Virus record (IMG/VR): IMGVR_UViG_3300020469_000007
Location: 1 to 33,124 of that record
Origin: a virus
Reading direction: 5' to 3' (one strand)
DNA: 33,124 nt
Shown here: piece after piece, positions 1 to 33,124 of the stretch
How the letters are laid out: every line of letters starts with the position of its first letter
How positions within the stretch are numbered: the first letter of the stretch is position 1
Notes under the pieces: model-generated
Told to the model about the DNA's origin: nothing
The model's database searches: none
Seen by the model: the letters and a program-made list of their open reading frames with translations, nothing else
Translations under genes and position numbers: made by a program

Positions 1-77
1 GAGGTGCTGGTTATGATTTTATTGTGTTGGATGAATTTCAGGATTTAGATTCAGAATTGTGGACAGCAGTTTTAAGA
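1..77. repeat. Terminal direct repeat, left copy
   Basis: These 77 bases are identical to the last 77 bases of the window (33048-33124). The repeat lies inside the large-terminase gene. Joining the ends at it keeps the reading frame and joins Walker A to Walker B, so it marks an assembly overlap of a circular or circularly permuted molecule. It is not a biological terminal repeat that cuts a gene. The length of 77 is a common k-mer size in de Bruijn assemblers, which fits that origin. Confidence 0.97.
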
Positions 78-920
78 CCAACACTGTCAGATAAAAAAGG
101 TAAAGCAATGTTTATTGGCACACCAAGAGGTGTTGGTTCATTCAGTCATGATATGTACACCATGGCAAAAGAAACAAAAGATTGGTCAGCATTTACTTTT
201 ACAACTGTTCAAGGTGGACAGGTTGATCAAGCAGAAATTGAAGAAGCAAAAAGAGATCTTGATGAAAGAACATTTGAACAGGAATACAAAGCAACGTTTA
301 ACACATATTCTGGCACAGTGCATTTTTCATTTGACAGAGACAAACACATACAACCAATCACAAACTTTAGCACCAAAGACATACACTGTGGCATGGATTT
401 TAACTATGATCCAATGAGTGTCGCAATCAGTGTGATAGAAAAAGGTGTGGTGTATTTTATAGACGAAATCAACATGTCAGGTTCAAACACAGACGATGTG
501 GTTACAGAATTAAAAAGAAGATATCCAGATTCACATATAAACATATATCCAGATGCCGCAGGCAGACAAAGAAAAACGTCAGCAGGTGGTAGAACAGATA
601 TTTCCATATTACAAAACGCAGGATTCAAAGTAAATTACAAATTATCCAATCCTCCTATAAGGGACAGAGTAAATGCTGTAAATAGCAAGTTGAAGAACAC
701 AAACGGTTTAATCACAATGTTTATAGATCCAAAATGCAAACAAATAATTAGAAGTATAGAAAGATTAATGTACAAACCAAACACAACTGTGATTGATCAA
801 ACTGATGACGTACACATGGCGGATGCAGTGGGTTACTTGATAGATTATTTGTATCCAGTTAAAAAAGAAAACAATGCAAAACAACCTCTACGTTGGGGTT
901 TTTCAGGGAGTGTTAAATAA
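1..920 (+). CDS. terL: Terminase large subunit, C-terminal part (gene crosses the circular junction)
   Basis: ATPase/nuclease motor that packages DNA into the prohead. The reading frame is open from base 3 and continues the gene starting at 32735. The joined protein is 410 residues, normal to slightly short for TerL. This part begins just before Walker B (FIVLDEFQD, joined residues 111-119). It holds the RNase H-like nuclease domain: an early acidic strand (GMDFNYDP), a middle acidic motif (YPDAAGRQRKT) and a late acidic motif (HMADAVGYLIDY), the spacing of gp17-type terminases. The TAA stop at 918-920 shares its last A with the portal start codon, so the two are translationally coupled. The split is only an effect of where the circle was opened. 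Confidence 0.95.
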   Translation, partial: GAGYDFIVLDEFQDLDSELWTAVLRPTLSDKKGKAMFIGTPRGVGSFSHDMYTMAKETKDWSAFTFTTVQGGQVDQAEIEEAKRDLDERTFEQEYKATFNTYSGTVHFSFDRDKHIQPITNFSTKDIHCGMDFNYDPMSVAISVIEKGVVYFIDEINMSGSNTDDVVTELKRRYPDSHINIYPDAAGRQRKTSAGGRTDISILQNAGFKVNYKLSNPPIRDRVNAVNSKLKNTNGLITMFIDPKCKQIIRSIERLMYKPNTTVIDQTDDVHMADAVGYLIDYLYPVKKENNAKQPLRWGFSGSVK

Positions 921-2455
921 TGGCCGTTATACGAGATAGATTAATAAAAGGTGATGCCAAAAACTATGCCACATACATTGTGGAGGCACACGAAGCATAC
1001 AAATTGTACATAAACAGATGGCAATTTTTGCAAGATTCATACAATGGTGGATTTGAATATTTTCATGGCAAATACCTAGAACCTTACTACTACGAATCAA
1101 GAGACGATTACGAAAAAAGATTAAGAATGGTTGGTTTAGACAACCATGTAAAAAGTGTTGCAAACATTTACAATTCATTTTTATTCAAAAAAGATCCTGT
1201 AAGGAATTTAGGCAGTTTAGATACAGATCCAACTGTGCCTAATTTTATGGATGATGCTGACCTAGACGGCAGATCATACAAACAATTTTTAATGGATGTT
1301 GCAACTTGGATGCAGGTGTATGGCAATGTATGGATTATTGTTGACAAGGTCAACACAAATGCAATGACACGTGCAGAAGAATTACAACAAAATGTTAGAC
1401 CATATGTTTCAATGTTTCATCCATTGGATGTGTTGGATTGGGAATACACAAGAGGTCCAAACGGATTTTATGAATTAACATATCTAAAAGTTAAAGAAGA
1501 AGTAATACAAAACACACAATACGTTAGAGAATACACACCTACAGAAATCAACATCTACAAAATTAGTGGAGAAGACAGAAAAGGTGAATATGTGATGACA
1601 TTGCCAAATGAATTAGGCAAAGTACCAGCGGCGTGCTTATATGCACAACGTTCACAAGTGAGAGGAATTGGTGTATCATCTTTAGGAGATACAGCAGATA
1701 TACAAAAGGAAATTTATGAATTTCATTCAGAGATTGAACAAATTGTAAGATTAACTAATCACCCGTCACTTGTGAAAACAGCAGATACGGAGGCATCAGC
1801 GGGTGCAGGTGCAATCATTCAAATGCCACAAAATTTAGACGGCAATTTGAAACCGTTTCTGCTTCAACCAAATGGTTCATCAATTGAATCAGTTCTAAAA
1901 GCAATTGAGAAAAAAGTGGATTCAATTGATAGAACGAACCACCTTGCCGGATTGCGGAGCGTTGATAGTAGACGTCTCAGCGGAATTGCAATATCATCTG
2001 AGTTTACACAACTGTCTAGCAGATTGGCCACTTTCGCAACACAACTAGAACACGCAGAAGAACAGATATGGAGATTGTATGCACTGTATGAAGGCACAGT
2101 GTTTGATGGCACAATTGAATATCCAAGATCATTTTCAATACAAGACAAAGCAAACGATATCAGTCTTTTGAAAATGGCAAAAGATTCAAACATTAACAAT
2201 CAATTCATCAATGATGAAATAGACAAAAAATTATACAAAACTATTATGGAAGACGAAGCAATGGATATACCAGAGCAACAAGCACAACCATTACAAACTG
2301 AAATGACACATCCTCCATTAGAAAATGTTAACGCATTGGTTACACACATGCGTGAAATGATTGAACAAGGTTACACCAACGAACAAATTGTTGAACTGCA
2401 TCCAGAAATGGCAAAGTTTTTCAATAACACAGATCCAGCAGACAACAACATCTAA
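920..2455 (+). CDS. Portal protein
   Basis: Dodecameric ring at one capsid vertex through which DNA is packaged and to which the tail is joined. The protein has 511 residues, a typical portal length. It follows TerL directly, the usual position. Portal-like stretches include DVATWMQVYGNVWIIVDK (about residues 125-142) and YVSMFHPLDVLDWEY (about 162-176). A long helical region around 285-400 would fit the stem and crown, followed by a polar Gln/Glu-rich C-terminus. An AGGGAG ribosome site lies about nine bases before the ATG, and the start overlaps the TerL stop. Identification rests on context plus overall character; no alignment was run. Confidence 0.88.
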   Translation: MAVIRDRLIKGDAKNYATYIVEAHEAYKLYINRWQFLQDSYNGGFEYFHGKYLEPYYYESRDDYEKRLRMVGLDNHVKSVANIYNSFLFKKDPVRNLGSLDTDPTVPNFMDDADLDGRSYKQFLMDVATWMQVYGNVWIIVDKVNTNAMTRAEELQQNVRPYVSMFHPLDVLDWEYTRGPNGFYELTYLKVKEEVIQNTQYVREYTPTEINIYKISGEDRKGEYVMTLPNELGKVPAACLYAQRSQVRGIGVSSLGDTADIQKEIYEFHSEIEQIVRLTNHPSLVKTADTEASAGAGAIIQMPQNLDGNLKPFLLQPNGSSIESVLKAIEKKVDSIDRTNHLAGLRSVDSRRLSGIAISSEFTQLSSRLATFATQLEHAEEQIWRLYALYEGTVFDGTIEYPRSFSIQDKANDISLLKMAKDSNINNQFINDEIDKKLYKTIMEDEAMDIPEQQAQPLQTEMTHPPLENVNALVTHMREMIEQGYTNEQIVELHPEMAKFFNNTDPADNNI

Positions 2456-2463
2456 ATACTAGC

Positions 2464-2964
2464 ATGAAAAAAACCATGCGATGGCAGGTGTTGGAACAAT
2501 TCATTAAACAACACAATCTTAAAATTGGTGCAGAAATTGGAGTATGGAAAGCACGTACTTCATTATATCTTTTACAACACTGTGATATATTTTTGTATTG
2601 CATAGATGTATGGGAAACCACTGTTGGATATGACAAACCCAAATGGGATCATCGTTCAAACGAAAGACACTCAAGACATTTATTAAAACCATTTGCTGAC
2701 AGATGCAAAATTATAAAAGATTACAGCGAAACAGCATCCAAACAAATTAATGATGCAGAATTAGATTTTGTGTTTATAGATGGTGATCATACCACTAATG
2801 GTGTGATAAAAGATATAGAAAGTTTTTGGAACAAGGTAAAAACAAATCATTACATCATGGGACACGATTATGACAGACAAGGCGTAAAAGATGCAGTGCA
2901 TAAATTTTGTAAAAATCCAGAATTGTTGCCAAACGGAATATGGTGGTTTAAAAAATGGGAATAG
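2464..2964 (+). CDS. Class I SAM-dependent methyltransferase
   Basis: Predicted methyltransferase of 166 residues with a Rossmann fold. Motif I is KIGAEIGVWKARTS (residues 20-33), which binds S-adenosylmethionine. The acidic end of strand 4 appears as DFVFIDGDHTTNGVIKDI (101-118), the pattern of the Methyltransf_24 group, which often methylates sugars or small molecules. It lies between portal and head genes and overlaps the next gene, a glycosyltransferase, by 10 bases, which suggests they act on one glycan. No clear Shine-Dalgarno precedes the ATG; the eight-base gap behind the portal stop contains a CTAAATA element. The substrate is unknown. Confidence 0.8.
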   Translation: MKKTMRWQVLEQFIKQHNLKIGAEIGVWKARTSLYLLQHCDIFLYCIDVWETTVGYDKPKWDHRSNERHSRHLLKPFADRCKIIKDYSETASKQINDAELDFVFIDGDHTTNGVIKDIESFWNKVKTNHYIMGHDYDRQGVKDAVHKFCKNPELLPNGIWWFKKWE

Positions 2965-3749
2965 GTGACGACATGATGTGGCGTGCAGAAGCATACCACG
3001 AATACAAACGCACAGGCAAGAAACAACGACCTTACAGACAAGCAAAAGGTGTTCCACAAGGATTTGCAAAACCTGTGTGGCACAACACACCTTGGTTGGA
3101 TTTTAATTACGGCGAACCATTTGAAACACACCCCAACAATAACAAACGGTGGTATCACAACAAAACACCTTACAAACCCAAAACAGCACCTGTTCAATTT
3201 AAAGATTCTGAAGAGATGTGGTTCACATTGAATTACAAAAAATTACAACCTTATATCCTGATCAATCCAGATGCAAAAAATTCTATATTTGCAGACAACA
3301 AAAAATATTTTAGATGGCAAGCAGTTATAGATGGTCTACAAGATTACAAATTAGTAAGAGCATTGCCTAATCAATTGTTTATAAAAAATGCAAAAGGACA
3401 AACAAATTATCCAGGACTATTGAACATACAGTGTCTTACGATACGTGAAACAATGATCTTAATTAAGTACGCACATATGGTTGTGACCACAGAGGGTGCA
3501 GTGCATCACATAGCAGGCAATCTTGATGTGCCTTGTGTTGTGTTGTATGGCAGTCATCAAAGTCCCCAGAGAACAGGGTATGAAGGACAAATAAATATTA
3601 CACGCAAGACACATTGCAATCCAGACGGGTTGGGTTGTCATGTGCCAAAAGGTCCATGCACATATTGTGAACAAGCAATGGACAGTATTGAACCTGAAGA
3701 AGTTGTCAAACTAGTAAAGGAAAATTACAATGGCAAAATACAGAAGTAG
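2955..3749 (+). CDS. Glycosyltransferase family 9-like (heptosyltransferase-like, GT-B)
   Basis: Predicted GT-B glycosyltransferase of 264 residues, shorter than bacterial heptosyltransferases (about 320-350). The N-terminus GIGDDMMWRAEAYH resembles the acceptor-domain glycine motif of GT9, which supports the 2955 start over the internal ATGs at 2973 and 2976. The C-terminal donor-site region VVTTEGAVHHIAGNLDVP with VVLYGSH (about residues 176-200) is the characteristic GT9 part. Four cysteines at about 221-241 could hold a metal or disulfides. It is coupled to the methyltransferase upstream and overlaps the small basic gene downstream by 20 bases. Donor and acceptor are unknown; it may decorate the virion or the host surface. 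Confidence 0.72.
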   Translation: MGIGDDMMWRAEAYHEYKRTGKKQRPYRQAKGVPQGFAKPVWHNTPWLDFNYGEPFETHPNNNKRWYHNKTPYKPKTAPVQFKDSEEMWFTLNYKKLQPYILINPDAKNSIFADNKKYFRWQAVIDGLQDYKLVRALPNQLFIKNAKGQTNYPGLLNIQCLTIRETMILIKYAHMVVTTEGAVHHIAGNLDVPCVVLYGSHQSPQRTGYEGQINITRKTHCNPDGLGCHVPKGPCTYCEQAMDSIEPEEVVKLVKENYNGKIQK

Positions 3750-3987
3750 AACAGTCAAGTTAAATACGCCTTCGAGAGGTGATGTAAAAAAATTTAAAGT
3801 GTTTGTGCGAGATAGAAACACAGGCAATGTTAAAAAAATAAATTTTGGTCAAAAGGGCATGACGATCAAAAAAAATAATCCCATAAGACAACGATCATTT
3901 CTTGCACGAATGGGTGCAGTACTAAAAAAAGTGCGAGGACAAAAAAATTTATCGCCTGCTTATTGGTCAATGAAAGCATGGCGTTAA
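3730..3987 (+). CDS. Small basic conserved phage protein, possibly head-associated
   Basis: An 85-residue, Lys/Arg-rich protein. The pattern KVFVRDRNTGNVKKINFG followed by IKKNNP..R.SFLARM and a closing YWS.KAW recalls a small family common in T4-like marine phages near head and scaffold genes. That resemblance is from memory and uncertain. The usual paired cysteines of that family are absent here. AAGGA lies eight bases before the ATG. Its place between the packaging and scaffold genes suggests a role in capsid assembly or interaction with packaged DNA. Confidence 0.7.
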   Translation: MAKYRSRTVKLNTPSRGDVKKFKVFVRDRNTGNVKKINFGQKGMTIKKNNPIRQRSFLARMGAVLKKVRGQKNLSPAYWSMKAWR

Positions 3988-4004
3988 ACAAAGGAGGAGC
4001 AATC

Positions 4005-4079
4005 ATGACAAGAGGAAAAAAGAAAAACAAAATGAACAAAGGCAAAAAAGGCGCTACTAGAGGCAAAAAAAGAAGATAG
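4005..4079 (+). CDS. Tiny, extremely basic peptide (24 residues)
   Basis: A 24-residue reading frame beginning MTRGKKKNKM and ending in GKKRR. It is almost entirely Lys, Arg, Gly, Asn and Thr. It has the best ribosome-binding site in the neighbourhood (AGGAGG at 3992-3997, seven bases before the ATG), which is the main reason to believe it. It sits 17 bases after the previous stop and directly before the TATAAATA element that precedes the scaffold gene. A peptide this charged could bind DNA or RNA, for example as a capsid-internal peptide. No homology is claimed. Confidence 0.6.
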   Translation: MTRGKKKNKMNKGKKGATRGKKRR

Positions 4080-4087
4080 TATAAATA
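4080..4087 (+). promoter_or_regulatory. TATAAATA box (T4-late-like promoter candidate) before scaffold gene
   Basis: Exact match to the T4 late promoter core, placed between the tiny basic gene and the scaffold gene, 57 bases before the scaffold ATG. It is one of four exact copies lying in or at the edge of short rightward gaps. A GTACTGCC..GGGCAGGGAGTAC inverted repeat follows at once (about 4093-4117) and would form a 5' hairpin in the transcript. Confidence 0.5.
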
Positions 4088-4144
4088 ACAGTAGTACTGC
4101 CGTAGGGCAGGGAGTACACTCAACTCATATAAACAGGAGGACAT

Positions 4145-4849
4145 ATGGACGCAGAAAATCAAGCGGTAAAATCTCAGGACACTGCACCTGAATCTAAAGA
4201 GCAGGCACCCACAGCGGTTCAAGAAGAAACTAATACTCAAACTTTTTCTCAAGATGATCTAGAGAGAATCGTAGGAGAGAGAGTAGCGAGGGAACGTGCC
4301 AAATACGATAAAAAGTACAAAGGCATAGACGTTGATCAATACAACACATTGATTGAGAAAGAAGAAAAGGCAAGACAAGCGGATTTGGAAAAAAGAGGCG
4401 AGTTTGAAGCAGTTCTTAAAGAACAAGCAGAAAAATTCAATACTAAAATTAACCAATACCAGTCTGAATTGACTTCAATCAAAATTGATGGACAGTTGAT
4501 GTCTGAGGCATCTAATGCCAAAGCAATCAACCCTACTCAAGTGAGTCAATTGCTTAAACAACAATTGAAACTCAATGAAGCAGGCACAGTTGATGTGATA
4601 GACGCAAAAACGGGTCAAGTGCGTTATGATGACAAAGGCGATCCCATACAAGTTAAAGACTTGGTAAAAGAGTTTCTTTCAAGTAACCCGCATTTTGTTA
4701 GTGCAGGACCACAAGGTTCAGGCACTGGTAAAGGCGACGCTACTAAAGAATCGTTGGCCAATGATGACATAAACAACCTAAACATGAACATACCTGAGCA
4801 TCGTGCTAGGTATCGCGAGATCATGAGATCACGCGGAGTAAGTGTTTAA
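4145..4849 (+). CDS. Capsid scaffolding protein
   Basis: Likely internal scaffold that guides prohead assembly. The protein has 234 residues and is highly charged. It has a disordered acidic/Gln-rich N-terminus (about 1-40), a long Lys/Glu coiled coil (about 40-115, including VGERVARERAKYDKKYK and EKARQADLEKRGEFEAVL), and a C-terminal part ending in PEHRARYREIMRSRG, the pattern of the DUF4355-like scaffold group. It sits 18 bases before the major capsid gene, the classic position. The ribosome site AGGAGG precedes the ATG by six bases. Confidence 0.85.
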   Translation: MDAENQAVKSQDTAPESKEQAPTAVQEETNTQTFSQDDLERIVGERVARERAKYDKKYKGIDVDQYNTLIEKEEKARQADLEKRGEFEAVLKEQAEKFNTKINQYQSELTSIKIDGQLMSEASNAKAINPTQVSQLLKQQLKLNEAGTVDVIDAKTGQVRYDDKGDPIQVKDLVKEFLSSNPHFVSAGPQGSGTGKGDATKESLANDDINNLNMNIPEHRARYREIMRSRGVSV

Positions 4850-4867
4850 AAATAAAGGAGAAGTATC

Positions 4868-5725
4868 ATGGCAATTACAAATGCAGTAGATACAGGAATA
4901 GGAACAGCGTTCTTTAGTAACGTAGTTCAAGCAGGTCTTTTCACATTGAACGAAACTTCAATCATGAGACCTTTAATAAGAAACTATGACATGAGTGGTA
5001 CAGCGGGACTCACGGCCCAGTTACCAATATACCCCACGGTGGCAGTATCCACTCCGGGTGATGGCGTAGATTTAACTAACGCGGCGTTCGATTTGACAAC
5101 AACAAAAACGATCACAGCGTCAGAAAAAGGTGTAATGGTAACATTAACTGATTTGATGAAAGAATCATCTTCAGAGGATGTTGCTTCAGCAATAGGTAGA
5201 CAGATCGGTTCTGCATTAGCAGAAAAGGTTGACACTGATATTGCCGCTTTATTCTCAGGTTTTTCACAAACTGTAGGATCAGGCGCGGCGGAGATCTCAA
5301 TTGAAGATCTTTTCAAAGCAACGGCCCAACTCCGTACAAATAAAGTGCCATCTGGCCCTTTATACTGTGTGTTACACCCTAAACAAGCGTTCCAAATCAA
5401 GAAATTGTTAACAAACGCTGGTTCAACAATCAATCATAACCTATCTGACTTAGGTAATGAAGCATTGAGAAACGGTTTTGTAGGAACACTTGCAGGAATG
5501 CAAATCTTTGAATCAACAGTTATATCTGGTGACTCAGCAGGTGCATTCGTAGGTGCGGCATTCCACGGTGACGCTTTAGGTTACATGGTAAAACGTAACT
5601 TAAGAGTTGAAAACCAAAGAGACGCTTCAGCAAGAGCAGACGAAATCGTAGGTTCTATGGCGTATGGTGTTGGCGAAATATTTGACACTTATGGTGTTGG
5701 TATCGTAGGCGACGCAAACCTATAA
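4868..5725 (+). CDS. Major capsid protein (HK97 fold)
   Basis: Shell protein of the head, 285 residues. Placement after the scaffold, length, and features such as the N-arm, IGRQIGSALAEKVDTDIAALFSG (spine-helix-like, about 115-137), the LHPKQAFQIKKLL segment (about 164-176) and the C-terminal EIVGSMAYGVGEIFDTYGV agree with HK97-fold capsid proteins. No separate prohead protease is visible, and no delta domain is fused to it. AAAGGAG lies six to eight bases before the start. A strong intrinsic terminator follows the gene, consistent with a separately transcribed, abundant product. Confidence 0.9.
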   Translation: MAITNAVDTGIGTAFFSNVVQAGLFTLNETSIMRPLIRNYDMSGTAGLTAQLPIYPTVAVSTPGDGVDLTNAAFDLTTTKTITASEKGVMVTLTDLMKESSSEDVASAIGRQIGSALAEKVDTDIAALFSGFSQTVGSGAAEISIEDLFKATAQLRTNKVPSGPLYCVLHPKQAFQIKKLLTNAGSTINHNLSDLGNEALRNGFVGTLAGMQIFESTVISGDSAGAFVGAAFHGDALGYMVKRNLRVENQRDASARADEIVGSMAYGVGEIFDTYGVGIVGDANL

Positions 5726-5733
5726 TAAATATC

Positions 5734-5752
5734 AGTACATTTTTAATGTGCT
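5734..5752 (+). other. Small hairpin after the capsid gene
   Basis: AGTACATT and AATGTGCT pair over eight bases (one G-T wobble) with a TTT loop, directly after the capsid stop and 8 bases before the main terminator stem. It may protect the 3' end of the capsid mRNA. Confidence 0.4.
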
Positions 5753-5760
5753 CATACATA

Positions 5761-5793
5761 GAAGGGGCGGAATTCGTTTCGCCCTTTCTTTTT
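5761..5793 (+). terminator. Intrinsic terminator after major capsid gene
   Basis: A 12-base-pair stem (5761-5772 with 5777-5788, two G-T wobbles) closed by a TTCG tetraloop and followed by five Ts (5789-5793). This is a textbook rho-independent terminator, 35 bases after the capsid stop. It separates head from tail transcription and is followed within nine bases by the next TATAAATA box. Confidence 0.9.
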
Positions 5794-5801
5794 GACTATT
5801 G

Positions 5802-5809
5802 TATAAATA
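5802..5809 (+). promoter_or_regulatory. TATAAATA box before the tail operon
   Basis: Exact T4-late-type core directly downstream of the capsid terminator and 58 bases before the first tail/connector gene. Terminator followed by promoter is the expected arrangement for a separately started tail operon. A second related AATAAATA lies at the capsid stop codon (5724-5731). Confidence 0.55.
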
Positions 5810-5867
5810 AAACATCAAGCAGAACTTGATAACATAACATTAAATTAACAGGAGGTAGTACCCCTAC

Positions 5868-6320
5868 ATGGCAACATTATTAACTATTGCAGACATCCAA
5901 GATTACGAACCAGACATCTTAAACTATGGTATTCCTGATTTCGATCAAGAGATTACCAAAGCACAGAATGATGTTTTTCGTGACTTAAGAATAAGATGGT
6001 GGCCTACACAACAGATCGGTTTATACGATTTGAAATATCTTGCATCAGGACAAGTTGAACCAGATGAAGATATGTACAATGCCAGTCAACTCACAAGAGT
6101 GGCAGTGTATCAGTGTTTAGGTTTTCACGTATACCCAAAATTAGCAAAATTTGACGCAGATCAAGATATCTTTGAAAGAAAGATGGAATTCTATCGTAAA
6201 GATTACGAAAGAGAAATGGATCTTGTGTTGAGAGACGGTGTAGAGTATGATCACGATTCTTCAGGCAATATCACGGATGCTGAAAAGGAACCTACTCATT
6301 ATCTCCGCTTGAAAAGGTAA
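5868..6320 (+). CDS. Head-tail connector / adaptor protein
   Basis: A 150-residue, mostly alpha-helical protein in the position of HK97 gp6-type adaptors, which form a ring beneath the portal. The sequence starts with an ADIQDYEPDILNYGI segment and continues with long helices (about residues 24-130). The middle YNASQLTRVAVYQCLGFHVYP is typical of the helical bundle of connectors. It is the first gene of a tight operon that runs to the fibres. AGGAGG lies a rather long 13 bases before the ATG. The assignment is by position and fold expectation. Confidence 0.65.
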   Translation: MATLLTIADIQDYEPDILNYGIPDFDQEITKAQNDVFRDLRIRWWPTQQIGLYDLKYLASGQVEPDEDMYNASQLTRVAVYQCLGFHVYPKLAKFDADQDIFERKMEFYRKDYEREMDLVLRDGVEYDHDSSGNITDAEKEPTHYLRLKR

Positions 6321-6323
6321 CAA

Positions 6324-6773
6324 ATGAGTAACAGAGAAGATATAGCAAAAAATATCGAAACAGTTTTACAGGACATGACACCTCCTAGACCTGTCCTAGT
6401 CACACGCGAACCATTCGACGTAGAAAAATTAGCAATTACACAATTTCCTGCACTACTAATCACAACTGGTAATGAAACCAGAGAAGACAATGTGATGGGT
6501 GGCGGCAGGAGAGGTGTTATAGAAATAACGATCCGTGGTTTTGTAAGAGCAGATGGAAGATCAGCACAAATCATCACAGTGGATCAAAAAAGAAATGAAT
6601 TGATTGAACGTATTGAAGAAACGTTGAATTCAGATAGAACACGCGAACTTGCGGCATCCCAAGCATCAACAACACGTGTTAGAACAGTTGAAATAATTGA
6701 TCGTACGCCACCCTTGGGAGAGTTTTTGATAACGGCGGACGTGAGATATTCATTTACTAAAGGAGCAGTATAA
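6324..6773 (+). CDS. Tail terminator protein (gpU-like)
   Basis: A 149-residue alpha/beta protein in the position of lambda gpU-type tail terminators, which cap the tail tube and join it to the head. It has an N-terminal helix (REDIAKNIETVLQD), a strand FPALLITTGNE, the strand pair RGVIEITIRGFVRA and a final strand EFLITADVRYSF, the usual order of this fold. Its stop overlaps the next ATG by one base. No alignment was run. Confidence 0.65.
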   Translation: MSNREDIAKNIETVLQDMTPPRPVLVTREPFDVEKLAITQFPALLITTGNETREDNVMGGGRRGVIEITIRGFVRADGRSAQIITVDQKRNELIERIEETLNSDRTRELAASQASTTRVRTVEIIDRTPPLGEFLITADVRYSFTKGAV

Positions 6774-7051
6774 TGGCAAGATACACAACAATATATAGAG
6801 GATCTGAAAGACACGTTATAGAATCAGATCGTCTAGACAGATTTCTAGAGGAGGGTTGGACAACTGAAAAAACAACAGTAAAAAAACTCAAGTCGAAGAA
6901 AAAACTTCTGCCAAAGGTTGAAATCAAAGCAAAAGCAGAAGTCAACCACAAAACCCCAGATGTAATAGACTCAGAAGAAGACATGAGCGATATTGAATGG
7001 GAAATTAACAATCTAAAAGAGGAGACCAACGATGGCAACACTAACAGGTGA
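6773..7051 (+). CDS. Hypothetical protein, Lys-rich linker
   Basis: A 92-residue protein not recognised. Residues 1-32 form a small structured part with the pattern FLEEGWTTE, similar to short phage proteins in which a bulky residue follows a Gly near a Trp. Residues 35-62 are very Lys-rich, followed by an acidic tail. It overlaps the tail-tube gene by 20 bases and has AAAGGAG before its start. Its location inside the tail operon implies a structural or assembly role. Confidence 0.6.
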   Translation: MARYTTIYRGSERHVIESDRLDRFLEEGWTTEKTTVKKLKSKKKLLPKVEIKAKAEVNHKTPDVIDSEEDMSDIEWEINNLKEETNDGNTNR

Positions 7052-7433
7052 AAACGGTAAAGTGATGTTTGGAGATGATTCAGGTGGTGCTTCTACTCAA
7101 GTAGCAGAAGTAAGATCTTGGACAATTGAACACACAAAAGACGTTATAGAAGACACACGAATGGGCGACGGTAGCAGAACTTATAAATCAGGACTGAACC
7201 AATTTACAGGCACAATGGAGTGCATGTACGACACAGCACAAACAAGTGCTTCTGTATTTGATCCGGCAAACGACGCCGCAATTTCCGTGGAATTTTTTCC
7301 AGCGGCAACAGGCGTAAAGTATGTTGGAGACATAATTGTTACTTCAGTTTCTAGAACAGCAAGTTTTGATGATCTAGTCACTGTTTCATGTAGTTTTCAG
7401 GGAACTGGCGTACTACACGAAGAAACAATATAA
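7032..7433 (+). CDS. Major tail tube protein
   Basis: Forms the stacked hexameric rings of the long tail tube. It has 133 residues and is mostly beta. It starts with a GENGKVMFGDDSG segment, then EVRSWTIEHTKDVIEDTRMGDG (about 24-45), a loop and the closing strands IIVTSVSRTASFDDLVTVSCSF. These are hallmarks of tail-tube proteins of small siphophages (the phage_tail_3/TTP groups). It lies between the terminator-like and chaperone genes as in lambda. GAGGAG precedes the start by eight bases. Confidence 0.82.
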   Translation: MATLTGENGKVMFGDDSGGASTQVAEVRSWTIEHTKDVIEDTRMGDGSRTYKSGLNQFTGTMECMYDTAQTSASVFDPANDAAISVEFFPAATGVKYVGDIIVTSVSRTASFDDLVTVSCSFQGTGVLHEETI

Positions 7434-7438
7434 TACTG

Positions 7439-7759
7439 ATGATTGGAGGTAAAATATCCAATCTTGATGCGGTCTTCACACGGATCCAAAGGCAACTAGG
7501 AAAAGTGTCAGACCGCGTCGCAGAAAGAATTTTTCAAGAGGTGAAAATACACACACCTATTGATAAAGGCAGAGCAAGACGAGGTTGGAAAAAGAAGGTG
7601 GGTAGAAATCCATCTGCTGGAAACTTTGTTCAAAAAGAACACAGAATCACCAATCGCGTGCCTTACATTGGTCTGCTGGAACGAGGGCGTAGTCGACAAC
7701 GGCCTAATGGTATAGTAAGGCCAACCATTAAGGCATTTAAAACAAAAGGAAAAATATAA
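7439..7759 (+). CDS. HK97 gp10-like tail completion / neck protein
   Basis: A 106-residue basic protein. The pattern TPIDKGRARRGWKKKVG (about 39-55) followed by NRVPYIGLLERGRSRQRPNGIVRPT (about 74-97) is the signature of the HK97 gp10/neck family, which acts at the head-tail joint. The order is unusual: the gene follows the tail tube instead of preceding it. No Shine-Dalgarno precedes the ATG; a strong GGAGGT lies inside codons 3-4 (7445-7450), so the true start could be a rare codon downstream. Confidence 0.75.
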   Translation: MIGGKISNLDAVFTRIQRQLGKVSDRVAERIFQEVKIHTPIDKGRARRGWKKKVGRNPSAGNFVQKEHRITNRVPYIGLLERGRSRQRPNGIVRPTIKAFKTKGKI

Positions 7760-8106
7760 TGACTAAAGTCTTAGAAAATATTAAAGGTCACTTCAAACAA
7801 AAGTTGAACGGTGAACTTTTAAAACTTACAGTTGATGAATGGAAAACTGATATCTATTACAAACCAGTTTATTCGTTCGCTGTAGAATCTAAAATTATAG
7901 ATTTACAAGCACAAGGCAAAACAGTAGAAGCACTGGTTGAGTCTGTGATCAACAAAGCACTAACACCAGATGGCAAACCTATGTTTCATAAGTTTGACAA
8001 AGTAACATTAATGAATGAAGCAGATCCTTCAACGTTAATCAAGGTAGCAAGTGCTTTAAATAATGCAACATCCGAATACAAACAGGAGGATGTCGAAAAA
8101 AACTAA
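7759..8106 (+). CDS. Tail assembly chaperone, short form (lambda gpG analogue)
   Basis: A 115-residue protein directly upstream of the tape measure gene, the position of lambda gpG. Such chaperones coat the tape measure before the tube polymerises. It ends DVEKN just after a run of seven As that forms the slippery heptamer A-AAA-AAC (8097-8103). The start codon overlaps the previous stop, and AAAGGA lies about eight bases upstream. The gene makes this short form by normal termination and a longer form by frameshifting. Confidence 0.8.
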   Translation: MTKVLENIKGHFKQKLNGELLKLTVDEWKTDIYYKPVYSFAVESKIIDLQAQGKTVEALVESVINKALTPDGKPMFHKFDKVTLMNEADPSTLIKVASALNNATSEYKQEDVEKN

Positions 8107-8294
8107 GAGAGGACACAGAACTATTTCTGTTGATGCACATAGCAAAAGAACTAGGTAAGTCAATAGAAGAAGTCATGCAGTTCAGTGTCCTAGAGATCCA
8201 ATTATGGGCCTCATATTTTAAAATACAGCATGACAACGCTAAAAAAGGAATGAACCATGGCGGAGCAAGTAAGACTAGAACTAGTCGTCGTTGA
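7759..8294 (+). CDS. Tail assembly chaperone, -1 frameshift form (gpGT analogue), join(7759..8103,8103..8294)
   Basis: Reading -1 from the slippery heptamer A-AAA-AAC (8097-8103) opens a further 63 codons, ending at the TGA at 8292-8294, for a product of about 178 residues. The extension reads LREDTELFLLMHIAKELGKS and continues with IEEVMQFSVLEIQLWASYF, close in character to lambda gpT-type extensions. Two stimulators are visible: an internal AGGAGG (8084-8089) upstream of the slip site, and a six-base-pair hairpin ACAGAA/TTCTGT (8115-8130) eleven bases after it. The end overlaps the tape measure start by 38 bases. Confidence 0.8.
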
Positions 8295-10401
8295 TAAAAC
8301 AGGGGCGGCATTAGGTAAAGCAAAAGGTAATGTAGAAGGACTTAACAAAAGTCTTGGACGTACTAGAAGTTTGGCAAAACTTGCCGCAGGTGCGTTGATT
8401 GCCATTGGAACTGCTGGAGTAGTCAGAGGACTTGTAAACACCATTAGAACCTTTGAAGATTTAAGAGCAACACTTGTCACGGTGGAAGGTTCAGTACAGG
8501 CGGCAGGTAAATCATTTAACCTAATCAAAGAATTCACAGCAGGCACAACTTTCCAATTGGATGAAGTGACCAATGCGTTTATAACATTTAGAAACGCAGG
8601 TCTTGTGCCAACTGAACAGTTCATGTTGAACATAGGTAACATTGCCGCTGGTATGGGTCGTAGACTGGACGATGTTGCCAAAGCAGTATTCAATGCCACT
8701 ACTGGTGAATTTGAAATGCTTAAACAACTTGGTATCAAGGTTAAAACTGAAAGTGACAAGTTAAAAGTTATATTCAGAGGTACTACAACAGAAATAAGAA
8801 ACAATGGTATAGACATTGTAAATCTTGTAGAAGAAATTGGTGCAAAAGAATTTAAAGGCGGTATTGAACGTAGTGCCAAAACACTTTCAGGTGCATTTTC
8901 TAATTTACAAGATGCTGTTGCCATTGCGGCAGATGAAGTGGGTGAAGGCGGATTAACTGCCGCACTATCAGAAGTCACAAGAGAAATTACAAAGACAACT
9001 TTAGGCACGGCAAATTTAGCAAACCAAATAGGATCAGCATTGGGTAATGCAATACTATTTGTAAAAGATAATTTTACATTGTTAAAAAATGCAATTAAAG
9101 TGTTAGCACTAGGACTTTTTGTCAAGCAAGTTTATGCGTTAAGAATTGCATTGTTAGGCACAGGCACAGTTCTTAAAGGTCTGACAGCGGCAGTTGCCGC
9201 ATCAAGAGTAGTGTTTATGAAACACCCTCTATTCTTCCTTGCCACAGTTGCAGTAGGTGGTATCATTTTATTCAAAGATCAATTACAAAAATTGGGTGAA
9301 AAGTTTGGTTTTTTAACTCCCAAAGTAGAAGAAAGCGCCAAAGCAACTGAAGACTTCATGCATGAAATGAGTGAAGTGCCAACTGTGTCAGCAGAAGCAA
9401 GTATGGCACAAAAAATATTAGAACAACAACAAGAAGCAGTGGCAAGTGCTACAAAAAAAGTTACAGACAAATTACATAATTCTATAAGAGCACTTGAGGC
9501 AAATGCCATTGCCAATTTAGAAGATGCTGAAATATACAAATTGAAACATGGCGTATTGAAAGACATGACTGCTGAACAAGAAAAAGAAATACGTCAATTG
9601 ATTCGTAAAGAACAAGAATTGAAAAAAGTTGCGGCGGCAGAAAAAGCGTTACCATCAATTATGAAAAAAGTAGGCGGTGATGTGTTTGAATCTCCTGAAG
9701 TTGTTGCAATGCAGAAAGAAGTTGCTCATTTAGAAATATTAAGAAATAAGAAGAAAATTAGTGAACAACAATATCAAACATCAATCACAAAAATAAGAGA
9801 AGATGCCGCAAGAGCAGAAGCAAATAGAAGAGACAGAGAACAAAGTGATGTTATAGATTTAATAAAACAAGGCAAAGCAAAAGAAATAGACATTGAAGTT
9901 GCATTTGGCAAAGACAAAAAAGGTTTAAACACAGCACTTGGTAAAGAATTGTTGGGCGAACTGGCACAAATCAACGAAAAAGCATTTAAAATAGCAAAAG
10001 CAGTTGCAATATCTGAAACAATTATCAGCACAGCAAAAGGTGTGATGTTTGCGTTGGGTAGAGGTGCATTTTTACAAGCGGCATTGATTGCGGCAACAGG
10101 TGCAGTACAAATTGCAAAAATTAAATCAACTTCATACACAGGTCCAAGAGAAAAAGGTGGACCAGTTGCTGGAGGACAACCATACTTGGTAGGAGAAACA
10201 GGTCCAGAAATGTTTGTACCAAATGCAGGTGGACAAATTGTGCCAAATGGTGCAATGGGCAAACAAGTCACAGTGAACTTCAATATTGAAACTGTGGACG
10301 CAACAGGTTTTGACGAACTGTTGTTGGAAAGAAGATCAACAATTGTGGGCGTTATCAATGAAGCAATGAACAGACAAGGAAGAGAAGGGATCACAGCATA
10401 A
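8257..10401 (+). CDS. Tail tape measure protein
   Basis: Sets tail length and is released during DNA injection. It has 714 residues; with about 1.5 angstroms per residue this predicts a tail near 100 nm. The N-terminus has Gly/Ala-rich hydrophobic segments (about 41-62), and further membrane-like segments lie at about 280-300 and 323-340. A long charged coiled coil follows (about 380-560). The C-terminus has the common tape-measure motif GGPVAGGQPYLVGETGPEMF (about 635-654). It directly follows the chaperone pair. AAGGA lies eight bases before the ATG. Confidence 0.92.
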   Translation: MAEQVRLELVVVDKTGAALGKAKGNVEGLNKSLGRTRSLAKLAAGALIAIGTAGVVRGLVNTIRTFEDLRATLVTVEGSVQAAGKSFNLIKEFTAGTTFQLDEVTNAFITFRNAGLVPTEQFMLNIGNIAAGMGRRLDDVAKAVFNATTGEFEMLKQLGIKVKTESDKLKVIFRGTTTEIRNNGIDIVNLVEEIGAKEFKGGIERSAKTLSGAFSNLQDAVAIAADEVGEGGLTAALSEVTREITKTTLGTANLANQIGSALGNAILFVKDNFTLLKNAIKVLALGLFVKQVYALRIALLGTGTVLKGLTAAVAASRVVFMKHPLFFLATVAVGGIILFKDQLQKLGEKFGFLTPKVEESAKATEDFMHEMSEVPTVSAEASMAQKILEQQQEAVASATKKVTDKLHNSIRALEANAIANLEDAEIYKLKHGVLKDMTAEQEKEIRQLIRKEQELKKVAAAEKALPSIMKKVGGDVFESPEVVAMQKEVAHLEILRNKKKISEQQYQTSITKIREDAARAEANRRDREQSDVIDLIKQGKAKEIDIEVAFGKDKKGLNTALGKELLGELAQINEKAFKIAKAVAISETIISTAKGVMFALGRGAFLQAALIAATGAVQIAKIKSTSYTGPREKGGPVAGGQPYLVGETGPEMFVPNAGGQIVPNGAMGKQVTVNFNIETVDATGFDELLLERRSTIVGVINEAMNRQGREGITA

Positions 10402-11036
10402 TGGCAAGCATAGGAGCATTCAACGGTAGTTCAAGCATTTTACAAAATGCAACACCAATACAATTTAGAGCAGTCAATTTCAAACAACAGAATGAAGTTG
10501 CTGTTACAAAAACTGCATCGGGCAGAATTATAAGAAGCACAGCGGCAACCACATTGTTCAAAGGCACATTGGAATTGGTCAGTCTCAGTGTGGCAGATTT
10601 CAAACAGATACAAGGTTTTATTGCCAAAGCAAAAACCAGTGTGAACGATTTTACCATAGAGATACCAGAAATAAGTTTTAGAACAGCAACACACAGTTTA
10701 GGCACAGTCACAGTGCAAGGATCATTTGGACAAGGTTCAACTAGTGTTAATCTAACTAAAGCAACTGGTGGCACAGGCACAGCATTCAACATGGGCGATG
10801 TGATTAAATTTTCAGGACACAGCAAAGTGTACATGATAACAGAAAAGTGTGAAGCAGATGCATCACCATTTGATGTTTCATTTGAACCAGCATTAGTGTT
10901 ACAAGTTTCCACTAGTGAAACAGTCACATACGACAATGTGCCATTCAAAGTGATTATGAGCAGTGATCTACAAGAATATCAATACAATGTAGACGGCACT
11001 GTGAATTATAGGATGGATGTTGAGGAGGTAATCTAA
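10401..11036 (+). CDS. Minor tail / distal tail protein
   Basis: A 211-residue, beta-rich protein immediately after the tape measure, where the distal tail or tip-assembly proteins (lambda M/L region) lie. It begins with low-complexity Ser/Gly/Ala and contains a central KFSGHSKVYMITEKCEA strand pair, followed by a C-terminal PFKVIMSSDLQEYQYNVDG segment. Its start shares a base with the tape-measure stop, and its stop with the next start. I assign a tail-tip role from position only. Confidence 0.6.
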   Translation: MASIGAFNGSSSILQNATPIQFRAVNFKQQNEVAVTKTASGRIIRSTAATTLFKGTLELVSLSVADFKQIQGFIAKAKTSVNDFTIEIPEISFRTATHSLGTVTVQGSFGQGSTSVNLTKATGGTGTAFNMGDVIKFSGHSKVYMITEKCEADASPFDVSFEPALVLQVSTSETVTYDNVPFKVIMSSDLQEYQYNVDGTVNYRMDVEEVI

Positions 11037-11626
11037 TGCCTCGCGGTTTTTCAGATCCACTAAACACATATCTTGCAGGCAACACGTTTACCAGTGTGTT
11101 GTTGTTGGAGATAGACACACCAGACAGCGGTGGTGCATCAGAAACATTGAGATACACCAACAACCCGTATGACCTTACATACAATGGAGAAACATATTCT
11201 GCACAAGGTGAATTTATTTCTATCAGTGAAACACAATTAAACAGTGCTGTACAAATCAGTTCTGTAAACCTAGCAATCAATGCCTTAACACTTGCCAATG
11301 TGCAAACATTTGCCACATCAGAAATAATAAATCAAACAGTGAGCATATACAGAGGATTTATTGACCCTAGCACCAATGTGTTGTTTGGGGACTCTGCAGG
11401 AGAAAATGCTTTCTTGTTGTTCAAAGGCAAAATAGCAGGTTACAATGTGACCAACAATCAAACCACAGCAGACATACAACTACAAGTCAGTTCGCAGTTT
11501 GTAAACTTTAACAGAAAGAATGGACGCAGAACCAATCAAAACAATTTTCAAAGAGAACACCCTAACGATGCCAGTATGGAATTTTCACACGAAGCATTGG
11601 CAGAAATCAAATGGGGTATAAAATAA
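11036..11626 (+). CDS. Minor tail tip protein (DUF1833-like)
   Basis: A 196-residue protein starting MPRGFSDPLNTYLAGNTF. The combination of an early LLEIDTPDSG strand, RYTNNPYDLTYNGETYSA (about 40-57) and a following ISETQLNSAVQISSVNLAI recalls the DUF1833 tail protein family, which sits near the tail hub in many siphophages. It may help connect the distal ring to the hub. GAGGAGG lies just before the start. It is translationally coupled to both neighbours. Confidence 0.68.
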   Translation: MPRGFSDPLNTYLAGNTFTSVLLLEIDTPDSGGASETLRYTNNPYDLTYNGETYSAQGEFISISETQLNSAVQISSVNLAINALTLANVQTFATSEIINQTVSIYRGFIDPSTNVLFGDSAGENAFLLFKGKIAGYNVTNNQTTADIQLQVSSQFVNFNRKNGRRTNQNNFQREHPNDASMEFSHEALAEIKWGIK

Positions 11627-12099
11627 TGTTGAAACAAGCAAACATCTCACACTTCAATCAACTGCAAGAAATTTATCGCATACACGCTGAAGAGGCCAAT
11701 GTGTCAGGTAAATTAAATTTTGATGTGGAAACAGCATTAGAATTAACCAAACAAAGACTGATAGAAGAACAAAGCAATATTTTGTTGTACATTAGAGATG
11801 ACAGAGTGGTGGGTTACAGTGTGATCAGTCTAACAGAATTAACTTGGAACAGAGTGAGAGTTGCCAATGTAGAAATGTTTTTTTTACATCCTGATTACAG
11901 ACACAAGATCAGCAGTCACAAATTCTTTGATCAAATAGAAGATTTTTTAAGAGATCAAGATGTTGAATTAATTATGAGCGGTGTGTTTTTGTTTGACAAA
12001 GATTACAACGTTGATGAAGAATATGTAGACCGTGCCAGTAAATATTTTGAAATGAAAAATATGAAATGGTGTGGCAATATGTATGTGAAGGAGTTGTAA
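11626..12099 (+). CDS. GNAT-family N-acetyltransferase
   Basis: Predicted acetyl-CoA-dependent acetyltransferase of 157 residues. The strand pair NILLYIRDDRVVGYSVISL (51-69) and the motif A region NVEMFFLHPDYRHKISSHKF (81-100) are typical GNAT features, although the usual Gln/Arg-x-x-Gly-x-Gly/Ala loop is degenerate (HKISSH). I chose the ATG at 11626 because it overlaps the previous stop; an in-frame ATG at 11611 would add five residues. It lies where lambda-type phages carry the K peptidase gene. Such enzymes occur in T4-like marine phages, often near structural genes. The target is unknown. Confidence 0.68.
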   Translation: MLKQANISHFNQLQEIYRIHAEEANVSGKLNFDVETALELTKQRLIEEQSNILLYIRDDRVVGYSVISLTELTWNRVRVANVEMFFLHPDYRHKISSHKFFDQIEDFLRDQDVELIMSGVFLFDKDYNVDEEYVDRASKYFEMKNMKWCGNMYVKEL

Positions 12100-14534
12100 T
12101 GGGATTCATTAAGAAACCAATCAAAGGAATTATAAAAGGCATCAAAAAAGTTGTCAAAGGCATAACATCTTTTGTGGGAGATGCTTTTGGATTTATTATT
12201 AAACCTTTTGGTTCTTTTGAAACACCAGACATATCTGCTGAATCAGTTGCACAAGGTGTGAAGGTTACAAAATCAGGTACCAATGTTGGAATACCTGTGG
12301 CGTATGGATTTAGACGTTTGGGTGGCACAATTGTACACGTAGAAACTGATGGAAACAGTAATCAATACCTTTATGTGGTGTATGCCATTTGTGAAGGCGA
12401 GATTGCAGGTGTACACAGAATTAAATTGGATGAAAACGAACTGTTGCCACACCCAGGTACCAGCAACACATACAACCATCAAGAAATAATTACATGTACA
12501 ACTGGTAGATATGCCAACAGAGTGAAGTTTCAAATATTCAACGGCACAGAAGATCAATCACAAAGCACATTGGCCAACGAATCACCCAGTTGGAACAACG
12601 GTGTAAGAAAATTACCAGGTGTTGCTTATGCGGCATTTAGATTTGAATGGAAAAATTCAACTCAAGCAGAAATAGATTCCAATCCTTTTGGCGGTGGTGT
12701 ACCACAAATCACATTTGATGTGTTTGGTAAGAAAGTTTTTGATCTTACTTTGGTCACACCGGGCAGTGAAAACTTGCCAAACGATTATGCAGATTTATCA
12801 AAATCATATATTGAAACAAATAGCAACAGACCAGGCACAAATCCAGCAAACGTCTTATTAGACTACATGATGAATCCACGTTATGGATTGGGCATCAAAA
12901 AAGAAGACATACACGCAGAAAGTTTTAGAATTGCCGCCGAAAAATATAATCAATTGGTGGACTTGGATAATGATGGTAATTTTACAGAATTTGTTTTAAC
13001 CTGCAACACAGTGTTGACCACAGAATCAAAATTGATAGACAATGTTAAACAGTTGGTAGGTGGTTGCAGAGGCGTTATGCCTTATGTGAGTGGCAGATTC
13101 AAACTGAAAGTAGAAGATGGTGGTAATGCCACTGACATCACATCTTCCACAATTGATGTTGCATTTGATGTGAGTAATTTTTTCATTGTGGGTCCAGTCA
13201 CATTGGGTGGAGAATCGAAAGTATCCAAGTACAACAATGTGTTTGTGAACTACATAGATCCAGACAAAGAATTCAGCAGTCAACAAGTGGTGTTCAGTGC
13301 GGCAGGTGACCAAGCAATAGATGATGATGAAGAACTGTCAGGAGAATTTACATTTGGAACACTAACCAATCCTTACATAGCACGTGAAATGGCAAGAATG
13401 ATCTATCAAAAATCACGTAATCAAAGAACATTAAGTTTTACAGGCACACAAGAATTATTCAATGTTGAACCAGGTGACATCATAAGAATGTCAGAAGAAA
13501 TATTGGATCTTGATTTGCGTACATTCAGAGTGATAGATATGAAATTGACCAATGCAGGATTGTTAGAAATATCTGCTGTGGAACACACAGCAAGTCATTA
13601 TCCACACACATCAGGCGAACAGATAGAAATACCACCCACTGTGTATCTACCAGATGAATATTCAGGCAGACCTTTGCAAAGACCTGTGAGTGATCCACCA
13701 AAAGGCGTTGTGCCACCAGTTCCTGATCCAGAAGATTCTGCAGGACCTACACCAACACCAACACCGCCACCACCTTATGAACCAATTGACAAACCCACTA
13801 TAGATAAGTTTTATTATTCTGAAAGAGCAACCACCAGAGATCCAACCAATGCATTTGGTAGAAATGGTCAAAGATTGCATGGCATTTCACAAGAATATCC
13901 GTCAACATTCCCTTTATTGGATTATGATTTACGCAGATCAGGATTTACAAGTCATGGTCCTTACGACAAATATTTTAACAACACAGTCACAGTGGCACAA
14001 GACAACGTGAGAAAAATGTCTTTATACAAAATGAACTCTAATCAAAGTGCATACACAGTCGGTATACGTTGTCTTATTTTTGTGAATTTTCCAATGGAAA
14101 CTAGTATTGACAAATACATTGTTGAGGCATATGATGGCACTGATCGTGTGCATTCAAGTTATTCCACACTATTTGGTGATCCTCAACAACAACTTATTAG
14201 CACTCCACAAGTTGAAAGAAATGTTCCCATTGGTGCAAGTCTTAATCCTGCAGAAGACAGATTATACAGATTTGATACCAAATCAAAATCAGGTATAATT
14301 GTTTTACCTTTGAACAAATCTTTGGTGTTCAAAATAAGAGCACAAAAACAAATACTAGGTGAAATACAAGAATATAGAATAGGTGGCGATTTTACACGTA
14401 TAGGTTACAACGACACATTCGAGTACACACTGCTAGGACAACGTCTGAAAGACAATGGTCTAGAAGGATTTATAAATTACATCAACCAAACTTATGGTTT
14501 CCAAGGTGGTGGTTCACAAAATTTAGGAGGATAA
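12099..14534 (+). CDS. Tail tip / central hub protein (lambda J-like)
   Basis: An 811-residue baseplate hub that forms the tail tip and holds receptor-binding fibres. The ATG at 12099 is preferred over one at 12066 because AAGGAG lies five bases before it and it overlaps the previous stop. The N-terminus is a run of basic amphipathic and hydrophobic helices (about 1-40), followed by NVGIPVAYGFRRLGGTIVHV (about 63-82), typical of J-like proteins. A Pro-rich linker (about 530-565) separates the hub domains from a C-terminal beta domain. The whole is shorter than lambda J (1132 residues), and receptor binding is probably moved to the separate fibre genes downstream. Confidence 0.83.
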   Translation: MGFIKKPIKGIIKGIKKVVKGITSFVGDAFGFIIKPFGSFETPDISAESVAQGVKVTKSGTNVGIPVAYGFRRLGGTIVHVETDGNSNQYLYVVYAICEGEIAGVHRIKLDENELLPHPGTSNTYNHQEIITCTTGRYANRVKFQIFNGTEDQSQSTLANESPSWNNGVRKLPGVAYAAFRFEWKNSTQAEIDSNPFGGGVPQITFDVFGKKVFDLTLVTPGSENLPNDYADLSKSYIETNSNRPGTNPANVLLDYMMNPRYGLGIKKEDIHAESFRIAAEKYNQLVDLDNDGNFTEFVLTCNTVLTTESKLIDNVKQLVGGCRGVMPYVSGRFKLKVEDGGNATDITSSTIDVAFDVSNFFIVGPVTLGGESKVSKYNNVFVNYIDPDKEFSSQQVVFSAAGDQAIDDDEELSGEFTFGTLTNPYIAREMARMIYQKSRNQRTLSFTGTQELFNVEPGDIIRMSEEILDLDLRTFRVIDMKLTNAGLLEISAVEHTASHYPHTSGEQIEIPPTVYLPDEYSGRPLQRPVSDPPKGVVPPVPDPEDSAGPTPTPTPPPPYEPIDKPTIDKFYYSERATTRDPTNAFGRNGQRLHGISQEYPSTFPLLDYDLRRSGFTSHGPYDKYFNNTVTVAQDNVRKMSLYKMNSNQSAYTVGIRCLIFVNFPMETSIDKYIVEAYDGTDRVHSSYSTLFGDPQQQLISTPQVERNVPIGASLNPAEDRLYRFDTKSKSGIIVLPLNKSLVFKIRAQKQILGEIQEYRIGGDFTRIGYNDTFEYTLLGQRLKDNGLEGFINYINQTYGFQGGGSQNLGG

Positions 14535-14535
14535 T

Positions 14536-15288
14536 ATGCCTAGTAATGGATATTTTGACATAACACAAAACACACTGTTTGCCCGTAGCGTGGAAGGTTG
14601 GGCAGATTACACATCTTGGGACGCATTTACCAGTTGGACTGGCACAGCAGGTTCCAACTTAGAATTTACAACTGGAATAATTGATGCAGGCAGGGTTGAT
14701 TTCCATGCTCCAATCATTGTGTTTGAGAGTGCAACAGCAGTGACCATTCAAATGTCAACAAGTGAAACAGTTGATTCTAGTGGCGGTGCGTTGGATTCAC
14801 CAAACATTGTGACCATTGCTCCAGACACTGCGAACATCACAGTGCCTTTTGCACGTTTTTTTCAATTCAAAATTATTCAAGGCACAGGAGATTCTGGTGC
14901 GGCAACGGATTCAGCAGGGTCACCTGAACTGTTTTTAAGAAATCTTAACATTAGTTTTATTTCAGAAACATTCAGTCTCACACAAAGCAACATTGACACC
15001 AGCACACTGGGTGGTAGTGTGGGTGAAAGACAACTTACCTTCAACCAAACCACAGGCACAATCACAAACTGTCTCATACAACCACACATAACAGGGTTAG
15101 ATGATTCAGGAGGTGATCCTGTGAGGCCCATAGTCTATATTGACAAATCCAGCACACCTGTTGTGTTAAATATTTTTGATTTAGATTCATACGGTAAAGC
15201 ACGTAGAATAGATTGCACATTGGATGTGCAGATACAATATTTGCCACAATTACAAACTGATATTGTGGGACAAACGGAGATACTATAA
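14536..15288 (+). CDS. Tail tip-associated structural protein, hypothetical
   Basis: A 250-residue, beta-rich, Thr/Ser-rich protein between the hub and the first fibre. It begins MPSNGYFDITQNTLFARSVE and contains the discoidin-like pattern AVTIQMSTSETVDSSGG plus FARFFQFKIIQGTGDS, in which an exposed-strand KIIQ repeat resembles jelly-roll modules of phage tips. AGGAGG lies six bases before the ATG. Its stop overlaps the fibre start. It may link hub and fibre; the family is not identified. Confidence 0.62.
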   Translation: MPSNGYFDITQNTLFARSVEGWADYTSWDAFTSWTGTAGSNLEFTTGIIDAGRVDFHAPIIVFESATAVTIQMSTSETVDSSGGALDSPNIVTIAPDTANITVPFARFFQFKIIQGTGDSGAATDSAGSPELFLRNLNISFISETFSLTQSNIDTSTLGGSVGERQLTFNQTTGTITNCLIQPHITGLDDSGGDPVRPIVYIDKSSTPVVLNIFDLDSYGKARRIDCTLDVQIQYLPQLQTDIVGQTEIL

Positions 15289-16571
15289 TGGCATGGCCAA
15301 CAAATAAACCAGATTCAAACAAATTTTCAGCAGACACAGATTCTATCAAAGAATCAAGACCAGAACTGAACACAATGAGTCAGGCAGTCAACGACATTGT
15401 TGATTTCATTGACACCACAGGTATTGACAGCAATGCCATTTTGATTTACAACAAATCTGCAGGCAGATTAGAAGTGGCAGAATTCAGTGCCAGTACAACA
15501 ATCACAGCACCTGATTCCGCAGGAGGTCCTTTTGTGATCAATGCCAGCGGTGGTATCAGTGAGGTTGTCGATGACACTTCTCCGGAATTGGGTGGGGATC
15601 TCGAGGTGGGTGATTTTCTAATTAAGTCATCACAAATAGACAGTGGTGGTGAAAGTGCTGTAAAGATACGGATTTTAACACAACCCGGTTATAGAGGACT
15701 TTTTGTAGAGACAGACGCTCATACAGGTGCTCCTTCACCGCAAAATAATTCATTTCAACTTTCAAATAATGGTAACATAGGTTTTACCAACAGATCCGCA
15801 AGTATCAGTATGCTGTTTAATGGTGATGCCGAAGATGATATCACAGGTGCTGGTTGGAGTATACTTGACAGTGGCAGTCACGCACAAACAAATGGCGGTA
15901 GTCCGGGCACAGGAGTAGGGCATCAAATTCGGGCAAACAGACGTGATGATCTACAAATAATTGCTGAGAGTGATAAAAATCTTTCACTTCTCGCTTCAGG
16001 TGGCACAGGAACAATTAAAATGTATGCCCAATATTCATTTCCTAAAACAGATGGATCTAATGGTCAAGTGCTTCAGACAAACGGTAGTGGTACACTTTCT
16101 TTTGCCACAGTGTCGGCAGGTAGTGAAACACAGATTGCAGGCGGTGACAATATCACAGTCACACAACCTGATTCAGCAGGTGGTTTTGTGATCAGTCAAA
16201 CTCAATTGAGTGCAACGTTGGATATGAATGACCAGCAGTTGTCCAATATGCAAATTAAAAATTTTGGAGAGATCATAAATGATTTGGGCACAACAAGTGG
16301 TACACTAACACCAGATCCCAACAACGGCAGTGTGCAAAAAATCACATTGAACAATAACCTTACATTGAACGCATTATCAAATGTGGCAAATGGAGATTCA
16401 ATAACTTTAATAGTAAAGCAAGACGGAACAGGTGGAAGAACACTCAGTAGCACAATGAAATTTGCGGGAGGAACCAAAACCTTGAGTACTGCCGCCAATG
16501 CAATTGATGTGATAACAATATTTTACGATGGTACAGATTATTTGGCAAGTTTAAGCACCAACTTCAGTTAA
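15288..16571 (+). CDS. Tail fibre protein
   Basis: A 427-residue fibre. The N-terminus (MAWPTNKPDSNKFSADTDSI and on to about 45) matches those of the genes at 16683 and 29652 and is probably the attachment domain. The motif DDTSPELGGDLEV (about 94-106) recurs three times in the fibre at 25918. The C-terminal 90 residues (QDGTGGRTLSSTMKFAGG, then TLSTAANAIDVITIF, ending ASLSTNFS) are also shared with the fibre at 25918 and, more loosely, with the one at 29652. Host recognition is the likely role. It ends the tail operon. Confidence 0.8.
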   Translation: MAWPTNKPDSNKFSADTDSIKESRPELNTMSQAVNDIVDFIDTTGIDSNAILIYNKSAGRLEVAEFSASTTITAPDSAGGPFVINASGGISEVVDDTSPELGGDLEVGDFLIKSSQIDSGGESAVKIRILTQPGYRGLFVETDAHTGAPSPQNNSFQLSNNGNIGFTNRSASISMLFNGDAEDDITGAGWSILDSGSHAQTNGGSPGTGVGHQIRANRRDDLQIIAESDKNLSLLASGGTGTIKMYAQYSFPKTDGSNGQVLQTNGSGTLSFATVSAGSETQIAGGDNITVTQPDSAGGFVISQTQLSATLDMNDQQLSNMQIKNFGEIINDLGTTSGTLTPDPNNGSVQKITLNNNLTLNALSNVANGDSITLIVKQDGTGGRTLSSTMKFAGGTKTLSTAANAIDVITIFYDGTDYLASLSTNFS

Positions 16572-16652
16572 AAAAGGTGTGTTAGTCGCTCGTAGACGTC
16601 AGTACACGGGCAAAACAAATAGATAAGATAAGTTGTGTAGTGCAACCAATTT

Positions 16653-16660
16653 TATAAATA
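16653..16660 (+). promoter_or_regulatory. TATAAATA box before short fibre gene
   Basis: Exact T4-late-type core, 22 bases before the ATG at 16683. The sequence from this box to the ribosome site (AAATAAA, ACAACAAAGGAGAA) is nearly repeated before the paralogous fibre gene at 29652, so box, leader and ribosome site look like one duplicated cassette. The 111-base gap (16572-16682) holds nothing else that I can identify. Confidence 0.55.
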
Positions 16661-16682
16661 AAAACAACAAAGGAGAACCAAT

Positions 16683-17117
16683 ATGGGATGGGCAACAAGT
16701 TCAAATGTGTCAACAACCAATCTAGATGATGGTAGTGATTCACCAGCATCAGCAAGAGCGGATATCAAAACAGCATTTGATGAATTAAAGAACGTAATAG
16801 ACGGCAAGGACACAGCAAACGGTGTAGCAGGACTGAATGCCAGTTCCAAAATAGCGGCGTCACAGATACCAGATGAATTGAATTCTACCACTGCTACCAA
16901 TTTAACATTGGATCCTTCCACAGGCAAAGTCAAAATAGAAGAAATTGTCAATCTCAAACCGCAGACTGTGGCACAATTGAATGCCAGAAGCGATGCGGCA
17001 GAAGGTGATGTGGCATACTGTTCAGATGGAGGCACAGACTCAGGAGGTGCACCATGTCTAGCAGTGTACACAGGATCTTCTTGGAGAACCATTGATTTAG
17101 GAGTCAACATAGCATAA
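16683..17117 (+). CDS. Short tail fibre / fibre tip protein
   Basis: A 144-residue protein. Its first 40 residues (MGWATSSNVSTTNLDDGSDS, then ARADIKTAFDELKNVID) are paralogous to the N-termini of the genes at 15288 and 29652. The middle part GLNASSKIAASQIPDEL is a phage-fibre repeat of the 'LNASSKI..SQIP' kind, a common triple-helix or knob element. The C-terminus GDVAYCSDGGTDSGGAPCLAVY is typical of fibre tips. It likely trimerises and attaches like the longer fibre. It begins a new transcription unit after the TATAAATA box. Confidence 0.75.
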   Translation: MGWATSSNVSTTNLDDGSDSPASARADIKTAFDELKNVIDGKDTANGVAGLNASSKIAASQIPDELNSTTATNLTLDPSTGKVKIEEIVNLKPQTVAQLNARSDAAEGDVAYCSDGGTDSGGAPCLAVYTGSSWRTIDLGVNIA

Positions 17118-17290
17118 TGAAAAAAACAATCATAGACAGTTTGGAAAAACGCATCTACAAAATAGAACGCACACTGGACAAGATCATGAACAATCATCTG
17201 CATCATATACAACACTACCAATTGTACATTTTGGCATTGACAGGTCTGATTGTGGCCATGCTGACGGCGATATTTCTAAGAACATTCTAG
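17117..17290 (+). CDS. Small membrane protein, holin-like (57 residues)
   Basis: A 57-residue reading frame whose start overlaps the stop of the fibre gene and which is followed without a gap by the zinc-finger gene. Residues 1-30 form a charged, heptad-like helix (SLEKRIYKIERTLDKIM). Residues 37-55 are one hydrophobic membrane span (LYILALTGLIVAMLTAIFL), with a short basic C-terminus. This is the layout of XhlA-type holin or haemolysin accessory proteins. It is the only lysis candidate seen. It could equally be another small membrane protein. No endolysin lies beside it. Confidence 0.6.
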   Translation: MKKTIIDSLEKRIYKIERTLDKIMNNHLHHIQHYQLYILALTGLIVAMLTAIFLRTF

Positions 17291-17560
17291 ATGGCCCGAC
17301 CATTCACAGTGCAGTGTCAAAAATACACCAAACGACGCCCACACTACTCACCAGAAACATTTCACCAACACACCGAGTGTCCCAAATGTAAAAGCAACCA
17401 TTTTCTGTGCGAAGTGCCTCAGAACACCCTGTATGGATACTACAGAACCTACGGACACAAAACCAAACACGTGCAGTGGCGCATAAGATGTGCCAATCAC
17501 AAATGTTCAGAACCTTTTGGTGTGATACTCAAGGTTGAACACGCAGACAGCGCCACGTAA
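17291..17560 (+). CDS. Zinc-ribbon protein, possible Ogr/Delta-like late activator
   Basis: An 89-residue basic protein. Cysteines at 30 and 33 (CPKC) and at 67 and 72 (RCANHKCSEPFG) make a zinc site of the form C-x2-C ... C-x4-C. The second half has the 'C-x-N-x-x-C-S-x-x-F' pattern of the P2 Ogr / P4 Delta family, which switches on late genes. The spacing between the pairs (33) is longer than in Ogr (about 22), and an extra Cys lies at 40. It starts directly after the holin-like gene. The family assignment is tentative; a generic zinc ribbon is the alternative. Confidence 0.55.
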   Translation: MARPFTVQCQKYTKRRPHYSPETFHQHTECPKCKSNHFLCEVPQNTLYGYYRTYGHKTKHVQWRIRCANHKCSEPFGVILKVEHADSAT

Positions 17561-17577
17561 TAAATATTTCAGCGGGA

Positions 17578-17639
17578 GTGCTGGGTTTAGCGATACGTCA
17601 AACACATCTCAAACAAATCTTCCCATTTGTACCCAGCAC
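17578..17639 (+). other. Hairpin with nine-base-pair perfect stem
   Basis: GTGCTGGGT (17578-17586) and ACCCAGCAC (17631-17639) are perfect inverted copies with 44 bases between. An AATAAATA element lies just upstream, at the zinc-finger gene's stop codon (17559-17566). A second stem follows (17652-17659 with 17667-17674, one G-T wobble). No T tract follows, so a simple terminator is unlikely. It could be a processed 3' end or a small structured RNA. Confidence 0.5.
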
Positions 17640-17692
17640 CACCGTTCTACAGGGGGTTTCTAATCAAAATCCCCAAATCACTCACTTAATCG

Positions 17693-17721
17693 TTGACTTT
17701 TTCATCACAGTGCTATATAAT
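17693..17721 (+). promoter_or_regulatory. Sigma70-type promoter before DUF3820-like gene
   Basis: TTGACT (-35, 17693-17698), a 17-base spacer and TATAAT (-10, 17716-17721), nearly a consensus bacterial promoter. The start of transcription is expected at about 17728, which is at the ATG of the next gene (17729), so the mRNA would be leaderless. This and the promoter of the leftward operon are the two host-type promoters that I see, which suggests early expression by host polymerase. Confidence 0.75.
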
Positions 17722-17728
17722 TGTTGAA

Positions 17729-18049
17729 ATGGCAAAAATAGATTGGTCCAAACACAATTATCACAATGATGTTCACTCTGCGGTAGGCACAGGTCGCCGT
17801 CGGATTGCTTATGAGCGTGAAGTGGAATGGAGCAAACTGAAATTTGGCAAACACAAAGGCAAAACACTGAAACAGGTGCCCATCAACTATTTGCGATGGA
17901 TAGTGAGCACATGGTTACCCAACAGCAAAATGGCAAAGGCAACAATCAACAACGCAAAACATGAAATCACACAGAGGCAAAGCATAGCATCCACAACAAC
18001 AGGGACAAAGGTTGCAAATCCTAAAATATCAGTCCAAGATGCCAATTAA
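17729..18049 (+). CDS. DUF3820-like small protein
   Basis: A 106-residue basic protein. Residues 37-63 (LKFGKHKGKTLKQVPINYL and following) match the FGKYKG-x-x-L-x-x-x-P-x-x-Y-L-x-W core of DUF3820 (sometimes named putative quorum-sensing-regulated virulence factor), a small domain found alone or next to nuclease domains in phages. It has no visible nuclease residues itself. The ATG at 17729 is chosen because the promoter leaves no room for a leader; no Shine-Dalgarno is present. It is probably an early gene of unknown function. Confidence 0.65.
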   Translation: MAKIDWSKHNYHNDVHSAVGTGRRRIAYEREVEWSKLKFGKHKGKTLKQVPINYLRWIVSTWLPNSKMAKATINNAKHEITQRQSIASTTTGTKVANPKISVQDAN

Positions 18050-18575
18050 CACTGACGGATTGCCCTTAGGCATGATATTGGTGAGTGTGTCGCAAACACT
18101 ATCACATACACGGTAACGCAGTGATAGACTCCTAACAGAGAGTCGTGGCAGGTAAGGAAAAGCACAGAGTCCTGCGACAATACACAATTCAAAACACCTG
18201 CTTCCAGTCTCATTCGTTCAACACGATTCAAGAGACAATAGATGGAACCCCAGGACGGGTTCCGTCTATTCAATCAATCAGATTCAAGCAAAACAAAACA
18301 AAACAAAGTGACGTCAGTCACTTTAGACTGAACTTGTTTCAGTCTCCACCACAGTGTGTGTGATTGAGGGTAAATATTGATGGCACATCACGTTACATCA
18401 ATATGCCATTGATCCCCTTCATGGGGTTATATCCTAATGGGTGTGCCACACCTCAGTGAGTGTGAGATATCACAGAGTAAATACTGATGTATTCTGACAA
18501 CAATCAGTTTACTCCTTAAACGGGTGGAGGTGCAGTCCAAGTCTGTCATTTCGTTACTCACTTCCACTCACACAC
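18050..18575. other. Hairpin-rich non-coding region (candidate structured RNA or origin)
   Basis: About 525 bases with no convincing gene and at least seven inverted repeats: 18099-18127 (7 bp), 18142-18178 (8 bp with bulge), 18237-18270 (14 bp, one wobble, six-base loop), 18305-18324 (8 bp, perfect), 18325-18345 (8 bp, perfect), 18374-18404 (9 bp, perfect) and 18475-18514 (12 bp with a two-base bulge). Two TAAATA elements lie inside the last two. It lies between the host-type promoter gene and the next small gene. It may be a large structured RNA, a replication origin or a packaging site. Confidence 0.7.
18237..18270. repeat. Strongest inverted repeat of the region (14-bp stem)
   Basis: The arms 18237-18250 and 18257-18270 pair over 14 bases (one T-G pair) with a CAGGAC loop. 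It is flanked by direct GATTCAAG copies (about 18225-18232 and 18281-18288). This symmetrical arrangement is typical of a protein-binding or replication element. No T tract follows, so it is not a normal terminator. Confidence 0.75.
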
Positions 18576-19025
18576 ATGATGATGAACCAATTCCAATACA
18601 CCCTGCACGTGATGAACTTCCTGCAGAGAACCATGCACGATGTCAAGATGAACTCCATATGGTCACCAGATGCACACCATCACATACGCAAACTGTTGAA
18701 GAGCAAACCCAACCGAATCATACATGAGAAACCCTACACACACATATTCTCACTGAAACCACGCACATTTAAAGAATATCAAGACATCATAACTGCACAC
18801 GCAGAAAGAGGCACACACATGATGTTGATCACTGAAATGAAAGTGAGTGAGAGAGATGAATGGCACAAACAAATGAAAGACATGGTCACTGTGTACGAAC
18901 ACCTCACTGTCGCTCATGAGGAAGGCATAAAATGGATCAGAACCTTGAGCAGAGTGGATGCCAGTTACAAGAATGTGAGTCAAACAGGTGCAATGAAAGG
19001 GTTCTGGCCACAGGACAAATCATAA
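18576..19025 (+). CDS. Hypothetical protein beside the structured region
   Basis: A 149-residue, His/Met/Lys-rich, probably helical protein, not recognised. It starts with three consecutive Met codons (18576, 18579, 18582) and has no Shine-Dalgarno. A WSPDAHHHIRKLLKSKP segment lies at about 29-45, followed by YTHIFSLKPRTFKEYQDII. An amphipathic stretch at 89-115 includes KVSERDEWHKQMKDM. I see no Rep, primase, integrase or sigma motif. Its place next to hairpins makes a DNA- or RNA-binding role possible, but that is only context. It is the last rightward gene before the convergent gap. Confidence 0.55.
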   Translation: MMMNQFQYTLHVMNFLQRTMHDVKMNSIWSPDAHHHIRKLLKSKPNRIIHEKPYTHIFSLKPRTFKEYQDIITAHAERGTHMMLITEMKVSERDEWHKQMKDMVTVYEHLTVAHEEGIKWIRTLSRVDASYKNVSQTGAMKGFWPQDKS

Positions 19026-19573
19026 CAGTAGGGCCGTTGAAACCATTTGAGAGTGGTCTGAATTGGTATTTTTAATTGGAGGCAACCGTTTCTGATTGTG
19101 TCAAAATCTGTCTAATTCTGAGATATCGCCCAAAATCAAACGTATCAACCAGAATATCCACCATGACCAACCACTTCTGATGGCATCAATGGTGCCTAAT
19201 TCTCGTAGATATGGTTGCCTTGGATACGGTATTGGGGGGTATGGTTCTCTAAAAAGGTATCAGTGAAGGAAGGGGACAACTCAAGGGCAGAACATCCTGT
19301 CAACGCAGTCATGAACACAGTGATGCAGAATATTCTTCCCAGGGTTTTCATATATTAAACACTTAATTGTAGCACATTTCAAACCCTAAGTCAACAGTTC
19401 ATTGTGCCAAAATTTTGGTAGTAGTCTGTGCTCACCATTGGGGGCATGGTTCTCACAGTGGGGTATGGTGGTGGACCCGTCCTGCACATTAGGAGTGGGG
19501 TGCCTGCTGTCTTGCGTTAAAACATTCGTCGCTCAAACCTGGTGCCAAAAATATCCGCCACATCAAAACCAGT
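19026..19573. other. Non-coding convergent gap
   Basis: Between convergent transcription units lie about 550 bases with no credible gene. Composition is unlike the rest: G/T-rich tracts alternate with ordinary AT-rich DNA. A near-identical direct repeat ATTGGGGG(G)YATGGTTCTC lies at 19231-19249 and 19437-19454. A 12-base perfect palindrome CCAAAATTTTGG lies at 19407-19418. No clear terminator with a T tract is visible and there is no TAAATA box. It is a candidate packaging or replication site. Confidence 0.5.
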
Positions 19574-20065
19574 TTAATCTGTAAATTTAAGAATTACTCT
19601 TTCACCCTGCACACGTTTCTTCCACCATGCCTCTGGTTTTATGCACACATGGGCATTGTATCGCCTCATGCTGTTGGGCATTGTCAACAGTTGTTTTGCC
19701 TTACGACAGCACACACTCACATACAACCAACCACCCTTGCTGAACTGGTGCAAACGGTCAATCACCCACTGCAATCCTGATTCAGGTATGTGTTCCAACA
19801 CATCAGTGCAGATCACCAAATCATATTCTCCTGTGGGTTCTTCTGAGTATTGTGGCACAGCAGGATCATACAGTGTGGCACGCCATTCGGGTGGGTGATG
19901 CAGTGCCTTGCCACAACCATAGTCCAGTATGCTCTTGATGTGATGTTGTTCAATCAACTGACGGATTGCGTCCATGTGATGATCTCTCAGATTGCTACCA
20001 TTCCATGTGTTGGGCAGTTCATGATGTTGTTGTGCCAATTTTAAATACAGTTCATATTCATTCAT
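19574..20065 (-). CDS. Class I SAM-dependent methyltransferase
   Basis: Predicted methyltransferase of 163 residues. Motif I is ILDYGCGKA (46-54) and the acidic post-motif region is YDLVICTDVLEHIPE (81-95), followed by GGWLYVSVCCRKAKQ, all typical of Methyltransf_11/23 enzymes. I chose the ATG at 20065 (MNEYELYLKL), five bases behind the cupin stop; the longer reading frame would overlap the cupin gene with no homology-like sequence. No good Shine-Dalgarno is present. It is the last gene of the leftward operon. The substrate is probably a sugar or lipid-linked glycan made by its neighbours. Confidence 0.78.
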   Translation of the reverse strand: MNEYELYLKLAQQHHELPNTWNGSNLRDHHMDAIRQLIEQHHIKSILDYGCGKALHHPPEWRATLYDPAVPQYSEEPTGEYDLVICTDVLEHIPESGLQWVIDRLHQFSKGGWLYVSVCCRKAKQLLTMPNSMRRYNAHVCIKPEAWWKKRVQGERVILKFTD

Positions 20066-20069
20066 AAAT

Positions 20070-20453
20070 TTATTTTGCGTTTTTCTGCGAACGCTTCGCG
20101 TTTTTGGTAGCAGTGCCCACTGTTCTACGCACAATGTCATCGTGATTGAATTCTGCCCAATACAGTTCAAATGCCACTCCATCTTCCACACCTTCAAACT
20201 GATGTATCTTGCCTGGTTTTACTTGGGTGAAATCTCCTGCACACAATACAGTTTCATCCACCATGCCATGCTGTACACCATCCTGCCACACACGCACTAT
20301 CATTCGGCCTGATTCCACATAGAAACCATTCCATTTGAATCTGTGTTCATGCTCTGAGCACTTGTAACCCTTTTTGTATTCTATCCTGTGGAACTCCAAC
20401 ACACCATTGGCATGTATCAGTTCTGTTTGTCCCCAAATCTTGCCTGCTTTCAT
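20070..20453 (-). CDS. Cupin-fold protein
   Basis: A 127-residue single-domain cupin. Motif 1 is G29-x5-H35-x-H37 ... E47-x-G49 and motif 2 is G73 ... P80-G81-x2-H84, so the metal ligands His35, His37, Glu47 and His84 are in place. Such small cupins are often sugar isomerases or regulators in surface-glycan clusters. The ATG at 20453 is preferred because AAGGAG (complement of 20460-20465) lies six bases before it. The last 14 residues (TATKNAKRSQKNAK) are a low-complexity tail encoded by an inverted repeat, probably a recent extension. Confidence 0.78.
   Translation of the reverse strand: MKAGKIWGQTELIHANGVLEFHRIEYKKGYKCSEHEHRFKWNGFYVESGRMIVRVWQDGVQHGMVDETVLCAGDFTQVKPGKIHQFEGVEDGVAFELYWAEFNHDDIVRRTVGTATKNAKRSQKNAK
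20087..20105 (+). terminator. Possible rightward terminator inside the cupin gene
   Basis: GCGAA-CGC-TTCGC (20087-20099) followed by GTTTTT (20100-20105), readable as a short terminator on the plus strand. It would stop rightward transcription that had run through the convergent gap into the leftward operon. The stem is only five base pairs, so this is weak. Confidence 0.35.
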
Positions 20454-20463
20454 TGTCATCTCC

Positions 20464-21057
20464 TTATGTTGTGTAGATCCAATCTGAACGCACACGTGCT
20501 TGGGGTTTATAACCCAGATCACGCAACTGTTCGAGAGCACTCAGTCTCACTTCAGGTCTACGATTTTTTTTTATTTCTATCTGTATCACAGGTTGCAATT
20601 TCAGTATGGTTTGAGTTGCTCCCTGCAACAGTCTTGCTTCAGATCCATCCACATCTATCTTGATGAAATCCAATTGTGTTAACCCCATGCTGTCCAGTGT
20701 GTGCATCCGGATTTCTCCCTCTTCATGCACAGTGAGTACCTGTGCCAATGGATTGTCTCTCTGCATTCTGCCTTCACAATCACCCAGTGCTTGAGTGTGC
20801 AGTTGCACGTTGGTGAGATGATCACAGTTAAGGTGCCAGCATTCATGAAATGTGGAATTGGGTTCCACAGCAATCACCTGTTGAAATCGTTCAGCATACT
20901 GTTGTGTGCATTCACCTATGTGTGCACCACAATCTAGGGCCACACCATAGTGTTGGATGTACTGTTGTGCCATGCCCCACTGCTCCTGTCTCACTGTGCT
21001 CGCCTGTTCCTGCTGTTGGGGTCTATTTTTATTTAGACGATCAATTTGCCAAATCAT
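20464..21057 (-). CDS. FkbM-family SAM-dependent methyltransferase
   Basis: A 197-residue methyltransferase. It has ALDCGAHIGECTQQYA (40-55), VIAVEPNS (61-68) and the diagnostic LDFIKIDVDGSEARLLQGA (129-147) of FkbM enzymes, which O-methylate sugars or polyketides. The start at 21057 is favoured because its ATG overlaps the TGA of the small gene upstream (ATGA). A longer start at 21096 would overlap that gene by 43 bases. FkbM enzymes are frequent in cyanophages and in surface-polysaccharide clusters. Confidence 0.85.
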   Translation of the reverse strand: MIWQIDRLNKNRPQQQEQASTVRQEQWGMAQQYIQHYGVALDCGAHIGECTQQYAERFQQVIAVEPNSTFHECWHLNCDHLTNVQLHTQALGDCEGRMQRDNPLAQVLTVHEEGEIRMHTLDSMGLTQLDFIKIDVDGSEARLLQGATQTILKLQPVIQIEIKKNRRPEVRLSALEQLRDLGYKPQARVRSDWIYTT

Positions 21058-21239
21058 ATGTGTGGGTCCAATTTCCGCCACCAATTTGGATACCATCTCA
21101 TCATGAATTCAATCAGTTCTATGCCTGATGTGGTGTATCTCCAGTTTTGATTGAGATCCTTGCTCAATTTGCCTGTCAACAGTTTGACATGGATTTCAAA
21201 CTGTTGATAGTTGTCAAAGTGTACTTTAAATTGGTGCAT
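21054..21239 (-). CDS. Small hypothetical protein (61 residues)
   Basis: A 61-residue protein fitted exactly between its neighbours: the start overlaps the asparagine synthase stop by 14 bases, and the stop forms ATGA with the FkbM start. AGGGA lies about seven bases before the ATG. It starts MHQFKVHFDNYQQFEIHVKL and ends in an aromatic, basic tail (MMRWYPNWWRKLDPHI) that might touch a membrane or a partner. No family is recognised. The perfect couplings on both sides make it a real gene. Confidence 0.68.
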   Translation of the reverse strand: MHQFKVHFDNYQQFEIHVKLLTGKLSKDLNQNWRYTTSGIELIEFMMRWYPNWWRKLDPHI

Positions 21240-22914
21240 GTTTCATTCCCTGCAGTTGACACCATGTGTAGTATTGATGCATCACACTTTCGCGTTTGGT
21301 GTTCCAGTATTTACGAACTTCGGGCGGTTGATGACGTCTCAATACATCTGCTGATTTGGGTGATTGCCTACACCATTGTTGATGTGGTGCTGTCCAACCT
21401 GTCTTGGGTTTGTGTATGATGCTGTGTGGCAACACATCATGGTATGCCTGTTTGCTCATCAGTTTCATTCCACCATTGTATTTTTCCGCACTCTCCATAC
21501 TCATGGTGTATTCAATCCACTGTTTGGTTGCCAACGGGAATCTTCCCTCCATGCTGTGTGTCATGCCAAATCTATCATTGCGTTGAAAGAAGTCTGCGGC
21601 ACAGTTTGCTGTGATGTCCAACAGCATGAAACTGTTCACAGGATCAATTGGATTGTATTGTGCTTCATCAAAAACATCCATCATCAAAACCTTCAACAGT
21701 TGATCTGATGTCAATGCACAAGGCACTCTGGGTGGTTGACTCAAACGTTTCATCCAGTGTGCAACCAATTCACGGTATGTGCTTATGGGTGGCATCTGTG
21801 AATATTTTTTGTATCCTGCCAGTGTCTCATCACCCATGTCACCTGCAATGGTCACAACCACTCCATCCAATGCCATGTATCTGTTGGTCTGATAGTACAT
21901 GGGCAGTGAGGAATTGTAGCAAGGTTCTTCCAGACTTTGCACACTGAGATGTAGATAATCTTGCCATGTTTCTGGTGTACAGGTTATGGTGTGATGTTGT
22001 ATGCCTAATTGTTCAGCAAGTTCTTTACCACAACGCCAGTCACTGTTAAAGTCTTCTTTGTCTACCGGACATGGTTCTATCTTGCTACTGTATGCTGTGA
22101 CATTGGGCATCATGTTTGCAATTTCATAAGTGATCATACTGCTGTCCAAACCACCACTTAAAAATATTGCTGTCTTTCTCAATCCTCTGATTGTTTTGCG
22201 ACACACATCTTTCACTTGTGATCTAAATTCTTCTGCATCAAACTGTCTGCGTGTGTTGGTGGTTGCAAAAAACCTACTGAACTGCGACAAACGTTTTGTG
22301 GGAATATCATACACCATGCATTCACCAGGCATAATTTTTTTGATGCCTGTGTAAAATGTATTGCGTGTAAAATTAACACCCAACAAACTCCAACTGCTGT
22401 GTGCAACAGGATCTATAATGTTTGACTTTGTTACCTTTGAACGCAATGGTTGAATTTCGCTGGCAAACACAATGCCTTCTTTTATTTCTGCATAGTACAA
22501 AGGTTTTATGCCCACATGGTCTCTGCTGAGATACAATTTTTGTTTTTGTGTGTCGTAGTACACAAATGCGTGTTGTGAATCTATTTGATTTACAAAATCC
22601 ATACCATAGTGATCCAGTCCCCATGCTAATAATTCTGTATCACAAGTTGTGTGTGGTTTAAACTGTGTATACTTGGTTAACAAATCTTCATAGTTAAAAA
22701 TTTCGCCGTTGTAAACCAAGATGTTGCCACGTGCAGTCTTGTAAGGTTGTTGTCCCAGTTTGGGATCGCTTGTTATTGCCAACAGTGTGTGTCCAAGACT
22801 GATACTGGCATCAATGTATTTGCCTGCACCATCAGGACCTCTATGTCTTAATTGTTTTATTGCTGTATCAATAAAATCTTCATCTCTTGTTGAGATGCCA
22901 ACCACTCCGCACAT
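21226..22914 (-). CDS. Asparagine synthase, glutamine-hydrolysing (AsnB-like amidotransferase)
   Basis: A 562-residue class II amidotransferase. The N-terminal glutaminase part has Cys2 (MCGVVG), RGPDG (25-29), YNGEIFN (68-74) and CDTE (91-94). The synthetase part has the PP-loop FLSGGLDSS (251-259). The Arg of the usual H-x-R-L-S/A motif, which binds glutamine in E. coli AsnB, is Leu44 here (GHTLLAI). Free Asn production is one role. Beside glycan genes, amidation of a sugar acid as in O-antigen clusters (WbpS-like) is more likely. GGGAG precedes the start by seven bases. Confidence 0.9.
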   Translation of the reverse strand: MCGVVGISTRDEDFIDTAIKQLRHRGPDGAGKYIDASISLGHTLLAITSDPKLGQQPYKTARGNILVYNGEIFNYEDLLTKYTQFKPHTTCDTELLAWGLDHYGMDFVNQIDSQHAFVYYDTQKQKLYLSRDHVGIKPLYYAEIKEGIVFASEIQPLRSKVTKSNIIDPVAHSSWSLLGVNFTRNTFYTGIKKIMPGECMVYDIPTKRLSQFSRFFATTNTRRQFDAEEFRSQVKDVCRKTIRGLRKTAIFLSGGLDSSMITYEIANMMPNVTAYSSKIEPCPVDKEDFNSDWRCGKELAEQLGIQHHTITCTPETWQDYLHLSVQSLEEPCYNSSLPMYYQTNRYMALDGVVVTIAGDMGDETLAGYKKYSQMPPISTYRELVAHWMKRLSQPPRVPCALTSDQLLKVLMMDVFDEAQYNPIDPVNSFMLLDITANCAADFFQRNDRFGMTHSMEGRFPLATKQWIEYTMSMESAEKYNGGMKLMSKQAYHDVLPHSIIHKPKTGWTAPHQQWCRQSPKSADVLRRHQPPEVRKYWNTKRESVMHQYYTWCQLQGMKHAPI

Positions 22915-23233
22915 CGCGTATCTCCCTTTGTATACCCCAACACTCTGCGTGCCAGTTGTTGCTTGATAATTCTCTGAAATTTAATTTGTCTTCACCAACC
23001 ACAAATTCTTTTGTGCCAGGTTTTATCACCATTAGATGGTTGTCTCCTCCAAATGCACTATAGAGTTGTACAGAAACAATCATCAATGCTTCTTGTAAAG
23101 AGCAATAATGAAACTCACTTGCCAATTGTGTGCCTAATTCTAATGATGAATATTTTCTCAACAACAAACGATGTGGATCGTCCCATTTTGCCACTTCAAC
23201 ATTGGTCAAATCATGATATGCAATAATTTTCAT
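22880..23233 (-). CDS. Hypothetical protein
   Basis: A 117-residue protein, not recognised. The start at 23233 forms ATGA with the stop of the gene upstream and has GGGAGAG about five bases before it; its end overlaps the asparagine synthase start by 35 bases. It contains HDLTNVEVAKWDDPHRLLL (about 7-25) and SLQEALMIVSVQLYSAFGGD, followed by KPGTKEFVVGEDKLNFREL. It looks like a compact alpha/beta protein. The close coupling suggests that it works with the asparagine synthase. Confidence 0.6.
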   Translation of the reverse strand: MKIIAYHDLTNVEVAKWDDPHRLLLRKYSSLELGTQLASEFHYCSLQEALMIVSVQLYSAFGGDNHLMVIKPGTKEFVVGEDKLNFRELSSNNWHAECWGIQREIRDVRSGWHLNKR

Positions 23234-23541
23234 GATCTCTCCCAACTGTTTCGCCACATTTGTCCTATATTTCTCATCAATAACCTTCCTCTCTGTACTA
23301 TTTTTACATTTTTAGGTGACCATGCTTCTGTAGGATCCAATCTTACCATACAATAACCGCCTGGTGACCTGCTAATTTTGTTCATCACTCCACTTTTGCA
23401 CCATAAGTCATAGAAAGAATGCAGTGTGAATGCCCATTCTTGTTTTTTGTATATGCAAAACACTTTTTTCCTATTGTATCTTGTGACCCACTTGGTTGGT
23501 ACATCTGGAAATTTTCTATTGCCATGTGATTTTATGCCCAT
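23230..23541 (-). CDS. Hypothetical basic protein, remotely HNH/AP2-like
   Basis: A 103-residue, Lys/Arg/Trp-rich protein. The segment GGYCMVRLDPTEAWSPKNVK (about 61-80) has the pattern 'D-x-x-x-x-W/Y-S-P-x-N-x-x' seen in phage HNH and AP2-type proteins, where it follows the catalytic strand. No catalytic His pair of an HNH nuclease is visible, so it may be only a DNA-binding relative. The start overlaps the glycosyltransferase stop by ten bases. The family suggestion is weak. Confidence 0.55.
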   Translation of the reverse strand: MGIKSHGNRKFPDVPTKWVTRYNRKKVFCIYKKQEWAFTLHSFYDLWCKSGVMNKISRSPGGYCMVRLDPTEAWSPKNVKIVQRGRLLMRNIGQMWRNSWERS

Positions 23542-24443
23542 TGTGGTAGTACACGGTTGTTTTGACGAAAATCACGATCCACAATTTCCGTTTTGTGTCT
23601 TATGTTGGACAAAATAACATTCATCCAAGCAAAAAAGTCTGCTTCGTTGGGCGTTGTAGGATCTGCACCATTAATAAAATCTTTCCAATTGGTTATGCAA
23701 GGTCCACCACAATGATCACCTGTGGATACAACAGGCACACCAGAACACAATGCTTCAATGGTGCTGGCACTGTGTTGATTCACAATGATGCCTGGTTTTT
23801 TGTTTTGCAATTGTTGATACAATCTTGCATCTGCAGATTGTGTTCTTGTTTTTCTACTGGACTTCTGTCTTATTACATTTACTTGCCAACCCATCTTGTT
23901 TAATTTTTCTTTCACTCTGTTGGTCCATACACCTATGCTTTCACCATAGTAGTACAAGTGGCAGTTGGGAGAACTTGTAATAACCAATGCTGTTTTGTTT
24001 CTGATTTGAATAGGATCAAATGCTGTGGGATCTAATTCACGCACAAGATCTTGCCATGTGGGCACACAGGCATTCAATTGTTTTAACATCCAATTGATAC
24101 GTTCTGTACCATCTGTAAATTCACTTGCTTTTGTCAGTATGCTGTTCTTTACCCAACGTATCCAGTCTTTAGATGCTTTTACATTCACACTGCTAGGATA
24201 CAACAAATGACACAGTTCAGGATTGTCCCAAAAATGCCAATTGCCATGGGGCATCTTCCAAGGATCTCTCCATGTGCCATTGAAATTATTTCCAAACTTT
24301 ACAAGATGTTGTTCACCATCGGTGTGTGTGGGTTCAGCACAATATTCATATGTGCCTTCAAAACGTGTGTCTCTTATTCTTGGATCTGTACCTTTTTGAA
24401 TGTACCAACCCCAATCAGATAAAAACTTTTTAGGTTTTCCCAT
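23532..24443 (-). CDS. Putative glycosyltransferase (GT-B-like)
   Basis: A 303-residue protein. The C-terminal half has a Rossmann-like beginning TALVITSSPNCHLYYYGES (151-169) and the donor-site-like GIIVNQHSASTIEALCSGVP (218-237) with VVSTGDH, matching the 'S-x-x-x-E-A-L-x-x-G-x-P-V' pattern of GT-B enzymes. The N-terminal half (WYIQKGTDPRIRDTRFEGTY and on) is Trp-rich and probably holds the acceptor. The start overlaps the stop of the gene upstream (TAATG). It probably transfers a sugar in the same pathway as the other operon members. Confidence 0.68.
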   Translation of the reverse strand: MGKPKKFLSDWGWYIQKGTDPRIRDTRFEGTYEYCAEPTHTDGEQHLVKFGNNFNGTWRDPWKMPHGNWHFWDNPELCHLLYPSSVNVKASKDWIRWVKNSILTKASEFTDGTERINWMLKQLNACVPTWQDLVRELDPTAFDPIQIRNKTALVITSSPNCHLYYYGESIGVWTNRVKEKLNKMGWQVNVIRQKSSRKTRTQSADARLYQQLQNKKPGIIVNQHSASTIEALCSGVPVVSTGDHCGGPCITNWKDFINGADPTTPNEADFFAWMNVILSNIRHKTEIVDRDFRQNNRVLPQWA

Positions 24444-24853
24444 TACACCATCTCGCCTGCAACTTCAATCAAAGAAGATTGAAACCTAATAGGTTCGAAT
24501 TGTGCATCTGCAATGTGCAAACATTTAGAACAAAATTCTAAATCTTCAATCTGTTTGCGACTTATTCTGCACTGACCTTTATATTTTTGTATATTGAAAT
24601 ATGTGTTGGTCAACAAACCCAAACAAAAACTTATTATGCTGTTTGGACCATTTGCACCTTTGTGTAAATGTTTGGGCAAACGTTTGATTATGTCATGCCA
24701 TACGTCTGCTTTCTTTTGTGATATGTCGCTAAAATATTTTGCTGTCCCCATGAGATAGTTCAAAATATATGTGACATCTTCATCACGCACTTGACACAAT
24801 GGATTTTTTGGATCTGTGCCGAGTGTTGTTTCAATGTATTTTATATTTTTCAT
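24443..24853 (-). CDS. Hypothetical protein, first gene of the leftward operon
   Basis: A 136-residue, mainly helical protein, not recognised. It starts MKNIKYIETTLGTDPKNPLC. Two cysteines lie close together in FCSKCLHIADAQ (about 107-118), with others at about 20, 77 and 94. AAAGGAG lies four to six bases before the ATG. It is transcribed from a sigma70-like promoter 25 bases upstream. Being first, it might regulate or feed the glycan pathway. Confidence 0.62.
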   Translation of the reverse strand: MKNIKYIETTLGTDPKNPLCQVRDEDVTYILNYLMGTAKYFSDISQKKADVWHDIIKRLPKHLHKGANGPNSIISFCLGLLTNTYFNIQKYKGQCRISRKQIEDLEFCSKCLHIADAQFEPIRFQSSLIEVAGEMV

Positions 24854-24863
24854 ATTACTCCTT

Positions 24864-24871
24864 TATTTAAG
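24864..24871 (-). promoter_or_regulatory. TAAATA box on the minus strand before the leftward operon
   Basis: Read leftwards as CTTAAATA, between the sigma70-like -10 and the ribosome site. It is the one minus-strand gap of the genome, and it also carries this element, as do most rightward gaps. Confidence 0.35.
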
Positions 24872-24872
24872 T

Positions 24873-24901
24873 ATTTTAACAAAAATACCTAAATTAGTCA
24901 A
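24873..24901 (-). promoter_or_regulatory. Sigma70-type promoter of the leftward operon
   Basis: On the minus strand: TTGACT (complement of 24896-24901), 17 bases, TAAAAT (complement of 24873-24878). This is a good host-type promoter and ends 20 bases before the start codon. Together with the promoter at 17693-17721 it suggests that the glycan-modifying operon can be expressed by host polymerase from the start of infection. Confidence 0.72.
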
Positions 24902-24917
24902 GCAAAAAAGGTTTTTT

Positions 24918-24930
24918 TGTAAATATTGAT
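24918..24930 (+). promoter_or_regulatory. TGTAAATATTGAT element directly before a start codon
   Basis: The 12-mer GTAAATATTGAT (24919-24930) ends at the ATG of the gene at 24931. The same 12-mer lies at 18370-18381, and one with a single change at 18477-18488. The gene has no Shine-Dalgarno, so this may be a promoter of the TAAATA type, a start signal, or both. Confidence 0.4.
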
Positions 24931-25473
24931 ATGAACGTGCATTTGGTAGGTAACGGCAACAGTCAAAATCTTTACACTTTTGATGTTAATGCTTATGTGG
25001 TTGCCTGCAATGTACCAAAACACAAACACAATTACAAAGTGCTCAGCATTATAGATCAAAAAGTTTTAGTTTGGTTACAAAACAACAGAACAGCAATACA
25101 CCCTGTTGAAATATGGTGTACACCAGAAATCAAAAGATACGCAGAATCAAAATCCTTGCCTGGCACATACAAAGATGTTTACAAAAAAAGACACAGATGG
25201 AATTCAGGACATCTTGCAGTAGAACACATGGCAAAAACGCATAATGAAATACATATGTGGGGAATGGACTCTATGTTCACAGACGATTTAACCAGTCTTA
25301 TGGACGACAGGGTGCAAAGACCACAACGACCTAATTTAAATAAAGAATGGAGACCAAATTGGTCCACAGTGTTTAAACAAGCACCCAACACAAGGTTTGT
25401 GGTACACATACCAGATGGGGCAAAAGGTATTGAATATGCGGAAAATTGTTGTTACAGACACCACAAAAAATAA
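24931..25473 (+). CDS. Putative sialyltransferase-like / DUF115-like glycan enzyme
   Basis: A 180-residue protein. It opens with a strand and Gly-rich turn VHLVGNGNSQN (3-13), a second strand AYVVACN (21-27), and later RWNSGHLAVEHMAK (89-102) followed by IHMWGMDSMF (108-117). The order GNG-x-S ... V-x-x-x-N ... N-S-G-x-x-A ... G-x-D is that of GT42 sialyltransferases and the DUF115 relatives, which bind CMP-sugars. It is shorter than characterised enzymes (about 260-430). No ribosome site is visible. It diverges from the leftward glycan operon and probably belongs to the same pathway. Confidence 0.55.
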   Translation: MNVHLVGNGNSQNLYTFDVNAYVVACNVPKHKHNYKVLSIIDQKVLVWLQNNRTAIHPVEIWCTPEIKRYAESKSLPGTYKDVYKKRHRWNSGHLAVEHMAKTHNEIHMWGMDSMFTDDLTSLMDDRVQRPQRPNLNKEWRPNWSTVFKQAPNTRFVVHIPDGAKGIEYAENCCYRHHKK

Positions 25474-25888
25474 AGTAAAAGCATGGTTAGACAAACTGTC
25501 TACACCAAATAAAAAAATGGACAATATGCCTATTTGTCCATTTATAGGCAAATACAGGAACCGCATACACATTGCACAAACCACAAAACCTGAATTTCTT
25601 GCCAACAATTTTGCACACATGAAAGATGTGTTTCGTTTTGAAGCAGTGGTTGCCTTTGGGTTCTGGATGAGTTATGACAAGATGGATAAGATGATTACAG
25701 CATTAAATAAAAAACTAGCACATAAAGACACCATTTGTTTGATGATGCATCCAGATGGTGATGAAAGCGTGTTACCTGTAGATTACCAATTTGAACTTCC
25801 TATATTAATCATACAAAGGTTAAGTACACTTAACAAAGCAAGAAAGCAATTGGAAAAAACAAAGTATTACAAACATTATAAATACTAG
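25436..25888 (+). CDS. Hypothetical protein
   Basis: A 150-residue protein, not recognised. It overlaps the previous gene by 38 bases; AAGG lies about eight bases before the chosen ATG (MRKIVVTDTTKN). It contains PFIGKYRNRIHIAQTTKPEF (about 35-54), a hydrophobic AVVAFGFWMSYDKM segment and a very basic Tyr/Lys C-terminus (LEKTKYYKHYKY). Its last codons form the next TATAAATA box. Co-transcription with the sialyltransferase-like gene suggests a linked function. Confidence 0.58.
   Translation: MRKIVVTDTTKNKVKAWLDKLSTPNKKMDNMPICPFIGKYRNRIHIAQTTKPEFLANNFAHMKDVFRFEAVVAFGFWMSYDKMDKMITALNKKLAHKDTICLMMHPDGDESVLPVDYQFELPILIIQRLSTLNKARKQLEKTKYYKHYKY
25877..25884 (+). promoter_or_regulatory. TATAAATA box before the second fibre cluster
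   Basis: Exact T4-late-type core inside the last codons of the preceding gene, 33 bases before the fibre start at 25918. AGGAG lies six to eight bases before that start. Confidence 0.5.
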
Positions 25889-25917
25889 GGCACGTGCGAC
25901 ACCTATAGGAGCAACAG

Positions 25918-27540
25918 ATGACAATAACACTACGACAAGAATCACAGTCAGGAGCAACGACAAAATCTAGTTCGCTGACTTATGCTGAATTAGACAATAA
26001 CTTTATTGATCTACTCACAACAAAATTATTACCAATACAAATAGACGCAGATACAGGTTCTGTAAAAGTTGGACAATCACAAAATAACGGTGTATTCTCA
26101 ATAGCAGGAGGCACAAACATAACCACTGCTGTTACAGAAGATTCTGCAGGCAATGCCAATTTAACAATTAATGGTGCAGGTCTTGTGAATATCGCAGAAG
26201 ATACTTCCCCACAACTGGGTGGCAATCTTGATGTGAATGGCAGTAAAATTATCACTGCATCTGGAAATGCCAACTTAAAATTATCTCCTCATGGGACAGG
26301 TGTTGTAGAAATTGAAGGTGATGGTGCATCAGCAGACGGCACAATACAATTAAACTGTTCACAAAACTCACATGGAATAAAATTAGCATCACCGCCTCAC
26401 TCAGCAGGACAATCTTACACAATAACGTTTCCAAGCAACTCACCCAATGCCAACGACTTCATGGTGTCTGATGCAGATGGAGATTTAAAATTTACAAAAC
26501 TTACAGCAGGAACTGGCATAACAATCACTAATCCAGACAGTGGAGGAGATTTTGTTATTACAAATAGTGCAAGTGCAGGAATATCAGATGTTGTGTCTGA
26601 TTCATCACCGCAACTGGGTGGCAACCTAGATGTTAACGGCAACAGCATTGTTTCTGTATCTGGTGCAGACATTAATATCACACCTGATGGTTCAGGTAAA
26701 GTTGTGATTGATGGATTGAATTATCCACAAGCAGATGGTACTGCGGGCGAATTCTTAATCACTGACGGTTCAAACAATCTTTCATTTGCAAGGATAGTAG
26801 CAGGCACAGGCATAACTGTTACCAATCCAGACAGTGCGGGAGAATACACAATCACAAGCACAGTGTCTGCAGGCATATCAGATGTTGTATCGGATTCTAC
26901 ACCACAACTTGGTGGTGATCTTGAATCAAACGGCAACGAAATAAAAATGGCGGACTCAACTGGTCTTATAAGATTCAACAACACTGGCATGGTATTATTT
27001 TCTAATTCAGGGGATTCAAAAATAACATCAACACAACCAGTACAAATGAGTTTAAACTCAGGTGCAACACAATTTGTAATAACTGATGAAACCCCAAATA
27101 CTGTATTCAAAGTGTCGCAGAATGGTGTCACAGAACTATATCACGGCACAAGCAAAAAATTTGAAACTGCCTCTGGAGGTGTGTCAGTCACAGGCACAAC
27201 CACTTTTAATGGCACATATAACGAAAAGATTCATGATGCAACGTTCAACGCAAACTTTACACCTGAACCATCAGACGGTTCAATACAAAGAATCACACTG
27301 ACAGGAAGTATAAATTTTCAAGGATTTGCTACAGAAACAGACGGTGCATCAATTACGCTGGTCATTACACAAGACGGTACAGGTGGTAGAACATTCACAG
27401 AAAGTTTAGATTCAGGTAACAGAATGCTGTTTGCTGGTGGAACATCCACATTAAGCACAGCGGCAAATGCCATAGACATTATGACAATCACTTTCATTGG
27501 TGGCATATATTTTGCATCATTAAGTACAAACTTTAGTTAA
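25918..27540 (+). CDS. Tail fibre protein with three internal repeats
   Basis: A 540-residue fibre. After an N-terminal domain (MTITLRQESQSGATTKSSSL and on) the module 'D-x-S-P-Q-L-G-G-x-L-x-x-N-G' occurs three times (about residues 94, 227 and 325), each followed by a stretch like GTGITVTNPDSAGEYTI. The final 95 residues are paralogous to those of the fibre at 15288 (QDGTGGRTF, LSTAANAID, ending ASLSTNFS). Such fibres are typical of T4-like cyanophages. The N-terminus differs from those of the other fibres, so it may attach elsewhere. Confidence 0.8.
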   Translation: MTITLRQESQSGATTKSSSLTYAELDNNFIDLLTTKLLPIQIDADTGSVKVGQSQNNGVFSIAGGTNITTAVTEDSAGNANLTINGAGLVNIAEDTSPQLGGNLDVNGSKIITASGNANLKLSPHGTGVVEIEGDGASADGTIQLNCSQNSHGIKLASPPHSAGQSYTITFPSNSPNANDFMVSDADGDLKFTKLTAGTGITITNPDSGGDFVITNSASAGISDVVSDSSPQLGGNLDVNGNSIVSVSGADINITPDGSGKVVIDGLNYPQADGTAGEFLITDGSNNLSFARIVAGTGITVTNPDSAGEYTITSTVSAGISDVVSDSTPQLGGDLESNGNEIKMADSTGLIRFNNTGMVLFSNSGDSKITSTQPVQMSLNSGATQFVITDETPNTVFKVSQNGVTELYHGTSKKFETASGGVSVTGTTTFNGTYNEKIHDATFNANFTPEPSDGSIQRITLTGSINFQGFATETDGASITLVITQDGTGGRTFTESLDSGNRMLFAGGTSTLSTAANAIDIMTITFIGGIYFASLSTNFS

Positions 27541-27551
27541 GGAGAACAAAT

Positions 27552-29609
27552 ATGCCATTAGGCGCGGCAAGATTAAACACACTTTCAAGAGTATTAACAG
27601 TAGCGACAACCGATACCAATAGAACCACAGGGTTTATGAATGTCATAGCAAATGGCGATGCTCAACTGTCCAATACACAATACAAATTTAGAACCGGAAC
27701 ACGCGGTGGTAGTATAAAATTTGATGGCACAGGAGATTATCTGTCAATGAATGACAATGCTGATAATAATCTAGACTTTGGCACAGGAGATTTTACCGTT
27801 GAATGGTTTCAATATCTAACATCACTGGACAGATTTGCCATTGACTTTAGAGCAGGATCCAGTGCGTCAACAAAAATTTTATTGTATTCTTATCCTTCAG
27901 ATGGATCAGCAGATGATCTTTATTTTTACACCACAGCAAATAGAATAACAGCAAGTAATTGTTTGAGTGCCAATCAATGGCAACACATTGTGGCACAAAG
28001 AGAATCAGGCACCACAAGATTGTTTGTGGATGGTGCACAGGTAGGATCAGACTATTCTGATTCCAACAACTATGCACACACAGAACTAAGAATATGGCAC
28101 AATTCAATTGGAGCAGAAAATTACACACCACCAGGTTATATTGATGAATTTAGAATATCAGACACAGCAAGATATTCAGGCACATCTTACACAGTGCCCA
28201 CAGCGGCATTCACACAAGACAACCACACCAAATTATTATTACACGGTGATGGTCCGGTGGGATCAAACGGTAACTTCCACATTGTGGACGACATAGGTGA
28301 TTTGAGACCATTGGACATACACATACAACCCAACGCACAGGCAGGCACAGCACCCTCAATATCATCAGGTGAAGCAAGAATTGGTGAAACAAGTTTCAGA
28401 TCATATGACAACGATGGTCATTGTGAATTCGCCACACCATCATTTGGCAGTGCTTACACAATAGAATTTTGGTTCAGAGCAGACAACACCACAGGTGATC
28501 AATACATGGCAGGTGTGTGGGGCGGATCACCACATGGTGGATTCACATGGACTGTGTATCTAAATGGAACCACTCTTAGAACTTATGTTTGGGGCGGCAG
28601 TTCATATGTTGTGAACAATGTGACAGTTGGGTCCAGCGTGTCAGCAAACACATGGCATCATTTCGCAATCTCATGGGATGGTAGCACATACAGAACATTT
28701 TACGACGGCACAATGGGTGCCACAGTGAGTAGCACTACTCCTCCTAATTACGAACAATGGAGCACCACTTGGATAGGCACAGTGGGAGGTACAACAAGCA
28801 ACTTCTCAGGTTACATAGACGCATATAGAATGAGTAGCGTAGCAAGATACACATCAAACTTTACACCAGTAGAAGATTATCCATTTAGAGGTGATGATGC
28901 TGACACTAAAGTATTATTAAACTTTGAAGGCAATAATGGTGAGACCATTACCACAGACGATGTTAGTAGATCAACATGGACAAATGGTTCTTGGGGCACA
29001 ACCACAGGCAAGTTCAACACAGGATTTTCAATGACATCAGGCACAACAGGTTCTATTCAACTGCCAGGGGGTGTTGAATTTGATGATGGTGAAACAATCA
29101 CTATAGAATTTTGGTTCCAATCATCTATACTTGGTTCATCAAACAAAAGCACAAAAATATTTGCCACAGCACCAATTGATGATGACAATTACTCCACAGC
29201 ATCCAGTCAAATCACACTAGAAGTTTGGGAAGACGGTAATCTTTATCTAAACGGTAACCAAAGTGGTCAAGAAGTTAATCTTGGCAATCCAGGCAGTGGA
29301 ACTTGGCACCACTTTGCCTTACAATACGACGGCACAAACAATATGAGAGTGTGGTTGAACGGCACACACAAAACCAGCAAAAACCACAACATTGGTGCTA
29401 AAACTGTTTTGTATTGGGGCAATAGAAAAGCATCGCCAACATTCAGCACAGGCACAAATTATATTGATGAAATAAGAATATCCAGCGTCAACAGATACGC
29501 ACACAGCACCACAAACTTTACAGCACCAACAACAGCATTCACCAATGATGATGACACACTAGCATTGTTTCATTGTGAAACAACTGATCAAACAGATGAT
29601 AAAAGTTAG
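27552..29609 (+). CDS. LamG / concanavalin-like adhesin (fibre)
   Basis: A 685-residue protein with three concanavalin-like (LamG/Laminin_G_3) jelly-roll modules at about 50-215, 265-440 and 475-675. Each shows the same order: a G-x-x-x-F-x-G strand, F-T-[VI]-E-[FW]-W, a W-x-H-[IF]-A core and a closing Y-I-D-E-[FI]-R-I-S strand. It is therefore an internal triplication. These modules bind carbohydrate, so a receptor-binding role is likely. It stands between two fibre genes. GGAG lies eight bases before the start. Confidence 0.85.
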   Translation: MPLGAARLNTLSRVLTVATTDTNRTTGFMNVIANGDAQLSNTQYKFRTGTRGGSIKFDGTGDYLSMNDNADNNLDFGTGDFTVEWFQYLTSLDRFAIDFRAGSSASTKILLYSYPSDGSADDLYFYTTANRITASNCLSANQWQHIVAQRESGTTRLFVDGAQVGSDYSDSNNYAHTELRIWHNSIGAENYTPPGYIDEFRISDTARYSGTSYTVPTAAFTQDNHTKLLLHGDGPVGSNGNFHIVDDIGDLRPLDIHIQPNAQAGTAPSISSGEARIGETSFRSYDNDGHCEFATPSFGSAYTIEFWFRADNTTGDQYMAGVWGGSPHGGFTWTVYLNGTTLRTYVWGGSSYVVNNVTVGSSVSANTWHHFAISWDGSTYRTFYDGTMGATVSSTTPPNYEQWSTTWIGTVGGTTSNFSGYIDAYRMSSVARYTSNFTPVEDYPFRGDDADTKVLLNFEGNNGETITTDDVSRSTWTNGSWGTTTGKFNTGFSMTSGTTGSIQLPGGVEFDDGETITIEFWFQSSILGSSNKSTKIFATAPIDDDNYSTASSQITLEVWEDGNLYLNGNQSGQEVNLGNPGSGTWHHFALQYDGTNNMRVWLNGTHKTSKNHNIGAKTVLYWGNRKASPTFSTGTNYIDEIRISSVNRYAHSTTNFTAPTTAFTNDDDTLALFHCETTDQTDDKS

Positions 29610-29623
29610 ACACAAAAGTGCTT

Positions 29624-29631
29624 AATAAATA
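29624..29631 (+). promoter_or_regulatory. AATAAATA box before fibre gene at 29652
   Basis: One mismatch to the T4 late core. It is part of a leader (AATAAATAAAC, AACAAAGGAGAA) nearly identical to that of the paralogous fibre gene at 16683. Confidence 0.4.
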
Positions 29632-29651
29632 AACAACAAAGGAGAAACATT

Positions 29652-30137
29652 ATGGCATGGCCATCAGGCACAAAAGCACCTACAAGCAATTGCGATGCAG
29701 GAACAGATTCAATCAGTTCAGCACGTGCAGATATAAAACAAAACATAGACAATGTGAACACAATCATAGATTTCTATGATGCTTCAGGACCTTACGCAAC
29801 CAAAGGCGAATATTCCAAACAACAATATTTTGACTTGACTTCATTAACTGATGCGTCTAGTATTGGTTGGGACCTCAGCATCAATCAAGTGGCACAAGTA
29901 ATCTTAACAGACAACAGGGCACTGGCAAATCCTACAAACAAAGAAGCAGGAGCAACCTATGTGCTGATTGTTAAACAAGACGGATCAGGTAGCAGAACTC
30001 TAAGTTATGGCAGTGAGTACAAATTTCCATCAGGCACAGCACCAACACTTTCAACAGGTGCAAATGATGTGGATATTTTATGTTTCGTATCCGACGGTAC
30101 GAACCTGTACGGAAATGCCATGTTGAATATGTCATAA
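29652..30137 (+). CDS. Short tail fibre protein (paralogue)
   Basis: A 161-residue protein. Its N-terminal 42 residues (MAWPSGTKAPTSNCDAGTDS, then ARADIKQNIDNVNTIIDF) are paralogous to the N-termini of the genes at 15288 and 16683. Its C-terminal half (LIVKQDGSGSRTLSYGSEYK, LSTGANDVDIL) is a version of the C-terminal domain of the long fibres. It thus joins attachment and tip domains without the long shaft. Its stop overlaps the next start. Confidence 0.78.
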   Translation: MAWPSGTKAPTSNCDAGTDSISSARADIKQNIDNVNTIIDFYDASGPYATKGEYSKQQYFDLTSLTDASSIGWDLSINQVAQVILTDNRALANPTNKEAGATYVLIVKQDGSGSRTLSYGSEYKFPSGTAPTLSTGANDVDILCFVSDGTNLYGNAMLNMS

Positions 30138-30637
30138 TGCCATTCACAGCACCTTTACTATCAGTTGTGGCAAATCAGTTCGATTGTTTGATTGAGACCA
30201 CTGGAACCTATGCCAACAGTTCAGGCAGTTCCGCTCAATTTACAAATTTTATGGCAGGTGGTCTTTTCAATGTTATCTCGGACACAAAAAGTATTGTGAC
30301 ACAGGTTTTCAACACATCCACTCGTGATTCAGTGCAACTGACCACATCCGGCACACTAAAAATAACAGTGCTTGAAAATTACACTTACACCAGTTCAAAC
30401 AGCAGTAACAAATTTGGTCTTACGATGGTTAATCTTGCTTCAGATGGAGATTACTCAGTATCGACACCAAGTTACAATCACACTTTGTTCAATAACAGTT
30501 CTCAACAAACAGTGTTGAATGAAACCATAGACAACAGTGCCGGCAGACCAGGATTAGTAGGGTCACTGTTCAAGTCACCAGCAGGCGGATCTTTCTCAAC
30601 TTCAGGCAGACTATTGATAGGCATTAACAAAACATAA
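30137..30637 (+). CDS. Hypothetical structural protein
   Basis: A 166-residue, Ser/Thr/Asn-rich, beta-type protein beginning MPFTAPLLSVVANQFDCLIE. The ATG at 30137 is chosen since it overlaps the fibre stop (TAATG). The strand pattern SVQLTTSGTLKITVLENYTY and the C-terminal GRLLIGINKT fit a compact beta sandwich or fibre-associated protein. No family is recognised. It lies in the second fibre cluster. Confidence 0.6.
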   Translation: MPFTAPLLSVVANQFDCLIETTGTYANSSGSSAQFTNFMAGGLFNVISDTKSIVTQVFNTSTRDSVQLTTSGTLKITVLENYTYTSSNSSNKFGLTMVNLASDGDYSVSTPSYNHTLFNNSSQQTVLNETIDNSAGRPGLVGSLFKSPAGGSFSTSGRLLIGINKT

Positions 30638-30643
30638 TAAATA
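30636..30643 (+). promoter_or_regulatory. AATAAATA box before gene at 30690
   Basis: It overlaps the preceding stop codon and lies 46 bases before the next start. The 52-base gap otherwise holds only the AAGGAG ribosome site. Confidence 0.38.
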
Positions 30644-30689
30644 AACGAGTTATAACAACAAACAAAAAACCTTATAAGGAGAAACAACA

Positions 30690-31133
30690 ATGAGTGCTAG
30701 TAACGATTTAGAGAATGCCTTACTTGATCACGTGCTTAGATACGATTCTGCGCCTTTTGTGCCGCAGGGAGATCTGTATCTTGCTTTATTCACAAGTGAT
30801 GATAGTACAGGTGGTACACTAGAAAATTTAGAACAAGGAATCATAACCAACGAAGTGAGTGGTAACGGATATTCAAGACAAGCAATATCATTTGGTGCCG
30901 CTTCAGGTGGAACGTCACAAGGTCCTACAGGATCTGCTGTAACGTTCACAGCATCTGGAGGGTCCTTTGGAACAGTGTCACACATAGGAATTTGTGACTC
31001 TGCAACGCCTTCAGAAGATTCTGCAGGTATTGTACACATATATTTTGCAGGTGCGTTAACCACTGCAAAACAAGTTGATGACGGTGATTCTTTACAGTTC
31101 GCGGTAAATTCTATCTCGATCACAATGTCATAA
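30690..31133 (+). CDS. Small phage tail-associated protein
   Basis: A 147-residue beta-rich protein. It opens with a helix SNDLENALLDHVLRY and the strand LYLALFTSDDS (about 29-39), then Gly/Ser-rich strands with NGYSRQAISFG, and ends in a SLQFAVNSISITMS strand. This order (helix, 'L-Y-L-A-L-F-T', 'Y-x-R-x-x-I-x-F') is common in small proteins next to tail-fibre genes of many phages. The precise role is unknown. AAGGAG lies seven to nine bases before the start. Confidence 0.65.
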   Translation: MSASNDLENALLDHVLRYDSAPFVPQGDLYLALFTSDDSTGGTLENLEQGIITNEVSGNGYSRQAISFGAASGGTSQGPTGSAVTFTASGGSFGTVSHIGICDSATPSEDSAGIVHIYFAGALTTAKQVDDGDSLQFAVNSISITMS

Positions 31134-31147
31134 TCTAGGAGGGGACC

Positions 31148-32128
31148 ATGGCAGATATACGCTATGTCCAATCCGGATATGTTGCTGACAGTTACGTCGT
31201 TGTACAACACGACGCAGGCAACATTACCATCAACACGACAATTGCCAACAATCGTTCATGGGACGAGATGGGCACATGGGACCATCCGATACAAGGCAAT
31301 TGGAGTCAGTTCAGTGTTGACACACCTATTGTGGTCACAGGTGGAAGCGTTGGCGAGATAATCACAGCAACCACAACCAGCAGTACAGCAACCGCTATTG
31401 CAAACATCACTGAATTAAACATCAGTGCTGACGCAACATTCACGGTTACAGCAGAAGCACAACGTGAAGGTGAAACAATCACAGCATTTGCAACCACTGT
31501 GGTATCAGATGCAGAAGTAATTAGAACTGGTGAAAGTAACATTACCAGCACCACAACCACACAATCAGATGCAATCACAGGATTCAGTGAAACTGTAGAC
31601 ATCACAGTCAGCACCACGGTGGCAGACACAGATGGATTGTTTATAACCAAACCAGAATCAAACATTTCTGTATCCAGCAGTTTAACAGCACAGGGTGGTA
31701 GAGTAAATCCTGCCACAGTAAACATTGTAGAAACAATCACAACCACAGCGGCAAGTGGTGAATCAGGATTATTGGTTGACCCTGTTACATTGACAACCAA
31801 CACAACAACTGTGTCAGATGCTGTAACAATTGGTAATGGCGAAAGTGCAATCACAACCACAACCACTGTGGCAGATACAGACACAACATCATTCATTAGT
31901 GCATCAGCAAGTTTATCAACATTTACCACAACAGTGTCTGTTGCGGCAGGTTTTGCCTTAGAACCTTTTAGAACCAAGGTGATAGACTCGGAGACACGTA
32001 TAAATATCTTACAACAGGAAACGCGAAACAGATTGATACCAAGTGAAACAAGAATTCTTAAAGTTACACCAGGTTCAAACACAAGAATAGTAGATCTAGC
32101 AGGTCTTATAGATAGGAGAGAAGGTTAA
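31148..32128 (+). CDS. Thr-rich repeat structural protein
   Basis: A 326-residue protein. After an N-terminal domain with several Trp (NRSWDEMGTWDHPIQGNWSQ, about 35-54) come several tandem beta repeats (about 70-275) built on 'E-S-x-I-x-T-T-T-T-V-A-D-T' units, each about 27-32 residues. The C-terminus has a different repeat, SETRI..QQETRNRLIPSETRIL, reminiscent of modules in phage structural proteins. It is likely an elongated fibre or tail ornament. AGGAGG lies before the start. Its stop overlaps the next start. Confidence 0.7.
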   Translation: MADIRYVQSGYVADSYVVVQHDAGNITINTTIANNRSWDEMGTWDHPIQGNWSQFSVDTPIVVTGGSVGEIITATTTSSTATAIANITELNISADATFTVTAEAQREGETITAFATTVVSDAEVIRTGESNITSTTTTQSDAITGFSETVDITVSTTVADTDGLFITKPESNISVSSSLTAQGGRVNPATVNIVETITTTAASGESGLLVDPVTLTTNTTTVSDAVTIGNGESAITTTTTVADTDTTSFISASASLSTFTTTVSVAAGFALEPFRTKVIDSETRINILQQETRNRLIPSETRILKVTPGSNTRIVDLAGLIDRREG

Positions 32129-32439
32129 TGGCAACACTTACAGGATACAAAACAGACAGAGTCGGAGCATTCATAGAAAAAGATCCTTTTGCACAATTAG
32201 ATTATTCATTAGATTTTTCCAATTATTTGCCAACAGGAGACACACTATCAACCTTGTCTGTATCTGCAGATTCAGGCATCACTGTGGTGTCATCATCAAA
32301 CACAGACACAGTGGCAACAGCAATATTATCAGGCGGCACAGCAGGCACAATATACAACGTTGAATTTAGAATCACAACTGCAAACGCATTGTCGGATTCA
32401 AGAAATTTTAGAATTAAAGTATTAGAGAGACAAGCATAA
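32128..32439 (+). CDS. Fibre-tail adaptor-like protein
   Basis: A 103-residue Ig-like beta protein. The opening KDPFAQLDYSLDFSNYLPTG (about 18-37) and the closing YNVEFRITTANALSDSRNFR match the pattern 'D-P-x-x-x-L-D-Y-x-x-D-x-S ... G-G-T-A-G-x-x-Y-x-V-x-x-x-I-x-T' of the phage fibre-tail adaptor family. It probably joins the repeat protein or fibres to the tail. It is coupled to both neighbours by overlapping stop and start codons or short gaps. Confidence 0.7.
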   Translation: MATLTGYKTDRVGAFIEKDPFAQLDYSLDFSNYLPTGDTLSTLSVSADSGITVVSSSNTDTVATAILSGGTAGTIYNVEFRITTANALSDSRNFRIKVLERQA

Positions 32440-32735
32440 TGGCAAAGAAAAACATTGATAAAGAATTGGTACACAGATTAGCAATGATACAGTGTACGTA
32501 TGAAGAGATTGCTGAAGTGGTTGGTTGTTCAGTGACACACATACAAAAACATTTCAAAAACATTATTGCAAAAGGTAAAGAGACTGGTAAGAAAAGTCTT
32601 CGTAGAGCACAGTGGGACAAAGCACTCAATGGCGATACGCGGATGCAAATTTTCTTAGGTAAACAATATCTTAGTCAAAGAGACTTGCCAGAAGACAAAT
32701 CCAACAGCACACCTTTACCTTGGAGTGATGAATAA
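32439..32735 (+). CDS. terS: Terminase small subunit
   Basis: A 98-residue protein that recognises phage DNA for packaging. A helix-turn-helix lies at 20-39 (TYEEIAEVVGCSVTHIQKHF), followed by a charged helical part with KSLRRAQWDKALNGDTRMQI and FLGKQYLSQRD (about 51-83), as in short TerS proteins that start with a DNA-binding domain. The stop overlaps the TerL start by one base. It marks the beginning of the packaging-head operon in the circular map. Confidence 0.82.
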   Translation: MAKKNIDKELVHRLAMIQCTYEEIAEVVGCSVTHIQKHFKNIIAKGKETGKKSLRRAQWDKALNGDTRMQIFLGKQYLSQRDLPEDKSNSTPLPWSDE

Positions 32736-33124
32736 TGGCATTAAGCGAAGCACAAAAAACTGTTTGTACAAATGATTCACGATTCCGTGTAGCAGTGACA
32801 GGAAGACGTTTTGGAAAAACGCATTGTGCTTTAAGAGAATTGGCAAGGCACGCGGCAAAAGAAAATCAAAAAGTTCTATATTGTGCTCCGTCCTACAGAA
32901 TGGCAAAAAGTATAGCGTGGGAAAATTTAAAAGCAAAATTAAAAGAATTACGTTGGGTATCACAAACCAACGAAGCAGAATTAACAATAACATTAAAATC
33001 AGGATCTAAAATATTTCTAAAAGGTGCAGAAAACAAAGATGCACTCAGAGGTGCTGGTTATGATTTTATTGTGTTGGATGAATTTCAGGATTTAGATTCA
33101 GAATTGTGGACAGCAGTTTTAAGA
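32735..33124 (+). CDS. terL: Terminase large subunit, N-terminal part (continues at base 1)
   Basis: N-terminal ATPase portion. Walker A is GRRFGKTH (residues 23-30), with LYCAPSYRMAK (48-58) and the coupling region LKGAENKDALRG following. Walker B FIVLDE (111-116) lies in the repeated end. After removal of the 77-base overlap, 313 bases here plus 920 at the beginning make 1,233 bases, exactly 411 codons with the stop. It is not a truncated gene. Confidence 0.95.
   Translation, partial: MALSEAQKTVCTNDSRFRVAVTGRRFGKTHCALRELARHAAKENQKVLYCAPSYRMAKSIAWENLKAKLKELRWVSQTNEAELTITLKSGSKIFLKGAENKDALRGAGYDFIVLDEFQDLDSELWTAVLR
33048..33124. repeat. Terminal direct repeat, right copy
   Basis: Identical to bases 1-77. 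It should be counted once in the circular map. Confidence 0.97.

Follow-up and report, generated by a model that had tools for sequence, protein, structure and literature searches.

A hairpin cluster in an aquatic virus genome appears to mark a new and widespread family of structured phage RNA

The window analysed here is an IMG/VR virus contig of 33,124 bases. Its first 77 bases are repeated exactly and in direct orientation at its end (1-77 = 33048-33124), and these identical ends make it most likely that the record represents an entire genome, 33,047 bp in length; two relatives, G018 and G026, have terminal repeats of 127 and 133 bp. The window carries structural genes for terminase, portal, capsid and tail proteins, together with a group of methyltransferase, glycosyltransferase, cupin and asparagine-synthase-like genes. 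Judged by its portal protein, the nearest named phage is DSL-LC06 from Dishui Lake (58%), followed by the Pelagibacter phages HTVC111P/112P/202P/026P (41-43%). The cumulative GC skew of the window peaks at ~16.5-17 kb and tracks the coding strand. A small cysteine-rich protein encoded at 17291-17560 (CPKC...CANHKC) looks, by eye, like an Ogr/Delta-type late activator; it has no Pfam match at E<=1.

A small ORF at 17693-18049 ends one base 5' of a non-coding stretch that a preliminary description had singled out for a run of inverted repeats between 18099 and 18514. All of the repeats it named are present: a main hairpin with arms of 14 nt each that are 93% complementary (18237-18250/18257-18270), flanked by copies of GATTCAAG at 18225-18232 and 18281-18288; perfect 8-bp hairpins at 18305-18324 and 18325-18345; and further stems at 18099-18105/18121-18127, 18374-18382/18396-18404 and 18475-18481/18508-18514. 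Their density, said to be unique, is indeed the maximum for the window, where up to 9 entries fall within 420 nt and the mean is 0.92 (stems >=7 bp, loop <=20, nested stems included). When the region was folded, the plus strand of 18050-18575 reached z -5.75, with none of 100 dinucleotide shuffles as good, and the minus strand folded less strongly (z -3.6). A T tract follows none of the stems, in agreement with the view that they are not ordinary terminators. The stems had been presented as one cluster, possibly a large structured RNA, a replication origin used by a helper or host, or a packaging site. The stems are real, but they divide into two elements: an RNA supported by covariation up to 18345, and a leader hairpin element from 18371 that lies outside it (Table 1).

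Table 1. Features at and around the RNA locus. Positions are those of the window unless another record is named. A1, alignment of nine close relatives; A2, 56 aligned cores of the wider family.
Feature	Position	Strand	Evidence
Small ORF, likely start ATG 17729, QSregVF_b / ExoX-like C-terminal similarity	17693..18049	+	Pfam
Conserved structured non-coding RNA	18050..18345	+	nhmmer, covariation, CM match
5' hairpin of window-type RNA, CACTGA../..TTGGTG, inner TGCC/GGCA	18050..18083	+	A1 columns 69-102: both-sided changes in 4/12 pairs
Core domain, closed by GTGT-G-TCGC (18085-18093) / GCGAC-AAT-ACAC (18174-18185)	18085..18185	+	TCGC/GCGA, CTGT/ACAG, CTGA/TCAG in different relatives
Hairpin in core, CTATCAC/GTGATAG; TCGTCAC/GTGACGA in relatives	18099..18127	+	3 compensatory pairs in A1; 3/3 counted pairs covary in A2
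Small variable hairpin	18128..18143	+	Covarying pairs
Pseudoknot, GCAGGT (18148-18153) with ACCTGC (18196-18201)	18148..18201	+	A2: paired in every sequence (100% of cells), compensatory change in 4/5 counted pairs
Hairpin AGGA/TCCT, strongly conserved loop AAAGCACAGAG	18155..18173	+	A2 alignment; pair 155-173 covaries
Module copy 1, GTCTC ... GATTCAAGAGAC, heptamer 18226-18232	18207..18236	+	GTCTC/GAGAC stem; concerted heptamers
Main hairpin, AATAGATGGAACCC/GGGTTCCGTCTATT	18237..18270	+	4/9 counted pairs covary in A2
Module copy 2, GTCTATTC ... GATTCAAG, heptamer 18282-18288	18263..18288	+	21-nt direct repeat of copy 1, 76%; concerted heptamers
Two adjacent 3'-terminal hairpins, position kept, stems differ between relatives	18305..18345	+	GTGAC/GTCAC vs GCGAT/ATCGC; GACTGAA/TTCAGTC vs GACAGAT/ATCTGTC
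TAAATA (18371-18376) and hairpin TGGCACA (18381-18387)/TGTGCCA (18442-18448), loop TGCCATTGA; leader of ORF 18576-19025	18371..18448	+	Layout repeated in related genomes
Second copy of TAAATA and hairpin leader, before ORF at 17693	17561..17639	+	Same layout
Stem GAGTAAA/TTTACTC around further TAAATA (18478-18483)	18475..18514	+	Window sequence alone
Leader copies in other records	L005 4870 and 7105; L006 5637; L008 5657; L009 5655; G017 9180; DSL-LC06 (L086) 1635		
TAAATA upstream of window genes, examples	4082, 5804, 12039, 24920, 29626		
SegE-type GIY-YIG genes by the RNA, examples	L169 5372-5800; L121 5070-5576; L127 7550-7975	Same strand as RNA	Pfam

Related contigs were recovered through the ORF at 17693-18049, which adjoins the RNA in nearly all close relatives; one relative (L041) has the RNA and no detected upstream ORF. 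An nhmmer search with the stretch behind this ORF found eight RNA-bearing contigs beyond the window at E 1e-93 or better. Close relatives share long blocks of identical sequence in the non-coding stretch, whereas the proteins flanking it are only 45-79% identical in several of them, and conservation of the DNA begins already at ~18006, within the end of the upstream ORF. The RNA measures ~300 nt in the window and ~400 nt in most family members, which have an extra 5' domain starting with AAGGTTGGCGGGCC. Genes 3' of the RNA (after 18345 in the window; also in L005, L006, L008 and L009) differ between close relatives, so the RNA lies at one edge of a region of variable cargo.

The strongest evidence for an RNA is covariation between relatives, the count of palindromes being weaker. 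The preliminary description had proposed this check, and the stems, rather than being lost without compensation, are maintained by it. In the nine close relatives, double compensatory changes were found in 17 of the 70 pairs of the named structure, and 97.1% of cells are paired; four of the five measures are higher than in any shuffle, the exception being the number of pair types, which is not raised, and the structure also exceeds the slid controls. In the same nine sequences RNAalifold found double changes at 18 pairs. Among the 56 aligned cores of the wider family, 22 of 32 pairs covary with 95.6% of cells paired, and all five measures exceed 500 of 500 shuffles and every slid control. With 90 full-length members, RNAalifold predicted 104 pairs of which 40 covary, several 5'-domain helices included, although this count is weaker than that from the 56 cores because a single alignment supplied both the structure and the count; one 5'-domain pairing predicted in this way, UGUGGA/UCUACA, is not kept in L148. 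The exchange of the stems at 18305-18345 for different but complementary sequences in relatives is strong evidence that these hairpins belong to the RNA.

Short ORFs do cross the region, but single-base insertions and deletions between relatives break the reading frame and argue against a coding function, and chance palindromes or terminators are contradicted by the covariation and the missing T tracts. Together these observations leave a negligible probability that the region holds fortuitous hairpins, terminators or an overlooked protein gene, and we regard a genuine, conserved structured RNA as almost certain.

The stems at 18371-18514 are a promoter-like or leader element separate from the RNA. 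Its layout, in which TAAATA is followed after 2-11 nt by a hairpin with unrelated stems and a loop that mostly contains a CCATT word, recurs in ~10 places of related genomes, with a different loop in the DSL-LC06 copy, and it explains the stems listed earlier at 18374-18448. The core of T4 late promoters is TATAAATA, which TAAATA resembles. The motif occurs upstream of 9 of 38 window genes against 2.0 expected, a value reached in none of 300 shuffles; G028 and the T4-like fragment G001 show such an enrichment as well, and other genomes show it less clearly. TAAATA was discarded as the promoter of the RNA, upstream of which it is not enriched.

Two words within the RNA served as seeds for wider searches. 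The loop word AAAAGCACAGAGTCC recovered ~65 more distant loci and the 5'-domain word CCGCTGTGGAAAAAC at least 66 further ones, and the RNA was found in total at no fewer than 156 IMG/VR loci, at least 109 of them distinct over the core. Such searches are biased towards members that contain the seed words, and the invariance of AAAGCACAGAG and CCGCTGTGGAAAAAC therefore arises partly by construction; the conserved loop does vary, later members carrying AAAGGTCAGAG. The covariance model of the family, R1, matches the window over its full length (161.8 bits, E 1.2e-38), the window being one of the 56 training rows, and the window has both the pseudoknot GCAGGT/ACCTGC and the equal heptamer repeats of the family.

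Neither the window nor nine carrier loci matched any family in Rfam 15 at gathering score (GOLLD, ROOL, OLE, HEARO, tmRNA, RNase P, introns and phi29 pRNA included), and matches at E<=10 were weak and below gathering scores. ARAGORN found no tRNA or tmRNA in the window. The seed GTGGNAGGN{1,3}GGAAAAGCACAGAG had no match in the bacterial and archaeal genomes of 84,980 species; twelve bacterial or archaeal contigs with a looser 17-base seed gave partial model matches of 17-33 nt, which we attribute to chance. Searches of named phages by blastn with three RNA queries returned no match, although an RNA of changed sequence could escape blastn, and model R1 found no convincing match in DSL-LC06 or in four Pelagibacter phages. 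DSL-LC06 (L086) does have, at 573-1327 and in a similar genome place, a long unannotated stretch with hairpins, which by model R1 is not a homologue of the RNA. By these comparisons the hairpin cluster appears to represent a new and widespread virus RNA family that matches no known RNA family, and within the databases searched the family is seen only in uncultivated water viruses. Fremin and colleagues reportedly screened IMG/VR for structured virus RNAs in 2023, and the RNA may already be present, unnamed, in large screens of this type.

The copies of GATTCAAG are part of a module, GTCT...ATTC...GATTCAAG, that stands once on each side of the main hairpin. The two heptamer copies are identical in 84 of 98 distinct RNAs, compared with a mean of 28.8 and a maximum of 42 in 2000 shuffles, where six of the 14 mismatches reflect a parser offset and the relatedness of members inflates the agreement. 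At least ten forms of the heptamer occur (ACATGAA, ACATAAA, ACAGAAA, GCATAAT, GCATGAA, GTATGAA, GGCGAAA, ATTCAAG, ATTCAGA and ACATAAT), and in the near relative L010 both copies are altered alike. Equal repeats that vary in concert suggest that one partner may bind the RNA twice, once at each module. Heptamer enrichment in the small genomes followed no clear pattern.

The RNA is carried by two kinds of phage, ~30-kb phages like the window and large T4-like phages. Among the loci listed, 32 distinct RNAs are window-like, 72 T4-like and 5 unlabelled, the labels being drawn from neighbouring genes. Carriers were called T4-like on two grounds: the T4 capsid family Gp23 has matches in 12 carrier records (E 1e-53 to 1e-99), whereas the window-like records have none, and gp46/47-like genes stand near the RNA; the 30.9-kb fragment G001 is of this kind. 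Three complete window-like carriers (the window, G018 and G026) are without detectable replication genes: the tested ORFs of these ~30-kb genomes yielded no replication protein, and many ORFs have no known function. The best tree of the RNAs at the loci listed contains six switches between the groups, three of them forced by well-supported branches, and by this measure the RNA has crossed between the two phage groups at least three times. Its place also varies, from after the tail fibres (the window and close relatives) to upstream of TerS (other small phages) or near gp46/47-like genes (T4-like phages), and the lack of a fixed position suits a trans-acting product. Both kinds of carrier occur together in several metagenomes, for example 3300008266, 3300032323, 3300042402, 3300042691 and 3300042868, which is weak evidence for shared hosts.

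Of 59 locus sets, 32 have the gene for a 141-residue protein of the SegE GIY-YIG family (Pfam PF19835, E 1e-30) next to the RNA and on its strand. Many T4-like carriers have a small zinc-ribbon-like or ExoX-C-like ORF between the SegE gene and the RNA, and the window ORF in that place is of the ExoX-C-like type. Five named phages that encode this endonuclease family were examined, and none showed such an RNA beside it. PHROG labels the SegE-type family (phrog_447) 'NAD synthetase', probably a misnomer given the Pfam match to SegE_GIY-YIG at E 1e-30.

The reading we favour over origin, mobile-cassette and packaging roles, at a probability of about one half, is that of a trans-acting RNA or RNA-protein particle. 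The RNA would be read from the plus strand, probably forming the 3' portion of a transcript shared with the small ORF, and would act in trans during infection. Two copies of one partner would bind one RNA and co-evolve with it, this being the simplest reading of the same variable heptamer in both modules; the partner could be one target RNA or a protein, perhaps that encoded by the adjacent small ORF. The RNA would move from one phage group to another as a portable cassette, with the SegE-like homing endonuclease beside it assisting in many carriers. Counting against a general need for the RNA, DSL-LC06 belongs to the same phage group and has no detectable copy, so not all phages of the group need it.

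Transcripts prime replication in ColE1 (RNA II) and at the R-loop origins of T4, and the RNA could instead be a cis-acting element whose transcript serves to prime or license replication, the copying being done by the host or by a T4-like helper carrying the same RNA. Such an element would account for the copying of ~30-kb genomes that have no replication genes, and it agrees with the lack of any replication protein found in the complete genomes, with the presence of one RNA per genome searched, and with an RNA common only to window-like and T4-like phages. We consider it possible but unlikely, as the genome position of the RNA is not constant, DSL-LC06 is also without annotated replication genes and yet has no RNA, and the compensated pairs in several separate domains exceed the needs of a primer; GC skew is uninformative here. 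The same two facts, complete genomes without replication genes and an RNA common to T4-like phages, leave room for a satellite-helper relation as well as for a replication role. Speculatively, the ~30-kb phages might be own-capsid satellites whose DNA replication and late transcription rely on T4-like phages, with the shared RNA as a molecule of competition for, or recognition by, the same machinery. This proposal draws on the missing replication genes and the T4-late-promoter-like TAAATA sites, and we think it unlikely to hold.

Repeated movement between phage groups and the frequent SegE/GIY-YIG neighbour (32 of 59 sets, always on the same strand) would also be expected if the RNA were a target or passenger of the homing endonuclease and persisted mainly by homing. 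However, marine members, the window included, keep the RNA without an endonuclease, the RNA interrupts no gene, the five named phages have the endonuclease family without the RNA beside it, and the fold and loops are under strong purifying selection, all of which make a selfish cassette distinctly unlikely. A packaging RNA or packaging signal for the terminase motor is very improbable: the RNA does lie upstream of TerS/TerL in many small phages, but it is far from the terminase genes in the window, the T4-like carriers are without a terminase detectably related to that of the window, and Rfam gave no match to known packaging RNAs.

Large structured phage RNAs are few and mostly unexplained. 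This RNA occurs commonly in viruses of lakes and the sea and passes between unrelated phage groups, and its paired repeats, which change together, are an unusual clue. It offers a concrete handle on the life of phages without replication genes and on the uses of big phage RNAs. Group I introns with GIY-YIG homing endonucleases likewise combine a structured RNA with a GIY-YIG gene in phages, but the window and nine carrier loci have no Rfam intron match, and the RNA is intergenic. HEARO, the omega RNA of IscB, is also a structured RNA beside a same-strand nuclease gene; here there is no Rfam match and no guide shown, and the neighbour, rather than an IscB/IsrB-type nuclease, is a separate and often absent SegE GIY-YIG gene. 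Among satellites, the Streptomyces phages Mulch and Flayer are described as having encapsidation genes and being without key replication genes (PMC10690885), and the window phages may be similar in this respect: the window has structural genes, and no replication family was found among its tested ORFs, many of them of no known function. For the window phages a helper is hypothetical, and the abstract describing Mulch and Flayer does not mention a shared RNA. The closest parallels are GOLLD and ROOL, large ornate phage and prophage RNAs represented in Rfam (PMC12286853). The window RNA is smaller than these and has no covariance match to them, the window has no tRNA genes, and the window family has concerted direct repeats and adjoins SegE genes or small ORFs. 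Although it is unrelated to GOLLD and ROOL by every test made, the window RNA is of the same general kind: a large, highly structured and pseudoknotted phage RNA, encountered largely in metagenomes.
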